From the NCBI RefSeq assembly GCF_007860175.1, contig NZ_SJPX01000005.1, positions 682,001 to 746,000 of the forward strand: 64,000 nt of DNA, read 5' to 3'. Source of the stretch: Rubripirellula reticaptiva (GTDB taxonomy: Bacteria; Planctomycetota; Planctomycetia; Pirellulales; Pirellulaceae). The notes below the pieces were generated by a model. The model made no database searches and was not told the origin of the DNA. It saw nothing but the letters and a program-made list of their open reading frames with translations. Positions 1 to 64,000 of the stretch are shown in pieces; the stretch's first letter is position 1; the number at the start of each line of letters is the position of its first letter. A program made the position numbers and the translations under genes.

Positions 1-1236
1 AACATCGCGGCATTCACGGATGTCGCGAAAACTCGAAACATCGCGATGGACATGTTCTATGCCTGCAAGGCGAACAAATGCCGGATGTATCTCGATGAAG
101 CCATTGCGGCCGGGATCGGTGTCGATGTCGCAAGCAGCAACGAGCTAAACGCCGCAATCGAAGCCGGTTTCTCGGGATCACGCATCGCCATCACCGCGAC
201 GTCAAAGCCTGAGATGATGCTTCGCCGTGCAGCAGAGGTGGGCGCGACGATTATTGCAGGAAGCCCCGAAGAACTCAGGCGTGTGGCGGACTTCGCTTCG
301 AGAGCGAGCGCTGAATCGCTGAACATCACGATTCGAATCAGTGGCTTCGCATTCTCCAATCAACGGCACGACTCGCGTTTCGGCATCGATATCTCACAAG
401 TCATGTTCGCAGCGAAAACCGTACGTGTCTCCGGTTTGCACTTTCATCTCGACGGAACCTCCATCGAAGATCGCGTTGCCGCGATTCATCAGACAATCCT
501 GCTTGCCAAATCACTTCGCCAAGCGGGTCACCCGATTGCGTATATCGATATAGGCGGCGGAGCTCCGGTGCAATACCTTGAATCTGAGTCGGACTGGATT
601 GCGTTCCACCATAAACTCGACATTCAACTCGACCGGCAATGGTGTGACGACGAGATCAAGCCGATTATTTTCCCAAACCGTACGTACGGACGTACAAAGA
701 TGGGCCGCAATTTCGTGCAAACCGATCGCAACTACCCGACCTGGCAAGCCGACAGCTCATCAGTCTGGTTAGCAAAGATATTTGACTCTGGTGGAATTGC
801 CGATTCCTTTCGTTCGAACGGATTGCGACTACGGATGCAGCCCGGCCGATCCCTGCTTGAGATGTGCGGCATCACAGTCGCTCGAGTCATCTCGTGCAGC
901 CCCGACAAAGCGGGCGACACCTTTGTGACGCTCGAGATGAATCAAACCAACTGCAAAACCACGTCCGTTGACTTTGCGGTAGATCCCATTCTGGTTCCGC
1001 ACGACAAGAACAATCGCCCGCCGGCGACGACGGGATACCTGGCCGGGAACTACTGTGCCGAAGACGACCTGATCACGCCTCGCCGGATGCGTTTCGACAG
1101 AGGTGTGCAAGCGGGCGACATCTTGGCCTTTCCGAACACCGCCGGCTATCAAATGCACTTTATGGAAAGCCGTGGCCATCAGTTCGACTTGCCAGAAAAC
1201 ATCGCCATCCGCCCGACATCGGACGAACTGGGATAA
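1..1236 (+). CDS. Y4yA-like PLP-dependent decarboxylase/racemase-fold protein (5' partial)
   Basis: The reading frame is open to base 1, so the N-terminus lies outside the window; the ATG at 46 falls inside the domain. FYACKANK carries the expected PLP-binding lysine of fold-III decarboxylases. It is followed by GVDVAS, a GLHFHLDGTS segment, DIGGG, the phosphate-binding PGRSLLE region, GNYCAEDDL with the cysteine that completes the active site at the dimer interface, and NTAGYQMHF near the end. The HFHLDG and NTAGYQM signatures fit the Y4yA-like branch better than classical ornithine or diaminopimelate decarboxylase, whose substrate is unknown to me. It ends 5 bases from a convergent esterase gene. 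The family is confident; the substrate is not. Confidence 0.8.
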   Translation, partial: NIAAFTDVAKTRNIAMDMFYACKANKCRMYLDEAIAAGIGVDVASSNELNAAIEAGFSGSRIAITATSKPEMMLRRAAEVGATIIAGSPEELRRVADFASRASAESLNITIRISGFAFSNQRHDSRFGIDISQVMFAAKTVRVSGLHFHLDGTSIEDRVAAIHQTILLAKSLRQAGHPIAYIDIGGGAPVQYLESESDWIAFHHKLDIQLDRQWCDDEIKPIIFPNRTYGRTKMGRNFVQTDRNYPTWQADSSSVWLAKIFDSGGIADSFRSNGLRLRMQPGRSLLEMCGITVARVISCSPDKAGDTFVTLEMNQTNCKTTSVDFAVDPILVPHDKNNRPPATTGYLAGNYCAEDDLITPRRMRFDRGVQAGDILAFPNTAGYQMHFMESRGHQFDLPENIAIRPTSDELG

Positions 1237-1241
1237 AGATG

Positions 1242-2249
1242 CTATTTGGCTGCGGCGCGTTTTTCGACGTCTTTGGCCGCCTTCGTTTTCTCGCCTGGCG
1301 CAGCGAGGAATCCAAGATCATCAAGCCACTCATTCATCCGCTGTGGCCAAGTACCAAACGGAATACCGCCTCGATCGCCAATGGAACCGCCGTGCCCGCC
1401 CCGCGCGTAGATGTGCATTTCGAGATTCGGAATCCCTGCTCGGAGCATCGGCGAGAAATACTCGTCGGCCCAAATCGCGTGGACCCTATCATCGACTCCC
1501 GCGCAAACAATGAAGCTAGGCGGCGCGTTCGCAGGGATTGCAGTTTCCGGCTCGCGAGTGAACGGCGTGGGGCCCGGGTAAACCAAACCGACAAAGTCAG
1601 GACGTGGCGAAACACGAGCCAGTGGATCGGAAGGTTCGCTGTGTTTGCTTTGAAAGTCATCAAAGAACAACGCGGCCGGCGCGGCCAATTCGGCGCCGGC
1701 TGAAAAACCAACGAAGCCAATTTTGTCGGGGTCCAACTTCCACTCGGCGGCGTGATCGCGAACGATGCGTATCGCTTGGAATGCGTCGCGGACGGCGTCG
1801 GTGGTTGGTTCATATCCGTCGACCCGAAGTCGATTGCGCAGCACGATGGTTGACACACCTTGCGTCGCAAAGAACGGCACCAGATCCAACCCCTCGGGCC
1901 CCAACCAAAGGATTTTGTGCCCACCACCTGGTGCAACGATCACCGCGGCGCCGTTGCGTTGGCGATCTTCGGCTAGATGCACTTCAATCGTTGGATTGTG
2001 GACATTGAGCGTATTGAGCAATCGATCGTAGTTACCCGTCGTGTTGTACTTCTCGGCTTCATGAACACGATCTGCATTCAACGCAGACGAATCGCCCGGA
2101 TACAACGACAACACGATTCCGCCCGGTAACGCAGCCTCAGGAACAAATGGCCCATCGGCCGCGGTCCGCACGCGACTCGCCCCAATGTCTTGAGCCAAAC
2201 AAACGGATGAACAAAGAACCCAAGCCACCAACGCAAATCGGATTGTCAT
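1242..2249 (-). CDS. Secreted alpha/beta-hydrolase (esterase/lipase type)
   Basis: This 335-residue protein has a signal peptide (MTIRFALVAWVLCSSVCLAQ). The hydrolase fold is marked by the oxyanion segment VAPGGGH and the nucleophile elbow GFSAG. A likely catalytic aspartate lies in CAGVDDRVH, and the histidine in ARGGHGG. Such proteins in planctomycetes are usually annotated as acetyl-xylan esterase or BD-FAE-like carbohydrate esterases; the substrate cannot be read from the sequence. It would act outside the cytoplasmic membrane. The C-terminus is lysine/alanine-rich. It converges on the decarboxylase gene with 5 bases between stops. Confidence 0.82.
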   Translation of the reverse strand: MTIRFALVAWVLCSSVCLAQDIGASRVRTAADGPFVPEAALPGGIVLSLYPGDSSALNADRVHEAEKYNTTGNYDRLLNTLNVHNPTIEVHLAEDRQRNGAAVIVAPGGGHKILWLGPEGLDLVPFFATQGVSTIVLRNRLRVDGYEPTTDAVRDAFQAIRIVRDHAAEWKLDPDKIGFVGFSAGAELAAPAALFFDDFQSKHSEPSDPLARVSPRPDFVGLVYPGPTPFTREPETAIPANAPPSFIVCAGVDDRVHAIWADEYFSPMLRAGIPNLEMHIYARGGHGGSIGDRGGIPFGTWPQRMNEWLDDLGFLAAPGEKTKAAKDVEKRAAAK

Positions 2250-2551
2250 TTGGTTTCGATCAAAGAAAGGAAGGAGAAGTTTCCTGAGGCAACGCGTTTC
2301 ACTGTCCCATTAGATCTTTAAACTTGGCGCCGACACAACTCATTCGATGGAAAGCAAACCGGTTCGCTCTGAGCGTCTTAGTACCGAAGCGTCATCGCAC
2401 CGCAACAAGACTGCAATTGCCAAGCGGCAAACAGAGTTAGATGGGTACAAAAAAAAAGAGACAGCCTGCATTTCAATGCGAGCCATCTCTTGTTTTGATC
2501 CGTGCGAGGAACAGGTCATCCTCCGAAGAGGATCTGGGTCCTGAACCGTTA
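2250..2551. other. Intergenic region with no gene seen, containing a terminator
   Basis: This stretch separates the esterase gene from the Cys-rich protein gene, both on the minus strand. It holds a strong hairpin plus T-tract (2449-2490, minus). The remainder presumably contains the esterase promoter. Open frames on the plus strand here are short and have no recognisable features. Confidence 0.5.
2449..2490 (-). terminator. Rho-independent terminator of the Cys-rich protein gene
   Basis: Read on the minus strand, a stem of about 16 positions (AGAGATGGCTCGCATT pairing, with a few wobbles and one mismatch, with AATGCAGGCTGTCTCT) closes a GAA loop. It runs directly into about nine T residues. 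It lies about 60 bases past the stop codon at 2552. Confidence 0.8.
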
Positions 2552-2962
2552 TTAGCAACCGCAAGGAGCGGCGACTGGTGCACAGCAGCTTTGACGAGCA
2601 GCGCGACGATCGCGAAGCTTTTGGATCAACTTGCAGCCTTTGCGAGGAGCTTCGCAGCAAGTTGGTGCTGGTTCTGGGCAGCAAACTGGTGCTGGTGCAC
2701 AAACAGGTTCTGGTGCACAGCAAACTGGTTCTGGAGCGCAAACAGGAGCTGGTGCAGGTGCACAGCAAACTGGTTCTGGAGCGCAAACAGGTGCAGGAGC
2801 TTCGCAGCAAACTGGTTCTGGAGCACAGGTTGGAGCACATGCTGGTGCACAAGCATCAGCCTTGCAACGACCGAACAACTTGCCGAAGCAACCGGCGTCC
2901 GAGTTGGGAGCCACGATGGTACCGACCAAAGCGAACATCGCAAACAAAACAATCGACTTCAT
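2552..2962 (-). CDS. Small secreted cysteine/proline/alanine-rich repeat protein
   Basis: The 136-residue product starts with a signal peptide (MKSIVLFAMFALVGTIVAPNSDAG). The body is a degenerate repeat of APEPVCC / APAPVCAPEPVCC type, then a short basic segment (KLIQKLRDRRAARQ) and a cysteine-rich tail. I count 23 cysteines, many as CC pairs. The gene is supported by an AGGAGG ribosome site just before the ATG and by a terminator after it, which favours it over the long open frames on the opposite strand. I do not recognise a function. An extracytoplasmic structural, metal-binding or disulfide-crosslinked wall or matrix protein is possible, but that is inference from composition. Confidence 0.8.
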   Translation of the reverse strand: MKSIVLFAMFALVGTIVAPNSDAGCFGKLFGRCKADACAPACAPTCAPEPVCCEAPAPVCAPEPVCCAPAPAPVCAPEPVCCAPEPVCAPAPVCCPEPAPTCCEAPRKGCKLIQKLRDRRAARQSCCAPVAAPCGC

Positions 2963-2967
2963 TTCTG

Positions 2968-2974
2968 CCTCCTA
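2968..2974 (-). promoter_or_regulatory. Strong Shine-Dalgarno site of the Cys-rich protein gene
   Basis: TAGGAGG on the minus strand sits 5 bases before the ATG at 2962. Such a clear site is unusual in this window and supports both the start and high expression. Confidence 0.75.
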
Positions 2975-3154
2975 GGGGCTGAAAAAGGGTTGTGAAGTGC
3001 GGATTCTAGGGATCAAACAGAATGCAGCAACTAGGCAACCTAGGAACCTAGCCACTTCGCGGAGAAAAAAACCCGTTTTCGACCGTTCTGGTGATATTTT
3101 GCACACTAAATTGAAAGCATTTCTCTTGACTATTCGCCCAAACAGCCTCCAGAT

Positions 3155-3598
3155 CTAGTTTTTTCCGCTTTTTCGAGTGGTCATACCATCAGCGACCGCC
3201 AGTCCGCCAAAAACCAACATGATTCCGCCGTTGATCGCAATCACAATGGCTGGCTCGCCAATCCCCAAAATCAGCATCAAACCTGTCACCGCCCCCTGAC
3301 CGAACATCGCCAATAACGACCACCGAAACGTTTTTTGGCGGCGCAGTGCGATCATGACGGGTGCCATCCAAACGCCGGGAACGTTCAACAGGAAGCACAT
3401 GCCGCCTTGCCGGTCCACATTACCGGCACGCAGCAACACGACCGTAAACGTGACAAAACCGATCGCCGCCACAGTCGTCAGCAACAGCAACACCCAGCGC
3501 CGGCGTGGATCATCAGTCTCAGTCTTTCGAAGCACGTCACGCAGTAACGTCGAATCTTCGTCGATCGGGCTGGGCGGGACATAGGGATTTGCAACCAT
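3155..3598 (-). CDS. Small integral membrane protein, unknown function
   Basis: This 147-residue protein has a hydrophilic N-terminus (MVANPYVPPSPIDEDS) and then about four hydrophobic segments: WVLLLLTTVAAIGFVTFTVV, a segment around FLLNVPGVWMAPVMIAL, LLAMFGQGAVTGLMLILGI, and IVIAINGGIMLVFGGLAV. It ends with a short basic tail. I do not recognise a family. It stands alone between the Cys-rich protein gene and the GH43-like gene, in the same direction as both. Confidence 0.65.
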   Translation of the reverse strand: MVANPYVPPSPIDEDSTLLRDVLRKTETDDPRRRWVLLLLTTVAAIGFVTFTVVLLRAGNVDRQGGMCFLLNVPGVWMAPVMIALRRQKTFRWSLLAMFGQGAVTGLMLILGIGEPAIVIAINGGIMLVFGGLAVADGMTTRKSGKN

Positions 3599-3683
3599 CT
3601 CGAGTCCATTTCACTGCTTCGCAAACTTGCCAATGCGGCCAAGTTCATCAATGCCGACGGGCATTTGAGTCTCTCGCACGGTC

Positions 3684-5366
3684 TCAAAGCGACTTGAAAG
3701 ACCACTCTCGAAACGTGGCGTCCGTGTCGACAACGCGCAGCCCAGCTTTGCCTGATCTGTATTGATCGTCTTGCACTTTCAACTTAACGGTGTCGTTGTG
3801 AACGACCGCAATCTCATCACCAACAATCCGGACGGCAAGCCGCTGCGGTATCGATGGATCGAACGTGCAATCGACTCGCGCTAGCTCGGTCCACTTTTTC
3901 CCGTCCATCTTGCCGACGACCAGCAAACTCGTTTTCGGAACCAGTCCGGCAAAGTAACCTCGCTGGGCGTCGTAGCCGATTGAAACCGCGGAGCATCGAA
4001 ACAAGATGCCCGCGTCACGTGACTGGGTTTGACCTTGAAAATCGATGACCACCGAAATCTCAGCATCGTCCGCAACCGCTCGATTGAACACGACCTTTTC
4101 GCCGCTGCGATATTCGTTGATCGGGACCCCAGGTCGGGCACCCAATTGAATCTCATCCTTCGTAGCCGCATAGAATTGGTGGTGGCCGTAATAGCTGAAA
4201 CCGTCCGTCTTGGGCGACTTTTCGCTTGACGATTCGCCCGATGGGCGATGCAGAATCGATCCGGTAGCGACAGGTTTTCCAAAAACAGGAAAGCCTTGCT
4301 CGTCCACGTTCATTGGCTGCACAAAAATCGCTCGACGCCAACCCGGTTCGCGATCTCGCTTGGCATGGAACACATGCCACCACTGTTTATCGTCAAGCGA
4401 GCGGACGAAACAGGAATGCCCAACGCCGTACGTCGACTCACTGCTCTCGAACACCGGATCAGGACGCTTCTTCCACGATTCAGAGTTCAGTGGATCGTCG
4501 CCCCGCAGTTCCAGCATCCCCAGTTTGTAGTTCGGCATCCACGACGCTCCACACGAATACACAATCGCGGTAGCATCGCCGGACTGGAAAACTTGCGGGC
4601 CTTCGTTGAGTCCTTTGGCCGTTGCGTTCGATTCGATACGTTCCCACTGAAAATCATCGTGGTTGCAAATACGGACTCTCGGCCCAACCAATTCGGTCGG
4701 CGACTTCATTTCGGCAATGTACAGATATTGCTGGTCAGTCTTTGGTGCATCCCACCCCGACCAGATTGCATAGCGGCGCTGGTCATATTCCAGCACGGTC
4801 ATGTCGATGGACCAAAGATTCGGCGAGTCACGATCGCTACCTGCACCGGTCTTCAACGGCCCAATCAATTCGTATTCACTCAGCACGTCAGCAGTCGCTG
4901 ACCGCAAGACATAAGTCTTGTGATTTTCGTTGTTGCCATCCGAAGCCGCAAAGTAAATGTGCCAGTGTTCGTCAAGGAAATGCAGTTCGGGGGCCCACAG
5001 TTCTTTCGAGAAGGGGCCGAACGGCGGAGCTGTCCAGACGATGTGCTTCTCGCCCAGCGAAGTTAGCGACGGGCTCTTGTGAATCGCTAGTTCTCGGTTC
5101 CCTTCCGAAAAGCACCACAAATAGCCACCTGACAAAGGGTCGCGAGTCACCCAAGGATCAGCCCCCTCACCAATCGGATTAACAAACAGATTCGACGACA
5201 AAGCGCCGGCAATACTCGCTTCCTGAGCAGTCGCTACGCCAACACCCGCAACAAAACTGATGCCTAAAACCAGAACCATCGCAACAGTGTCGCGCCACCA
5301 ACGCATCAGTGAAAACGCAGTTCCAAGGTTCCGATCAACAATCATCAGTTTCGCCTTCTGGTTCAT
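3684..5366 (-). CDS. Secreted GH43-type glycoside hydrolase with C-terminal beta-sandwich domain
   Basis: The 560-residue product has a hydrophobic export segment near residues 28-48 (VAMVLVLGISFVAGVGVATAQ). The five-bladed propeller of clan GH-F/GH43 follows. The three expected acidic residues can be placed as D in GADPWV (base), D in WSIDMTVLE (pKa modulator) and E in LNEGPQVF (acid). The last 170 residues look like a beta-sandwich ending in GKAGLRVVDTDATFREW, as in LamG/GH43 C-terminal modules. Arabinan or xylan side chains are usual substrates, but specificity is not readable. The start could be any of several in-frame methionines before the export segment. Together with GH30, sulfatase and esterase genes nearby, it points to polysaccharide degradation. 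Confidence 0.78.
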   Translation of the reverse strand: MNQKAKLMIVDRNLGTAFSLMRWWRDTVAMVLVLGISFVAGVGVATAQEASIAGALSSNLFVNPIGEGADPWVTRDPLSGGYLWCFSEGNRELAIHKSPSLTSLGEKHIVWTAPPFGPFSKELWAPELHFLDEHWHIYFAASDGNNENHKTYVLRSATADVLSEYELIGPLKTGAGSDRDSPNLWSIDMTVLEYDQRRYAIWSGWDAPKTDQQYLYIAEMKSPTELVGPRVRICNHDDFQWERIESNATAKGLNEGPQVFQSGDATAIVYSCGASWMPNYKLGMLELRGDDPLNSESWKKRPDPVFESSESTYGVGHSCFVRSLDDKQWWHVFHAKRDREPGWRRAIFVQPMNVDEQGFPVFGKPVATGSILHRPSGESSSEKSPKTDGFSYYGHHQFYAATKDEIQLGARPGVPINEYRSGEKVVFNRAVADDAEISVVIDFQGQTQSRDAGILFRCSAVSIGYDAQRGYFAGLVPKTSLLVVGKMDGKKWTELARVDCTFDPSIPQRLAVRIVGDEIAVVHNDTVKLKVQDDQYRSGKAGLRVVDTDATFREWSFKSL

Positions 5367-5599
5367 TTTTGGTCTTCAAGTCGTCTCAGCCCGGCGCGAC
5401 AAACGTAAGCAGCAAGCAAAGTGGGGCGGTTGATCGCACCATCGATCGTCTAGATTACTACAACATTCGTCGCAAAATTCTCAGAGAGCTTCGCGAGCCA
5501 ACGAAGACGACAAGGAAAACCTCTGCAATTTTCCATGTGAACAAATGCGAGACTTGCTGGCACCGTGTTCACGCAAATCTACCGCTCGGCCGGCATGCC

Positions 5600-6148
5600 C
5601 TAGAGCTTGCCTTCCACACCCAGGTCGTGGAAGAAGTGCGAAACCTTGTCTTGGTTTTCCAGTAGCCAATCGATCGACGGTTCACACGCGATGGCCTTGG
5701 CGATCGCTTTGACAGTCGCTTCGCGGTGAATGCGAAACAACTCTTGATGGTCGACTTTTTCGACCTTCAAGACACCGGGGTCCAACCAAACCGAATAGAT
5801 GATGCCTAGATCGTTGGCTTTTTCTTTGGGAATGTGCCCGGCGCGGACAGCGTCCAAAACGCCGTTGGCGATGCCAGCCTGGACGCTGCCCATCAGGATG
5901 TTGGTGTAACGGGAATTTTTGACGGTCACTTTGCTGACCATCAAGGTGACCGGACGGACTTGCACGTCGCTGTTCAAAATTGCGAACACACGGGTATGTC
6001 CTTTGACCTGATCACCGACCAACGTCGCAAGTGCCTGACCAACGGGGCCGTCGAGTTCGCCGATCACGATTTCGGGTTCGGCACATAAGTATTCGGCATC
6101 GCCTTCGACGAGGGCTTCACCGGTTCGCATCACGATTCGTTGGTTCAT
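5600..6148 (-). CDS. Formaldehyde-activating enzyme (Fae) homologue, divergent active site
   Basis: The 182-residue protein aligns by eye with Fae, which condenses formaldehyde with tetrahydromethanopterin. Matching segments are GEALVEGD, EIVIG, the TLMVSKVTVKNSRY block (Fae TLMFNKVTI), GIANGVLDAVRAGHIPKEKANDLGI, and the late RIHREATVKAIAKAI helix. At the place of the catalytic histidine of Fae (consensus VAHIDLIIG), this protein reads CAEPEIVIG, so glutamate seems to replace histidine. H4MPT-linked C1 genes are known from planctomycetes, so Fae paralogues are expected. Whether this one is active on formaldehyde is doubtful. No other C1 genes are in the window. Confidence 0.8.
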   Translation of the reverse strand: MNQRIVMRTGEALVEGDAEYLCAEPEIVIGELDGPVGQALATLVGDQVKGHTRVFAILNSDVQVRPVTLMVSKVTVKNSRYTNILMGSVQAGIANGVLDAVRAGHIPKEKANDLGIIYSVWLDPGVLKVEKVDHQELFRIHREATVKAIAKAIACEPSIDWLLENQDKVSHFFHDLGVEGKL

Positions 6149-6304
6149 ATTTGGGCATGCCGCGGGAGAGAAAACAGGGGCCTGTCGTGCGGCGAATCCA
6201 CGCCGCGCCGAGAATCATACAACCAACTCACTTGATTTGGCAGATGAATCTCGTCTGTCCAAAAATTCGTTCTCTACGCGGGACCACAGCCTCCTTTCTG
6301 CGAA

Positions 6305-6898
6305 CTACAGCATCATCTTGGGCAGTCGTTGAAATCGGCATCTGCGAACGGCGAAGCCAACCGTGGCGACCAACAGCAATGCCATCGACGACGCTTCAGG
6401 AACTGCCACGGTGTTGGAAACCACAAAAACAGCCCCGTTCAACTTGCTACTAACCAAGAGCTCTCTTAGGGGCGAAACCCCGAATCGAAAGTCGCTTCGT
6501 GTTACCGGGTTCGAGGGCGTGCATCCCAGGTAACTTGGGTCACCAAACAGTTCAGCAAACGTATTGAAATTTACCGTTGCGGTGCTTTCATCATCATCAT
6601 GGTCAAAAGCCAACATGAACTGATTGTGATCGTCGAGCCAGGTGAGTTGATCGACGGCCTCGCCCGCTTCGAGTGAAGTTTTTTGCGTCAGCAAGTTTTC
6701 CAGCGAGACACTGTACAGTTGGCCGCCCGGTGCCACCGAATTGCCGGCAAAATTACCGTAAAAATACTCGCCATTGATGACCGGACCACCAGCGATGCTG
6801 ATCAAATTGTTGTCCATTGGATCGTTGTGGCCGAGTTGCAGCGCTGGATAGATGAAGGTCTTTCCTTCGTCATTCCCCGTTAGCAACATTTGATTCAC
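6305..6898 (-). pseudogene. C-terminal remnant of a PEP-CTERM protein, possibly sugar-dehydrogenase-like
   Basis: The 197-residue frame starts 11 bases after the DUF1501 stop and has no signal peptide. It ends with a PEP-CTERM-type anchor: VPEASS, a hydrophobic stretch (MALLLVATVGFAV) and a basic tail (RRCRFQR). PEP-CTERM proteins need an export signal, so the missing N-terminus suggests a truncated gene. The segment GEYFYGNFAGN...GQLYSVSLENLL resembles the last blade of PQQ-type sugar/sorbosone dehydrogenases (GKYLFGDF...GRLFYV), but this is a weak match. It could instead be a short, non-exported protein translated by read-through from the upstream gene. Confidence 0.6.
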
Positions 6899-6909
6899 TC
6901 GCTAAAGTC

Positions 6910-8208
6910 TCAGGTGAACAGCGATGCGATCGGGGCGCCTCGGTCGGTGATTGGGACCGGACGATCACCGTCGTACAACGATTTGCCAGGATCGATGCCA
7001 AGGGCTGCGTGTATGGTCGCAAAGAAGTCTGGCACGGAAACGGGTGATTCGACGATGGATTGCGATAACTCGTCCGTGACGCCGTACGCGCCGACGTGAT
7101 TCAATCCGCCACCAGCCAAAACACAAGTGAATGTTTTGCCTTGGTGTCCGCGCCCGCCACCGGAATCAAAACCAGCAGGACGACCAAATTCCGTCGTGAC
7201 CACAATCAACGTGTCATCCAACATCGACTTGGATTGCAAGTCATCAATCAACGTAGCCATCGCGATGTCCAGCTCTGATATCAGTTGGTGCTGTTTTTGA
7301 ATGCCGTCGTTATGGACATCCCATCCGGTTCCGTTGAGGAAATTTAGATTGTGCGAAACTTCGACAAATCGGACGCCTCGCTGGATCAGCCGCCGGGCCA
7401 GCAAACAGCGTTGCCCAAATTCGCCACCGAATTGATTCCGCAGGTCATCTGGTTCGCGATCGAGCTGGAAGACACGGTTGAATTCAGGACCAGAAAGCCG
7501 CAGAGATTGTTCCAAGGCGGAATCGTAATCGGCCATCTTTTCGTCGCCGGCAAAACGTTTGCTGGCGGACAAACGCGTCTGTGCAAGCAACTTTTCACGC
7601 GTCGATTGGCGATCAGCGTCGACGCCGTGGGGCAATGACAGTCCCGCGGGGCCACGCCGAGTGTCGGTCAAATACAAATAGCCAGACTGTGCACCCAAGA
7701 AACCGGGTCCGCGTGTGACGTTGGGATAACCGATCAGAACATACGGCGGAACGCCCTCGGCCGCCGCGTCCAACTGGTTGGCAATGACACTGCCCAGCGA
7801 CGGGTATGTCACCGTACCGGTCACAATGCGACCGGTGTGCATCCGGTTAGTCGCCGCGGCGTGTTCGTCGATGACGTCATGATGCACGGTGCGCACGGCC
7901 GTGACGCGGTCCATTCGAGGTGCCAATTGCGACAGATGTTCGCAAACCGAGACGCCAGCAACCGCAGTGTCAATCGACTTATAGAGCGAACCGGGCTTCT
8001 TCGCCTTTGGGTCACCGACGCGTTTCGGGTCAAACGTATCGATCTGGCCCATGCCGCCACCGAGCCAAATGGAAATGACATGCTTGGCTTTGCCTCGTGG
8101 CATTACCGGTCCGGACGCATCGGTCGTTCGCGTCAATGACAAGCTTGTTGCGGCTGCCGCGGCGGCACCCATCCAATGTCGACGATTCAATTCGTTCATG
8201 GTAGCCAC
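6910..8208 (-). CDS. DUF1501 protein with Tat-type signal
   Basis: The 432-residue protein opens with a twin-arginine motif ([18 protein letters not shown]). It has the DUF1501 core: [17 protein letters not shown], a run of conserved HTG-type residues ([16 protein letters not shown]), [21 protein letters not shown] and [12 protein letters not shown]1501 has an alkaline-phosphatase/sulfatase-like fold and is almost always paired with DUF1549/DUF1553 proteins in planctomycetes; the biochemical role is unknown. The start overlaps the end of the upstream DUF1549/1553 gene by 13 bases, so the two are translationally linked. This pair parallels the one at 26.0-29.0 kb but has no sigma factor. Confidence 0.88.
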
Positions 8209-11200
8209 ACAAATTCAGGAGAGTTCAATATCGACCAAACGACGTCTTCGTAAACAGTTCGCCAAGACGTTCGCAAACGTGGATCGGGGGCATCGCCGAC
8301 GATCGCTCGTCGTTCCATTTCGATTTTGATCGTGTTAGCGGGGCCCGCCAAATGATTCGACCAAGAAACGTGTTCCAACCCTGGCAGACGCTCCGGTGCA
8401 ACCACTTGATCACCAGGCACCAATCGGTCATCAAAGCCATCTTGCAGAACTTCAACCATAATATGCAATTCATTGTCTGTTGGTCGTCGTGACAAAAACC
8501 GAATGTACAACGATTCGACCAAAGCCCGCGATGAATCCGCATTGATGGCCAAGTTCGCCAAATCACTGTTCATCGACGCCGCAACCGTCCAAGAAGCGAA
8601 CACGCTGTTTCCAATCGCGCCGGGTTGCAATACGTTGGTCGAATTGTCGCGAGAATCAATGGCGGATTGCCGGTTGCCAGTCCATCCAAACGCTTTCATC
8701 ACATCCACCACCGCCGACGCTCGTGGCAGTGCCAAACTTGGTCGGTCGCGTTCATTGGACAGCGTCGTAAATTGCCACGCCCGGGATGGACTGCCGAACT
8801 GCAACATCGTTTTGGCTGGACGGCGTGCTTCGGGATCGAACGACAACTCTTCGACATCCAAGGGGCGGCCCGATGCAGCCACCATCGAATCGACCAACTG
8901 TTCGGCGGATAACCGCCGACGATCGGGTGCGGCAAACCAACGTTCGTCGGCACGGGCATCCAAATTTGAACCTCCAGCCTGCCGTTGGTACACGTCGGAC
9001 TTCATGATCGTCGCCGCTAAAAGACGCAAGTCATATCCGTGACGGATGAAGTCATGCGACAACCACCGTAACAATTCAGGATGGCTAGGCTTGGCCGATT
9101 CCCAATCGCCAACCGGTTCGACAAAGCCGGTTCCGATAAGACGTTTCCAAACCCGATTGACGATCACGGCGGCAAAGCGAGAGTTCGCGGGCGAAGTGAT
9201 CGCGGCTGCGAAACGTTCGCGTGAATCCGCTGATTTTGATGACCATCGGTCGATTTCCTTTGGTGAAACAAGTTCAGCAAACGGCCATTCAGGTTGGACA
9301 GGGACGCCCGGTTGCAAAGTGACCTCGATCAACGAATCACGACCGCCGTGGTCTTCAAAGAACGCTGCCGGAACAGTGCTGCTGGCGGGCACTTTGACGT
9401 CTTTGCGTGCCAGCATCGCGGCCAAAGAAAAAAGGTCGTGCTGCGTTGTTTCGTGATAAGGCGAATCGTGGCATCGGGCACATTGTAAGTTGATTCCCAG
9501 GAACGCCGATGCGGCAACGATGCTGCGGGTTGCTTCAGGCGCATCGTTGTCGGCAGCCATACCAAAACCGGCGCTGCCGCCCTGATACAAACTACCGCGC
9601 AGCATCAACAACTCGGTCACCATTCGGTCGACCGGTTGGTTGTCGATCAAGGCTTCATACAAAAAGTAACGAAACGGTCCGGTATTATTTAGCGACGGTT
9701 TCAACAGGTTCGGGTTTTCGGCCAAAATGTCTTGCCAAAAGCTGACCCAATGATCGGCAACTTCTGTTCGCGTTAGTAATTGGTCGATCAAATCCGCTCG
9801 CTTGGACACGGATCCGCTGCTCATAAAAGCAAAGTACTCATCTCGCGTGGGCGGCAAACCAACCGTGTCCAAATAAGCTCGTCGCAAAAAAGTTTCATCG
9901 TCGACCAGATCCGCAATCACGATTTCATCAGCCGATTTCGATCGCCCCCAGGTTGCTCCCGATGCGATCCACTCATCCAACGTTTCGATATTTTCGGACG
10001 ACATCGGTTCCGACGGCGGCATCCGTTCGGACTCGTCCGGCGATCGGATTCGACGCATCAGTTCACTGCCGTGCGGGTCGCCGGCACGCACGATCAATTC
10101 ACCTGAATCGCCGCCGGCTGCAACATCCGCTGCGGAACTCAAACGCAGCCCCCCCTCGTCGTCTTCGTCATGGCAACGAAAGCAATTTTGTTTCAAGATC
10201 GGCAATACGTTCGTCGTGAAATGATCGGCTGCGGAATAATCCGGTTCACCAATTGAATTGTTGCTGGTTGCAGTGGATCGATGTTTTTCGATTTTCGCCA
10301 AAATGAACTTATCGACGACGGACGAGGAAGCATCGGAAGATGGAATATCGATAGGATCGAGCGTTTGCAAGTGTTCGCGAGCGAGGAAATGTCGCTGATC
10401 CCAATAGGCGTTCTGTGACGCAGCAAGTTGATGTCGCGAATCCGTTTCGAAATCAGCGACGTATTTCTCGACGTATTTCAATTGTTTGGTGACGTTGCCG
10501 TCCGTCATCGGCATTTCGACTAACGATGCGGGTGCTGGCCGGAGCAACAGAAACGGGCCGGTTGAATTCAATTGAACGGCAACGACCGTTTCGCCAGGTT
10601 CGGCACGCAGCGATTTGCCGCCGATAAGCGTTTCCAAAATCACGCGTTGAATGCCGTCGGTCTTGATCGTGTGTTCGACGATCTTCTCTTCCACGCCGTA
10701 AGCCACCCGCCGCATTTTCGCGGCCGGTCGTTCGGGTAGCGGTTCGACTGGGTTGTGCCCATCGGTCCTTGACGACAGCGGCCCTGTCGTGTCGAAGCGT
10801 TGATCATCGATCCACAGACGCGACAAACCACGTGACCGCACGACGAAACGATGCGTGCCCGCGGGCAAATCCACATCGGCACCAAGCCGCAACCAAACGG
10901 CATCACGATAGGCATCGCGTACTCCGTGATCGTCGTAAGCGTGCGGCAATCGATTTAATAACATCGGCGCGTCAATATTCAGCCATGTCCCGCGATCGAT
11001 TCGCTTAGCTTGCCAATCAGCGTCCTGCCAAGCGGTATGCGACGGAACTTGATCGTCGAACCACCACGTCACCTGGCCGGCGGGAATCGTCATCGTCGGG
11101 GGTGACGGTGGAGGCGGCGGCAATGGGTTCCAACGCAAAGCCATTTCGGAATCCGTCAACGCACGGCGATAAATGATCAATCGATCGAGCTGGCCACGCA

Positions 11201-11975
11201 GGCTGGATGAGTTCTGCCCCGCCATCGACGATCCGATCCAAACGGCTGCGTCATCGACAACGGGTGCCGTTTGTGTGGGACCGCCCATGTCCCATTGGCC
11301 ATCAGTCGATCTACCATCGATCCACGCACGCATGCTGTCCGGTTTTCCGAAACGGTACGAAACTGCAATGTGATGCCAAGCCGATGACGACGACTGCCAA
11401 CCATCGTGGCTAATCCACCGATGCCAAACTGAATTTGAACCGTCCTTCGGTGTCGCAAACAGAAAGCCGACTCGAACTTGGCCATTCCTCTTGCATATCC
11501 GCAAGGCCCAGTTCTGGTTGTCTCGTTCGAACCCTTTGTCGAAGGTGCGTCCTTTGCCAACGATGTAACTGTTTTCACCTTCCGCGATGTCATCGACTTT
11601 CAAAATCGCTTCAATCGAGATCACGTCGCCATTGGCAAAATCCCACCGACTCGATTCCCCCAAATCCGGGACAACGATGCGTGCTCCCTGGCCACCAAAT
11701 TCAAAAGCGAGATTATCAGCGGCCGTGTCAGGATATCGCGGTGGACGGGGTCCGATACGGTCCCGTTGCACCTTGCCCACGATGACACCCACGTCCGGCT
11801 TCGCTTCGAAATCCCAATCCGCGACTAGGTTCGGATGAGAAACGTCCGGTTGGGAAATATCTGCACCTGATTCGTCGGCACGCAAGTGATCGACGGAAGC
11901 AAAGGCCAACCCGAACGCTAGCGAGGCGGCAACAATCAATCGCTTGATGGTGTTAGAACTCATGGGCGAGCACAC
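8196..11975 (-). CDS. LamG + planctomycete cytochrome c + DUF1549/DUF1553 giant secreted protein
   Basis: The 1259-residue product has an N-terminal signal segment ([16 protein letters not shown]). A concanavalin/LamG-like domain follows (about 60-270: VVIDDAA-like region, [21 protein letters not shown]). Then come a second sandwich region and a planctomycete-type cytochrome c domain around residue 620 ([17 protein letters not shown]...ERMPPSEP), with a CxxCH heme motif. DUF1549 and DUF1553 complete it, including a second CxxCH ([18 protein letters not shown]). This architecture is standard in planctomycetes and always paired with DUF1501, here directly downstream and overlapping. A role in extracytoplasmic polysaccharide or redox chemistry is inferred from the family context only. 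Confidence 0.9.
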
Positions 11976-12296
11976 GTTAGCTTGAGGCGGGAAGTACGGA
12001 GGGATGATCAGTTTAAACCAAATACAACCGCAGATGCGAATCCTTTGATGTACTTACGAGTGACAAACGTTCTTTCTTTTGCCGTGTGCTGATCGTTCAA
12101 ACGCAATGCCTTTGCTGGCAGCTATCCGTTGGACGATTGCGAAGAAACCGGTCGAGTCAACCGCTAGCGCGTACAATCGAGGATCGCGTCCACGCAAACG
12201 CAGTCGTCCCCGGCAATTCGTCTGCCAAACTCTCTTTCAGTTTCAGCCTCTTCCTTCACTTCCCTCAAGAACTTTCTCTCAATCCAAGACACAATC
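11976..12296. other. Divergent intergenic region with no gene seen
   Basis: This region lies between the start of the giant DUF1549/1553 gene (minus) and the glycerophosphodiesterase gene (plus), so it should contain both promoters. I see a TACAAT hexamer at 12172-12177 that could be a -10 element for the plus strand, but no good -35 before it. No convincing repeats or ORFs are present. Confidence 0.4.
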
Positions 12297-13211
12297 ATGT
12301 TCTACTTGAGCACGCTTCTGCTATTGCTTCTTTCAGTGGCAACACTCCAAGCCCAAGAGCAATCGCCTACGCCCCAAGCAACGAAACAGCGAATTGTTGC
12401 TCCGCAAACCGAGACGGAACTCAAGTCGCTTCTTCACGTGGGCGCGTCGTCGCTTCCGCTGGTCAGTGCGCATCGTGGCGGACCCAACATCGGTTTTCCG
12501 GAAAACTGCATCGCGACGTTTGAACATACGATTGCCGCGGGATTTTCCATGCTCGAAGTCGATCCGCGTCGAACGGTTGACGACAACTTCGTGCTGTTTC
12601 ACGACTCCGCGTTGCCACGAACTTCAAACGCGACCGGGAATCTCAACCAAGTTACTCTCGAAGCGTTACAGAGCGTCAAGCTGAAGGACGATCGCGGAAA
12701 TTTGACGCAGCACACCATTCCAACGCTCGACGAAGCGATTGCTTGGGCGAAAGGAAAATGTGTCTTAGTCCTTGATACAAAAGATGTGTCGATCGCCGAG
12801 CGGCTCTCTGCCATTGAAAAGCAAAATGCAGAAGGTTGGGTGATGATCATTGCCTACACGATTGCAAGTGCGAAAGAATGCTACGCGGCAAACCCAGATG
12901 TGATGATGGAGATTGGCGTGACATCAAAGAAAAAGTTTGACGAACTTGATGCGTCCGGCATACCTTGGTCCAACGTGGTCGCGTTCGTAGGGCATGACTC
13001 GCCAGTCGACACACAATTGATCGCTGCAATTCACGACAAGGGGGCGTGCTGCATGGCCGGAACTTCCCGCAACCTCGATCGAGAGTTGCTGCACGCCACC
13101 GATCAAAACCGTGCACAAATCGAACAACAGTATCGAGACCTGTTGAAAATTGGGGTCGACATTATCGAGACCGACCTGCCGATTGCCGTCATGCAAATCA
13201 TTCAGAAGTAA
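12297..13211 (+). CDS. Secreted glycerophosphodiester phosphodiesterase-family protein
   Basis: The 304-residue protein has a signal peptide (MFYLSTLLLLLLSVATLQAQ). The GDPD core is clear: SAHRGGPNIGFPENC holds the HR...EN signature, LEVDPRRTVDDNFVLFHD holds the metal-binding E-x-D and the second catalytic HD. Later motifs VLDTKD, MIIAYT and DIIETDLP correspond to the barrel strands, the last with the E-T-D seen in the family. It would release glycerol-3-phosphate or a related product from phosphodiesters outside the cytoplasm. A sulfatase gene follows after 15 bases, so the two probably form an operon for ester cleavage. Confidence 0.88.
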   Translation: MFYLSTLLLLLLSVATLQAQEQSPTPQATKQRIVAPQTETELKSLLHVGASSLPLVSAHRGGPNIGFPENCIATFEHTIAAGFSMLEVDPRRTVDDNFVLFHDSALPRTSNATGNLNQVTLEALQSVKLKDDRGNLTQHTIPTLDEAIAWAKGKCVLVLDTKDVSIAERLSAIEKQNAEGWVMIIAYTIASAKECYAANPDVMMEIGVTSKKKFDELDASGIPWSNVVAFVGHDSPVDTQLIAAIHDKGACCMAGTSRNLDRELLHATDQNRAQIEQQYRDLLKIGVDIIETDLPIAVMQIIQK

Positions 13212-13226
13212 GCCAGTTCACCTTCA

Positions 13227-14663
13227 ATGAAAAGACATCTTATGTTCAAACCATCCGCGCTGATCGCATTGCTTCTATGCTTGACGGCTGTAAACATCCA
13301 AGCCAAACCGCCAAACATTATCTTCATACTTAGCGATGATGTCGCTCAAGGTGATCTTGGTTGCTATGGACAATCGCTGATTCAGACTCCCAATCTTGAT
13401 CGGATGGCAGCCGAGGGAACTCGGTATCTGCAAGCTTATTGCGGCACCACAGTCTGTGCCCCGAGTCGAGCGTCGTTGATTACGGGTCAGCACTGCGGTC
13501 ACTGTCCGATTCGTGGCAATTATGAGGTCCCGCCGGAAGGTCAGTTGCCGCTTCCAGCCGAGACCGAAACGGTCGCAGAAGTGCTCAAGCCCGCCGGCTA
13601 TGCAACGGCCTGTGTTGGAAAGTGGGGAATGGGTTTCTTCGACACAACTGGCTCACCCATGAAGCAGGGCTTTGATCATTTCTTTGGATACAACTGCCAA
13701 CGCGAAGCTCATTCGTACTTCCCAAAGTACCTTTACAACGACGATCAGAAGATCTTCCTGGATGGCAATGATGGCAAGACAATCGGGCAAACCTACGCTC
13801 AAGATTTGATCCAGTCGGATGCGCTGCGATGGATTGAATCACATCGCGAGCAGCCGTTCTTTCTTTTCTATGCCGTCACGCTGCCTCACGGCCGACATGA
13901 AATTGACAAACTAGGACAGTACGCAGACAAGAATTGGTCGGACACTCAAAAATCATACGCGGCCCAAATTTCTCGCCTGGATAGTGACGTCGGAGCGATC
14001 GCCGATTTGCTGCGAGAATTGAAAATTGCTGGAAACACGTTGATTGTTTTCAGTGGCGACAACGGTTCATCCTTCTCGATCAATTCGGAAATAGGCACAC
14101 TGTTTGAGCAAGATTCGAATGGGCTGCGCGGCTATAAACGAAATCTTTACGAAGGTGCCTTGCGTCAGGCCGCATTCGCTTGGTGGCCGGGAACAGTACC
14201 AGCAGGTCGGGTCAGCGATGAGCCGTGGGCATTTTGGGATTTTCTGCCGACCTGTGCCGAACTTGCTGGCACCGAGGTACCAAGCGACCAGCCAGTTGAT
14301 GGCTTGTCGCTTGTCAGTTTCCTTAAAGGTGGCGAGGCTCCTAAGCGAGATTACTTCTACTGGGAACTGCACGAAGGAAAGCCAGTTCGCGCGATCCGTT
14401 TCGGCGACTGGAAAGCGGTCAAGCCGTTCAACCAATCGATCGAACTGTACGATTTAGCGAGTGACCGTGGCGAGCAGAAAAACGTTGCCGACACTCACGC
14501 CGATATTGTGGCACGGGCCCAGACGTTGATGGATGAAGCACATACACCGAGCGCACGGTGGCCATTGACGGGCAACACCGACGAGCGAAACAGAGTTTCC
14601 AAGGCCGCGTGGGAAGCGACTCGCACAAGGCGGGACTCCGCCCCGTCAATTCCGCAGAAGTAG
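13227..14663 (+). CDS. Secreted S1-family sulfatase
   Basis: The 478-residue protein begins with a signal peptide; the second methionine at 13242 ([21 protein letters not shown]) is an equally good start. The sulfatase signature is complete: NIIFILSDD binds calcium, [11 protein letters not shown] carries the C-x-P-S-R cysteine that is converted to formylglycine, and [15 protein letters not shown] and FSGDNGSS provide further active-site residues. Planctomycetes carry very many such enzymes for sulfated polysaccharides; the substrate is not predictable. Maturation needs a formylglycine-generating enzyme encoded elsewhere. Likely co-transcribed with the upstream phosphodiesterase gene. Confidence 0.92.
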
Positions 14664-14712
14664 AATAGTCCTCTGTCGCGGTATGTGCGCCAGCGGCGTT
14701 ACACCGTCTCAC

Positions 14713-15321
14713 TTAGTCCAGGCTGGAGATCAGTCGCATCAGCTTGGGGATGAATTCTCGCAGCGCTCGGGACCGATGGCTCAGCGCTCGTTTTACCGTT
14801 AGGTCCAACTCACCGAAGGTGCGGTGATATTCCGGGATGATGAATAGAGGATCGTACCCGAACCCGGCGTCACCACTTCGTGCGTGGCCAATTCGGCCGC
14901 CGCAGGTGCCGTTGGCTTCTAAGCGGACACTGCCTTGGGGATCTGACAGACACAGATAGCAATTGTACTTGGCACTCCGTTTTTCGTCCGGAACGCCTTT
15001 TAATTCACTCAGTAGTTTGTCGTTGTTGGCTTCATCGTCACCGTGCTGGCCGGCATAACGAGCGGAGTAGACGCCCGGTTCGCCCGCCAGTGCGTCGACG
15101 GTCAAACCACTGTCTTCGGCCAAGACCCATCGGTTCAAATGAACGGCTTGCTCAGTCGCTTTCAACGCTGCGTTTTCCGCAAACGTTAACCCGGTTTCTT
15201 CTACGTCGATGGATCCATCGATCTGGGCCAGCGATGTCAGTTGGATCTGATCGTCGGGCAGCAACAAACGCAGTTCGATTAGTTTCTTAGCGTTGTTTGT
15301 GCCTAGGACCAAATCAAACAT
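14713..15321 (-). CDS. rdgB: RdgB/HAM1-family XTP/dITP diphosphatase
   Basis: The 202-residue length is typical. LGTNNAKKLIEL is the N-terminal substrate-binding motif (consensus TxNxxKxxE). ETGLTFAENAALKA, LAEDSGLTVDALAGEPGVYSARYAG and GYDPLF are the other hallmark blocks, and SHRSRAL is the C-terminal one. The enzyme hydrolyses non-canonical purine triphosphates such as ITP and XTP in the cytoplasm and keeps them out of DNA. The start lies 2 bases after the stop of the upstream secreted protein gene, so the two are probably co-transcribed, although no functional link is obvious. Confidence 0.95.
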   Translation of the reverse strand: MFDLVLGTNNAKKLIELRLLLPDDQIQLTSLAQIDGSIDVEETGLTFAENAALKATEQAVHLNRWVLAEDSGLTVDALAGEPGVYSARYAGQHGDDEANNDKLLSELKGVPDEKRSAKYNCYLCLSDPQGSVRLEANGTCGGRIGHARSGDAGFGYDPLFIIPEYHRTFGELDLTVKRALSHRSRALREFIPKLMRLISSLD

Positions 15322-15323
15322 GG

Positions 15324-16439
15324 TTACCGCATTCCGTAGAGACTTCGCTTGGACTGTTTCGGGATCGCGATCGCGGTCGGTTGGACATCGAACGGAACCA
15401 TCCCAACGTTGTTGCTGGCGAACCCGTTTGAACCCTGCGGGATCTGGCGAGCCAGTTCAGGCCGCACGTTGAAGGCACTGTACTTCTTGATCAAGGCTTG
15501 GATCTGCGGGTCGTACTCGAACTTACCGTTGGGCAATTGACGACCTAGCGTATCAAAGCTGCCGACGGTTACCAGGGATTGGTCACGATCATGGAACTGA
15601 TAGGCCTCGACACCTTGGCGGCGAAGTTCAGCCGTCATCTTGGCAGCATCGCTGGCCAATTGGTCCATGCGATTTTCGTCAGGTGTGAAGTTCTTTTTGT
15701 TTTTGCTGTTTTCAATCGTTGCATAGCCGGTGAACGTCTTCACAACGACAGTGAACTTTCCATCACATTTCAGCAGCGAATGGTCCAGATTTTCGTTTAG
15801 TTGGCTGACGAAGGAATCGACCGGCGGTGCTTGGAAATATCCTTCGGGTAACATGGGATTGCGAGTCACAAAGGCGCTCGCGAGTGGGCCTTTGGGATTG
15901 TCCTTGCGAGCATTCTTCCAGCGGTCCGCCAACGCTTTTACCGCAGTGACGGGATTATTGCCGGACGTTTCCGCAGCGATTTCGTTGGGGTCTTGCAATA
16001 CTTTCGGCGTTGCCGCTTTGATGCGAGCCAAGTCGCCTTCGATGTTTCGATTTTCGACACTGTCGTATTCCCCAACCAAGACAGCGTACGCTTGGTACTT
16101 GTAACTGTTGGCGTATCGAACCGGTTTGGCGGTTCGTTGGTCAAAGCCGACGGTGCCGGTGAAGTCAAACTTTTCGTGATAGATAAATGCGGGCAGCCCC
16201 ATGGTGGTGCGAATTTCCAGGGCCAGCTTACGAGCACGTTCCTGGGATCCTTCGCCCACCAGCGTCGACGCCAAAATCAGCCAGGGGCCGTCTTCGACCG
16301 TCAGTTCATAGCTCTTCGATTCGTCAGCCTCGACGGACGGCGCTCGGCCGAACATCTTTAGAAAACTGGGGGGATCGGCAGCGACCGGACCAGCAATGGA
16401 CAGGACGAACAAGAACGAAAGCAGTGATCGTTGGTACAT
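15324..16439 (-). CDS. Secreted protein of unknown function
   Basis: The frame opens at 16484, but the methionine at 16439 begins a clean signal peptide (MYQRSLLSFLFVLSIAGPVAA), so that start is preferred, giving 371 residues. The mature part starts DPPSFLKMFGRAPSVEADES. Two segments resemble SPOR-type modules (WLILASTLVGEGSQERARKLALEIRTT near the start; FTVVVKTFTGYATIENS plus TAELRRQGVEAYQFHD and VTVGSF later). This suggests a duplicated ferredoxin-like fold that might bind cell-wall glycan, but the match is only visual. It precedes rdgB by 2 bases. Confidence 0.7.
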   Translation of the reverse strand: MYQRSLLSFLFVLSIAGPVAADPPSFLKMFGRAPSVEADESKSYELTVEDGPWLILASTLVGEGSQERARKLALEIRTTMGLPAFIYHEKFDFTGTVGFDQRTAKPVRYANSYKYQAYAVLVGEYDSVENRNIEGDLARIKAATPKVLQDPNEIAAETSGNNPVTAVKALADRWKNARKDNPKGPLASAFVTRNPMLPEGYFQAPPVDSFVSQLNENLDHSLLKCDGKFTVVVKTFTGYATIENSKNKKNFTPDENRMDQLASDAAKMTAELRRQGVEAYQFHDRDQSLVTVGSFDTLGRQLPNGKFEYDPQIQALIKKYSAFNVRPELARQIPQGSNGFASNNVGMVPFDVQPTAIAIPKQSKRSLYGMR

Positions 16440-16576
16440 GACAGACAATTTCCGCGTGCGACAGACTCGGGATTCGTGGCCCAAACTTTGGGATACACAC
16501 CGGCTTTAACAAAAATTGCTGATTCGTGGAAAGAGAGATTGCGGGCGGTTTTGAGGTGGGAGGTGGGAGAGGTTGT

Positions 16577-17983
16577 CTAGACCTGCAGGCAGTGGCGATT
16601 TGCCATGCTGATGCCGCTAACGATCGCGCCGACGATACCTACGAACCCTTGGTCAGTACCGCACAAGAAAACGTTCGACAAATGGGTCGTCCCATCGAGC
16701 TGTTTGTCGGGGGCACCGTAGACCGCGCCGTTGTCATGGAACGTGAACCGGCGAATGGTCTTGGGAGTGAACACGTCGGTATCGACGACATAGCCGCGGA
16801 AGTCGGGCATGAAGCGGACTGCCGATGCGATCGCGTCGTCGTACTGGATCACTTTCTCGCTGCGGTACTTTTCGTCCGACAAGGCGCACCAACGATCATG
16901 GTCGGCCAGCGTCGTGATCCGGATCACTCCGTCCGGCAGCTCGCCTTCGTCGGCATCGTAGATGTAATTGTTGGGCGAACAGATCACGCCCGTTCGCGAA
17001 TCACAAAGCGCGTCGTTTGGTTTTTGCCAGTGAAAGGACTTGCTGTCGTTATAAAACACGATCGTGCGATCGAAACCGAAATCAACCGGCTTTCGATCCA
17101 AAATCGAAATGGATTCGATGAACGACAACGAGCCCGCTTTTGCAACGTCAACTTCAGTGATGTCGTCGCACATCCGCAACGTTTCGATGTTACCCGCCGA
17201 AGACAAAATTCGTTTCGCTTGCAATTCGGTGCCGTCGTCCAACACCACGCCGCAGGCTTGCCCGTTTTCGACATGGATTTTCGCCACGCCGCTGCGCAGT
17301 TTCAGTTCGCCGCCTAGACCGCGAAACTTCTTCACCAGGTTCTTCAGGATCACGCGAACGCCTTTGAAAGGCCGGCCGAACCCCTCCAAGTAACAAGCGC
17401 GAAACATGATGCAGAACTGGCCAAAGTCCATGTCGTTTTCACGAGCATTGCCGTACCACATCAACGGACAAATCAACATCTCGATCAACAGCGGATCGGA
17501 GATGTGTTCGGCCATCACTTCGCGGGCCGATCGCATGAAGTTTGGCGCGTCGCCGTCCATGTCGCTGTAGTCCAACAACGAACCGCATAGCGACCGGAAA
17601 CCGTCGACTTGCCCCGGAAACTGTTTGGCGATTTCGGATTCCAGCAATCCGATGTCATTGGTGAAGTCAAGCGAGACCTCGGGAAATCGAATAGAAGAAC
17701 CGATCTGTTCAGCCAGCTTGAAGTCTTCCCAGCGAAAACGGAGTTGCCGAATTAGTTTTGCCAACGGGCCTCGCTTGTCCGAACCCTTGCGAGCAAAATT
17801 CGTCATCGCGTGCAGGCCGACGTCGTAGTCACGTCCGCCCATCCGGTAAAAGGAGTTCAAACCGCCGATGGTATAGTGTTTTTCGAGAATGCAGACGCGC
17901 TGATCAAAGTGTGCCAAACGGATGCCGGCCGCTAGACCGCTCATGCCGGCGCCGATGATGATCGTGTCGTACTGAGCCGTCAT
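16577..17983 (-). CDS. FAD-dependent phytoene-desaturase-like oxidoreductase (CrtI family)
   Basis: The frame extends to 18082, but the methionine at 17983 starts directly at the Rossmann strand (MTAQYDTIIIGAGMSGLAAG), giving 468 residues. The FAD-binding GxGxxGLxxG is followed by ILEKHYTIGGLNSFYRMGG, the dinucleotide-binding extension of the CrtI/retinol-saturase type. The C-terminal LSNVFLCGTDQGFVGIVGAIVSGISMA is the second FAD contact typical of the family. Substrates in the family include phytoene, dehydrosqualene, lycopene and retinol. Carotenoid or squalene-related desaturation is plausible in pigmented planctomycetes, but no other carotenoid gene is adjacent. It is divergent from the CobW-like gene. 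Confidence 0.8.
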   Translation of the reverse strand: MTAQYDTIIIGAGMSGLAAGIRLAHFDQRVCILEKHYTIGGLNSFYRMGGRDYDVGLHAMTNFARKGSDKRGPLAKLIRQLRFRWEDFKLAEQIGSSIRFPEVSLDFTNDIGLLESEIAKQFPGQVDGFRSLCGSLLDYSDMDGDAPNFMRSAREVMAEHISDPLLIEMLICPLMWYGNARENDMDFGQFCIMFRACYLEGFGRPFKGVRVILKNLVKKFRGLGGELKLRSGVAKIHVENGQACGVVLDDGTELQAKRILSSAGNIETLRMCDDITEVDVAKAGSLSFIESISILDRKPVDFGFDRTIVFYNDSKSFHWQKPNDALCDSRTGVICSPNNYIYDADEGELPDGVIRITTLADHDRWCALSDEKYRSEKVIQYDDAIASAVRFMPDFRGYVVDTDVFTPKTIRRFTFHDNGAVYGAPDKQLDGTTHLSNVFLCGTDQGFVGIVGAIVSGISMANRHCLQV

Positions 17984-18144
17984 GAGGTGAAAAATCGATT
18001 GGGGGATGGTGAAGGGGGCCTCGGAACGTGTCAGAATACGTGACACTTTAATGATGGACAACGACGAATCGATGGACGCCAAGCCGAAATCTATTCGCAG
18101 ACGACTCCCCCCCTCCCACGTTCTTACGCAAAAAGCGGTATTCG

Positions 18145-19266
18145 ATGACTGATGAACCCAAGATTCGTTTCGTGTTGATTGGCGGCTTTTTGGGTGCTGG
18201 GAAGACGACGCTAGTCGGCCAACTGGCGCGAGCCTACGCGGCGGCCGGAAAACGAGTCGGCATCATCACGAACGATCAGGCCGAAAATTTGGTGGACACA
18301 CAAAATCTCCGCTCGCAAGGATTCGACGTCGGCGAAGTGGCCGGCGCCTGTTTCTGCTGCAGTTTCGATGACTTAGTCGCAACAGCCGATCGACTTTCAA
18401 GCGAGGGGGCTCCGGACATCCTGTTGGCCGAACCGGTGGGCAGTTGCACCGACTTGGTCGCGACCGTGGTACGGCCGCTGCAACAACTGTTAGGCGATCG
18501 GTTCGAGCTTGCTCCGTTCGGCGTGCTGCTGAAACCGTCGCACGGGAAACGCATTTTGGCGGAACCGTCAGCCGACGAACGCAGTGGTTTTTCGCCGCAA
18601 GCCGAGTACATCTTTCTGAAGCAACTCGAAGAAGCCGATTACATCATGATCGGTCGGCGAGACCAGTTGAGTGACGACGAAGTCGCAGCGCTGAAGTCTC
18701 GTCTGGCCATCGTCGCGCCAGGAATCCCCGTGGTTGCGGTCAGTCCGGCGACGGGTGAAGGTGTCGATGAAGTGTTGGGATACATCGAGTCGCCGATGGA
18801 GGCCGGTCGCCGGTTGTTGGATATCGACTACGACACCTACGCCGATGGCGAAGCCGAGTTGGGCTGGGTGAACTTGACGGCACAATTAGATACCGACGTA
18901 ACGGTCGACCTCGATAAAATCGCCAGCGACGTGGTGACGCGAATTCGAGACGTTGTCGTTGGCCAGCACGACGGTCACATCGCCCACCTGAAGACATCCG
19001 TTCTGGCCGGTGACACTCAAGCCGTTGCCAACGTCGTCGCCAATGACGCGCCCGTGGACGTGGGACTGTTGGCTTCGCGCAGCGTCGCCGGATCGATTCA
19101 AGTGATCGTCAACGCGCGGGTCGCGATGGACCCTGGGCTGTTAGAAGACGTGTGCCGCGAACAGGTTGCTGCGTCATCACAGCATCACGGCATCACCGTG
19201 ACCAGCATCAGCGCTCGGTCGCTGCGTCCCGGCCGCCCGACCCCAACTCACCGAGTCGGCACGTAA
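18145..19266 (+). CDS. CobW/G3E-family P-loop GTPase, atypical
   Basis: The 373-residue protein starts with Walker A (GFLGAGKTT, residues 14-22) and has the CxCC metal-binding motif of the CobW/YeiR/ZNG branch (CFCC, 69-72). LAEPVGSC occupies the E-x-x-G switch position. These proteins act as metallochaperones for zinc, cobalt or nickel. Two features are odd: the usual NKxD base-recognition motif reads GRRDQL (after DYIMI), and the C-terminal 140 residues are not obviously the usual CobW C-terminal domain and end in a histidine-containing tail. Nucleotide specificity and metal are therefore uncertain. It converges on the AsmA-like gene with 7 bases between stops. Confidence 0.82.
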   Translation: MTDEPKIRFVLIGGFLGAGKTTLVGQLARAYAAAGKRVGIITNDQAENLVDTQNLRSQGFDVGEVAGACFCCSFDDLVATADRLSSEGAPDILLAEPVGSCTDLVATVVRPLQQLLGDRFELAPFGVLLKPSHGKRILAEPSADERSGFSPQAEYIFLKQLEEADYIMIGRRDQLSDDEVAALKSRLAIVAPGIPVVAVSPATGEGVDEVLGYIESPMEAGRRLLDIDYDTYADGEAELGWVNLTAQLDTDVTVDLDKIASDVVTRIRDVVVGQHDGHIAHLKTSVLAGDTQAVANVVANDAPVDVGLLASRSVAGSIQVIVNARVAMDPGLLEDVCREQVAASSQHHGITVTSISARSLRPGRPTPTHRVGT

Positions 19267-19273
19267 CGAATTC

Positions 19274-22200
19274 CTATCGGCCGAAGAGTTTCTCGAGGCC
19301 GATTTTTTCCATCTGCTTGCCAAGTTGTTTTTGCAGGTAGTTCTCGGCGTTCTCTTGGATTGCTTTAGTGCCCAACTGGGCAACAACTTGGCGGATGCCG
19401 GCCGAATCGAGCCGCGGCTGCGAGATCGTGCCTTCGATCGGCAACGTCACGGATTGTCCGGTCAAGCCTTGCAAATCACGTCCGAGCCAACGCGAATCCA
19501 GCGGAATCTGAGCCGTCATGCTCATGCGGCCATCGAACGCCACTCGGCCACTGGTGATGACCTGGGCGCGATCGATCGCAAAGTACATCCGTTCGTGAAC
19601 AGCGGTCCCGCGGTCAACGGCGAAGTCAACCTTTTGTGGTGGCATCGTGATCAGGGTTCGATTGGTAGACGCGGCTACGGTTTGACCAGTCACCGACCCA
19701 GCAAGGGCCTTTAATTGGTCGACGCCGCCGATCAATTGGTTCGCGAGCGGCCCCGCGTTCATTTCGACGCTTCCCAAGTTCAGACGGCCAACGATTCGTG
19801 TTTGGTTCGGATCATCAAAGACGATCAGTGCCTCGTCGACTTCCGCACCAACGGTGCCTTGGATACGAGCCGTGTTCGCCGCCAACGGTGCCAAGTACTT
19901 CAACCATCGATCCGTCATTTCGGGAGTCAGTTCAATCGACTCGGCGATCACCCCACGTTCCAATTGCATCCACATCGGCCCGGGCGAGTAGTGCACCGAA
20001 CCTGCCAAGTTGACTTTGCCGTTCATCGATCCAGGGCCGCTGCCGACAGCAACTTGAGACGGCGAAACGATCACGGTCGTTTCGGTCATTTGAATCGGAA
20101 TGTTGGCTGATCCAAACGAAACGCCGGCCACGCCGCCCGATTCCCAGCCAAGATTTGCGGTCACGTTCATAGCCACCGTGCCGTCGGGTCTGCGGGTCGC
20201 TTGAATGTCCAGCGGCGTCTCGTGAATTCCGGTGACTGCGATCGGAATGCCAGCCATGGGCGAAACCAATTCAGCGACTTTGTCCATTTTCAAACGGGCT
20301 GGGCCAGCCAGTCGAACTTGGCCGACTTGTTCGTTCCATGCGACCGAGCCCGTCAGTGTCGTGGCGAACCAGTCGCCTGCGATCAACAGTTCCTGGGCTT
20401 CGATGTTGCCGGATTCGGTTTGGTACCGCACGTTGCCTTTGAATTGCAAATTAGGTTCTTCCCAAACGAGCTCTTGCTTAGCCGATGCGCGACCAAATTG
20501 GTCCGCCGACGCTGGCATCGGTCCGACAGCCCCCGCGGTGCTGGCAGACTGCAGCACGGCGACGTCTTGCCCCTTCATCGACGCAGCCACATTGATCCAT
20601 CCGTCACTGGTGCGGATGTCAAACTCGCCGTCGCAGTCACCTTTGAAGATATAGGAATCGGATGTTGCGGCGGCTCGCGTTTGCACACTCCCCTGCAGCC
20701 GATCCAGTTTTGCACGCCACTTGATCGTCATGTCGATATTGTCTGCCACGGCAGTTCCTTGCGCGGCTGCACTGACCGCGTCGCCAACTAGCGTCAACGT
20801 ATCGGCGCGCAGTCGGCCCTCCGGCAGCAGCAATTCGCCAGCGAAACCCAGTTCCATTTTCGGCTGGCTAAAATACTGAGTGCCATACGTGACGCGCGGC
20901 TGCGTCAGAGTCAGCTTCGCATCCGTCAAGGTCGAGATTGAAGTTGACGCTTGTCCGGTGGCCGTCAATTGAAAATCGCCGGTGGAATCCACCAAGTCCG
21001 CAGGCATCCACGGCGCGGCGAGTTCCGACAATGTTTCCAATCGACCGTTGCCTCGAATCGCGATCGGCATCGGTACGACTCCGTCGGGACGCGCGACCGG
21101 AGCCAACAAATCCGCGCTGATGGCCAGTCCATTAGTGGTGACGTTGATGCCCGCGCTAGTGAGTTCTTCCAGCGAATCACCGGCCCATCGTCCGACGGCT
21201 TCCACATTGCCTTTCATCGCTTGTCGGCGCAGCACTTGGCCGCCCGGCAAGGTGACCAGCAAGCTGTTCGCCTCGCCGCCGCCCTGCAGTTTCCAGACAT
21301 TGTCGGCTGACGCGTTCCAGCGGATTTTTCCGCTCGCGGTTCCGGCCATGGTGGCGTCCGAGATTTCGATGATCGGACGCAGCATCGCAGTCAGCCGTCC
21401 AAAATCGATTTCGACGTCTGCACTTCCGCTCTGCAAATCGCCTTGCCCAACGGCCGATCCAAACGTGCTCTTCCAATTGAATTGTTCGGCACGAATTTGC
21501 CCGCGCTGAGTCGCCACCGTCGCCGACAGTTCGATCGGGTCAATGACAACGTTGCGCCCGCCCGACCGGGCACGAAGGGCATCACTGTTGATCGATAGTT
21601 TGCTGCGACGAACCGATGCACCAGCGTCGGCATCACGGGCAACAGGAGGCCCAGGGTTAGATTCGATTCGCGCGATCGCGCGACCAGACAACAGTTCGGC
21701 CCCGTCCCGTAGCGGCATCATACCGGGCAGCGCCTGGTCAAGTTTGGCAAGATCAACATCGACTCCGGCGGTGCCGTCGATCGCATCGAGCCAGCGAAGC
21801 GGATTGTCGTCCGTTCCAACCAACGAGAACGTCGTGGAAACCACGCCGTCCATGGTGGCGCGGGCAAAGTCTGTCGTTGCGACGAGGCGGCGACCGTACA
21901 GACGTGTCCCGGTCATCGTCAATTCGCCGTCGAAGGTGGCCAGGTCGTTCTTCCACATTCTTGCAGCGGCGGTGCCCAGCATATCGTCGTCTTCGGCGGT
22001 CAGACTGCGGATCTTCAATTGGTTGATCGCTGCCTCGATGACACCGTCGGCGTTGCTGGAAACCGATACCGCCCCCGTGGCATCACCGCTGACCCGACGA
22101 GGAATCGACGTTGCCAGTTCTGGCATTCGGCGCCGCACCAGTTCAACGATCGAAAGCGGCAACGACTCGGTTTGAATGTTCATCTTCCACGCCAGCGATT

Positions 22201-22936
22201 CGTCAGGCTTGGCGTCCATGGCCAAATCAATGGATCCGCCCATCGATCCGCCCGCCCCGCCGGGTTCGGTCAAAACGCCTTCGAACTTTGACACCACACT
22301 GGTCGCCCCCAGTTCAACGTTGGCATTGCAATTGGCGAGTTGCCACGATCGGCCAGTGACTTTATCGGTGACTGCAACGGTGACGTCCTGCAGCTTGATC
22401 GTGCCCGTCGTCGCACCGCTGGTGCTGTCGCTAGGCGTTTCCAACAATTGCTGCAGGTCGGCTTCGACGCTAGAGGTTCCTTCGTCCACGCTGCATGCGA
22501 CTTGAATGCCTTGCAGAGTGATCTGGCCGAGATTGGACATGGATGAGTCTGCAATCAACTGCATGACCGTTAGGTCCATGTCCAACTGGCTAACCGAAAT
22601 GTCGGTGCCTGCCTTCGTCCCGTGAATTTTTAGGCCCGTGATTTGCAGAGGTGTCACCCAGCCAATTCGCATCGAATCAGACTGAGCTTCCAATCCATAT
22701 TCTGCCAGCGCATTGGTCATCATCGATCGGCCGATCGACGAGTGGCTAATGAACGAGGGTGCACCCAAGATCAAAAGGACGATCAGTCCCAATCCACCGA
22801 CAAAATAGAATTGGCGTCGCCGCGATCGCCCATCTCGGCGGCGGCGAGTTTGATCTCGAAGAGTTCGGTCGGCCTGGTCAAGCAGGAAGTCATCGGTTGT
22901 CACGGTTTCGTCCTTGCCGCCGTAGTGTTTATGCAT
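19274..22936 (-). CDS. AsmA/TamB-like large envelope protein
   Basis: The 1220-residue protein has a basic cytoplasmic start (residues 1-45, rich in RRR), one membrane segment (FYFVGGLGLIVLLILGAPSFI) and a very long beta-rich outer part. The sequence pattern of repeated LxLxDVxV / VDFGRL / IRIxGNG strands, and the late AsmA-type block (QIPLDSRWLGRDLQGLTGQSVTLPIEGTI), fits the AsmA-like or bridge-like lipid-transfer families that span the periplasm. These are thought to move phospholipid between membranes or to aid outer-membrane biogenesis. Domain limits cannot be set by eye. It stands alone, convergent with the CobW-like gene. Confidence 0.72.
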   Translation of the reverse strand: MHKHYGGKDETVTTDDFLLDQADRTLRDQTRRRRDGRSRRRQFYFVGGLGLIVLLILGAPSFISHSSIGRSMMTNALAEYGLEAQSDSMRIGWVTPLQITGLKIHGTKAGTDISVSQLDMDLTVMQLIADSSMSNLGQITLQGIQVACSVDEGTSSVEADLQQLLETPSDSTSGATTGTIKLQDVTVAVTDKVTGRSWQLANCNANVELGATSVVSKFEGVLTEPGGAGGSMGGSIDLAMDAKPDESLAWKMNIQTESLPLSIVELVRRRMPELATSIPRRVSGDATGAVSVSSNADGVIEAAINQLKIRSLTAEDDDMLGTAAARMWKNDLATFDGELTMTGTRLYGRRLVATTDFARATMDGVVSTTFSLVGTDDNPLRWLDAIDGTAGVDVDLAKLDQALPGMMPLRDGAELLSGRAIARIESNPGPPVARDADAGASVRRSKLSINSDALRARSGGRNVVIDPIELSATVATQRGQIRAEQFNWKSTFGSAVGQGDLQSGSADVEIDFGRLTAMLRPIIEISDATMAGTASGKIRWNASADNVWKLQGGGEANSLLVTLPGGQVLRRQAMKGNVEAVGRWAGDSLEELTSAGINVTTNGLAISADLLAPVARPDGVVPMPIAIRGNGRLETLSELAAPWMPADLVDSTGDFQLTATGQASTSISTLTDAKLTLTQPRVTYGTQYFSQPKMELGFAGELLLPEGRLRADTLTLVGDAVSAAAQGTAVADNIDMTIKWRAKLDRLQGSVQTRAAATSDSYIFKGDCDGEFDIRTSDGWINVAASMKGQDVAVLQSASTAGAVGPMPASADQFGRASAKQELVWEEPNLQFKGNVRYQTESGNIEAQELLIAGDWFATTLTGSVAWNEQVGQVRLAGPARLKMDKVAELVSPMAGIPIAVTGIHETPLDIQATRRPDGTVAMNVTANLGWESGGVAGVSFGSANIPIQMTETTVIVSPSQVAVGSGPGSMNGKVNLAGSVHYSPGPMWMQLERGVIAESIELTPEMTDRWLKYLAPLAANTARIQGTVGAEVDEALIVFDDPNQTRIVGRLNLGSVEMNAGPLANQLIGGVDQLKALAGSVTGQTVAASTNRTLITMPPQKVDFAVDRGTAVHERMYFAIDRAQVITSGRVAFDGRMSMTAQIPLDSRWLGRDLQGLTGQSVTLPIEGTISQPRLDSAGIRQVVAQLGTKAIQENAENYLQKQLGKQMEKIGLEKLFGR

Positions 22937-23146
22937 CGTCTGCGGAGTCTAGCGGGAAAGTCGACCTTGACCCAAGACGAGTTTTTGCGACTGTGGCGGA
23001 AGGCTCAGCGAACGATTTATGGAAACGACTAAACACAATTCGCCTATGGCAAAACGGCTTGGGCCATTCATGATTGACTGCGCCTGCAACTAGATTCATC
23101 TGCGACTTCTCTCCTTTGATTCCCTTTTCCTTGGCAACAACTCTCG

Positions 23147-24196
23147 ATGCGCATTCTTGTGACCGGCGGTACCGGCTTGCTTGGCAACAACATTCTGCGG
23201 CAACTGGCGGCTGACCGGCCAGACCACTCGTTGACTGCGTTGGTGCGATCGCAGCCCAAGCCGCAAGTCTTTGCGGGATTGGATGTCAGCTGTGCAATTG
23301 GCGATCTAGGTGACGAAGAAACGTTTTCTGCAATTCGCCAAGCGGTTGCCGACTGCGACGTTGTCATTCACTCGGCCGCGTTGATCCACATCGGGTGGCA
23401 GCGGATGGAGGAGTCGATGCGAGTCAATCGTGACGGCACCGCGATGATCGTCGAAGCCTGTATCGAACACGACAAACCAATCGTGCATATCGGAACAGTC
23501 GATACGCTCGCGCTTGGGGCAAGAGAAAAGCCAGCCAGCGAAACGACCAGACTGAACGAAAATGGCTCAGCGACGTTGTGCAGTTACGTGGCCAGCAAGC
23601 GGGCAGGTGTCGATGTCGTCAAGTCGGCGGTCCGACGAGGCTTGCAAGCATTGATCATTCATCCCGGATTCATGCTTGGCCCATGGGATTGGAAACCTAG
23701 CAGTGGGCAGATGATCGTTGAGGTTGCCAAGACTTGGCGTCCCTTGGCTCCGTCGGGCGGCTGCAGCCTGTGCGATGCTCGCGATGTCGCCGCCGGGACC
23801 ATCGCGGCGATGGACGCGATCACGCAGCCGCGGCCGACCCGACCAACGGATTCGCCGATCAAAAGCGGCCGCGAGTACATTCTGGCCGGTGAAAACTGGA
23901 CGTATTTTGAGCTGTGGCGGGAAATCGCCAAGCGAACTGGCGCCCGAAAACCCATCATGCCGGCCGGGCCTGGCCAGATTTTGATCGGCGAGATCGCAGC
24001 CAGCATGTTGTCGAAAATATCGGCAAATGAGGGCGTTTTCAACTCTGCGGCGTTGGAAATGAGCACTCAATTCCACTGGTACGATTCACAGCGAGCCCAC
24101 GATGAACTGGGATACCGAATTCGCGACCCGTCGATCAGTCTGGATGATGCCGTCGATTGGATCCAGAATCGCTTCCCTACCCAGGCCGGAAGATGA
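23147..24196 (+). CDS. NAD-dependent epimerase/dehydratase (extended SDR)
   Basis: The 349-residue protein begins with the nucleotide-binding strand and glycine motif TGGTGLLGNN. CDVVIHSAALIHIG is the NSAA-type segment and CSYVASKRAGVD supplies the catalytic Y-x-x-x-K. The C-terminal half has the usual substrate lid (GREYILAGENWTYFELWREIAKRTG). Substrates in this family are nucleotide sugars, steroids or dihydroflavonols; this sequence, with its short HPGFMLGPWDWKPSSGQM loop, looks like the dihydroflavonol-reductase/3-beta-HSD-like branch, but I cannot name one. It is a single gene transcribed toward rpe. Confidence 0.85.
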   Translation: MRILVTGGTGLLGNNILRQLAADRPDHSLTALVRSQPKPQVFAGLDVSCAIGDLGDEETFSAIRQAVADCDVVIHSAALIHIGWQRMEESMRVNRDGTAMIVEACIEHDKPIVHIGTVDTLALGAREKPASETTRLNENGSATLCSYVASKRAGVDVVKSAVRRGLQALIIHPGFMLGPWDWKPSSGQMIVEVAKTWRPLAPSGGCSLCDARDVAAGTIAAMDAITQPRPTRPTDSPIKSGREYILAGENWTYFELWREIAKRTGARKPIMPAGPGQILIGEIAASMLSKISANEGVFNSAALEMSTQFHWYDSQRAHDELGYRIRDPSISLDDAVDWIQNRFPTQAGR

Positions 24197-24296
24197 ATTC
24201 TGATACTTTTTAATGGTAGCAATCTCTCCCTAGCGAGCATTCTGATTACCCGAAGTCTCGGATCCTGTGCCGAACCGCCCTGCAAAACCCCCCACA

Positions 24297-24304
24297 GGAG
24301 GTGT
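24297..24304 (+). promoter_or_regulatory. Shine-Dalgarno-like AGGAGGTG before the upstream rpe start
   Basis: A full anti-16S complement lies 4-5 bases before the ATG at 24309, in frame with the epimerase. Either translation starts here, with an N-terminal extension, or the site is coincidental and the start is 24465. Confidence 0.5.
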
Positions 24305-24308
24305 GGCA

Positions 24309-25175
24309 ATGGTTTCCGGCGCGATTGACAATCGATCCGACGCGCGTTCAATGTGTTGCACGCTTACTGCTTTGCTGAACAGTGTTGTTGCAGAATCGGG
24401 CCTGAAAAGGACTGATTGGCAAAACGCGGTGGCGAAGTTTTCAGGACTCATTGAGAACGTATGGATGGCGCGAGCCTCACTCGAAGCGATTCGCAACGCT
24501 GCTCCGGCAGTCTTGCCTAGCCTATTGCTTTGCGACTTCGGCGATCTGAAGGGCGAAGTCGCCAAACTGCACGATGCCGGTGCGCGCGTTTTGCACCTCG
24601 ACGTGATGGACGGGCACTTCGTTCCTAACATGACTTATGCGATGCCGATCGTCGAAGGACTGCGACGTCACACGGATATGCCTTTGGACGTGCACTTGAT
24701 GATCAGCGATCCGCTGAAGTACGCCAAACCGATGGTGGATGCGGGTGCGGACATGTTGACGTTTCATGTCGAAGCCGTTCGCAATGCGGCTGAAACCGCA
24801 GACTTGATCCGTCAGATGGGCGTCAACGTGGGAGTTGCACTGAACCCCGAAACGCCGTTGGCCAGCTTGCGAGAATGCTTGGCTGATATCGATATGGTGT
24901 TGGTAATGAGCGTCGAGGCTGGTTTCGGCGGACAGAAATTCAACCCGATCGCGCTTGAGAAACTGCGAACGCTGCGGTCTGAATTTCCTGATTTATTGCT
25001 GGAAATCGACGGTGGTATCGACGCGACCACGATTGGTCCCGCACGTGCGGCCGGTTGCGACTTATTCGTGGTCGGTTCGGCAATCTTCAAAAAACACGAC
25101 TACAACAGCGCTATCAAAGCTCTGACAGACGAAATCGCTGCCAACGATCCTCCCACAACCGGAGAGGAGAACTAA
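24309..25175 (+). CDS. rpe: Ribulose-phosphate 3-epimerase
   Basis: The core is unmistakable: LPSLLLCDFGDL, HLDVMDGHFVPN, DVHLM, a TFH strand, MSVEAGFGGQKF, EIDGGI and VVGSAIF. These are the metal and phosphate ligands of the TIM-barrel epimerase that interconverts ribulose-5-phosphate and xylulose-5-phosphate. Two starts are possible. The ATG at 24309 follows an AGGAGGTG sequence by 5 bases but adds about 52 poorly conserved residues. The ATG at 24465 (MARASLEAIRN) matches the usual length. The stop is 2 bases before the next gene, so the two are translationally coupled. Family call is very secure; start is not. Confidence 0.93.
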   Translation: MVSGAIDNRSDARSMCCTLTALLNSVVAESGLKRTDWQNAVAKFSGLIENVWMARASLEAIRNAAPAVLPSLLLCDFGDLKGEVAKLHDAGARVLHLDVMDGHFVPNMTYAMPIVEGLRRHTDMPLDVHLMISDPLKYAKPMVDAGADMLTFHVEAVRNAAETADLIRQMGVNVGVALNPETPLASLRECLADIDMVLVMSVEAGFGGQKFNPIALEKLRTLRSEFPDLLLEIDGGIDATTIGPARAAGCDLFVVGSAIFKKHDYNSAIKALTDEIAANDPPTTGEEN

Positions 25176-25177
25176 CA

Positions 25178-25783
25178 ATGATTTTAAAGTCCCCCGCGAT
25201 TACTCGCGTTCTATTGGTTCGCCCCGGCGCCACCGAATTCGATGACCAAGGTCGCATCAAGGGCTGCATGGACATGCCGCTTAGCGAAACTGGCCGTCGC
25301 CAAGCCGCGTCCCTGGTCGACCAAGTCGCCCATTTCCGTTGCCGAACCATCTACACCGCCCCTTGCGAATCGGCTCGCGAAACGGCGGATCTTTTGGCGC
25401 GTGACCCGTCCAGTGGCCAGCGGGTTGCAAAGGTCAAAGTGATCGAGGCGTTTCGGAACCTGGACCACGGTCTGTGGCATGGAAAACTGATCGACGAACT
25501 GAGACGAAACCACCCGAAACTTTATCGATGTGGTCAGGAAACGCCGCTGGACATTTGTCCGCCGGGCGGTGAATCGATCAGCGACGCCAAGTCGCGAGTC
25601 GAAAAGGCGGTGCTGAAGCTGCTGAAAAAGAACAGTGACGATTTGGTCACGATCGTGATTCCCGACCCGATGGCTTGGATCGTCCAGACTCTGTTGTCGG
25701 GCGAGGCGCTGGCGGATCTGTGGAAAGCCGAAACGGATTCCGGAAAGTGGGATCTGATCGAGCCCGTGCTTTCGGGCCGTTGA
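25178..25783 (+). CDS. Histidine-phosphatase-fold protein lacking both catalytic histidines
   Basis: The start at 25178 (MILKSPAITRVLLVRPGATE) is favoured because it lies 2 bases after rpe, with GGAGAGGAG upstream. The 201-residue fold is that of the phosphoglycerate-mutase/histidine-phosphatase superfamily. The family motif RHGxT here reads RPGAT (Pro16 replacing the nucleophilic His). The C-terminal SHGG-type motif reads VIPDPMA (Pro162). The glutamate in the L-x-E-x-x-x-G-x-W block is Asn (FRNLDHGLW). Arg15 and the second arginine (SARETA) remain. It therefore probably binds a phosphorylated ligand without hydrolysing it by the usual mechanism. Coupling to rpe suggests a regulatory or scaffolding role in pentose-phosphate metabolism. 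Confidence 0.88.
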   Translation: MILKSPAITRVLLVRPGATEFDDQGRIKGCMDMPLSETGRRQAASLVDQVAHFRCRTIYTAPCESARETADLLARDPSSGQRVAKVKVIEAFRNLDHGLWHGKLIDELRRNHPKLYRCGQETPLDICPPGGESISDAKSRVEKAVLKLLKKNSDDLVTIVIPDPMAWIVQTLLSGEALADLWKAETDSGKWDLIEPVLSGR

Positions 25784-26017
25784 TCGAGCGGCTGGGTTGG
25801 TACGCCACAGAAGCGTTCAAGCAAGGCCCGAACGCCGTTTTTCGCCAAGGTTGCGTCAATCCTCGTTATAACCGGGACGATTGGCCGGCAATCTGGTAGC
25901 TGATTGGGATCGCTCTTTGAGCGTGACCTTCGGCTGGAATAGAATGAATGGGTACATCGGGTCGCTTGGACGCGTTCAAGTGGTGTCGAACGAACCCCAT
26001 CCCAGGATTTCTGCTCC

Positions 26018-27703
26018 GTGAACCACCGATTCTCTCTTACCGTTGCCGGATGGATGATCGCCCTATTTAGCGGTTTCCTGGGCAGCGGTTTTACGTCTCC
26101 CACGTCAGCTTCGGCTGCCGATACGGTCCGCCCCCAGGTCGCGTTGATCAATGAATTGATCGAACAGGGATGGCGAGATTACGAAATTCGCACGCCGGCG
26201 CCCGAAGTCGATGATGCGACGTGGGCACGTCGTGTCTTTTTGGATGTGATTGGCCGGATTCCGACGGTCGCCGAACTGCAAGACTTCGCTTCTGATCGTG
26301 GCAGTGACAAGCGAGCCAATCTGGTCGAGAAATTGTTGCACGATGATCGATACACCGAAGAGTACGCAGGACATTGGGCCACGACTTGGTCAAACCTGCT
26401 GATCGGTCGCAGTGGCGGCAATGACCGCCGTTCGATGGTTAGCCCCGCAGGAATGCAGAAGTACCTTCGCGACTCGTTCGCGATGAATAAACCGTACAAC
26501 ACGATGGCCTATGAATTGGTCACCGCCACAGGCAGCGGCAAGCCGGGCACTGAGAATTTCAACGGTGCTGCAAACTTCTTGTTGGACAAAGTCAACGAAG
26601 AAAATGCGGTGCTTGCGACCAGCAGCACGTCGCGAATTTTCTTGGGCCAACAAGTCCAATGCACCCAGTGCCACAACCACCCGTTCAACCAGTGGAAGCA
26701 ACAACGATTCTGGGAATTCAATTCGTTCTTTCGCCAAACTCGCGCACTGCGTCGCTTTGTCGAAGACACCAACGATATCTCGCATGGCGAGTTAGCAGAC
26801 CAAGACTACGCGGGCGAATCGAACAATCCTGAAGACGCGTTGATTTTCTACGAATTGAGAAACGGCCTGACGAAAGTTGCCTATCCGGTCTTCACCGACG
26901 GAACCGAAATCGGCAAGAGCGGCTTTGTTGGTGATGTGAATCGACGTCAAGAACTCGGACGCTTGATGCTCGAGAGCGAGTATCTGGACAAAATGATTGT
27001 CAACCGAATGTGGTCACTGTTCCTGGGATTTGGGTTCACCAAACCGATTGATGATCTGGGCCCGCACAACGTGGCGTCACACCCCGAATTGCTCGACAAA
27101 TTATCAGCCGAGTTTCGCAAGTCGAGCTACGACCTGAAAGAACTGATCACATGGATCACGACCAGCCGTCCGTACCAGTTATCGGCAGTACTGAATTCGT
27201 CAAACGAAATCGATGATCCATCGATCGGCGAAATGCCAAAGTTCTCGCGTTTCTACTTGCGTCAAATGTCAGCAGAACAGCTTTATCAATCGATGGTAAC
27301 AGCAACGGACGCATCGGCTTCGGGCAGCTATGAAGAACAGGAACGCGAACGCCGCAAATGGTTGGAACAGTTCGTGGTCGCATTCGGCACCGACGAAGGT
27401 GACGAGGCGACGACGTTCAACGGCTCGATTCCGCAAGCGTTGATGTTGTTCAATGGTGCCCTAACGCAAAACGCAATCAGCAAGTCCGACGGCAGCTTCA
27501 TCGACCGGATCGCCAAGTCGGGCCGATCGCCGCAAGATCGTGTGACCAATTTGTTCCAAGCCGGATTGGCTCGCCGTCCTGACAAGAAAGAAATCCAAAT
27601 CGCCGGACAACTGCTAAGAGCACGCGGCGGCGACGAAAAAGAAATGTTGCAAGACATGTGGTGGGCTGTGCTGAACAGCAACGAATTCATCATGCAACAC
27701 TAG
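26018..27703 (+). CDS. Secreted DUF1549/DUF1553 protein, first gene of the sigma operon
   Basis: The GTG start at 26018 gives a signal peptide (LTVAGWMIALFSGFLGSGF, then ASAADT). DUF1549 spans roughly residues 40-250 (WARRVFLDVIGRIPTVAEL, DDRYTEEYAGHWATTW). It contains the CxxCH motif at residues 215-219 (VQCTQCHNHPFNQWKQQ). DUF1553 follows (ELGRLMLESEYLDKMIVNRMWSLFLGFGF..., late FQAGLARRPDKKEI, ending WAVLNSNEF). Unlike its paralogue at 8.2-12 kb it lacks the LamG and separate cytochrome domains. It is followed after 47 bases by DUF1501, then by a sigma factor and an anti-sigma-like gene. CxxCH may bind covalent heme, but that is not proven for this domain. Confidence 0.9.
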   Translation: MNHRFSLTVAGWMIALFSGFLGSGFTSPTSASAADTVRPQVALINELIEQGWRDYEIRTPAPEVDDATWARRVFLDVIGRIPTVAELQDFASDRGSDKRANLVEKLLHDDRYTEEYAGHWATTWSNLLIGRSGGNDRRSMVSPAGMQKYLRDSFAMNKPYNTMAYELVTATGSGKPGTENFNGAANFLLDKVNEENAVLATSSTSRIFLGQQVQCTQCHNHPFNQWKQQRFWEFNSFFRQTRALRRFVEDTNDISHGELADQDYAGESNNPEDALIFYELRNGLTKVAYPVFTDGTEIGKSGFVGDVNRRQELGRLMLESEYLDKMIVNRMWSLFLGFGFTKPIDDLGPHNVASHPELLDKLSAEFRKSSYDLKELITWITTSRPYQLSAVLNSSNEIDDPSIGEMPKFSRFYLRQMSAEQLYQSMVTATDASASGSYEEQERERRKWLEQFVVAFGTDEGDEATTFNGSIPQALMLFNGALTQNAISKSDGSFIDRIAKSGRSPQDRVTNLFQAGLARRPDKKEIQIAGQLLRARGGDEKEMLQDMWWAVLNSNEFIMQH

Positions 27704-27750
27704 TCGTTCAATCTCTATTCGCTAACAACTTTTAACCCCCAGTTTACGCC

Positions 27751-29025
27751 ATGATTTCCACCTGGAAGACTCCCGTCGGGATGGATCGTCGACACTTCAT
27801 GCAGCACCTTGCTGGTTCGTCGGCGGCTGCAGGCGCGGCCCTCACCTTGGGCGGTGCCATCCATGCCAACGCCGACGAGATGAAGAAGAATCACAAGAGT
27901 GCGATTCTGCTTTGGATGGGTGGCGGTCCGGCAACGATTGACATCTGGGACTTGAAACCAGGGGCACCGACGGGCGGCCCGTTCAAGCCGATCTCGACAA
28001 CCGGCGACATGCAAATCTGTGAACACATGCCAATGATGGCTCAGCAGATGAAACACCTGTCGATCGTCCGCAGCATGTCGACTCGCGAAGCCGACCACAA
28101 TCGCGGACGCTACTACATGCACACTGGTTTCGTGCCGAACCCAAACATCGAACACCCGAGCTACGGTTCGGTGATCGCTCACGAGCTGATCGACCAACGA
28201 CCCGAGTTAGAAATTCCTCCGTTCGTTTCGATCGGTGGAGCCGGCGCTGGCCCGGGTTTCTTGGGAATGGCTTGGAGCCCGTTTTCGGTGACGAGCAACG
28301 GCCGAATCCGTAACCTCGATATGAAGCTGGACGAGACACGTTTGATGCAGCGAATGGCAGCACTGAACATGATCGAATCCGGTTTCGAAAAACGGACTCG
28401 TGACTTGCCGGCCAGCGAGCATGCGAAAGTGCTGCGCAAGACGTATGACCTGATGACCAGCAGTCAAATGGAAGCGTTCCGCGTTGAAAAAGAACCCGAA
28501 GAAGTTCAAGAGCGTTATGGCAAAGACAACTTCGGCCAAGGCTGCCTGCTGGCTCGTCGATTGGTCGAGTCCGGTGTGCCGTTTGTCGAAGTCGACTTGG
28601 GTGGCTGGGACAACCACAACGGAATCCACACGCTGCTGAAGGACACCAAGTTGCCGCAGCTTGACCGCGCAATGAGCGCGCTGACCGAAGATTTGGCCCA
28701 ACGAGGATTGCTCGAAGACACGGTCATCATTTGGATGGGCGAATTTGGTCGCACACCGCGCATCAATCAAAATGCCGGCCGCGACCACTGGGCCCGATCA
28801 TGGTCATGCGTTGTCGGCGGCGGAGCTATCAAGGGCGGATTGGCTGTTGGCGAAACCAGCAGTGACGGAACAGCCGTCGAGTCCGAGCCGTATAGCAGCG
28901 AAGATTTGATGTCGACGGTTTGCAAAGGCCTGGGCATCTCGACGGAGAAAACGTTCACCAGCAAGAATGGTCGACCAATGAAAATCGCCGGCGGTGGCAA
29001 GCTTATCACTGATCTATTGGCGTAA
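27751..29025 (+). CDS. DUF1501 protein, second gene of the sigma operon
   Basis: The 424-residue protein has a DRRHFMQHLAGSSAAAGAAL start, a twin-arginine-type signal. Core motifs are ILLWMGGGPATIDIWDLKPG, YYMHTGFVPNPNIEHPSYGSVIAHE, FVEVDLGGWDNHNGIH, and IIWMGEFGRTPRIN followed by GRDHW. These include the metal-binding D/H residues of the alkaline-phosphatase-like superfamily. It is the normal partner of the preceding DUF1549/1553 protein and would be exported folded. The sigma factor gene starts 5 bases after its stop. Confidence 0.9.
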   Translation: MISTWKTPVGMDRRHFMQHLAGSSAAAGAALTLGGAIHANADEMKKNHKSAILLWMGGGPATIDIWDLKPGAPTGGPFKPISTTGDMQICEHMPMMAQQMKHLSIVRSMSTREADHNRGRYYMHTGFVPNPNIEHPSYGSVIAHELIDQRPELEIPPFVSIGGAGAGPGFLGMAWSPFSVTSNGRIRNLDMKLDETRLMQRMAALNMIESGFEKRTRDLPASEHAKVLRKTYDLMTSSQMEAFRVEKEPEEVQERYGKDNFGQGCLLARRLVESGVPFVEVDLGGWDNHNGIHTLLKDTKLPQLDRAMSALTEDLAQRGLLEDTVIIWMGEFGRTPRINQNAGRDHWARSWSCVVGGGAIKGGLAVGETSSDGTAVESEPYSSEDLMSTVCKGLGISTEKTFTSKNGRPMKIAGGGKLITDLLA

Positions 29026-29030
29026 AGCTT

Positions 29031-29639
29031 GTGTCGTCGCAAGGATCGCATGAACGTGTAAGCGGCAGCGTCGGCGATGCTGCGGGCGCTGGCGCTAGCG
29101 GGATTGAATCCACCGGTGACGCTGCCGAACTGCTACCTGCCGAGCTGATTGCTCGGCACCAACGGGGCATTTGGCGGTATCTACGAATGCTCGGATGCGA
29201 CGACTCGATGGCGGACGATTTGACGCAGGAAACGTTTTTACGAGTCCTTCGCCGCGACAATTTCGTTCAACATAGTGAAGCCGCGACCAGCAGTTATCTG
29301 CGGCGAACGGCCTACAACCTGCTCGTTTCGGACCATCGCAAGCACAAGCGTGTGCAGTCGATGGCCGAGTCGCCGCTGATGGACGAGATCTGGGATCGTT
29401 GGGCTGGTAAGGATTTGTCGGGCGACCGAGCAGTGGATGCCTTGAAGGGCTGCTTGTCGATACTGACGAATCGAGCACGGTTGGCATTGCAGATGAGGTA
29501 TGGAAACGATGCCACGCGGATTGAGATCGCCGAGGCGCTTGATATCACGGACCATGGTGCTCGCAATTTGATGCAGCGAGCAAAGGGGCAGCTTCGCGAA
29601 TGTGTCGAAGCAAAATTACACTTGAACATCGATCATTGA
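29031..29639 (+). CDS. ECF-type RNA polymerase sigma factor
   Basis: The GTG at 29031 lies 5 bases after the DUF1501 stop and gives 202 residues. Region 2 is seen as LIARHQRGIWRYLRMLGCDDSMADDLTQETFLRVLRR, with the DDLTQETF signature that binds core polymerase and the -10 element. Region 4 is ARLALQMRYGNDATRIEIAEALDITDHGARNLMQRAKGQL, a helix-turn-helix for the -35. The first 35 residues are low-complexity Gly/Ala/Ser. It is immediately followed by an anti-sigma-like gene, the usual arrangement, and so probably controls this operon among others. Confidence 0.9.
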   Translation: MSSQGSHERVSGSVGDAAGAGASGIESTGDAAELLPAELIARHQRGIWRYLRMLGCDDSMADDLTQETFLRVLRRDNFVQHSEAATSSYLRRTAYNLLVSDHRKHKRVQSMAESPLMDEIWDRWAGKDLSGDRAVDALKGCLSILTNRARLALQMRYGNDATRIEIAEALDITDHGARNLMQRAKGQLRECVEAKLHLNIDH

Positions 29640-29649
29640 AAACAGACTC

Positions 29650-31599
29650 ATGACTGACTCGAACCAGTCCAACCCTGATTCACCAAACAACGACGACCGC
29701 GCATTGACCGACCAGGACTTTGCCGAACGAGCGTTTGATTCGTTGTTCGTCGAAGCAATGGGAAAGGCCGAGCCGCCCGACCTGACTTACAAGATCCTGT
29801 CGCGACTGCGAGAGGAACCGGTCGCCGCAGCACCTCGGCCAACGGCGCTACCCAATCGCCCGTCCCAAGCGAAACCGTCGCCCGCAATCGCGAAATCCGC
29901 ATGGTGGTTCGTCGCTGCCGCAATCGCGGCATCCTTGATCGGCTTGCTATGGGTTCGGAATCATCGCAACTTGCCGATCGAAGTCGGTTCGGTCGCCAAG
30001 CAAACCGAACAAAATGTCGCATCGACGACCAAGAATGACGTCGCAGCAGCGGCTGCTTCATCGGATTTATCAACTACCGAACCCAAACAAGACTCGCTCG
30101 CGGACGCGCCACGTCAACCGCCACGCGGTCGTCCGATGGTTTTGCCGACCAACGAATCGAACGAACCAGTCGATGCACCAGAGTCTGTGCTGGGAATGCC
30201 GTCTGACGAATCACTTGGGCCGCCTGAATCGATGGCGTTGGTATCACATCAAGTGGATTCGGAGATGCGAGGGTACTGGGATGCGATTGGGATTCAACCG
30301 ACCGACGAAGCCGGTGCCGAACAAGTTGCAGATCGCTTTAGCCGGCTGTTTGGCTTTGCCTGGTCCGCCTCGGATCTAAGTAGTGCCGAAACGATTCAAG
30401 CGAAAATCGCAATCGATTCGATCGCGACGCAGATTGCGACCGGTTGGCTGAATCAGATCACCGATGGCGGAATCAACCGCGTCAAAGGAAAACAGCGAGA
30501 CGATCTAATATCCGAAGTCGCCCAGGCCTTCTCGGGTTCGTTGCCGCTGGACCGATCGCTTGCCAGTTGGATCGATGGAACGTCGGTGACATCCACCGCT
30601 TTCCTTACCGCGATGGCAGCAGGTTCAAATTCAGTCGATGACGGTGTGATGGGGCGTCATTTGGCATCGCTAATTTTCAACAAAGATCTCCGTTGCACTC
30701 GTTGTCACGACGCCTACATCGAAGGAAGCGGCCGACAAGAAGACTATTGGTCGCTGGTTGGGTTGTTGCACCGTGATTTGGTTCCCAGTCGTCAGGGATG
30801 GTCGGTCGCGAAAAAGCCAAACTCCCGCAAGCTGTTTTTTGATCTCGCCGATGGTCGTCGCCGGGTTGCGATGCCAGAAGTCCCCCGTCAATGGATCGCC
30901 GGCCCCGATGCAGTGACTTCGCTATCGGATTGGTCGGCTCGATTGAACGGTTCTCCGTCGTTGGCGGCAGGCGTGGTCAATTCACTTTGGGAAATGGTCC
31001 ACGGGCAACCGCTTCACGGCCGAGTTGTCGATCCGATGAATGCGCCGCATAACGAAGCGTTGGCGGAATTAGAAACTCGCTTGGTGAACGACCTTCTGCG
31101 GTCAAAGTTCAATCTGGGTCGCGCACTCGCACTGGTGATCGCATCGCCGGCCAGCAACCGCCAAGTCCCCAAGTCACTGGAAAATAGTTGGGTTATCGAC
31201 AACGCGGTCGAGCGTTCGGCCGCCGAGGCATTCGCCGCAGCGATGCCGCTGAAGTCCGACTTGCCGTTCGACCGACGAGTTGACGAGGCGATGCGATCGA
31301 TCGGTGCAAAGCTCGACATCAATGGAAAACCACTGCTGGCCCAAATCGGCCAAGGCGGCTCTGGCACCAACAAAGTCCGTTCGGACAAACTGTCTTGGGA
31401 CTTTCCCGACCGCGCCGAAACCCTGCCTGTGCAATGGCTGCGTCTGATCAAGAACACCGACCAGCAGGTGGATCATTTGGCCTACCTGGCGGGGCGAACC
31501 GATGCACCCGAGTCCGTGCAGAAGGGCGTCGAGGCAATGCAGGCCGCAAACATCGACGAGGCAACGATATTGAACCGAGTCTGGTGGATGGTTCGGTAG
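29650..31599 (+). CDS. Anti-sigma-like membrane protein fused to a DUF1549/1553-related outer domain
   Basis: The 649-residue protein has a cytoplasmic part (about 1-82; the segment from LTDQDFAERAFDSLFVEAMG to LTYKILSRLREE resembles anti-sigma N-termini), one membrane span (residues 84-102, AWWFVAAAIAASLIGLLWV), and a Gln/Pro-rich linker to about 200. The large outer domain contains CxxCH at 349-353 (LRCTRCHDAY), then ...YWSLVGLLHRDL, AGVVNSLWEMVHGQPLHGRVVDPMNAPHNE and a final LNRVWWMVR. This matches the organisation and motifs of the DUF1549/1553 protein three genes upstream. It would hold the sigma factor at the membrane and sense a redox, ligand or partner signal outside. No zinc-binding HxxxCxxC is visible. 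Confidence 0.82.
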   Translation: MTDSNQSNPDSPNNDDRALTDQDFAERAFDSLFVEAMGKAEPPDLTYKILSRLREEPVAAAPRPTALPNRPSQAKPSPAIAKSAWWFVAAAIAASLIGLLWVRNHRNLPIEVGSVAKQTEQNVASTTKNDVAAAAASSDLSTTEPKQDSLADAPRQPPRGRPMVLPTNESNEPVDAPESVLGMPSDESLGPPESMALVSHQVDSEMRGYWDAIGIQPTDEAGAEQVADRFSRLFGFAWSASDLSSAETIQAKIAIDSIATQIATGWLNQITDGGINRVKGKQRDDLISEVAQAFSGSLPLDRSLASWIDGTSVTSTAFLTAMAAGSNSVDDGVMGRHLASLIFNKDLRCTRCHDAYIEGSGRQEDYWSLVGLLHRDLVPSRQGWSVAKKPNSRKLFFDLADGRRRVAMPEVPRQWIAGPDAVTSLSDWSARLNGSPSLAAGVVNSLWEMVHGQPLHGRVVDPMNAPHNEALAELETRLVNDLLRSKFNLGRALALVIASPASNRQVPKSLENSWVIDNAVERSAAEAFAAAMPLKSDLPFDRRVDEAMRSIGAKLDINGKPLLAQIGQGGSGTNKVRSDKLSWDFPDRAETLPVQWLRLIKNTDQQVDHLAYLAGRTDAPESVQKGVEAMQAANIDEATILNRVWWMVR

Positions 31600-31724
31600 A
31601 GGGGATTTGCCGAAGGCTCGAGACATCGAGGTTTCGGTGCAATCGTTAAAACCGGATCGGTCGCATTGTTTGGTTTCAAATCGGCTCGCCGTTTGGCGAA
31701 GCGGACGACCGTGGCATCAGTACT

Positions 31725-33263
31725 GTGCAAAATTTCACCGAATCATACTCGTTCGTTGAAATGCACGTGTCAGACGTTTCCCAAAAAACCGACTCCGAAT
31801 CCAGCTTCGTTGCCGACTCGCTTGCCATCGGCATGGCGGTCATGTTGGCAATGACCGTCATTCAGCGCGGACTCGGATTCTTTCGTGGCATTTGGTTTTG
31901 CCGATTGCTTGACGATGCCGTCGTCGGCCAGTGGTCGATGGCGTATGACTTCATCACCATGATCACGCCCGTGATGTTGCTTGGCATCCCCGGAACGTTG
32001 CCAAGGTATGTCGAGCACTACCGAGTCCAAGGGCATTTGACGCCGCTCGTGCGGCGCATGCTGTGGGTCACGATTGGTTTGGGCACGATCTTTTTTGTCG
32101 GAATCATGTTATTCCCCGACTTTTTTGGTTGGCTGGTTTTCTTACAGCCGCAGTCGATGGCGTTGGTTTACAGCATCGGCGCAGGCGTGGTGGCGATTGT
32201 CATCTTTAATTTTGTTTATCAGATGGTTTCAGCCCTTCGACAAGTTCGTGTGGCCTCGATCATGCAGTTTGTTCAGTCGGTGTCGTTTACCGTCATCGGG
32301 ATTGCTTGGTTGACATTCGGCGGCGGGTTGACCGGGTTGGTCTATGCTTTCATTGCTGCAACGTTGATTGCGACCGTTCCCGGACTCCACACCTTGGTTC
32401 GTGGTTGGGCGGGTTTACCCGTCAGCCAAGATTCGTTTGACGCATTGTCGATGTGGCGGCGTTTGATGCCTTATGCGGCCGCGCTGTGGGCGATGAATTT
32501 GTTGTCAAATGTGTTCGCACTGTCGGACCGTTACATGATTTTGCACATGATGCCGGGCGACGACACTGCTACCCAGGCCGCCGTCGGCCAATACCATAGT
32601 GGCCGAATCATTCCCATGCTGTTGATCAGTTTGGCGACCATGATCAGTGGCGTATTGATGCCCTACCTAGCCGCCGACTGGGAAGCCGGTCGCAAAGAAA
32701 AGGTACGCGAAAACTTACGCCGCATTCTGTTTGCCGCGTCCGGTTTCTTTACAGCCGGGGCCGCCGTCGCGATGGTTATGTCGCCTTGGTTTTTTGAAGT
32801 GATTTTGGAAAACCGCTACGCGGCTGGTCTGCAGTTGATGCCAATGACGTTTGTCTTTTGTATCTGGGTATCACTGGCGACCATCGGACAGGACTACTTG
32901 TGGGTGGCCGAAAAAGGGAAGTGGGTTACTGTGGCGATCGGCGTTGCATTGATTGTGAACGTGGCGCTCAATTACGTGCTGCTGCCGATGCTGGGACTCG
33001 AGGGAGCTGTGGTCGCAACCTTGGTTGCCAACGGAGTCATGTTGGGATCGCTGTGGTTGGCGATGTCGAGGTTTGGATTCCGATTGGACCTGACGTTGCT
33101 GATTCTGTCAGTGCTACCTGCGACGCTGTTGGCCGGTCCTTGGATCGGGCTAGCCTGTGTGGTGATCGCCTGCGTAGGGAACGTAGAAATTCGTGGATGG
33201 TGTGACGAAGGCGCGACTTACCTGATACAGCGACTCCGCCCGCAACCGGGCAGCGCAGCGTAG
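31725..33263 (+). CDS. Multispan polysaccharide flippase-like membrane protein (MOP/Wzx type)
   Basis: A GTG at 31725 or the ATG at 31761 can start this protein of about 500 residues. It has around 12-14 hydrophobic segments spread over the whole length. The first spans are LAIGMAVMLAMTVIQRGLGFFRGIWFCRLL and MITPVMLLGIPGTLPRYVEHYR, the pattern seen in Wzx/RfbX and MATE-fold exporters of the MOP superfamily. These flip lipid-linked sugars across the inner membrane. No glycosyltransferase genes are adjacent, so the substrate is unknown. It is read in the same direction as the sigma operon but lies 125 bases after it. Confidence 0.78.
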   Translation: MQNFTESYSFVEMHVSDVSQKTDSESSFVADSLAIGMAVMLAMTVIQRGLGFFRGIWFCRLLDDAVVGQWSMAYDFITMITPVMLLGIPGTLPRYVEHYRVQGHLTPLVRRMLWVTIGLGTIFFVGIMLFPDFFGWLVFLQPQSMALVYSIGAGVVAIVIFNFVYQMVSALRQVRVASIMQFVQSVSFTVIGIAWLTFGGGLTGLVYAFIAATLIATVPGLHTLVRGWAGLPVSQDSFDALSMWRRLMPYAAALWAMNLLSNVFALSDRYMILHMMPGDDTATQAAVGQYHSGRIIPMLLISLATMISGVLMPYLAADWEAGRKEKVRENLRRILFAASGFFTAGAAVAMVMSPWFFEVILENRYAAGLQLMPMTFVFCIWVSLATIGQDYLWVAEKGKWVTVAIGVALIVNVALNYVLLPMLGLEGAVVATLVANGVMLGSLWLAMSRFGFRLDLTLLILSVLPATLLAGPWIGLACVVIACVGNVEIRGWCDEGATYLIQRLRPQPGSAA

Positions 33264-33381
33264 CAACGAATCTGATGACACAGGCTACAGCTGAGGTTAC
33301 GCGCCGCGGCGCCGAAGTTTCAAGTCGTGCAACTCGCAGTCCGACCTACTTTTGGCATCGTTTTCGCGTTACTCTTTTCGC

Positions 33382-34068
33382 ATGAACTTTCTTTGCCATG
33401 CAATTCCGTATCTCGACCAGCCGCTGTTAGCGATTTCGACGGGCGTGCCCGATTGGATGAGCGTTGTGGACCGCAAAGTCCGGGCTCGTGGCAAATACGC
33501 CGCCCAGCATGTCGACAGCGATGATCCGGAATTGGCCGCGGTTGCTGGAGGCATCCTGCGGCACATCGCCGACGATCGCTGGTTCCACGGCACGGCTGCG
33601 TTTGTCGAGACGAACCTTCGATTGGCTGTCGAGCTGCGTGACCTGCTGCCTGGCGACACCGGTTTTCGGCCAATGTTTGTCGGGCACATCTTGATCGAGA
33701 TGTTGTTGGATTCGTATTGGCTGCGAGACGATCCGTCGATTGGCCAGCGATACTATGACGCCGTTTCGGCAGCCGATGCGGCGGTAGTCCAGCAATCGGT
33801 GGTGACCATCACCGGCAAACAGGTTACCGGCCTGGCATCGGTGATCCAGCGATTTGCGGACATCAAATTCCTTTACGACTATCGTGACCACACCAAACTG
33901 TTGATGCGGATCAACCAAGTGATGGCACGGGTCGGACTCAGCCAGCTTCCCGACTCGCTCGTCGAGTGGCTCGCGAGTGCCGACAAGTTGGTAGAATCAC
34001 GCCGAGTTCAGATGCTGACGCCGCCCGACGGGACGGATCCGTTTGGATTCGCCAACCCAGCGACCTGA
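33382..34068 (+). CDS. AcpH-like putative hydrolase
   Basis: The frame opens at 33352; the ATG at 33382 (MNFLCHAIPYLDQP) is preferred because it matches the MNFLAH start of acyl-carrier-protein phosphodiesterase AcpH. Other shared features are an early Asp (TGVPDW), and His/Asp pairs (RHIADDRWFHG, MFVGHILIEMLLDSYW), suggesting an HD-like metal site. The match is by eye only and the 228-residue protein may be a planctomycete-specific relative. A sugar epimerase gene starts 35 bases downstream. Confidence 0.45.
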   Translation: MNFLCHAIPYLDQPLLAISTGVPDWMSVVDRKVRARGKYAAQHVDSDDPELAAVAGGILRHIADDRWFHGTAAFVETNLRLAVELRDLLPGDTGFRPMFVGHILIEMLLDSYWLRDDPSIGQRYYDAVSAADAAVVQQSVVTITGKQVTGLASVIQRFADIKFLYDYRDHTKLLMRINQVMARVGLSQLPDSLVEWLASADKLVESRRVQMLTPPDGTDPFGFANPAT

Positions 34069-34103
34069 TCCCCCTCCTGATACCCTACGAGAAAACGAAC
34101 GCG

Positions 34104-34952
34104 ATGAAATACGGAATGAATCTGCTGCTATGGAGCGGCGAAGTGACTGACGCCATGTTCCCGGTTTGTGAGCAATTGAAGGCAGCCGGTTTTGACGGCG
34201 TTGAGCTACCGATGTTCAACTTGGACTTGGACTACGCCGCCATCGGCAAGCAACTTGATTCCATGGGCCTTTCTCGCACCGCGGTCACGATTCGCAACGA
34301 AGGCGACAACCCGATCTCGCCCGACAAAAGTGTCCGCGACCTGGGAATCTCGTTGACCAAGAAAACTCTCGATGCCTGCGCCGCTGCTGGTGTGGAAACG
34401 CTGGTCGGACCGTACCACTCGGCGATCGGCGTCTTCAGTGGCGCCGGCCCAACGTCGGACGAATGGAAGTGGGGTGTCGACAGCATGCAACAAGTCGCCG
34501 AACACGCTGGCAAAGTCGGCGTGAAGTTGGGCGTCGAAGCGCTGAACCGTTTCGAGTGCTACTTTTTGAACACGCATGCCGACTCGACTCGCTTCGCACG
34601 TGAAGTCGATCACCCAGCCTGCGGAATCATGTACGACACCTTCCACAGCAACATCGAAGAAAAGAACATCAAGGATGCGGTGAAGGCCGGCGGTGACAAG
34701 TTGTTCCACATCCACATCAGCGAGAATGATCGCAGCACGCCCGGCGAAGGCGCGATCCGCTGGGCAGACAACTTCGACGCGATCGCCGAATGCGGTTACG
34801 ACGGCTGGCTGGTGATCGAAGCGTTCGGTCTATCGTTGCCCGAGATTGCTGCGGCGACCAAGATTTGGCGCAAGATGTTTTCCGATGAAATGTCGCTAGC
34901 GACAAACGGTTTGAAGTTCATGCGCGGCGAAATTGAAAAACGAAAAGCATGA
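34104..34952 (+). CDS. Sugar epimerase/isomerase of the AP-endonuclease-2 / tagatose-epimerase fold
   Basis: The start at 34104 (MKYGMNLLLWSG) is chosen because the frame upstream overlaps the previous gene. The 282-residue TIM barrel has the metal-binding residues of the D-tagatose/D-psicose 3-epimerase family: E in GVEALNRFECYFLNT, D in MYDTFHSNIEE, H in FHIHISENDRSTPGEG, and E in LVIEAFG. The whole GVEALNR...CYFLNT block is characteristic of ketose 3-epimerases. The enzyme would interconvert free ketoses. The stop overlaps the next start by 4 bases (ATGA), so both are translated together. Confidence 0.88.
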   Translation: MKYGMNLLLWSGEVTDAMFPVCEQLKAAGFDGVELPMFNLDLDYAAIGKQLDSMGLSRTAVTIRNEGDNPISPDKSVRDLGISLTKKTLDACAAAGVETLVGPYHSAIGVFSGAGPTSDEWKWGVDSMQQVAEHAGKVGVKLGVEALNRFECYFLNTHADSTRFAREVDHPACGIMYDTFHSNIEEKNIKDAVKAGGDKLFHIHISENDRSTPGEGAIRWADNFDAIAECGYDGWLVIEAFGLSLPEIAAATKIWRKMFSDEMSLATNGLKFMRGEIEKRKA

Positions 34953-35296
34953 GCACCGAAACCAGCAACCGAGTGCTGATGGTGTCGGGTGATCTTGTCT
35001 TTGGATCCCGCGTAAAAATGGCTGCCGAACGAGCGGATTGGAAATTCTCGCTCGGCGGTCGATTGCCAGATGGCGAGCTCGACGATGTCCGTTACGTGAT
35101 TGTTGATTTGTCGACTCGCAGCGGCGTGATTGGCACGATCGTGGGCGAGTGCAACGAGCGGTGCCCGTCGGCCAAGCTGATCGCGTACGGGCCGCACGTG
35201 CACGTGCCGAAATTGAAAGCAGCTCGTGAAGCGGGTATCGAACAGGTGATCACCAACGGCCAGTTCGACGCGATGCTGTCGACACTTTTCGATTAG
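34949..35296 (+). CDS. Stand-alone degenerate response-receiver-like protein
   Basis: The 115-residue protein has the alternating strand/helix pattern of a CheY-type receiver. VLMVSGDLVFGSRVKMAAE is strand 1/helix 1, RYVIVDLSTRSG is strand 3 with an aspartate in the phosphoacceptor place, KLIAYGPHVH is strand 4, and GIEQVITNGQF is strand 5. The acidic pair after strand 1 is reduced to SGD, the strand-4 Thr/Ser is Gly and the strand-5 Lys is Asn. Normal phosphorylation is therefore unlikely. It overlaps the epimerase gene by 4 bases and is probably produced with it. Function unknown. Confidence 0.7.
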   Translation: MSTETSNRVLMVSGDLVFGSRVKMAAERADWKFSLGGRLPDGELDDVRYVIVDLSTRSGVIGTIVGECNERCPSAKLIAYGPHVHVPKLKAAREAGIEQVITNGQFDAMLSTLFD

Positions 35297-35365
35297 TCAA
35301 CGGTTCGATTGATTCCTGTTCCAGCTAATCCAGCTCGGTAACACACCGATAAAGACGACGTTCCG

Positions 35366-36592
35366 TTACGGATCGCGTCTTAGGTCGCCACTGAACTTCG
35401 TTTTCTTGGCGGCCAAGTACATCTGCCACTTTTGCTCGTTGTAGCCAAAGTCGACATTGGGTTCGACCATCCGCAGCAGTGCCAGTACCGCCGGATTCGG
35501 CTGAGTGTCATTGATCTCCACTGCTTTGCCTCCGGTCGACATTCCGTTGGAACCGTTGTCGCCAAATCCAAGGCTCATGCCGGGCGGCGGTGGGCCTACT
35601 GTTTTGACGGTTGTGACCAACGCATCAACATAGGTCATGGCAAGTTCAGGATCCGGAAACCACGATAGCGCTCGAGCAGCCCGGTGGATTGTTTGCCGAT
35701 TGTTCGCCGACAGCATCGGCACGTACGTCGCCGACGCTGAATCAGCACCGTAGACAAGCAGTTGCTCCAGCGCGGCTTCGCGAATCGTTTCGTCCGTTTC
35801 TTCGACGCCCGCCAAGACCAATGCTTGAACGGAAACCCGGTTCTTGAATCGGCCCAGCAAATCGATCCATAACCGCCGCATTGCGACAGGCTGGGATCGA
35901 TCATTTCGCGAATCCTTTAACTGTTCAGCAATCGCAACCGCCGCCAGCGGATCCTTGATCGCTCGCAGGGCGTCCAGGGCTTCGGCCGATTTCGATGACC
36001 CTTTCGAAACGATCTTGATTAGCCGGTTGACCTCGCGAATCCACAGCTTCGATTCCGTTTCGCTCGCTTCGGCCGATTCCGCTAGCGCAACGGATTCGGG
36101 AAGCTCCCACTTGCGGCCCACCGAGATCATGCCCCTATCGCGCATCATGTCGTTGCGATGAATCCACTTGCCGTTCTCTTTCAAGTAACCCAATGCCGCG
36201 CGAGCCAGTTCGTGTTCCGGATCCAGTTCGATCGCCCGTTGGAAATGGTATTTGCGATATTGGCCGGTCTGGCCCGGAAGATTGCCGGCGGTCGCACACC
36301 AGATCGCTAGCTTGTAGTGCAGTTCGGCGTTTTCGCCCGCTTTGGCAGCGTTGCGGCGATACTGTGCCAGTTCGTCAGATTTAACGACCCGAGAAACGCG
36401 GCTGTTCGGGATCGCGACTTGGATTTCGTCGTCGATGGCGACCACGGTGTAATCGGACTGGCGGGTGACTTTGCCCGTCAAATGGCCGCCGCCAGCGATC
36501 TCAACCGAATCTGCCACTGCGGAAATAGGCATGAGGCAGGCTACGGAAAATAGCAGCACGCAGGCTGGCGTGATGGTTAGCAATCGAGTCAT
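35366..36592 (-). CDS. Secreted HEAT-repeat-like protein of unknown function
   Basis: The 408-residue protein has a signal peptide (LLTITPACVLLFSVACLMPISAVADS). Next is a small beta region (VEIAGGGHLTGKVTRQSDYTVVAIDDEIQVAIP) and a TPR-like stretch (AELHYKLAIWCATAGNLPGQ...HFQRAIELDPEHELARAALGY). Alpha-helical HEAT-like repeats follow (SAEALDALRAIKDPLAAVAIAEQL, DETIREAALEQLLVYG, RQTIHRAARALSWFPD). Such architectures are frequent in planctomycete exported proteins and suggest protein binding. It is divergent from cysH. Confidence 0.72.
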   Translation of the reverse strand: MTRLLTITPACVLLFSVACLMPISAVADSVEIAGGGHLTGKVTRQSDYTVVAIDDEIQVAIPNSRVSRVVKSDELAQYRRNAAKAGENAELHYKLAIWCATAGNLPGQTGQYRKYHFQRAIELDPEHELARAALGYLKENGKWIHRNDMMRDRGMISVGRKWELPESVALAESAEASETESKLWIREVNRLIKIVSKGSSKSAEALDALRAIKDPLAAVAIAEQLKDSRNDRSQPVAMRRLWIDLLGRFKNRVSVQALVLAGVEETDETIREAALEQLLVYGADSASATYVPMLSANNRQTIHRAARALSWFPDPELAMTYVDALVTTVKTVGPPPPGMSLGFGDNGSNGMSTGGKAVEINDTQPNPAVLALLRMVEPNVDFGYNEQKWQMYLAAKKTKFSGDLRRDP

Positions 36593-36604
36593 CGTGAGTC
36601 GCCC

Positions 36605-36623
36605 TTGAGTTTGATAAGCTCAA
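36605..36623. promoter_or_regulatory. Inverted repeat upstream of cysH, candidate operator
   Basis: TTGAG and CTCAA form 5-base arms around TTTGATAAG; the arms can be extended with one mismatch. It lies between the divergent starts of the HEAT-repeat gene and cysH, about 65-80 bases before the cysH ATG. An Rrf2-type regulator is encoded right after cysH and could bind here. No other evidence. Confidence 0.3.
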
Positions 36624-36687
36624 TTCTAACCCACTGGCGGACGATAACCATACTTGACTATGTTGATCGTGTTTGTAACCTTTCGAT

Positions 36688-37530
36688 ATGTCAGCTAAAT
36701 TTTACCGCCAAACTTCGGCGTCATCCGACCGACCTATGAACGAAAAATCGTCACAACCCGATCCGCCGCCGCAGGTCTTCTCGATCGATTCGGGAGAACC
36801 TCGCGGGGCTTTGGCGGCCGATCCGCCGCTGTATCCGACCGACGAATTCCTGGCCGAAATGGCTGCTGAAAGCGCAAAGCTGGAAACCGCCACACCTCAG
36901 GAGATCCTGCGCTGGGCGGTGGACCGGTTTGCGCCCAAGTTCACGATGGCGACTGCGTTTGGCCCCGAAGGCATGACGATCATGCACATGCTGGCCGAAA
37001 TCGCCCCCGAAACGCCCGTTTTTAATCTGGATACGGGTTACCAGTTCAAAGAAACGCTTGAGCTGCGCGAACGGGTGAAAGAAAAGTACGGCATCGAAGT
37101 CGAATACAAACTGCCCGACACGACAGTCCAGCAGTACGAAGAAATGCACGGCGGGCCGCTGTACGCGACAAATCCGAACCAGTGCTGCTTTGACCGCAAA
37201 ATGCGACCGCTGCACGAAGCGGCCAAGGGCCAACACGCTTGGGCCAGTGCAATCCGTCGCGACCAATCGCCCGACCGAGCCGCGGCGCCAATCGTCGGCT
37301 GGGACAAGAAGTTCCAGTTGGTGAAGATCAGTCCGCTGGCGAATTGGACCAAGAACCAGGTCTGGGATCTGATTTTGAAAGAGAGCATTCCTTACAACCC
37401 GCTGCACGACCAGGGGTTCCCCAGCATCGGTTGCCAGCCTTGCACACGCGCGACTCAGTTGGGCGAGGACGAGCGGGCCGGCCGTTGGGCGGGATTCGAA
37501 AAGACCGAATGTGGACTGCACAATTCGTAA
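36688..37530 (+). CDS. cysH: Assimilatory adenylylsulfate (APS/PAPS) reductase, Fe-S type
   Basis: The 280-residue protein (alternative start at 36736, MNEKSSQPD) is a PP-loop-related reductase. TAFGPEGMTIMHML is the phosphate-binding segment and FNLDTGYQFKETLELRE is the conserved sulfate-binding region. The cysteine pair in NQCCFDRKMRPL and the later GCQPCTRA form the four-cysteine [4Fe-4S] site of APS-reductase-type enzymes. ECGLH near the end carries the catalytic cysteine. It would reduce APS (or PAPS) to sulfite using thioredoxin. An Rrf2 regulator follows after 27 bases. Two transsulfuration enzymes lie 6-8 kb away. Confidence 0.93.
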   Translation: MSAKFYRQTSASSDRPMNEKSSQPDPPPQVFSIDSGEPRGALAADPPLYPTDEFLAEMAAESAKLETATPQEILRWAVDRFAPKFTMATAFGPEGMTIMHMLAEIAPETPVFNLDTGYQFKETLELRERVKEKYGIEVEYKLPDTTVQQYEEMHGGPLYATNPNQCCFDRKMRPLHEAAKGQHAWASAIRRDQSPDRAAAPIVGWDKKFQLVKISPLANWTKNQVWDLILKESIPYNPLHDQGFPSIGCQPCTRATQLGEDERAGRWAGFEKTECGLHNS

Positions 37531-37557
37531 TTCACGCCAACTTCGGGAGAAACCAAG

Positions 37558-37986
37558 ATGTTGATTTCCGCTCGCGTGCATTACGCATCTCTTGCCTTGG
37601 TCGAATTGGCCGTCCGCAGCAGCCAATCGTCGCCGGTCACGGTGCGTGACATCACCGATCGTCACGGAGTGCCGGGACCGTTCTTGGTGCAAATCCTGCG
37701 CACGCTGCGTGCGTCGGGATGGGTGCAAAGTATTCGTGGCAGCCAAGGCGGGTACCGTTTGTCGGCCGAACCGTCGTCAATCACGTTGCTGGATATCGCC
37801 GAAGCCGTCGGTTGCAGCCAAGACTCGGCATGCAGTGTCGAGGGCAAGGCGACGGCCACTGACGAACGACTGCAAGAAGTTTGGGACGAAGCGGCCGAGG
37901 CATCGAGGAACGTACTGGCCGCCGTGACCCTGGCCGACATGGTCCAACGCAGCGTCGATGCCGACGCGTCGATGTTCTACATCTAA
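37558..37986 (+). CDS. Rrf2-family transcriptional regulator
   Basis: The 142-residue protein has the Rrf2 winged helix: ARVHYASLALVELAV, TVRDITDRHGVPGPFLVQILRTLRASGWVQSIRG and the wing SQGGYRLSAEPSSITLLDIAEAVG. It contains two cysteines five residues apart (VGCSQDSACS) in the region where IscR and NsrR bind their Fe-S cluster, but only two rather than three. It could still bind a cluster or act as a thiol sensor. Its position right after cysH suggests control of sulfate reduction, as with CymR or CysB-like functions elsewhere. Confidence 0.9.
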   Translation: MLISARVHYASLALVELAVRSSQSSPVTVRDITDRHGVPGPFLVQILRTLRASGWVQSIRGSQGGYRLSAEPSSITLLDIAEAVGCSQDSACSVEGKATATDERLQEVWDEAAEASRNVLAAVTLADMVQRSVDADASMFYI

Positions 37987-37995
37987 GGCGCCCGC

Positions 37996-38063
37996 GGCAA
38001 TCTCGCCTAGCTGGCAATCTCGCCCAGCCGGCAAACTCGCCCAGTCGGCAATCTCGCGACATC
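37996..38063. repeat. Four tandem 17-base repeats
   Basis: Copies start at 37996, 38013, 38030 and 38047, with the consensus GGCAATCTCGCCCAGCC. The first three are close to identical; the fourth diverges after GGCAATCTCGC. They lie between the rrf2 stop and the feo promoter. Function unknown; length variation between strains would be expected. Confidence 0.85.
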
Positions 38064-38118
38064 GTTCGGGTCCGCCCCATTTGATCGACCCGTTGCCGGG
38101 ATAGTCGTCTTCAATCAC

Positions 38119-38147
38119 TTGACAAACGGGATGAAAGCAGCGAAGAT
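38119..38147 (+). promoter_or_regulatory. Candidate promoter of the feo operon
   Basis: A perfect TTGACA (38119-38124) is followed after 17 bases by GAAGAT (38142-38147), a weak -10. The likely transcription start falls just before the Fur-box-like palindrome. Confidence 0.4.
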
Positions 38148-38155
38148 TGGCTTAC

Positions 38156-38170
38156 TGAGACTGATTCTCA
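38156..38170. promoter_or_regulatory. Fur-box-like operator upstream of feoA
   Basis: TGAGACTGATTCTCA matches the 7-1-7 Fur consensus (TGATAAT-n-ATTATCA) at 11 of 14 positions and is itself a perfect TGAGA/TCTCA inverted repeat. It overlaps the expected transcription start 17 bases before feoA, an ideal place for iron-dependent repression. Confidence 0.7.
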
Positions 38171-38186
38171 ATAAAGGAAACTTCCC

Positions 38187-38417
38187 TTGACGACTCTTGA
38201 CCAGCTGCTGCCCGGACAACGTGGTGAAATCGTTCGCATCGATGGTGCGGATGGAATTGCTTCCCGCCTTCGCGAAATGGGGTTCATCCCCGGCGAAGCG
38301 GTTGAGTATTTGCGTCGGGCGCCGCTAGGCGATCCGGTGAAGTGCTCGGTCCAGGGATGCCGAATCGCGGTCCGCAACGGTGAAGCTCGCCGTGTTTTCG
38401 TTCAGCCGATCGGCTGA
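38187..38417 (+). CDS. feoA: FeoA ferrous-iron transport accessory protein
   Basis: The 76-residue protein uses a TTG start at 38187 (MTTLDQLLPGQRGEIVRI). It is an SH3-like FeoA domain with LREMGFIPGEAVEYLRRAPLGDPVKCSVQGCRIAVRNGEARRVFV, the full family pattern. It is the first gene of feoA-feoB-(Cys-rich protein). FeoA binds the cytoplasmic part of FeoB and is needed for Fe(II) import. GGAAACTTCCC upstream does not look like a strong ribosome site. Confidence 0.93.
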   Translation: MTTLDQLLPGQRGEIVRIDGADGIASRLREMGFIPGEAVEYLRRAPLGDPVKCSVQGCRIAVRNGEARRVFVQPIG

Positions 38418-38464
38418 ATTTCTCCTTCACGAGCGCGGACGCCAATCTCGGCCGTGTAGTTTCT

Positions 38465-40693
38465 ATGGCAACTGCTCCGGACCGGATCAATGACCCGACC
38501 GTGGCGACATCACGTGTCGCATTGGTCGGCAACCCCAACACGGGCAAGAGCACGCTCTTCAACGCGCTTGCCGGCCTGAACGTCCGGACGGGCAATTACG
38601 CCGGCGTGACGATCGAAAAGAAAGTCGGCCGCTGCAATCTTGGGTCGCGAGTGATCGACTTGGTCGATTTGCCAGGCACCTATTCGATGGCACCTCGGTC
38701 ACCCGATGAATTGGTCGCGGTCGAAGTTTTAACCGGCGACCTTGAAAACGAACCTTCGGTCGAAGTGATCGTGTGCGTGGTCAACGCGGCCCAACTGAAA
38801 CGCAATTTGTTTTTGGTTAGCCAGTTGCTGGAACTCGGCAAGCCGACCATCGTCGCGCTCAACATGGTCGATTCTCTGCAGTCGCATGGAATCACGATCG
38901 ACGTCGAAAAGCTTTCGTCGCAACTTGGTGTCGACGTGATCCCGACATCGGCATCGAAGCGCCAGGGCGTCCCCGAATTGAAAGCGGCGATCGAAAAGCA
39001 CTTATCGCGTTCGGACGAGTCGACGCAGCGAGAAAAAACACTTCCGGCAAACTTCTATGAAGTCTGCGGCGAACTTCGCCAAGCCTTGCTTGACGGCGCT
39101 TGCACGACCGGCCCGGCGGCAACGGCCGAGCTGTCATTGCCCGACGATTACTTGATCCAGCGCATGTTGCTTGATCGCGGCGGCGAAGCCGAACGGCGCG
39201 TGATCCGGCGACTCGGTGGTGGGATTCTGCCCGCACTGATTTCGGCGCGCAAGAAACTAGCCGACCAAGTCGGCGATCCGGTCGACATGGAATGCAACGC
39301 GCGCTATGCGTGGGCGAATCAAAAACTTAGCGGTGTGATCGGACAAACGGGCCACGCGTCATCAAAAGTTACCGATCGTTTGGATGCCGTGTTGACGCAC
39401 CGCATCGGCGGATTGATTGGTTTCGTGTTGGTGATGCTGGCGATCTTTCAGTCGATCTATACGTTCTCGTCGATTCCGATGGACCTGATTGAAACCGCAA
39501 CCGGTTTTGTCGCAGGCATAGTCGAGTCGTGGATGGGACCGGGAATGTTGCGCAGCCTGCTGGTTGATGGCGTGATCGCCGGAGTCGGTGGTGTCTTAAT
39601 TTTCTTGCCCCAGATCGCACTGCTGTTTTTCTTCTTGGCGATTCTCGAAGACTGCGGTTACATGGCGCGAGCGGCGTTCTTGGTTGACCGAGTGATGACA
39701 TGGTTCGGACTGAGCGGTAAGTCGTTTCTGCCGATGATGAGCTCGTTCGCCTGCGCCGTGCCTGGCGTGATGGCAACACGGGTGATCGAGAACCGTCGCG
39801 ATCGGCTAGCCACGATCATGGTCGCGCCACTGATGAGCTGCAGTGCGCGGCTGCCGGTTTACTTGCTGTTGATTGGCGCGTTTGTGCCGACCACGGCCAT
39901 GCTTGGCGGATGGGTATCGATGCCGGCGATCGTCTTGATGGCGATGTACATGGTCGGCGTGCTGACAGCGATTCCGGTGGCCTGGATCTTGAAGAAGACG
40001 TTGCTGCGAGGCGAAGTCGCTCCATTCGTGATGGAACTTCCCGAATACAAAATTCCGGCACCCCGAGTGATTTTCTCGCGAGTTTGGGAAGCCAGTTTGG
40101 CATTCGTGATCCGCGCCGGCACGCTGATCTTTGCTGCTTCGATCGTGATCTGGTTCGCGGGCTATTGGCCGGGCGATCACACGCGACAGTACGAGCTAGA
40201 AACGCGATTGGAGTCGGTCGCAGAAGGCTCACCCGAAGCCGACGAATTGCAGTTGGCGCTGCAAACCGAGTCGGCGGCGTTACTCGAAGGCAGTCTGCTG
40301 GGCCGTGTCGGTCACACGATTGAACCCGCCGTCCGTCCACTCGGCTGGGACTGGAAAATCGGCGTCGGTGCGATCGCCAGCTTCCCGGCTCGCGAAGTCA
40401 TCATCGCAACCTTGGGCACGATCTATTCGCTCGGCGGCGACGCTGACGAAGAAGGACTTGCCGGTGCCATGCGAGCTTCAACGCATCCAGACGGTTCGCC
40501 CGTTTACACGATCCCGGTGGCGCTTTCGATCATGGTGTTCTTCGCCTTGTGTGCCCAGTGCGTTAGCACGTTGCTGGTGATTCGCCGCGAAACGAATAGC
40601 TGGTTTTGGCCAGCACTCAGTTTTACTTACATGACCGTTTTGGCTTATTTTGGCGCGATGGTAACCTACCAAGTAGGCACGCGTTTCTTTTAA
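38465..40693 (+). CDS. feoB: FeoB ferrous-iron transporter with GTPase domain
   Basis: The 742-residue protein starts with a G domain: G1 GNPNTGKS (22-29), G3 DLPGTYS, and G4 LNMVD. A guanine-dissociation-inhibitor-like helical region follows (to about 280). The membrane part has the two Gate motifs around LEDCGYMARAAFLVDRVM...SGKSFLPMMSSFACAVPG and the later FPAREVIIATLGTIYSLGG. It imports Fe(II) across the inner membrane. Lengths and motifs are normal. It is 47 bases after feoA and 12 bases before the small Cys-rich protein gene. Confidence 0.96.
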   Translation: MATAPDRINDPTVATSRVALVGNPNTGKSTLFNALAGLNVRTGNYAGVTIEKKVGRCNLGSRVIDLVDLPGTYSMAPRSPDELVAVEVLTGDLENEPSVEVIVCVVNAAQLKRNLFLVSQLLELGKPTIVALNMVDSLQSHGITIDVEKLSSQLGVDVIPTSASKRQGVPELKAAIEKHLSRSDESTQREKTLPANFYEVCGELRQALLDGACTTGPAATAELSLPDDYLIQRMLLDRGGEAERRVIRRLGGGILPALISARKKLADQVGDPVDMECNARYAWANQKLSGVIGQTGHASSKVTDRLDAVLTHRIGGLIGFVLVMLAIFQSIYTFSSIPMDLIETATGFVAGIVESWMGPGMLRSLLVDGVIAGVGGVLIFLPQIALLFFFLAILEDCGYMARAAFLVDRVMTWFGLSGKSFLPMMSSFACAVPGVMATRVIENRRDRLATIMVAPLMSCSARLPVYLLLIGAFVPTTAMLGGWVSMPAIVLMAMYMVGVLTAIPVAWILKKTLLRGEVAPFVMELPEYKIPAPRVIFSRVWEASLAFVIRAGTLIFAASIVIWFAGYWPGDHTRQYELETRLESVAEGSPEADELQLALQTESAALLEGSLLGRVGHTIEPAVRPLGWDWKIGVGAIASFPAREVIIATLGTIYSLGGDADEEGLAGAMRASTHPDGSPVYTIPVALSIMVFFALCAQCVSTLLVIRRETNSWFWPALSFTYMTVLAYFGAMVTYQVGTRFF

Positions 40694-40705
40694 GAGGTAC
40701 GGTCG

Positions 40706-40900
40706 ATGAATTGGCAAAACATCATCGCGACAGCAATCGTTGCGGTGGCATCACTATGGTTGTTGCGACGCGTCTATCGAACCATCTCGCGAGGCCTACG
40801 CAGCGGCTCCGGCAACGTCGGCGGCTGTGGCACGTGCAGCAAGAATCCCAACAACGTGGACGCCACCCCGCTGGTCAGCCTAGGCCGCAAAAAGCCCTAG
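40706..40900 (+). CDS. FeoB-associated Cys-rich membrane protein
   Basis: The 64-residue protein has one hydrophobic helix (IIATAIVAVASLWLLRRVY), a basic segment and a GGCGTCSK motif, then a short tail. This pattern (one membrane span followed by GCGxC) is the FeoB-associated Cys-rich family, often encoded right after feoB. It is thought to support Feo function in place of FeoC. The ribosome site AAGAGGTACGG lies just before the ATG. Confidence 0.85.
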   Translation: MNWQNIIATAIVAVASLWLLRRVYRTISRGLRSGSGNVGGCGTCSKNPNNVDATPLVSLGRKKP

Positions 40901-40938
40901 AGCAGACAGATCACCCAATGGCGAACGATATCGAGCAA

Positions 40939-41739
40939 TCAGAAACTGGGGTCGATCTTCTCGCCGCCGGCGATCGTAATCAAAGCGTCGAAGGTCGCTC
41001 GGTCGAAATCGTAACCAACCGGCCGAATTGCGCCGTCACCCATCAGCAGAATCGCTTTCTCAGATGGCTGCAGCATCGTGATCGCCTTGAACGCTTCATC
41101 AGCAGTGACGTTTATATTCGACGTCCAAATGACGCCTTGCTGTGGCAGTTGGATTGCCATCAAGGTGTTGGACAACCCGTCCGTAATGTCGCGAAACCGA
41201 ATCGTGGTGTTCGGCGTCGGTGGAAACATGCCGGCTGGATCCACGATGACGAATATCGCGGTGTCGCCGGGTGTTCCATTGACGACCTGAAACGCTTCCG
41301 GGGCAACGATCGAGACTTGTTCGTTGACCGGGCTATTCCACATCACATCATTGTTGTAGCTCTCCCACTGCGACTGGCCTTCGACGAACGGCGACAGCGC
41401 CAAACGCCAACCCAAACGTTCTTCACCGGCGGTGTTTTCAGTCACCGTGAAAGGAAGTTGCCTGTACGCCGAATGATAGTTGTGCATGCCAAGTCCAATT
41501 TGTTTGACTTGGTTGGACGCGACCGCAGTTCGCGCAGCCTTGCGGGCCGCCTGCACCGCTGGCAATAGCAGGGCCAGCAGCACACCGCCGCACATCAGCA
41601 TCATCACAAAGGCGAGCCCCAGCACGATCACAATGACGGAGGTGCCATTCTTGCCACTCGGTGGTGACGCTTGCGGTGACACCGGCGGCATCGCATTGAC
41701 GCTAAGAGGATCTTGACCGGGTGGAGTGCCTTGCGACAT
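40939..41739 (-). CDS. DUF1559-type protein with single membrane anchor
   Basis: The frame opens at 41808, but the methionine at 41739 (MSQGTPPGQDPLSVN) is more likely. After a Pro-rich cytoplasmic part comes a membrane segment (VIVIVLGLAFVMMLMCGGVLLALLLPAVQAARKAAR). The typical DUF1559 block follows (ASNQVKQIGLGMHNYHSAYRQLPF), with the late FRDITDGLSNTLMAIQLPQ and ILLMGDGAIRPV. Most DUF1559 proteins start with a type IV pilin-like leader; here the LLPAVQAARKAAR helix is retained but the N-terminus is longer. The function of the family is not known; a surface or pseudopilin role is possible. Confidence 0.85.
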   Translation of the reverse strand: MSQGTPPGQDPLSVNAMPPVSPQASPPSGKNGTSVIVIVLGLAFVMMLMCGGVLLALLLPAVQAARKAARTAVASNQVKQIGLGMHNYHSAYRQLPFTVTENTAGEERLGWRLALSPFVEGQSQWESYNNDVMWNSPVNEQVSIVAPEAFQVVNGTPGDTAIFVIVDPAGMFPPTPNTTIRFRDITDGLSNTLMAIQLPQQGVIWTSNINVTADEAFKAITMLQPSEKAILLMGDGAIRPVGYDFDRATFDALITIAGGEKIDPSF

Positions 41740-41812
41740 GAACTTGGCCTCTTCGTTTGGGATTTGCAGTATTTGATATTTGCAGAGGTGCCCCGCCCTG
41801 CGGGCCAAAACC

Positions 41813-41882
41813 CAGCTATCCAGATTCAGCTATCCAGATTCAGCTATCCAGATTCGGCGATCAAGATCCAGCGATCAAGATC
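41813..41882. repeat. Five tandem 14-base repeats reaching into a stop codon
   Basis: Units of 14 bases start at 41813, 41827, 41841, 41855 and 41869. The first three are identical (CAGCTATCCAGATT); the last two are CGGCGATCAAGATC and CAGCGATCAAGATC. The final unit includes the stop codon (41875-41877) of the minus-strand gene that follows, so repeat slippage could alter that protein's last residues. Confidence 0.9.
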
Positions 41883-43230
41883 CTTCAACGAGACGTTTTT
41901 CGCTCATCATCCGATCAATCTTTTCTCGCGTCTTCTTACGCGGACCATCGTCATCGACGGGAAATCCGATGTCGCCGAGAATGAATCCGTACGTTGGATG
42001 CGTTTGCAGCGATCCGAATCCGGTTTCCGCCAAGTCAGCATTGTAAAGGACTGCGATGGTCGCCATGGCCACGTCACGAATTTCGGTGCGGATCAGTTTG
42101 CCGTCTGCGAACCCGGTTTCCGATGACGGGCGAGAATCGTCGAGCAGCGGCTGAACAAAAACAGCATGCTCGCGAGAACCAAACCGTGCGATCGCTTGCA
42201 GCGCCACCGCCAACGTTTCGGTCTCGTTAGCTTCGGTCAATGTCGCCACGGCAAGCGACAACGTATCTTCGACTTCCCAGGCCATTCCGGACAACAAGAC
42301 ATCGATTCGGTTCGACAAAGTCCCACGGATCATCCACCGCCCAAGCAGGGCACGGAACGATGGCAACAGTTGCGGGTTTTGGCGAATCTCGGTCGCACCG
42401 GTTTTCAGCAGCGTGCTCAGCACCACACTTTCAAATCCAGCCGTCACGGGAACTTTCGCATCCACGGTCGGCAAGACCAACGCAAAGGTGTCGGCACGCG
42501 AGGGGAACTTGCGTTCGACAAACACACGCTGCTGAACCGTCGCCATTGCTTTCTCAAGCGCGATCACGCGGTCGCGAGTCTCGCCTTCCATCGATGCGAT
42601 CAGCGCCGGGTGTGCTTCGGTCATTTCGATGAACAGTTCGCGAATCGTGCCATTGTCCCCCAGCATCGCGCGAATGACTTCCCACCCGTCAAAGTCGACT
42701 TCCTTGCCAGCCAAGAAATCTTTGATGCGAGTTTGCAGGTCACCGTCGGTCAGTTGCCGCACCACTTCACCGGCTCGCAAACGGACTTCCGCGTCGGTGG
42801 ATTGAGCTTGCAACTGTCGCAGCGGCTCGACCACGTCCATCCCCATCGCCATTAGTGCGGCGGCTGCTCGTTCGCGTTGGGCGAATTCGCCGGACGAAAG
42901 TTCTTCGACCAACTGATCCAGCTCGGCTTGTCGTTCTGGCGTCAGCGGCTTTGCTTGAGCAGCGACGTCTAGATTCTCAGCGTTTTGGTTCTCGGCGTCT
43001 GGTTCGCCCGCTTCGATTTCGGCGGTGGCGTCAAGTTGGTCGACCTGTTCCGCGTCCTGTTCCGCGTCCTGGTCCGCGTCCTGGTCCGCGTCCTGGTCCG
43101 CAGCCTGGTCCGCAGCCTGGTCCGCAGCCTGGTCCGCAACACATCGCGAAACCTGGGCCGTCAAGCCAATGACTTGCGACACGGCGAGGGATCCGGCAAG
43201 GAACCAGCTCGGGAAGAGATGTAGCGACAA
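41875..43230 (-). CDS. Secreted repeat protein with (A/D/E)DQ tract and helical HEAT-like body
   Basis: The 451-residue protein has a signal segment (FLAGSLAVSQVIGLTAQ). Residues 31-70 are a tandem tetrapeptide run of ADQA / DQDA / DAEQ type, encoded by a 12-base DNA repeat. The rest is alpha-helical and HEAT-like (LVEELSSGEFAQRERAAAALMAMG, DVVEPLRQLQAQSTDAEVRLRAGEVVRQL). It ends with a Lys/Arg-rich helix. I do not recognise a function. The stop codon lies in a 14-base tandem repeat. Confidence 0.72.
   Translation of the reverse strand: MSLHLFPSWFLAGSLAVSQVIGLTAQVSRCVADQAADQAADQAADQDADQDADQDAEQDAEQVDQLDATAEIEAGEPDAENQNAENLDVAAQAKPLTPERQAELDQLVEELSSGEFAQRERAAAALMAMGMDVVEPLRQLQAQSTDAEVRLRAGEVVRQLTDGDLQTRIKDFLAGKEVDFDGWEVIRAMLGDNGTIRELFIEMTEAHPALIASMEGETRDRVIALEKAMATVQQRVFVERKFPSRADTFALVLPTVDAKVPVTAGFESVVLSTLLKTGATEIRQNPQLLPSFRALLGRWMIRGTLSNRIDVLLSGMAWEVEDTLSLAVATLTEANETETLAVALQAIARFGSREHAVFVQPLLDDSRPSSETGFADGKLIRTEIRDVAMATIAVLYNADLAETGFGSLQTHPTYGFILGDIGFPVDDDGPRKKTREKIDRMMSEKRLVEGS
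43043..43139. repeat. Tandem 12-base coding repeat
   Basis: Seven to eight units of about 12 bases (consensus CCTGGTCCGCGT / CCTGGTCCGCAG) on the plus strand encode the (A/D)(D/E)Q(A/D) tract of the minus-strand protein. The repeat unit is a multiple of three, so copy-number change keeps the frame. Confidence 0.85.
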
Positions 43231-43427
43231 CCTGCGATCCTTTGAAGATTGGTCAAAGCCGTCATTCTACACCTGCCCAGTCCGTCGAGGAAAGCCAAAC
43301 CGGTTTTGGCAAGCTTTGCCGGTGTTGGCGGTCGCCGTGGCGGCTTAAAACAAACCGCCATCGAGACGGACGAAATCGGTTGTCAATTCGCTAGGTGGTG
43401 GCTAATCTTGAGTACTGACGCGGGCGA

Positions 43428-43496
43428 GATGTTTCGCCCAAACGCGTCCCTTTTAGGGATTTGCGGCCGATTGCAGCCTTTACCTGCTAAAGAGCC
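43428..43496 (+). promoter_or_regulatory. Structured leader resembling a SAM-II/SAM-V riboswitch
   Basis: Directly before the start of the transsulfuration gene at 43497 I see, in order, GATTTG, CCGATTGCA and GCTAAAGAG (43486-43494, overlapping the ribosome-site position). The SAM-II class has the same order of elements as I remember it (GAUUU...CCG..AUUGCA...GCUAAA). Competing hairpins are possible: CTTTA with TAAAG just before the ATG, GCAG with CTGC, and TCCCT with AGGGA. I could not build a convincing long P1 stem, so this is a candidate only. Confidence 0.35.
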
Positions 43497-44744
43497 ATGA
43501 CAACGAACATGACGATTGATCGTGATGCGGACCAAACGAGCCGCCCTTCTGACGCTTCGCGTCCTACATTTTCCCACCTCGGCTTGTCGACACAGTGCGT
43601 CCACAGCGGCGAACAACGCCAAAAGCCCGAGGGCGCGATAACCCAGCCCATCTTCACAGCCTCGACCTACACGTTTGCGTCGACCGCTGACCTGTTGCGA
43701 TTCGTCGAAGGCGAAGAGCAACGTGAAGAGTACGGTCGCTACGGCAGCCCGAACGAAAAGAGCGTCGAAGCCAAACTGGCCGCTCTCGATGGCGCCGAAG
43801 ATGCCATCCTGTATTCGTCCGGAATGGCGGCGATCGTCGGACTGTTGATGACGAAGCTGCAAAGCGGCGACGAAATCGTTTTCTTTGACCAGTGTTATCA
43901 CCGCAGCCGTGAATTCTGTTCCAAGCATTTGGCTCGGTTCGGTGTCGTCACGCATCAAGTTCCAACGGGCGACTTTGCCGCGATGGAAGCCTCGATCAAC
44001 GATCGCACCAAGTTGATCGTCAGCGAGTCGCCCACCAACCCGCACTTGACGTCGGTCGACTTGGAAAAGTTTGTCGCCATCGGCAAAGCCAACGAAGTTG
44101 AAACGTTGATCGATGCGACATTGGCAACGCCCTATAATTTGCGCCCAATCGATTACGGCGTGGACTACGTTTGGCATTCGGCGACGAAGTACTTAGGCGG
44201 TCACAATGACTTGCTAGCCGGATCGATTGCGGGCAGCCGTGAATTGCTGGATCCGGTTCGCAAGCTTCGCGGAGTGCTAGGAAGTGTCAATTCGGGACAC
44301 AACCTGTACTTGCTTGAGCGAGGTTTGAAGACGTTCGAGCTGAGAATGGAACGTCACAACAAGAATGGTTTAGCGATCGCTGAATTCTTAGAAGCTCATC
44401 CCCGAGTCGGCCGTGTTTATTACCCCGGCCTGAAGTCACATCCGTCGCACGAAATTGCTGCAGCGCAGATGCGAGGTTTCGGTGGCTTGATCACTTTCAC
44501 GGTGAAAGATGCTGACTGGAAAGAAACCTCGCGAGTCGTCGACGCGGCCCAGATCGCTCGCATCGCACCGAGTCTCGGCGGCGTCGAGTCGTTGATCGAG
44601 CAACCGTTAGTGATGAGCTACTACCATTGCTCGCCCGAAGAGCGAAAGCAGTTTGGCATCGATGACAACATGATCCGATTCTCTTGCGGCATCGAAAACA
44701 CCGACGATTTGATCGCAGACTTGAAGCAAGCACTCGAGGCATAG
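43497..44744 (+). CDS. Cystathionine gamma-synthase-like PLP enzyme
   Basis: The 415-residue protein belongs to the Cys/Met-metabolism PLP family. THCVHSG-type start (STQCVHSGEQRQKPEGAITQPIF), EYGRYGSPNEKSVEAKLAALDGAEDAILYSSGMAA (the YGRYG pattern is seen in plant-type cystathionine gamma-synthases), SESPTNPHL, and the PLP lysine in HSATKYLGGHNDL are all present. The reaction joins cysteine with an activated homoserine, but lyase or sulfhydrylase activity cannot be excluded. A riboswitch-like leader precedes it and a terminator follows it. A second family member is encoded downstream. Confidence 0.85.
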   Translation: MTTNMTIDRDADQTSRPSDASRPTFSHLGLSTQCVHSGEQRQKPEGAITQPIFTASTYTFASTADLLRFVEGEEQREEYGRYGSPNEKSVEAKLAALDGAEDAILYSSGMAAIVGLLMTKLQSGDEIVFFDQCYHRSREFCSKHLARFGVVTHQVPTGDFAAMEASINDRTKLIVSESPTNPHLTSVDLEKFVAIGKANEVETLIDATLATPYNLRPIDYGVDYVWHSATKYLGGHNDLLAGSIAGSRELLDPVRKLRGVLGSVNSGHNLYLLERGLKTFELRMERHNKNGLAIAEFLEAHPRVGRVYYPGLKSHPSHEIAAAQMRGFGGLITFTVKDADWKETSRVVDAAQIARIAPSLGGVESLIEQPLVMSYYHCSPEERKQFGIDDNMIRFSCGIENTDDLIADLKQALEA

Positions 44745-44812
44745 GTCTCGAGATTTTGCTTTCCGTTGGCTCAATCCGCTCTCTTGATGCTGTTCACTAG
44801 CGGTCCCATCAC

Positions 44813-44837
44813 CCGTAGCCACGCTACGGTTTCTTTT
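44813..44837 (+). terminator. Rho-independent terminator between the two transsulfuration genes
   Basis: CCGTAGC and GCTACGG form a perfect 7-base stem with a CAC loop, followed by TTTCTTTT. It separates the two genes, so the second must have its own promoter or depend on read-through. Confidence 0.75.
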
Positions 44838-44866
44838 CAAAACTCAGCCTCTAAACGGGACAAGTC

Positions 44867-46027
44867 TTGTCCAAACATTCCTTCCGCACTCGTGCGATCC
44901 ATGTCGGCAATGCGATCGATCCAGCAACCGGCGCAGTCGTGCCGCCAATCCACTTAGCCAGCACCTTCAAGCAACCCGGCGCGGGCGAGTGGGGCGAGTT
45001 TGACTACTCACGCAGTGGCAACCCGACCCGGACTCACCTGCAAACCACACTCGCGTCGCTCGACGGAGCCGCTGGTGCTTTGGCATTCTCGTCCGGCATG
45101 GCTGCGATTCACTGTGTCACGATGTTATTGTCCGCCGGTGATCATGTCGTGGCTGGTTCCGACATTTACGGCGGCGCGTATCGGTTGCTGCACAAAATTT
45201 GTAATCGCAGCGGCATCACGGTTTCGCTCGTCGACATGACCAACTTGCCCGCGATCGAAGCGGCGATCACTGACAAGACAAAATTGATTTGGGGCGAAAC
45301 GATTGGCAACCCGCGGATGACGATCGCCGACATGAAGGGCATCGCCAAGATTGCTCGCGCCAACGGTGTGATCTTCGGCGTCGACAATACGTTTGGCACC
45401 CCCGCTCTGCTGCGGCCGATCGAACACGGCGTCGACATCGTCATGCACTCGGCGACCAAGTACCTGGGTGGACACAGCGATTGCTTGGGCGGAACGCTTG
45501 CATCGGCGACCAAAGTACTTCACGACCAACTGTACTTCATCCAAAACGCGACCGGCGCGGTGCTGGATCCGCTGAGCTGTCACTTGGTAGCACGCGGATT
45601 GAAGACGTTGGACCTGCGCGTTCGCGAACAATCGGCGACGGCACTGAAGTTGGCGACGTGGCTGGAAGCACACCCGAACATTCGGTCCGTGCTGTATCCC
45701 GGTTTGGCGTCGCACCCCCAGCACGAATTGGCCGTCCAGACGCTCGACGGCGGATTCGGTGCGATGGTGACGTTTGAACTCGACGGATCGATCCAGCAAA
45801 CAGCGAAAGTTTGCGAATCAACCCAACTATTTCACTTAGCGGTCTCTTTAGGGGCCGTCGAGTCGCTGATCGAGCAACCGGCGACGATGTCACACGCCAG
45901 CTATGACGCCGCCGATCGAGCCCGCTTCGGAATTACCGATGGTTTGATAAGATTATCAGTTGGCTTGGAATCATTTGAAGATCTGAAAGACGATTTGGCA
46001 GGCGCGATCGCGTTGGCGATGCCCTAA
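44867..46027 (+). CDS. Cystathionine gamma-lyase/beta-lyase/gamma-synthase family PLP enzyme
   Basis: A TTG start at 44867 (MSKHSFRTRAIHVGN) gives 386 residues, the usual family length. Motifs: GAVVPPIHLASTF, FDYSRSGNPTRTHLQTTLASLDGA (classical YSRxxNPT), SSGMAAI, GETIGNPRM, DNTFGTP, and the PLP lysine in HSATKYLGGHSD. By motif it is closer to the classical bacterial cystathionine gamma-lyase/synthase than its upstream neighbour. The two together could cover both directions of transsulfuration, or one may be a homocysteine synthase. Confidence 0.88.
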   Translation: MSKHSFRTRAIHVGNAIDPATGAVVPPIHLASTFKQPGAGEWGEFDYSRSGNPTRTHLQTTLASLDGAAGALAFSSGMAAIHCVTMLLSAGDHVVAGSDIYGGAYRLLHKICNRSGITVSLVDMTNLPAIEAAITDKTKLIWGETIGNPRMTIADMKGIAKIARANGVIFGVDNTFGTPALLRPIEHGVDIVMHSATKYLGGHSDCLGGTLASATKVLHDQLYFIQNATGAVLDPLSCHLVARGLKTLDLRVREQSATALKLATWLEAHPNIRSVLYPGLASHPQHELAVQTLDGGFGAMVTFELDGSIQQTAKVCESTQLFHLAVSLGAVESLIEQPATMSHASYDAADRARFGITDGLIRLSVGLESFEDLKDDLAGAIALAMP

Positions 46028-46057
46028 CAAATGAGCGAAAAACAAGTCGGGATTTTG

Positions 46058-46160
46058 CTCTCCCTCCGGGAGAGTCGAGGCTGAGCGAGGAGAGGGTTTC
46101 CATGCTACCCTCCCCGGCCGCTACGGCGTCCGACCCTCCCGCAAGCGGGAGGGTGATTTT
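46058..46160. repeat. Hairpin-rich intergenic element, possible dispersed repeat
   Basis: It contains CTCTCCC-TCC-GGGAGAG (46058-46074), a GGCTGAGCGAGGAGAGGGT stretch, and ACCCTCCCGC-AA-GCGGGAGGGT (46133-46154). The pairing of the purine- and pyrimidine-rich blocks can fold the whole element. Elements of this look recur between genes in many bacterial genomes, but I cannot count copies beyond this window. Confidence 0.55.
46133..46160 (+). terminator. Rho-independent terminator after the second transsulfuration gene
   Basis: ACCCTCCCGC and GCGGGAGGGT pair perfectly (10 bases) around an AA loop, followed by GATTTT. It lies about 105 bases after the stop at 46027 and about 60 before the next start. 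Confidence 0.65.
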
Positions 46161-46219
46161 GAGCTTGTGAATGCCAATACGGTGGTGAATGATTACTACT
46201 TTCTACCTTAGGGAAATCC

Positions 46220-48661
46220 ATGACTGACGAAGATCCGCTCGGCAAGCGATACCTTCGTCAACTGAAGTTCGGCGCCGGCGTGCTGCTGTTGCTGGCGATC
46301 CCCGCCATCTTGCATTCTCACGCTGCGATCGAATCACTGTTCAACCGGCCAGCCGATTGGGTTCCGGATTCGTTGACCGAGAAGGCCGAATTCAACGACT
46401 TCCTGGCTCACTTCTCGGTCGCCGAAGTCGTGATGGTTGGATGGGAAGAGTCCGATTTGGATTCACCTTCGCTGGACACGGCTGCCGCGATCCTGAAACC
46501 GCTGTGCGAAGAAACCTTTGACGCCGAAACAGACGCCGACGCGTTGGCCGCGTTGCCACCAAAATCCGTCGAATGGATCAACAACGTTCGCGACGTCTGT
46601 GGCACCGATACTCCGTTGCACTGGGCGCACAGCGGTACCGAAACGTTGAACGCGCTGATCGAAGCGACCAGCTTGAAACGCGAGTCCGCAATTTCGCGTT
46701 TGCAGGGAACCCTAGTCGGGCCAGACGGGGCGCAAACGGCATTGGTTGTGTCGATCGCCGAGGAAGGTCTAGCGAAACGCCGCTTTTTGATTCCCGCGAT
46801 TCGAGAAATGGTGGCGGACTTGGTCGATTCTACGGCCGATCAAATTGCAGTCGTTGGCAGTCCCTTCGAAGGCGCGGTCGTTGACGCCGAAAGCATCCGA
46901 TCGATCCAGCGATTCTCGCCACCATCGGCCGTGATCGCCGCCATTTTATGTTTACTATGCTTGCGATCGATTCCGCTAACCACCGCGATCGTGGTCGTGG
47001 CGGTGATTGGCGAGGGACTCGTGTTAGCGGCGGTCTACTACACCGGCACGCCGATGAATGCGATTCTGATCGTGTTGCCGCCGCTCGTGTTCGTGTTGAC
47101 GGTTTCAGCCGGCATCCACCTTAGCAACTATTACCTGGACATCGTTCACGAGTTTCCTGGCGTATCGCGATCCGATGCCGCGCGGCGGGCGATGAAGGCA
47201 GGCGTGATGCCGTGCGCGTTGGCAACCGGCACGACCGTGGTGGGACTCAGTTCATTGTTGCTGGTTCGCTTGGAACCGGTTCGAGTCTTCGGCGGAGTCG
47301 CGTCGCTCGGCGTGACGTTGACGTTGGGATTGTTGATTCTGGTGTTGCCTGGCGCGATGGTTTTGACCAAGCCACGGCTATCAAAGGTCGACCAGAACCC
47401 AGACGATCGCAGCCCGATCCGCGTCGCAGCGTCAAACTGGATGCGACGCCGACTGGCCCGTCCGTGGCCTATCATTATCTGCTTCATGTTGGTGGCGGCG
47501 ACGTTGTCGATGGGATTGGGGCGGCTAGAGAGCAGCGTGAACGTGCCACGAATGTTCCTACCCGACAGCGACATTCGCAAACAATACAATTGGGTCGAAC
47601 AACACATCGGCCCCACGGTCAACGGCGAGTTGCTGCTGACGTTTCCGCTGATGACCGATGATGACGACCCGCTTGCCCGGTTGGGTGCTGTGGCTAGAGC
47701 CCATTCGGCGGTGCTGGATTTGGACATTGTCGGCGGTGCCTTGTCGGCAATGACGTTCGTGCCGCAGGTCTCCGGTCGTCGCAGCCTTTCCGCCACGGCA
47801 CAGCGCAGCGTCGTTCGCAAACTGATCCGCGATCCTGATTCATCGCTGGGTAAATTGGGATTCATCGCTCGCGATGGCGACCGCGAAATTTGGCGAATCA
47901 GCATCCGGATGCCGCAAACGGACAAGGACGATTTGAGTCAACAGATCGAGCGGATCGAGTCTGCGGTCGCTAACAAACTAGCCGAATCCGATCCGGCAAC
48001 CGCGCCAACCAAAGTGACGCTTACCGGCAGCATTGTGATTGTCCAAAAGTCGCAAGAGATCTTGCTGCGAGACTTGTTCAAGAGCTTCATGGCGGCGTTC
48101 GCGGTGATCGCCGTCGTGATGATGGCGATGTTGCGAAGCTTCATCGGGGGGCTGCTGGCGATGGTGCCGAACCTGTTCCCTACAATTGCGCTGTTCGGTG
48201 TGATGGGATTGATCCGGTTGCCGCTAGACATCGGATCGGTGATGTCGGCAAGTGTTGCGCTTGGCATCGCGGTCGACGACACGGTGCACCTGTTAAGCCG
48301 CTACGGTTCGCGCAGAGCACGAGGGATTGGCCAGATCCGTGCGTCGTTGGGTGCGTTATCTCAATGCGGCTGGGCAATGTTCCAAACGACCTTGGTGTGC
48401 GGCACTTCATTGATGGCGTACTGGTTTAGCGATTTCGTACCGACAAGCAATTTCGCATTGCTGATGTTCGGGCTGCTGACCACAGCACTGCTGGGGGTCG
48501 TGTTCTTGTTGCCAGCGATGTTGGCAAGTGTGCTGGGCCGATGGTTGGCTCATACGATTGGCGCGGACCCAACGGCCAGTGTTTATGCGGACGGTCCTTT
48601 GCCGGAATCTTCCCCCGATGATTTCCGCCGAGTGCCAACGCATCGGGAAAAAATCCGATAA
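46220..48661 (+). CDS. MMPL/RND-superfamily membrane transporter
   Basis: The 813-residue protein has the duplicated RND pattern: a first span (LKFGAGVLLLLAIPAILHSH), a large outer loop to about 235, a bundle of spans (AVIAAILCLLCLRSIPLTTAIVVVAVIGEGLVLAAV onward), a second outer loop (about 440-615), and a second bundle. The proton-relay-type acidic pair is seen in LGIAVDDTVHLLSRYGSRRA. Shorter than AcrB, it fits the MMPL/hopanoid or sterol-exporter type that moves lipids or hydrophobic molecules. It is a single gene with AGGGA before the ATG. Confidence 0.85.
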   Translation: MTDEDPLGKRYLRQLKFGAGVLLLLAIPAILHSHAAIESLFNRPADWVPDSLTEKAEFNDFLAHFSVAEVVMVGWEESDLDSPSLDTAAAILKPLCEETFDAETDADALAALPPKSVEWINNVRDVCGTDTPLHWAHSGTETLNALIEATSLKRESAISRLQGTLVGPDGAQTALVVSIAEEGLAKRRFLIPAIREMVADLVDSTADQIAVVGSPFEGAVVDAESIRSIQRFSPPSAVIAAILCLLCLRSIPLTTAIVVVAVIGEGLVLAAVYYTGTPMNAILIVLPPLVFVLTVSAGIHLSNYYLDIVHEFPGVSRSDAARRAMKAGVMPCALATGTTVVGLSSLLLVRLEPVRVFGGVASLGVTLTLGLLILVLPGAMVLTKPRLSKVDQNPDDRSPIRVAASNWMRRRLARPWPIIICFMLVAATLSMGLGRLESSVNVPRMFLPDSDIRKQYNWVEQHIGPTVNGELLLTFPLMTDDDDPLARLGAVARAHSAVLDLDIVGGALSAMTFVPQVSGRRSLSATAQRSVVRKLIRDPDSSLGKLGFIARDGDREIWRISIRMPQTDKDDLSQQIERIESAVANKLAESDPATAPTKVTLTGSIVIVQKSQEILLRDLFKSFMAAFAVIAVVMMAMLRSFIGGLLAMVPNLFPTIALFGVMGLIRLPLDIGSVMSASVALGIAVDDTVHLLSRYGSRRARGIGQIRASLGALSQCGWAMFQTTLVCGTSLMAYWFSDFVPTSNFALLMFGLLTTALLGVVFLLPAMLASVLGRWLAHTIGADPTASVYADGPLPESSPDDFRRVPTHREKIR

Positions 48662-48743
48662 TATCGTTTGACCGTAAGGTATATTTCGGCGTCGCCTGCG
48701 ACCCATTTTTTCGTTCAATCCTCACGACCCGACCTCGTTTGCC

Positions 48744-50909
48744 ATGGTTTTGCAACCGTCCGATCCGAAACCTGGCGCCAACGATTTTGGCCACAGCGGG
48801 TTGTTGGCTTCGATCTTGGGCAGCGCGTCTCTGCGGAAACAGCTCAGCGCGATGCCGTTTGACGAAAAAACAATTGAGCTATCCACGACCAATCTGAACG
48901 ATCTTTCGCATCCCGATTGGACGAGTACTTCTGGCAAAAATTTCCAGCACGAAACGATCGACGTTTCAATCGATCAAACGCTTGATACGGCACCGCCAGT
49001 CGACCTGGGATTCATTCCCAAACGCGTGATCGCGAACATCGGAACACCAAGCACCGAAAACACCGACTATCGCATTATCGGCAAACTAGGTGCCGGTGGA
49101 ACAGCCGTCGTATTCCAGGCTCACCAACGAGCGGTGGATCGCGAAGTCGCGGTCAAGATGCTGCACGAGGAACTATCGAGCAAGGCTGCATCACGCGAAC
49201 GCTTTCTAGCCGAAGCTCGCGTCATTGGCGGACTGGACCACCCCAACATCATCGCCCTTCACGAAGTCTACTCGGATGCATCGGGTGGGCTTTTCTATTC
49301 GATGAAGTGCATCGACGGAACAAGCTGGGACAAGCAGATTGCGGATCTATCGCATGAACAAAACATGGACACGTTGCTGCGTGTTGCCGACGGGATCCGA
49401 TATGCCCATTCGCGTGGTTTGATCCACCGCGACATCAAACCCGAAAACGTGATGCTGGGTCGGTTCGGCGAAGTCCTGTTGGCCGACTGGGGATTGGCGA
49501 TCAAGTACGGATCAAGCGACCAGGCATTGGTTGCAAATTCGTCGATCGGCGGCACGCCAGCCTACATGGCGCCCGAACTGGCATCGGCATCCGCAGGCGA
49601 AATCAATTTCCAAACTGACGTGTATTTGTTGGGCGCGATCCTTTTTCAAATTCAAACAGGGCGTCCGCCACACTATGGCGAAACGTTGTTGGAATGCCTG
49701 CGAGCAGCCGCCAGCAATGTGATCGAAACGACCGAGGTCGAAGGCGAGTTGATGGACATCGCGATGACCGCCATGGCCACCAAACAATCCGATCGGTATC
49801 CCGACGTCGATGCGTTCGTAGCAGCAATCAAAGATCAACGCCAACACGAACAGAGTGTTCGATTGGTGCGACGCGCCGTCCGTCAAGTCGCGCAGCCCAA
49901 GAATGCAGTTGATGTCATCGATCCCTACAAGGACTACGGAATCGCCGACGCACTGCTCGGTGAAGCAATCGAAACTTGGCCAGAAAACCCAAGGGCACAC
50001 GAAGTCCGAAAGCGACTGCAACTTGAATTTGCTCGGATCGCAACCGAGCGTGGCGATTTTGACTTGGCCACCAATATCTACGAAGCCGCTGGCGAATCAG
50101 AATCCGACGAAGCACTGATGGTGAAGTTTCACCGCATGCGACGCGACGCCAGCCAGCAAGCCGTGTCGCGTTACTCGGCGCTATTCACCCAGTCACCCGA
50201 CGCGGGTCTGTTGGTCCAGATGTCGACGGGAAAGATCGTCGAAGCAAACTTGGCGTTCGGACGCTTGCTCGGGTACAAGGCCGACCAAGTGGTTGGTGTC
50301 TCCATCGGGGAACTGAATCTTTGGGTCTGCCCCAAGCGACGAACGTTGATGATTGACCGAGTCAAACAGCACGGCAGCGTTGATGATTTCGAGGCCCAGT
50401 TTTATCATACCGATGGCCGAATCATCGACGTCTTGTTTGGTGCACGGGTGTTGGAGGTCGAGGGCGAGCAGATGTTGCTGTCGACGCTACGTGATATTTC
50501 GCTGCGAAAAATCGCCGAAAATGAACTCAAACGAAGCCGAGCCAGACTGCGCGACTTGCAAGGGATGGCAGGGCTGGCGACATGGTCGTACGACGTCATC
50601 ACCGGAAAAGTAACGTGGAATACCGAAGCGTTTGAACTCGCCGGACGGTCGCGAGAAGAAGGCACGCCAACGCAAGCCGAATACTTCGAAATGATTCACC
50701 CGGAAGACCGCGGGCGGCTACGAATGGCGCTTGATATGGCGATCGATTCGGGCGCGGCATACGAGTTATCCGTACGCCAGAAATCGATGGGCGGCGAATT
50801 TCGATACGTCGTCGTTCGGGGACAACCGATCTTGGACGACGACGGAAAAACGGTCGAAGTCTACGGTGTCGTACTCGAGCGACCGCAACGAAGCGTTGAA
50901 CGCGATTGA
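48744..50909 (+). CDS. Soluble Ser/Thr protein kinase with two C-terminal PAS domains
   Basis: The 721-residue protein has a kinase domain from about 108 to 375: G-loop LGAGGTAVVFQ, VAVK lysine at 138, HRDIKPEN (catalytic Asp230), and GGTPAYMAPE. The metal-binding DFG motif is DWG (248-250). A helical TPR-like linker follows (about 385-460; AIETWPENPRAHEVRKRLQLEFARIA). PAS domains lie at about 470-590 (SALFTQSPDAGLLVQMSTGKIVEANLAFGRLLGY) and 605-715 (LATWSYDVITGKVTWNTEAFELAGRS, ending FRYVVVRGQPILDDDGKTVEVYGV). No membrane span is visible, so it senses something in the cytoplasm. Confidence 0.9.
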   Translation: MVLQPSDPKPGANDFGHSGLLASILGSASLRKQLSAMPFDEKTIELSTTNLNDLSHPDWTSTSGKNFQHETIDVSIDQTLDTAPPVDLGFIPKRVIANIGTPSTENTDYRIIGKLGAGGTAVVFQAHQRAVDREVAVKMLHEELSSKAASRERFLAEARVIGGLDHPNIIALHEVYSDASGGLFYSMKCIDGTSWDKQIADLSHEQNMDTLLRVADGIRYAHSRGLIHRDIKPENVMLGRFGEVLLADWGLAIKYGSSDQALVANSSIGGTPAYMAPELASASAGEINFQTDVYLLGAILFQIQTGRPPHYGETLLECLRAAASNVIETTEVEGELMDIAMTAMATKQSDRYPDVDAFVAAIKDQRQHEQSVRLVRRAVRQVAQPKNAVDVIDPYKDYGIADALLGEAIETWPENPRAHEVRKRLQLEFARIATERGDFDLATNIYEAAGESESDEALMVKFHRMRRDASQQAVSRYSALFTQSPDAGLLVQMSTGKIVEANLAFGRLLGYKADQVVGVSIGELNLWVCPKRRTLMIDRVKQHGSVDDFEAQFYHTDGRIIDVLFGARVLEVEGEQMLLSTLRDISLRKIAENELKRSRARLRDLQGMAGLATWSYDVITGKVTWNTEAFELAGRSREEGTPTQAEYFEMIHPEDRGRLRMALDMAIDSGAAYELSVRQKSMGGEFRYVVVRGQPILDDDGKTVEVYGVVLERPQRSVERD

Positions 50910-50926
50910 TCGCGTGATTCCGATCC

Positions 50927-52108
50927 TTACTTCACTGCCAACATTCGTTCCAGCGCGATCAGACTCCACTTGGTCGTTTCGTCATCGACCTTAATCTCGT
51001 TGACGATCGCTCCATCACGCAAGTTTTCGAGCGTCCAACACAAGTGCGGCAAGTCGATTCGATACATCGTCGCGCACATGCAAAGCACTGGGCTTAGGAA
51101 GTGAATTTCCTGTTCAGGGTGCTCTGCCTTCAAACGGTTTACCAAGTGCAGTTCCGTGCCGATCGCCCACTTAGTCCCGGCCGGTGCACTGCGAACAGTC
51201 TCGATGATTTTGCCGGTGCTGCCTGAAACGTCGGCCAAGTCGTTGACCTCGCGTGGGCATTCGGGGTGTACCAAAATTTGGATGCCCGGGTGCTGCTTGC
51301 GAAATCCGTGGACATGTTCGGCGCGGAACATTTGGTGAACGCTGCAGTGACCCTTCCACAAAATCACTTTGCTGTTCTGAATCTGCTCGTCCGAGTTGCC
51401 GCCCATTTCAAGGGCGTACGGATCCCACACCGGCATTTGCTCTTCGGTAATATCCATCTTCAGCGCCGTGTTGCGGCCGAGGTGTTGATCGGGAAAGAAG
51501 AAGACTCGCTCGCCGCGTTCAAACGCCCAATCCAAAACCGCCGCCGCGTTGCTGCTGGTGCAAACGATGCCGCCATGACGGCCACAGAACGCTTTCAGGC
51601 TAGCGGCACTGTTGATGTAAGTCACCGGAATGACTTTCTCGGTGTCGATGATTTCCGACATGTCCGCCCAAGCCGCTTCGACCTGCGCGATCCCAGCCAT
51701 GTCGGCCATCGAGCAACCGGCTGCCATATCGGGCAGGATCACCGTCACTTTCGATCCGTCGCGTTCAGCAACCTTCTCGGGCCGGTTGGCCAGAATGTCA
51801 GCGGTTTCGGCCATGAAGTGCACGCCACAGAACACGATCGTACGGCAGGCCTTACTCGCCGCAGCCATTTCTGAAAGCTTGTAGGAATCGCCGCGAAGGT
51901 CCGTCTGCGCAACCACTTCGTCCTGTTGATAGTGATGCCCAAGGATCAACAACGAATCACCAAGACTTTCGCGAACCGCCGAAATCCGAGCATTCAGCTC
52001 GTCCGAACTCAGCGTTTTATAAGGTGCAAGCTCATGCACCATGGCGGGGTTCTTGTTCAGCGTGACTAGGTTGTCGGTGGTCAACGTCGTATTCCTTCGA
52101 TCGAGCAA
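50927..52108 (-). CDS. nadA: Quinolinate synthase
   Basis: The 393-residue protein makes quinolinate from iminoaspartate and dihydroxyacetone phosphate in NAD biosynthesis. ILGHHYQQDEV, GDSYKLSEMAA, IVFCGVHFMAETA (first cluster cysteine), YINSAASLKAFCGRHGG, CTSSNA, HPECPREV (second) and LSPVLCMCATMYR (third) are the family signature. The three cysteines bind the [4Fe-4S] cluster. The start is uncertain among in-frame methionines (52108 or 52042). It converges on the kinase gene with 17 bases between stops. Confidence 0.95.
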   Translation of the reverse strand: MLDRRNTTLTTDNLVTLNKNPAMVHELAPYKTLSSDELNARISAVRESLGDSLLILGHHYQQDEVVAQTDLRGDSYKLSEMAAASKACRTIVFCGVHFMAETADILANRPEKVAERDGSKVTVILPDMAAGCSMADMAGIAQVEAAWADMSEIIDTEKVIPVTYINSAASLKAFCGRHGGIVCTSSNAAAVLDWAFERGERVFFFPDQHLGRNTALKMDITEEQMPVWDPYALEMGGNSDEQIQNSKVILWKGHCSVHQMFRAEHVHGFRKQHPGIQILVHPECPREVNDLADVSGSTGKIIETVRSAPAGTKWAIGTELHLVNRLKAEHPEQEIHFLSPVLCMCATMYRIDLPHLCWTLENLRDGAIVNEIKVDDETTKWSLIALERMLAVK

Positions 52109-52192
52109 AAAGCGTCAGTCGGAATTATAGCCAGCAGTGTACAACCCCCGCGACCGCCCCAATTTTGGTGACACGAGTGTCGCAATTGCGAT

Positions 52193-53932
52193 CTAACCGC
52201 CCGCGAATCCGGCCAGGTGCTTTTCAACAGGCTGCAGTTCGTCGGGGTTGATCAATCGGCCAATCTGGTTTCGATAAAAGTCTTGCGTCACGTTTTGACA
52301 CAAACGGTCGTAGTGGCGAAACAACTCGCGAGCCGGGCGTTCGACTGTCCAAATCCCCGGCGCCTCGCACTTCGCCGCCGCAGCAATGCGCGAAGCATCG
52401 CTGGGATGCGAATCTAGCAGTCCGGTCCGCTCCTCGTCGATGTCGGCCAGGATCTTCGCTCGCGAAGATTGCGGAATCTGACGTTCAAGCATTTGAATCA
52501 TTTTCGGAATATCGTCAATCATCACCGCTTTATTGATCAACCCACTCAAACCGATCATCGCCGCGTGTTGGGCATGGCCAAGCGTTCGCATAGAACGTGT
52601 CGTCGACGCAAACGTTTCGCTGCCACTGACAAAAGTCTCGTATCGATCCGCATCAAACTCCATTTGACGCAGCAAGAAACAACTGCCCATGTGCGCCACC
52701 ATCATGAACACCCACATCACGCCACGCACGATCGATACGCCAACGCGAGCGATGAGCCAAACTAGGCCCAACACGCTTTCGCTGTCTTCGATGGCGTCGT
52801 CGAGCGTCTCGTCGATCCCGTCACGCTGATAGACAACTCGCGAAAACCAGCCGTTGATCGAACGAATCAGATAGCTTGCCCGCATCCCGGCACCCTGCGA
52901 AAAGTGTCCAAATTCGTGTGCAAGGACGCCGGCGAATTCTCGGGTATTCAAACTGGCCACCAAAGGTACGCCGATCGTAAGCACTAAGTCGTTCGAAAAC
53001 AAACTTCGCAAACCTCGGCCGTACGAGGCCGATGCGTTGACGTCGCTGTCGACATCAATGCGTGACGGCTTCGGCGCACCGGTGACATCACAGATATGAT
53101 CGACCAGTTCGAACAGCAACGGCTCGCCTTCGCGGTTGATCGAACGGCTTCGCACATCGCCGCCTTTGATTACAGTCATGAGCAGCGGCTTGATCATGAA
53201 AATAATCACCGTCACGCCCGCCACAATCGGTGCGATGTAAATTGCGACAGCAAAGATCGCAACGCGCCCGCGAGGCATTCGCTGGAACAGCGTCGGCAAC
53301 CAATCAAACGTGTAAACATACATACCGTAGATGCTGGCGAAGATTAGTCCGACATAGGCCATCGGCAACATCATCATGAAGACTGCGTTGATCGACAGAC
53401 CGATGCGATACCCAAGCCCAACACTTTGCCTGGGGATTTTCCCCGACAGCTGTGACTTGATTGCTTTGGCAAGATCGACTCGAGGCTGTTGACGCACCGG
53501 ATGTGCCGACGTCTTTAGGCCAGCCAATCGGCGTTCCCTAGGCGACGGCACAAACGGGGCCGCGGTCATCGCCGGGATCTCAACGCCGAACAAATTGTCC
53601 GACGTCTGCGGCGATTCAGGATGCGGTTTCGAAGATGCGTTAATCATTTTCGCAACCGGCAACTCTTGACCATCGCGAATACTTTCACCAACTGCGTCCG
53701 ATAACGTGACAGGCGAAGCAGATATTCGTTGCTGTTGCTGGTTCGCAGGATCCGCTAGTGGCGAATTACGCGATGGCTGGGTCGGCTGAGTGGGTTGCGG
53801 CTGCAGACTTGCTTGGGGAATCCGCAACTTCGCGTCGCACTTCGGGCACGCTACAATTTTCCCGCGCGCCGTCTGGCGAATTTTCAGTCGCTGCTTACAG
53901 GCAGTGCAAGCGATTTGAAACGTGTCACCCAT
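52193..53932 (-). CDS. Membrane M48-family metalloprotease with N-terminal zinc ribbon
   Basis: The start at 53932 (MGDTFQIACTACKQ) is chosen because it places a zinc ribbon (CTAC...CPKC) at the very N-terminus. A Pro/Gln-rich linker follows. Hydrophobic segments come next (SINAVFMMMLPMAYVGLIFASIYGMYVY, VAIFAVAIYIAPIVAGVTVIIFMIK). The protease domain has RIDVDSDVNASASYG and the HExxH motif in VLAHEFGHFSQGAGMR, with the third ligand probably in ScFLLRQMEFDADRYE. M48 enzymes cleave membrane or misfolded proteins (HtpX-like). It is a single gene, divergent from the NTF2-like gene. Confidence 0.87.
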   Translation of the reverse strand: MGDTFQIACTACKQRLKIRQTARGKIVACPKCDAKLRIPQASLQPQPTQPTQPSRNSPLADPANQQQQRISASPVTLSDAVGESIRDGQELPVAKMINASSKPHPESPQTSDNLFGVEIPAMTAAPFVPSPRERRLAGLKTSAHPVRQQPRVDLAKAIKSQLSGKIPRQSVGLGYRIGLSINAVFMMMLPMAYVGLIFASIYGMYVYTFDWLPTLFQRMPRGRVAIFAVAIYIAPIVAGVTVIIFMIKPLLMTVIKGGDVRSRSINREGEPLLFELVDHICDVTGAPKPSRIDVDSDVNASASYGRGLRSLFSNDLVLTIGVPLVASLNTREFAGVLAHEFGHFSQGAGMRASYLIRSINGWFSRVVYQRDGIDETLDDAIEDSESVLGLVWLIARVGVSIVRGVMWVFMMVAHMGSCFLLRQMEFDADRYETFVSGSETFASTTRSMRTLGHAQHAAMIGLSGLINKAVMIDDIPKMIQMLERQIPQSSRAKILADIDEERTGLLDSHPSDASRIAAAAKCEAPGIWTVERPARELFRHYDRLCQNVTQDFYRNQIGRLINPDELQPVEKHLAGFAGG

Positions 53933-54227
53933 CAAAGACCCACTCGTCAACATGTTGGTTCCGTGGAAAGCTGCGTTTTACTATATCCGACCAGCGCAGC
54001 GGCGTTGGCAACTTCGGGCCCACAAATTTCCTACACCAACTTACCGTCGTGGAACCAAGGGGCACCCTGACTCGAGCGACGATTCCGACGTTCAACTTTC
54101 TATGACTAGCTGGAATGCGTAATGAGCGTTTTTACCGTCTTCGCTTAGGCAAAGCCCAGCAATCGATTAGACTGCCGACCAACGACTGCGTATTCCAGCA
54201 ACTTCCCGGCCTAGAGAGAGAGAACCA

Positions 54228-54674
54228 ATGCAGCCGGACGAAGAACCATTGAGTCCAAGAGAGTTGATCTATCGAGCTTTCCTATTCACATGGATCAAGA
54301 ACGGCTGGGAATCCCGCACCTCGGTCAGTGTCGCTGACTACTTTCATCCTGAGTGCGTGATCACCGGCATGGCACCTGTTGTTTTGGAAGGCGTGGACCA
54401 AGTTCAGGCGGCGTACCAATCCTTGCATGCGCGTGTGGATCATTGCCACGCCGAAGTGAACTTCATGCTAATCCGCGAGGAATCGTTCTCGCTGGTGATG
54501 GAATTGCAGGGTATCCATCGCGATACCGGCATGGACATCGTGATCGAGGTAGGCGTTCACGGACGCCTGAAAGACGATCTTGTCTTCCAGTGCCACAATG
54601 TCGTGGACTACACAAGCATGTATGCGAAGCTCGGCATTTTGGACGTCGAGAAATTGCGAGACGAACTCGGCTAG
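54228..54674 (+). CDS. NTF2/SnoaL-like fold protein
   Basis: The 148-residue protein has the helix-strand order of a cone-shaped NTF2-like fold: LIYRAFLFTWIKNGWESRTSVSVADYFHPECVITG, LEGVDQVQAAYQSLHARVDHCHAEVNFML, FSLVMELQGIHRDTGMDIVIEVGVHGRL, and VFQCHNVVDYTSMYAKLGI. AGAGAGAGAACC lies before the ATG. Members of this family are ketosteroid-isomerase-like enzymes, dehydratases or ligand-binding proteins; no catalytic assignment is possible here. Confidence 0.68.
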   Translation: MQPDEEPLSPRELIYRAFLFTWIKNGWESRTSVSVADYFHPECVITGMAPVVLEGVDQVQAAYQSLHARVDHCHAEVNFMLIREESFSLVMELQGIHRDTGMDIVIEVGVHGRLKDDLVFQCHNVVDYTSMYAKLGILDVEKLRDELG

Positions 54675-54807
54675 TCGAAACAAAGTTGCCTAACACATTT
54701 GCTATCCCCAAACCTTTGTTGCTCCCGTACGTGACTGGCATGCTTATCAAAACAAGCGAAGCACCTATGATGTCCGCTTTCCTCTTTTCTTCTACCAGAG
54801 GCCTGCG

Positions 54808-56280
54808 ATGTTTCGTGCCATAGCGACCTGCGTTTTTCTTACCTTGTCCGTTCTACTTTTTTCCTCAGCATCGCCGGCCCAACCGCCGCAGACCCCAGAG
54901 CGAACTCGCACCGTCATAACCGTAACCCCGTCACGCAAACATCAAGTCTTTGACGGCATGGGGTGCGGTACGATCTTCTACACCGGACACATCACCAGTT
55001 TCGCAAAACGTGACAAGCACGATCTTCAAGAGCGATATTACGACGAGATTTTCTCGGACTTGAAGACTCAATTTCTGCACGTGATGATCCGCCCCAACTA
55101 CGAACCGACCAACGACAACCAAGATCCCTATTTAGCTGAGTTTTCCACAGACGCGTTCGAGATCAATGAACCGGTGCTTGAAGTGTGTTCGGCTGCTAAA
55201 TCTCGCCGCCCCGACATGAAGTTGTTTGCGACGCTCTATACCCCTCCCGCCTGGATGAAAACCAATGGTGACGAAAGCGGAGGCGGGGAAGTCATGGGGA
55301 CACTCAAACCCGGTCACTCGCTGGAAATGGGCGAGTACATCTGGGCCTATCTTCGCCACATGCAGCAAAACGGACACCCCGTCGACTACCTGAGCATCTG
55401 CAACGAATCGGATTGGAAACACACTCAGCCGAGTTACTATCTCGACCCGCAGCAGCACGCTCAACTTTTCAAAGAAATCGCCGAATATCTTGATGAAATG
55501 GCCAGGCGGTTCCCAGAGATTCGTCGCCCCGAACTTGTCGCCGCGAACTTGCTAAGCGCTGTCGACACCGCGACCAAGTACTGGCCCGAAATGATCACAA
55601 GTGGTGCAGACGACCAAGTCGCCGTCGTCGGCGCACACGATTACGACCGTCGCGGTCATCGCTGGAAAACGTTACGAGACGTAGCCGGCAACCGCCCGCT
55701 TTGGTGCACAGAGTGGTGCGTCAACGGCGTTGATCAGTCTGACGATTTGATCAAGTCAGCCAATGAGTTCTGGCTTGCCATGACAGAAGCGTTCAATGAT
55801 GGCGTGAATGTGTGGATGGCCTATGACTGGGCCTATCCACCGCGAGAAGGTGGCGAAGCGCTGACGCACATCGAATGGGGAAAGTCGTACCACAAGACCA
55901 AGATCTACCACGGCTTCCGCCAATGGTGCAACGCACTGGATCCAGGAATGCGAGTCGTGGAAACCGACCTGCAAGGCCCCGATAGCACCGGGACCTCGAC
56001 ACCCGGAGTGAAGGCATGTGCTTTTGTAAAAGCCAGCGACAAAAACAGTCCCGGACGCCTCGTCCTGCATGTTGCTAACGTCCAAGATCGGCCGAGCTCA
56101 ATCACCGTCCGCATCGCAGGCGACACTTTCGCCAATGCCAAAGTGGAGATGATCCGGACGTCTTCCAAGGACACCGAAAAGCCGTACCCTGCCCAGCAAC
56201 TTCCCGCCAAAGGAATCTCAGATTCTCTCAAAGCCAGAGAACTGGTCACCTATATCGTCACACCATTGGCCTTGAAATAA
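54808..56280 (+). CDS. Secreted GH30-like glycoside hydrolase
   Basis: The 490-residue protein has a signal peptide (IATCVFLTLSVLLFSSASPAQ). KHQVFDGMGCG is the conserved first strand (F-x-G-x-G) of GH30. The acid/base glutamate is in LSICNESDW and the nucleophile in PLWCTEWCVNG. HDYDRRGH and ATLYTPPAWMK also match. The last 100 residues form the beta-sandwich that all GH30 enzymes share (NVQDRPSSITVRIAGD...ELVTYIVTPLAL). Substrates in GH30 include glucosylceramide, xylan, and beta-1,6-glucan or galactan. Confidence 0.85.
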   Translation: MFRAIATCVFLTLSVLLFSSASPAQPPQTPERTRTVITVTPSRKHQVFDGMGCGTIFYTGHITSFAKRDKHDLQERYYDEIFSDLKTQFLHVMIRPNYEPTNDNQDPYLAEFSTDAFEINEPVLEVCSAAKSRRPDMKLFATLYTPPAWMKTNGDESGGGEVMGTLKPGHSLEMGEYIWAYLRHMQQNGHPVDYLSICNESDWKHTQPSYYLDPQQHAQLFKEIAEYLDEMARRFPEIRRPELVAANLLSAVDTATKYWPEMITSGADDQVAVVGAHDYDRRGHRWKTLRDVAGNRPLWCTEWCVNGVDQSDDLIKSANEFWLAMTEAFNDGVNVWMAYDWAYPPREGGEALTHIEWGKSYHKTKIYHGFRQWCNALDPGMRVVETDLQGPDSTGTSTPGVKACAFVKASDKNSPGRLVLHVANVQDRPSSITVRIAGDTFANAKVEMIRTSSKDTEKPYPAQQLPAKGISDSLKARELVTYIVTPLALK

Positions 56281-56612
56281 CGCCGGCCAAACTTGGCCGG
56301 ACCAAACGCAGCGCTGTCCCGGTAAAACCATCGTGCACCTGGCTTGAAGAATCGGACTCTGACGTTGTTGCATTTGCCGTCCAAATAGTAAAACCCCAAC
56401 GCTCGAGTGCCAGTCACCCTCTCCGTGCAAATTATCCGCTGACCATTCGGTGCCCCACCTATGTCTTGCAGCCGATCAGGTTGTCGCGATTCACGACAGA
56501 AAGCCGACACCGCAAATAAGTTGCGTAAGGGGAGAACTCTGCGCACCAGTTCAATGCCCGCTTCGATAGCCATCGCAAAAGTGCGAGTTTGGGAATATCA
56601 ATTCCGAGGCTG
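56281..56612. other. Intergenic region with a palindrome and a doubtful small ORF
   Basis: A perfect 8-base stem (CCGGCCAA-AC-TTGGCCGG, 56283-56300) follows the GH30 stop directly but has no T-tract. A 107-residue minus-strand frame (56250-56573) overlaps the GH30 end by 31 bases. Its product, rich in Arg, Phe and Tyr (GFYYLDGKCNNVRVRFFKPG, ARWFYRDSAAFG), matches no family I know. It may be a decayed gene or the translation of a dispersed repeat. Confidence 0.3.
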
Positions 56613-59600
56613 CTAATTGTTTAATTTTGGTTCTTTGATACGGAACCAAGCGACATATAACGCTGGTAAAAACAGCAGCGTTAAAACGGTGCCGACGATG
56701 ATGCCGCCCATCATTGCGAAAGCCATCGGTCCCCAGAAGATTTCAGATGCAATTGGGATCAACGCCAAACTCGCCGCGGCTGCGGTTAGCATGATCGGCC
56801 GCATGCGATGCTCCGTCGCGTCGATGACGGCATCCCAAGCCTCTTGCCCTTCGTCGCGGTGCGTCTCGATTTGAACGATTAAGATTACCGCGTTGCGGAT
56901 CAAGATCCCGATCAACGCCAGCACGCCAAGAATCGCGACAAAGCCCAACGGCGCTCCACTGGGTACCAATGCCGCAACAACGCCGATCAAACCCAACGGT
57001 GCAACCGAAAAGACCAAGAACAATCGACTGAAACTCTGCATTTGCACCATCAAGATCGATGCCATCGCGAACAACATCACCGGCACAATGGCAAAGATCG
57101 GACCTTGCCCCTTCGCACTTTCTTCGACGGCGCCGCCGACGGCGACGTGGTATCCGGCTGGCAGTTTTGATTGAAATGCCTTGAGCGTGTCATCCAGTTG
57201 CTTAACGACCGTGGCCGGTTGCACGTCGCTCGCGATGCTGGCCTTGATCGTGATCGTGGGTAAGCGATTGCGTCGCCAAACGGCAGGCTGTTCCAATTCG
57301 TAACGAAACTTGGCGAGCGAAGCGAGTGGCACCGACTTACCGTTGATGCCAGCAATTTGCAGGTTTTGCAACGTTTCGATTGAGGCTCGTTCGCTCTGGG
57401 TCGCTCGGCCGATCGCGCTGACCAAATAGATGCTGTCGCGAATCTCCGTAAAACGTAAACCACCAACGATGCCGTTGAGCGTTTGAGCGATCGTTTGCGA
57501 AGTCACGCCTAGCTGGGCTGCTTCGTCCTGCAAAATGTCGACCTTGATTACCCGACCGGGTTCGTTCCAATCAAAGATCAAGCTTTGGATACTCGAATTG
57601 TCATCGATTTTCGATGCCAGATCCAACGAGAGTTCACGGACGTTCTGGATTCCTGGACCACTAATACGGTACTGCACCGGACGTCCCACCGGCGGACCGA
57701 TATCAAGCAAGTGGACGAACGCATCAGTGCCAAGAAAATCATCTTTCAAGACGTCTTCAAGTTTCGTCCGCAGACGCTCTCGAGCCTCAATGCTTTTGGT
57801 GACAATGACGATCTGACCGAAATTCGGTGACGGTGGTTGAACGTCAAACGACAACATAAACCGTACCGCTCCGCGACCGACGTAACTGGACCAGTGCTCG
57901 ACATCCTCGTCGCCGGCGAGCAACTCTTCGAACCGGTCCATCTCTTGCCGCGTCTGCTCGATTGACGCATTTTGGCGAAGCGTCCAATCCACGATCAGTT
58001 CGGCTCGGTCCGAACTAGGAAAGAATTGTTGTTGAACAAAGTTCATCCCGTAAATCGATGCGGCAAACATCGCAAGCGTGATCGCGATCGTCGTCCATTT
58101 CCAACGCATCGAAACCAATAGCAATCGGCCAAACCCCTTGGCGAACCAGCCTTTCGTTTCGTGCGTGTGCTTCATCTTCTTAGGCAACAAGGTCACGCCG
58201 ATCAGCGGCGCGAAAAGAACCGCCACGACCCACGAGGTCAACAACGAAACCGCGATCACGACGAACAGCGTGTAGGTGAATTCGCCTGCGGCACTGCCGT
58301 TCAATCCGACCGGAATGAAGCTGGCGACAGTAACCAGGGTTCCCGTCAACATCGGAAACGCAGTCGATGTATAAACGTACGTTGCCGCCTTTTCGAGTGG
58401 ATCGCCTGCTTCCAATCGCGCGACCATCATCTCGACCGCGATCATCGCATCATCGACCAGTAACCCCAACGCGATGATGAGCGCGCCGAGCGAGATGCGT
58501 TGCAAAGAAATCTCAAACAATTCCATCGCCACAAACGTGATCGCAAGCACCAGCGGAATCGTCAGCGAAACGACCAAACCGGCTCGAAAACCAAGACTGA
58601 CGAAACTGACGATCAGCACGATCGCGACCGCCTCAAACAACGCCTTCGTGAAGCCACCGACGGCTTCTTCGACGATCATCGGTTGGTCTGAAACCAAATG
58701 GATGCCGACACCGATGGGCAGGTCCGCTTCAATCCGGTCCATCTCTTCATGCAACGCTTCACCAAACTCCAAAAGGTTCGCTTTGGGTTTCATCCCAATC
58801 GCCAAACCGATCGCAGGCTCGCCGTTGAAGCGAAACAAAGACTCGGGCGGGTCGACATAAGTCCGACGAATTGTCGCGACATCGCGCAAGCGAAAGAAAC
58901 GATCGTTGACTCGCAGGTTGATCGACCGCAAGTCTTCTTCGGACGTGAACTCACCGCTGACGCGAAGACTGATTCGCTCTCCTTCACTCTCGATCACGCC
59001 GGAGGGGGTGATCGCATTTTGCGAACGAATCGCATCGACGACGGTTTGTTCGGTAAGTCCTAGCGAGGCTAGCTCGCGAGTACTGAATTCGAGGTAGATG
59101 ACCTCATCTTGTGCTCCGATCAATTCGACTTTGCCGACATTGGGAACGGTCATGACGGCGGCGCGAGCGGATTCGACGTAATCGCGAAGTTGACGTTGAG
59201 TTAATCCATCGGAGGTGAATGCGAACACGTTGCCGTACACATCACCGAAGTCATCGTTGAAGAACGGCCCAACCACACCGGACGGAAACTCTCCTTGAAT
59301 GTCGCTAATCAAATTCCGGATTCGCAGCCAAGCTTGCGGCACCTGTTCGGCCGGCGTGGAGTCTTTCAGGTTGACGAAGATCGTCGTCTGACCCGGGCGA
59401 TTCAAACTCTTCGCGTAGTCGAATTGTGGAATCTCTTCGACTTTCTTTTCGATCCGATCGGTGACTTGATTGATCGTTTCCTCCAGCGTCGCGCCGGGCC
59501 ACGCCGCGCTGACGATCATCGTCTTGATCGTGAACGAGGGATCTTCCTCGCGACCCAAGTTGAAGTACGAGAACGTTCCCATGATCGCGGATACCAACAT

Positions 59601-59660
59601 CAGGTACCACACCAACGATCGATGCTTCAAAGCCCAATCGGACAGATTGAAACCATTCAT
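56613..59660 (-). CDS. RND efflux permease (AcrB/MexB-like)
   Basis: The frame opens at 59699, but the start at 59660 (MNGFNLSDWALKHRSLVWYLM) overlaps the adaptor stop by 4 bases (ATGA) and is preferred; it gives 1015 residues. It has the RND duplication with twelve expected spans. The proton-relay aspartates are in ALGLLVDDAMIAVEMM, and PAVWRRNRLPTI / GFVAILGVLALIGILIRNAVILI match the AcrB/HAE1 pattern. It would export drugs, solvents or metals with the two adaptors encoded upstream and an outer-membrane factor encoded elsewhere. Confidence 0.93.
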   Translation of the reverse strand: MNGFNLSDWALKHRSLVWYLMLVSAIMGTFSYFNLGREEDPSFTIKTMIVSAAWPGATLEETINQVTDRIEKKVEEIPQFDYAKSLNRPGQTTIFVNLKDSTPAEQVPQAWLRIRNLISDIQGEFPSGVVGPFFNDDFGDVYGNVFAFTSDGLTQRQLRDYVESARAAVMTVPNVGKVELIGAQDEVIYLEFSTRELASLGLTEQTVVDAIRSQNAITPSGVIESEGERISLRVSGEFTSEEDLRSINLRVNDRFFRLRDVATIRRTYVDPPESLFRFNGEPAIGLAIGMKPKANLLEFGEALHEEMDRIEADLPIGVGIHLVSDQPMIVEEAVGGFTKALFEAVAIVLIVSFVSLGFRAGLVVSLTIPLVLAITFVAMELFEISLQRISLGALIIALGLLVDDAMIAVEMMVARLEAGDPLEKAATYVYTSTAFPMLTGTLVTVASFIPVGLNGSAAGEFTYTLFVVIAVSLLTSWVVAVLFAPLIGVTLLPKKMKHTHETKGWFAKGFGRLLLVSMRWKWTTIAITLAMFAASIYGMNFVQQQFFPSSDRAELIVDWTLRQNASIEQTRQEMDRFEELLAGDEDVEHWSSYVGRGAVRFMLSFDVQPPSPNFGQIVIVTKSIEARERLRTKLEDVLKDDFLGTDAFVHLLDIGPPVGRPVQYRISGPGIQNVRELSLDLASKIDDNSSIQSLIFDWNEPGRVIKVDILQDEAAQLGVTSQTIAQTLNGIVGGLRFTEIRDSIYLVSAIGRATQSERASIETLQNLQIAGINGKSVPLASLAKFRYELEQPAVWRRNRLPTITIKASIASDVQPATVVKQLDDTLKAFQSKLPAGYHVAVGGAVEESAKGQGPIFAIVPVMLFAMASILMVQMQSFSRLFLVFSVAPLGLIGVVAALVPSGAPLGFVAILGVLALIGILIRNAVILIVQIETHRDEGQEAWDAVIDATEHRMRPIMLTAAAASLALIPIASEIFWGPMAFAMMGGIIVGTVLTLLFLPALYVAWFRIKEPKLNN

Positions 59661-60763
59661 TCGTTCAACTCCGGTCCCGAAATGATGTCCGTATTCCAAC
59701 GCACTTGTTGTCCTTCTTGGAGTGAGTGAACACCGGCGGTGACAACGCGATCGCCGACTTCGATTCCTTCGGCAAGGTCGGCCGTCTTGTCATCGCGACG
59801 TGACAAGGTGACGGGTCGGCGACTTACGGTGCTAGATTTCTCATTGACAACCCAAACAAATGATTGCCCCTCTTCGACCAAGATGGTATCGATCGGAACG
59901 CGGATGTCGGTATTCGTGATCGTGATCGGCTGCGCCAGGATGGTGGAACCGAGCCGGAAGCCCTCGGGAGGATCGGTCAGGGAAATTCGCACGCGTCGGG
60001 TCCGCGTCTTTTGGTCGGCTTGCGGTGCGATTTCGCGAACAGTGCCGATCATTTCGACGTCGTCGTTTTTCTGCAACAGGACACGAAAATCGGTACCCGG
60101 CTGGATCATGCGAATCTCATCTTCGCCAATATCCACGACAGCTTCGCGGATCGCGGGATTGGCAATCGTGGCAACCGTTTCACCGGCGGTCACGGTTTCG
60201 TCTCGTTCGGCATCGATCGACATGACGACGCCGTCGATATCGCTTTTCAAGCGAGTGTACGTTAGGTCTTCTTTAGCCTTGGCGAGATTCGCTTCAGCCT
60301 GAGTGACTTCGGCAACGGCAGCCTCTTCATTGTTTCTTGCGGCTTCCAAGTCGCTTTGAGATGTCGCGTTCCGTTCCGTTAACTTTTCTTGGCGGTCCAG
60401 TTTAGCTTCGGCGTTTGCACGTTGAACCCGAGCATTTGTCAGGCTGGCTTCGGCTGAGCGAACCGCAAGTTGCTGAAGCTCAGGATCGATCGTCGCAATC
60501 AACTGGTCCGATTGAACCGTATCACCGACATCGACATCGCGCGTCAATATTCTGCCCAACAACCGGAAGCTAGCGTCGGTTTGGTAACGAGGCTCAATGA
60601 TGCCGCTGTAACCGTCATTCGGTACCGCAGCGGGAGTTGCCAAGATCGACAAGACAGGACGCACAGTCTCAGCTGGCGGTTCTTCTTCGCGATTGCATCC
60701 TGCCAGACAAGCAATCAACAGACCGAGCGTAAGCGATCGCCAAGGTTGATGGAGTACTTTCAT
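59657..60763 (-). CDS. RND-system periplasmic adaptor (membrane-fusion lipoprotein), second of two
   Basis: The 368-residue protein has a lipoprotein signal (LTLGLLIACLAGC). The adaptor layout is normal: GIIEPRYQTDASFRLLGRILTRDVDVGDTVQSDQLIATID (lipoyl half), a coiled-coil hairpin (about 80-145, rich in Ala/Glu: SLTNARVQRANAEAKLDRQEKLTERNATSQSDLEAARNN), the second lipoyl half, and the beta-barrel/membrane-proximal domains. It overlaps both the permease gene downstream and the first adaptor gene upstream by 4 bases. Confidence 0.88.
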   Translation of the reverse strand: MKVLHQPWRSLTLGLLIACLAGCNREEEPPAETVRPVLSILATPAAVPNDGYSGIIEPRYQTDASFRLLGRILTRDVDVGDTVQSDQLIATIDPELQQLAVRSAEASLTNARVQRANAEAKLDRQEKLTERNATSQSDLEAARNNEEAAVAEVTQAEANLAKAKEDLTYTRLKSDIDGVVMSIDAERDETVTAGETVATIANPAIREAVVDIGEDEIRMIQPGTDFRVLLQKNDDVEMIGTVREIAPQADQKTRTRRVRISLTDPPEGFRLGSTILAQPITITNTDIRVPIDTILVEEGQSFVWVVNEKSSTVSRRPVTLSRRDDKTADLAEGIEVGDRVVTAGVHSLQEGQQVRWNTDIISGPELNE

Positions 60764-61887
60764 GTTGATTCACCTGCCGACAGAGTTTTCGTCGCGATCG
60801 GCTTTACCTTTTGACCGGGACGCAACAGCTGAGCACCAGCGACGACGACAATCTCACCCGGTTTCAATCCCCCCGTCACCAACAGCACACCTGAGACGTA
60901 ACTTTCTACTTCAAGGACACGTCTGGCCACAGCTTCCGTCTCTGGATCGACAACCCAAACGCTCGTTTGGTCGCCCTCTCGCATTAGCGCCGTCCACGGC
61001 AACTCGACAACATCCATTGGGGGATACTTTGCTTCACCGACCACCGGAGCGCCTAGTTGCATTTGTGGCGGCGGATCGGGGACGGCGACTTTGACTCGAA
61101 CCGTGCCAGTGGTTCGATCGATCGATGGTGCGATCTCGCGAATGATACCGACTGTCTTGACCGAAGGATCAGACAACAGTGTTAATGCGATCTCGTCGTC
61201 GATCGGCCGCTCGGGAATGTGCGACGGAAAGACGTCAAAGACTGCTTCGCGATCCCCATCGTCGGCGACCGTGAAAACCGGCTGAGCCGCGCCGACAACC
61301 TGCCCCACTTCGGCTTGGCGGTCGATGATCACTCCCGGCGACTGCGCGACGATATCAGTGAACTGCAATTGCCGCTCGGCCGCCTCCAAATCCGCTTGTC
61401 GCACCTCGACCAAACCCTCAGCTGTCAACAAAGCCGCTTTCGCATCGTCGAAATCTGCTCTCGAGGCAGCGTTGGACTCGATAAGACGTTCGGTGCGATC
61501 CGATTCCGACATCGCTTTTTGCTTGCTCGCTTCTGCGGATTCTAGCGCCGCCCGAGCAGAACCAACATCCGAGACAAGCTGCGACTTATCGAGGCTCGCC
61601 AGGATATCGCCGGTCGCCACTCGATCGCCAACATCCACCGAGCGACTTTCAATTCGTCCACCCACTCGGAAGGAAAGATTGCTTTGAATGCGCGACCGAA
61701 ACTCCCCCGTAAGTGTCTTGCTACGAGGGCGTGCTACTTTCTCAACAATTTGCACCTTCACGGCCAACCGATCATCACCAGCCGGGCGTGGCGGCTTGCG
61801 GCAACCAGTCCAAGGCAGCAACAAAACAACGATGCACCAAGACCTCACTAGCAACCGGTTTATCGCGTGACGTTTGAGTTTCATCAA
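60760..61887 (-). CDS. RND-system periplasmic adaptor, first of two
   Basis: The 375-residue protein has an export segment with a lipobox (VVLLLPWTGC). GEFRSRIQSNLSFRVGGRIESRSVDVGDRVATGDILASLD is the first lipoyl half. Its coiled-coil hairpin (about 105-170, SARAALESAEASKQKAMSESDRTERLIESNAASRADFDDAK) is followed by IVAQSPGVIIDRQAEVGQVV (second half). The C-terminal part is conserved in the family. It overlaps the second adaptor gene by 4 bases. Two different adaptors before one permease suggests a heteromeric adaptor ring or alternative pairing. Confidence 0.88.
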   Translation of the reverse strand: MMKLKRHAINRLLVRSWCIVVLLLPWTGCRKPPRPAGDDRLAVKVQIVEKVARPRSKTLTGEFRSRIQSNLSFRVGGRIESRSVDVGDRVATGDILASLDKSQLVSDVGSARAALESAEASKQKAMSESDRTERLIESNAASRADFDDAKAALLTAEGLVEVRQADLEAAERQLQFTDIVAQSPGVIIDRQAEVGQVVGAAQPVFTVADDGDREAVFDVFPSHIPERPIDDEIALTLLSDPSVKTVGIIREIAPSIDRTTGTVRVKVAVPDPPPQMQLGAPVVGEAKYPPMDVVELPWTALMREGDQTSVWVVDPETEAVARRVLEVESYVSGVLLVTGGLKPGEIVVVAGAQLLRPGQKVKPIATKTLSAGEST

Positions 61888-62103
61888 TCCCGTCCTTCTT
61901 GGTCGTCCCCTCGATCGACAGGCCCGACGGTGCCTACGAACGGCGCGACGGCGATCCCGAATTCCAATCCGTAGTTTCCTCGAAAGCGACCAAGTCTGTC
62001 GATAGGGCGACCAGATAAGGGGATCCCCGATTCGTTGTTGAAACTCTTGAGGGTCTCTCTCCTGAAAACCCAGGGGCTTGAGTTTGAGATTGCAGCAAGT
62101 TCG

Positions 62104-62140
62104 CGCCTCCTGACTTCGTCGTAGGCAAAGTCAGGAGGCG
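62104..62140. repeat. Perfect inverted repeat with 13-base arms
   Basis: CGCCTCCTGACTT and AAGTCAGGAGGCG flank an 11-base spacer. It could be a terminator for leftward transcription from the membrane genes (no clear T-tract), an operator, or the end of a lost mobile element. Confidence 0.8.
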
Positions 62141-62302
62141 ACATGACGGGTTGACTCTTTATTCGAGATTGGTTGCGATCACATGCGTGTAACCGGTTCG
62201 CGACGATTCGGTACGAAGGAAGAAAGACGGATCACAAATTCACGATGCGTCTCCGACAACAGCTGCCTGAATCGTCGCATCAAGCGTATCGTCTTCAGCC
62301 TC

Positions 62303-62383
62303 TCAACCACCGGCAAACAGAGGCCCCGAAACCATACAGAGCAGCGAACAACCAATCACGCATCTCACTCGGCCATTCCTCAT
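62303..62383 (-). other. Signal-peptide-like 26-codon ORF
   Basis: ATG at 62383 encodes MRNGRVRCVIGC, then SLLCMVSGPLFAGG and a TGA at 62303. A basic start, hydrophobic core and LFAGG cleavage-like end look like a signal peptide with nothing after it. It may be a gene remnant or chance. Confidence 0.25.
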
Positions 62384-62504
62384 GGAGCTTTTTCCGCTCC
62401 TAAGTTTCATCAACGATATGGGTTCCTTAAGTTGAGTCAATTCCATGCCTTGCAAAATAGATTGCTCGCCCCAGCCGACTTGCGTTGCCGCTCGCTCCGC
62501 GGCA

Positions 62505-63707
62505 TCAGCGCACGCCGCTCAGACATCCAAAATGATCCCGAGCCAATTCGGAAGTGATGGAATCAAGCTCTGAACGCGAAGCTGGATCGAGTTCAAATGC
62601 CTGACTTGCATATTTGGCGGCCAAATCCATCTTCTGGTGGTGCTTGTAACACTTGGCCATCAACAGACAATTGGAAGCGTTGGGAGCGACATTTAGTAGT
62701 TGTTGGTAGGCATGCTCTTCCATCGAACGTTGATCTAGTTGGCGTGCAGCGAACGCAATACCTTTCCAAGCACTCGCGAGACTTTGTCGCTTTTGATTCG
62801 ATTCAATCTGCGCAGTCCAGTATTGAATTGCCATTTGATATCCGACCAAGCTACTTTCCGGATCTCCAAGTCGCTGGAAGCATAGACCGTAAACGTCCAA
62901 GCTGGCTGGATGGAATCGTTCTCCAGAAAGCAATGGTTTCAGTCCAACTAAAGCCTGGTCAAAAAGCTCCAATTGCACGAGCGATGTAACCCGCATCGCA
63001 ATCGCCCCTGTCGGCGCAGTTGGCGAGATCGGGCGTCTGACAATCGCATTTAGCTGATCAATTCGATCATCTAGAGAGTCGAGTAAACTAACAATTGCCA
63101 AACCGTCAATTCGCGTTTGCGGCCTCAATTGCGAAAGTCTTCTTGCATGCCCCAACGCTACGGTTGGGCGATCATTTGACAACGATTGCCGCAACTGACT
63201 GGCTAACGTTTTAGAAACAGAATCAACGTAGACGCCCGGAATTGAAACAGCAACCACGACGAACAGCGCCGGCACTAACGAAGATTTTTCAATCCTATCA
63301 CCACCTGCGACTAGGGTTTTGAAAACGTTCAAGCATGCCAACGGCAGCGTCATAGTGATTACCGCTAGCGCACCGCGAACAATGGACAGAGCCACAGCAC
63401 TCATTCCAAATTCATAAAGCAAGATACGCCAGACACCAATTTGCGAAACCACAATTAGGGCGAGAAGAGCAACTAAGCCAAATCGCACGATCTTCGACTT
63501 TCTTGCGATTTGATCGGCCATCAAAACGCTAATCGGGACCGCGGAAAACACGGAAACCACCAGCACATCCAATCGCCCAAAAATTTCAAAATCGCCGCGA
63601 TCACTTTTCAGTGCGAGATATCCAATACCACAGACCAAGCAAGCAGCCGAAATTGCTCGAAACTCTGCACCCCAGGGGAAGCGTAGAGCGGAACGATTGG
63701 AAATCAT
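62505..63707 (-). CDS. Membrane protein with C-terminal TPR-like repeats
   Basis: The 400-residue protein has about five N-terminal membrane spans (FRAISAACLVCGIGYLAL, VLVVSVFSAVPISVLMA, FGLVALLALIVVSQIGVW, LSIVRGALAVITMTLPLACL, LVPALFVVVAVSIPGVYV). A long helical part follows with TPR-like pairs (LVQLELFDQALVGLKPLL, YGLCFQRLGDPESSLVGYQMAIQYW, LLMAKCYKHHQKMDLAAKYASQAFELDP). No enzyme motif is visible. The ATG at 63707 overlaps the upstream stop by 4 bases. Function unknown. Confidence 0.72.
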   Translation of the reverse strand: MISNRSALRFPWGAEFRAISAACLVCGIGYLALKSDRGDFEIFGRLDVLVVSVFSAVPISVLMADQIARKSKIVRFGLVALLALIVVSQIGVWRILLYEFGMSAVALSIVRGALAVITMTLPLACLNVFKTLVAGGDRIEKSSLVPALFVVVAVSIPGVYVDSVSKTLASQLRQSLSNDRPTVALGHARRLSQLRPQTRIDGLAIVSLLDSLDDRIDQLNAIVRRPISPTAPTGAIAMRVTSLVQLELFDQALVGLKPLLSGERFHPASLDVYGLCFQRLGDPESSLVGYQMAIQYWTAQIESNQKRQSLASAWKGIAFAARQLDQRSMEEHAYQQLLNVAPNASNCLLMAKCYKHHQKMDLAAKYASQAFELDPASRSELDSITSELARDHFGCLSGVR

Positions 63708-64000
63708 GGGGCACTCGTGATTGGTGAACCTTTACTGGAATTGGGACGACGTTTCCAAATCATGCCATCGAAGCAGTAATGCCAAAACGCAACAATTAGA
63801 TTGACAGTCACCCAGAACTGAAACAGGCCCTGTGACAGCAGGTAGTTGCCCACGCCAATCACAGCAACAAAGACGAACAGAAACAAAAACCAAGTCTCTG
63901 AAAGTCGTTTGAGTACGTTGCTCTGTGGCGACGCTACGGACTTCCGGACCGACCAGGTAACGATCGACAGGTATTCGACCGAGTGAAAGATTGCGGACGC
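63704..64000 (-). CDS. C-terminal part of a membrane protein (runs off the window)
   Basis: The minus-strand frame is open to base 64000; only the last 98 codons are seen. The readable part is FHSVEYLSIVTWSVRK, then two hydrophobic segments (FLFLFVFVAVIGVGNYLLS, FWVTVNLIVAFWHYCFDGMIW) and a short basic tail. The His-Tyr...Asp-Gly in HYCFDGMIWKRR is a pattern I associate with uncharacterised planctomycete membrane proteins. The stop overlaps the start of the next gene by 4 bases, so the two are coupled. Confidence 0.65.
   Translation of the reverse strand, partial: ASAIFHSVEYLSIVTWSVRKSVASPQSNVLKRLSETWFLFLFVFVAVIGVGNYLLSQGLFQFWVTVNLIVAFWHYCFDGMIWKRRPNSSKGSPITSAP

Follow-up and report, generated by a model that had tools for sequence, protein, structure and literature searches.

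The window, the 64-kb stretch of Rubripirellula reticaptiva DNA analyzed here, contains a four-gene operon, A-B-C-D, that seems to encode a gene switch tethered to the membrane by a protein whose outer part is a degenerate relative of the heme-motif protein under the switch's control. Judged from the sequence, C and D probably form a sigma/anti-sigma pair in which the outer domain of D serves as the sensor and the pair's own operon is the main target. Each of the two genomes counted has dozens of DUF1549/1553 proteins (46 PSCyt2 matches in R. reticaptiva and 40 in the second). In this operon, one conserved and mostly single-copy member of the family is accompanied by a dedicated sigma factor, a probable sensor, and a promoter predicted from the sequence; the inducing signal of the operon would be a first clue to the role of the whole family.

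Gene content of the operon

The four open reading frames occupy positions 26018–31599 with gaps of 47, 5, and 10 bases, as the earlier note had described. Gene A (26018..27703, + strand; 561 aa, GTG start) encodes a protein with DUF1549 (PSCyt2; Pfam E = 6.1e-44) and DUF1553 (PSD1; E = 2.2e-28) domains and a CxxCH motif at residues 215–219; its hydrophobic N-terminus predicts export. Gene B (27751..29025, +; 424 aa) encodes a DUF1501 protein (Pfam E = 8.8e-109) with a weak TAT-signal-like N-terminus that scored below cut-off against TAT models. Gene C (29031..29639, +; 202 aa, GTG start) encodes an ECF sigma factor, with sigma-70 regions 2 and 4 both above the Pfam cut-off and 64.3 bits against TIGR02937 (sigma70-ECF; cut-off 42.9); the closest NCBIfam model, TIGR02989, was matched at 80.8 of 124.55 bits, under the cut-off for membership in that subfamily. 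Gene D (29650..31599, +; 649 aa) encodes a predicted membrane partner of the sigma factor, a putative anti-sigma factor with a PSCyt2/PSD1-related outer domain.

Conservation of the sigma–D pair

Sigma C is present in 78 of 100 Pirellulaceae genomes. Among 84 sigma matches, 77 were newly taken, five were already in the set (G000, G017, G020, G022, and G023), and two (G117:C512 and G093:C11) were left out; the 77 and 21 of the loci L031–L052 (L049 has no sigma gene) gave 98 sigma loci, the window locus excluded. Seven of these loci, in which the ORF after sigma is truncated, were set aside, as were L109, at a contig end, and L164, with a sigma score of 76, which left 89. The complete ORF downstream of sigma carried CxxCH in 84 of these 89 loci (an unfiltered count) and a strong hydrophobic span in 86. 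The five ORFs without CxxCH (L156, L158, L160, L161, and L162) gave no match to the A profile, and the N-terminal module described below was detected in L156, L161, and L162 (E < 1e-9), with E-values of 0.011 for L160 and 0.43 for L158. By eye, L156, L158, and L162 look like vWA proteins.

Of the 84 CxxCH loci, 59 have A linked upstream; in the others, A often lies elsewhere in the genome, and at least 6000 upstream bases are present in 16 of the 25 loci without linked A. The suggestion that all four genes stay together thus holds for sigma and D and fails in part for the full unit, since A–B is found elsewhere in many genomes.

The outer domain of D is a degenerate relative of A

The outer domain of D (residues 195–649; 30232..31596, +) is PSCyt2/PSD1-related, with much of the A-invariant residue set gone. 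The earlier note had placed a CxxCH motif at residues 349–353, which is indeed present (30694..30708, +), and had proposed a DUF1549/1553 relationship, which the profile–profile comparison, sister-genus intermediates, and trees bear out. The sole Pfam match of the window D was to PSCyt2 (residues 209–373, E = 0.038), below the gathering score at 14.4 of 29.8 bits. BLASTP of A against D gave E = 7e-5, and profile–profile comparison of D from residue 195 onward, using 19 same-genus D proteins against an A alignment of 19 rows, covered A residues 42–383 with a probability of 97.6 and E = 4.6e-12. In two sister genera, the post-sigma gene matches A across almost its full length, with 41% and 35% identity, and DUF1549 and DUF1553 matches are still detectable in the outer domain. 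PSCyt2 was matched at E ≤ 0.001 by 21 of the 23 members of alignment A4 and PSD1 by 10 of the 23, the window D matching neither. By these comparisons the D–A resemblance exceeds chance, and a tree that groups A with D, to the exclusion of 13 other PSCyt2 proteins, supports A as the closest of the DUF1549/1553 relatives. Foldseek searches of the PDB with the models of D (pLDDT 70) and A (pLDDT 83) returned no match at E ≤ 0.001, and neither D alone nor alignment A5 matched a PDB sequence at E ≤ 1. The fold yields no functional clue.

The window D retains 34 of the 170 A-invariant columns, about four fifths being lost; retention of CxxCH in this comparison is by construction, as the set of 88 D proteins was filtered on that motif. 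The residues lost from D in the window genus include those at H221 and R330, and identity to the window protein within the genus is 32–50% for D versus 72–89% for A, so that D diverges far faster. Both observations speak against the alternative that D still runs an A-type reaction with DUF1501, its catalysis or turnover gating the sigma factor, so that one protein would be both enzyme and anti-sigma factor, and that A is a soluble copy that arose later or in parallel. The wider distribution favors that alternative. Elsewhere in the order, outside Pirellulaceae, 12 complete D proteins score 570–772 with the A profile. The fused D is followed there by a full-length DUF1501 gene in 5 of 16 loci and by a truncated one in L300; within Pirellulaceae, a full-length DUF1501 gene follows D in 4 of 84. 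G149 and G038 carry the fused form alone, at high score, and in three genomes (G055, G115, and G054) the B copy next to A is nearly identical to the one next to D. Taking both sides together, we judge a catalytic D unlikely. Many of the D proteins in other genera are intact, so a role as sensor only cannot be general.

The near-identical B copies fit a common DUF1501 partner. They would be its trace if D were a heme-motif pseudo-enzyme that competed with A for one DUF1501 protein, the free or engaged state of which set the hold on sigma and the A–B output; the sensor would then gauge the output protein's own complex, not an outside ligand. We regard this version as possible but doubtful.

Intact fused D followed by DUF1501 in other families suggests that the age of the fused form may equal or exceed that of A. 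The first trees nested A inside D, a placement that long branches make unsafe; with order-level sequences included, the D proteins of the family formed one clade separate from the family A clade, and an AU test did not reject D as a single clade (p = 0.105). Of the earlier proposal that the outer domain evolved from A, the homology stands, and the trees conflict over the direction.

D combines a candidate sigma-partner module with a single membrane span

AlphaFold helices and motif specificity delineate a two-helix module with an EPPDL motif at D residues 20–55 (29707..29814, +); the helices, 21–37 and 46–54, are modelled at low confidence (pLDDT about 50–60). An HMM built from 69 D N-termini and searched against 2992 ORF N-termini matched all 88 of 88 D proteins at E < 1e-3, together with 21 of 33 partners of other sigma factors (L192 among these being D-type), and also found 12 further D-type proteins. 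No other ORF among the 2992 was matched at E < 0.01, the threshold at which 12 of the 33 partners of other sigmas were without the module. Some of the module-bearing partners have vWA/YfbK outer domains instead. These results support the view that the first helices of D belong to a module that, in the loci surveyed, occurs exclusively next to ECF sigmas, and that the N-terminal part of D behaves as a sigma-partner module.

The single membrane span proposed earlier at residues 84–102 (29899..29955, +) is well placed: it is the hydropathy maximum of D and lies inside an AlphaFold helix at 78–104. The N side is more positive in 78 of 85 D proteins, which by the positive-inside rule predicts an N-in orientation. 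D thereby has the layout of a membrane anti-sigma factor, with a gene adjacent to that of sigma, one span, and its N-terminus inside. Comparison with anti-sigma families gave none above cut-off (NF052375, E = 0.003, 17.6 of 100 bits), and a Pfam scan of D at E ≤ 1 brought up no RsgI N-terminal domain model.

The lack of a recognised anti-sigma domain above cut-off, and the inability of sequence to distinguish an inhibitor from an activator, would suit a D that is not an anti-sigma factor at all and is instead a membrane anchor, a C-requiring activator, or a tethered relative of A that is decaying and stays in the operon by chance. We consider this improbable: in the loci surveyed, the module is confined to the neighborhood of ECF sigmas and common to unrelated outer domains, and the maintenance of CxxCH, membrane span, and sigma adjacency in 84/89 loci argues against simple decay.

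A promoter-like element is shared by A–B and sigma–D

A genus alignment revealed an ECF-type promoter-like element, GGGTACAT-N15-CGTT (25950..25976, +), 68 bases before the start of A. Just upstream lies a GAATAGAAT element (25937..25945, +), which recurs in the alignment and is the sole copy in the window. The promoter-like element has the general form GRGTACRT-N14/15-CGTT, the spacing being that of the −35 and −10 elements of ECF promoters. The pattern was derived from 17 genus upstreams, a loose form was chosen post hoc, and both were then counted in other genera. The strict form occurs in 16 of the 17 genus upstreams, and the window holds one exact match and, when one mismatch is tolerated, two matches in all versus 1.4 expected. 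The loose form precedes 31 of 44 linked A genes (one of which, L125, has just 15 upstream bases), 11 of 15 unlinked A genes, and 10 of 26 unlinked sigma genes (a set in which several contigs, e.g., those of L111, L118, L133, L137, and L150, do not reach far enough for a linked A to be excluded), versus 6 of 277 control upstreams; it is missing before 13, 4, and 16 of the three gene sets, respectively. At the order level, the loose form precedes just 1 of 16 sigma genes and 3 of 10 A genes. Genome-wide, the strict pattern outnumbered a reversed control in G000 (12 vs 3) and in G001 and G003 (7 vs 3 each) and was close to or under that control in most of the other eight genomes (2–11 vs 2–13), so that overall it lies near background.

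In five genomes, the element precedes both of the separate operons, A–B and sigma–D. A common promoter-like element of this kind supports a tie between sigma and A–B even where they are unlinked. The outer domain is a paralog of A, and by the shared element A may stand under the sigma factor's own promoter; together, the sequence comparisons make it well supported that sigma drives A and that its membrane partner bears an A-related domain. That sigma answers to something else, the linkage being incidental and the element another regulator's site, would accord with the absence of the pattern before many unlinked and almost all order-level sigma genes, but is very improbable given the ECF-like spacing and the element common to the separate operons in five genomes.

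Proposed mechanism

In the sigma/anti-sigma reading that we prefer, C and D would control a small regulon with their own operon as the main target. The cytoplasmic two-helix module of D would bind sigma C, hold it at the membrane, and so inhibit it. The outer domain, an A paralog in which CxxCH, and perhaps heme, is kept, would be the sensor, as its position and degeneration suggest, and may read either the ligand or redox state handled by the A–B pair or the availability of the common DUF1501 partner. Upon a signal, D would release C, which would start A-B-C-D transcription at the GRGTACRT-N14/15-CGTT element; use of this element by C is suggested by their co-occurrence.

Comparison with known systems

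An enzyme-related outer domain on a membrane sigma partner is of a known kind, represented by RsgI6. The earlier view that the design was undescribed therefore gives way to the RsgI6 precedent (PMC4711584) and to a proposal for RB10049/RB10051 (PMC2754498). In Clostridium thermocellum, the GH10 domain of RsgI6 is 57% identical to Xyn10D, and the cognate sigma factor activates the Xyn10D promoter (PMC4711584). SigI6/RsgI6 resembles the predicted C–D pair in being an autoregulated system with a membrane anti-sigma factor, the outer domain of which is a copy of an enzyme, weakly active in RsgI6 (PMC4711584). It differs in that SigI factors resemble ECFs only to some extent, whereas C is an ECF sigma factor, and in its N-terminal segment, about 165 residues in RsgI versus about 80 in D (PMC4711584). 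The RsgI6 outer domain binds polysaccharide, and the available text of that report describes no heme motif or DUF1501 partner (PMC4711584).

D also resembles class I anti-sigma factors, which have helices in a cytoplasmic N-terminal part, in many cases a membrane span, and a variable sensor domain (PMC7406223). The class I domain (ASDI) comprises a three-helix bundle and a fourth helix binding sigma2/sigma4, whereas D has two low-confidence modelled helices; moreover, D residues 1–83 contain no Cys or His and hence no Hx3Cx2C motif.

In R. baltica, the ECF sigma factor RB10049, which is up under heat, cold, and salt, was proposed to regulate RB10051, a PSD1+PSC2 protein, a proposal that the available text credits to Studholme et al. 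(PMC2754498). The R. baltica pair could not be matched to this locus: RB10049 has 217 aa, versus 193 aa for the R. europaea counterpart of C, and the R. europaea D gave no Pfam match at E ≤ 0.05. Another R. europaea pair, L249, also fits what is reported of RB10049/RB10051. Like C–D, L249 consists of an ECF sigma gene followed by a fusion, here PSCyt1-PSCyt2-PSD1, and then a DUF1501 gene; the N-terminus of the fusion has a zf-HC2-like stretch (E = 0.0037, below cut-off). L249 differs from C–D in its sigma factor, its N-terminal module, and its PSCyt2 clade, and is apparently an independent fusion.

A conserved sigma-D core with a commonly linked DUF1549/1553 gene

Genes A, B, C and D lie on the forward strand within 26018–31599, with gaps of 47, 5 and 10 bases, as the earlier note had claimed. 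Domain models identified A as PSCyt2+PSD1 (DUF1549+DUF1553), B as DUF1501 and C as an ECF sigma factor; no family model exceeded its cut-off in D, the 649-aa putative membrane partner of the sigma factor. The window also encodes a second PSCyt-type protein of 1259 aa (8196–11975, reverse strand), with a PSCyt2 match of 110.5 bits at G000:C5:691405–691932.

At E ≤ 1e-20, a sigma profile had a match in 78/100 Pirellulaceae genomes, representing 53 of 68 genera, mostly once per genome, and D was present in 21/22 same-genus genomes, in some only as contig-end pieces. Examination of 98 sigma loci left 89 in which sigma scored 120 or more and the downstream ORF was complete; CxxCH was found in 84 of these ORFs, a strong hydrophobic stretch in 86 and an A-profile hit in 68. 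A lay upstream of sigma at 59 of the 84 CxxCH loci and was not seen at 25, 16 of which offered at least 6000 bases upstream. When A was sought in 20 genomes picked for having no linked copy, 15 carried an A-like gene (>800 bits) away from sigma, with DUF1501 after 14 of the 15 and the last at a contig end; in five (G080, G095, G108, G045 and G124), only the D locus matched A at E ≤ 1e-90. Thus, the constant core consists of sigma and D, and the four-gene operon, though common, is not universal, so that the expectation that all four genes stay together holds for sigma and D and fails in part for A-B, which lies elsewhere in many genomes. At one locus (L042, 6489–6993), the sigma match is split across two frames, an apparent frameshift or assembly error.

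The outer domain of D is related to A

BLASTP aligned A with D at E = 7e-5, and profile-profile comparison of 19 D proteins from the genus (sister genera excluded) with 19 rows of the A alignment matched D 200–499 to A 42–383 (probability 97.6, E = 4.6e-12). AlphaFold models of A and D, compared by eye without superposition, predicted a similar helix order, each with four strands following CxxCH and three helices at the end. The post-sigma genes of sister genera G023 and G022 matched A over almost their full length (41% and 35%), and that of G023 (L181) exceeded the Pfam cut-offs for PSCyt2 and PSD1. PSCyt2 matched at E ≤ 0.001 in 21 of the 23 D proteins in one alignment (A4), unlike in the window's D, which had no such match. 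A and intact D grouped as a single clade that excluded 13 other PSCyt2 proteins (SH-aLRT 100) and, in a more careful tree, four others (support 100/100).

The D proteins keep the A-invariant residues to varying degrees. Across 170 columns invariant in A (≥95% in 61 proteins), mean retention was 0.76 in intact D (n = 18) and 0.53 (n = 19), 0.31 (n = 15) and 0.22 (n = 36) in the other classes; the window's D, retaining 34/170, sits among the 36 most diverged. All 36 keep Trp at D 210 and D 447 and Phe at D 528, besides CxxCH, whose retention there is by selection, the set having been filtered on this motif. H221 and R330 of A persist in ≥95% of intact D proteins and are lost from ≥90% of the diverged ones.

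At the order level, sigma matched at E ≤ 1e-45 in 36 of 146 genomes, 14 of them from other families. Among 16 loci from other families, the A profile hit D in 13 (one D being truncated), and the remaining three carried a different outer domain; a full-length DUF1501 followed D in five, and a cut-off one in L300. Ten of 12 such genomes carried A at another site (G246 as two matched pieces); in G149 and G038 the high-score match was the fused form only, with further matches at 223–268 bits. The earlier note had the outer domain evolving from A: the kinship stands, but the direction from A to D is only one possibility, since the fused form occurs across the order and may be as old or older.

A short N-terminal module accompanies the sigma factor

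An HMM covering 32 residues around a PPDL motif, trained on 69 of the 88 D proteins, was searched against 2992 mechanical ORF N-termini from loci L031–L052 and L088–L244. It matched at E < 0.01 in 88/88 D proteins, 21 of 33 other sigma partners (L192 among them being D-type) and 12 further D-type proteins; besides D and sigma partners, no ORF among the 2992 matched at this threshold. Judged from sequence, the module goes with sigma, not with the outer domain, and this pattern is the main sequence evidence for the putative sigma-binding part of D. The N side was more positively charged in 78 of 85 proteins, a bias that would place the module in the cytoplasm. Pfam scanning of eight of these other sigma partners found four of vWA type and four without a domain at E ≤ 0.01. 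In L204, L214, L221 and L190, proteins encoded beside other ECF sigmas combine the same short module with vWA-type outer domains, and there the module itself had no Pfam name at E ≤ 0.01 except DUF3379 (0.008) in L190. Such a module with varied outer domains would represent a mix-and-match planctomycete sensor family.

A promoter-like element recurs before many A and some sigma genes

Alignment of 17 genus upstreams revealed one strongly conserved block, GRGTACRT-N14/15-CGTT, in strict form in 16, with a variant in L045. The window holds one exact match, ahead of A (25950–25976, forward strand), and two when one mismatch is allowed, against 1.4 expected. In other genera, linked A was preceded by the strict form in 16/44 cases and by the loose form in 31/44, unlinked A in 5/15 and 11/15, and unlinked sigma in 4/26 and 10/26, respectively; for other genes the figures were 0/277 and 6/277. 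In G111, G131, G079, G125 and G056, where sigma-D and A-B are separate, the element stands ahead of each, and among 15 genomes with both loci available it precedes A in 11 and sigma in six. Other counts speak against a shared element. At the order level it was found before 1/16 sigma genes and 3/10 A genes, all three from one genus. Genome-wide counts of the strict pattern were close to control in most genomes. The natural reading is that C would drive its own operon and A-B, with few other targets. Just upstream, at 25937–25945, the element GAATAGAAT recurs in the genus alignment and could be a second regulator's site.

DUF1501 copies and candidate signals

In three genomes, the DUF1501 genes next to A and next to D are nearly identical (L136/L254, L141/L265 and L147/L263), which points to concerted evolution. 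The two copies in G055 share 99.3% DNA identity over 1304 bases, and the rest of the two stretches gave no alignment at E ≤ 1e-10. Best alignments in G115 and G054 reached 96.4% over 1485 columns and 92.3% over 1467, against 77–79% identity between the D loci of these two species of one genus. In a tree, each copy grouped with its counterpart from the same genome (support 100, 88 and 99). A fourth case, G056, showed 100% identity, but over just 99 comparable bases at a contig end. The likeness within the three genomes is attributable to gene conversion or repeated replacement, and suggests a common DUF1501 partner for A and D.

In the mechanism that we propose, the N-terminal module of D would hold C, the outer domain, a heme-motif domain related to A, would act as sensor, and C, once released, would transcribe A-B-C-D from the promoter-like element, which is present and which C would presumably use. 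Ligand, heme redox state and DUF1501 occupancy are candidate signals: retention of CxxCH even in degenerate D favors heme or redox, and the homogenized DUF1501 favors occupancy.

Precedents and related loci

The earlier note knew of no description of such a design; RsgI6, as presented in passages of PMC4711584, follows the same principle, its outer domain being a glycoside hydrolase, so that the design has a described precedent. According to excerpts of PMC2754498, RB10049 is raised under heat, cold and salt and is a proposed regulator of RB10051, a PSD1+PSC2 protein; this pair could not be matched to the present locus. Open-access titles, abstract starts and passages yielded the arrangement nowhere besides PMC2754498, which is not proof of its absence in print; open-access literature held nothing on DUF1549 with anti-sigma or on DUF1501, DUF1553 and DUF1549 together, and passages of an ECF stress-response review (PMC8103513) mention neither PSCyt nor cytochrome.

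In R. europaea (L249, 2036–5665, reverse strand), an ECF sigma is followed by a 1210-aa fusion protein and then DUF1501. This protein combines a zf-HC2-like N-terminus (below cut-off) with PSCyt1, PSCyt2 and PSD1, and is apparently an independent fusion. In L246 and L250, an ECF sigma precedes a protein of ~560 aa and then a PSCyt2 protein; in L246, the ~560-aa protein is FecR + Laminin_G_3 by Pfam and DUF1501 follows the PSCyt2 gene. Control by ECF sigmas may be general among PSCyt2 genes.
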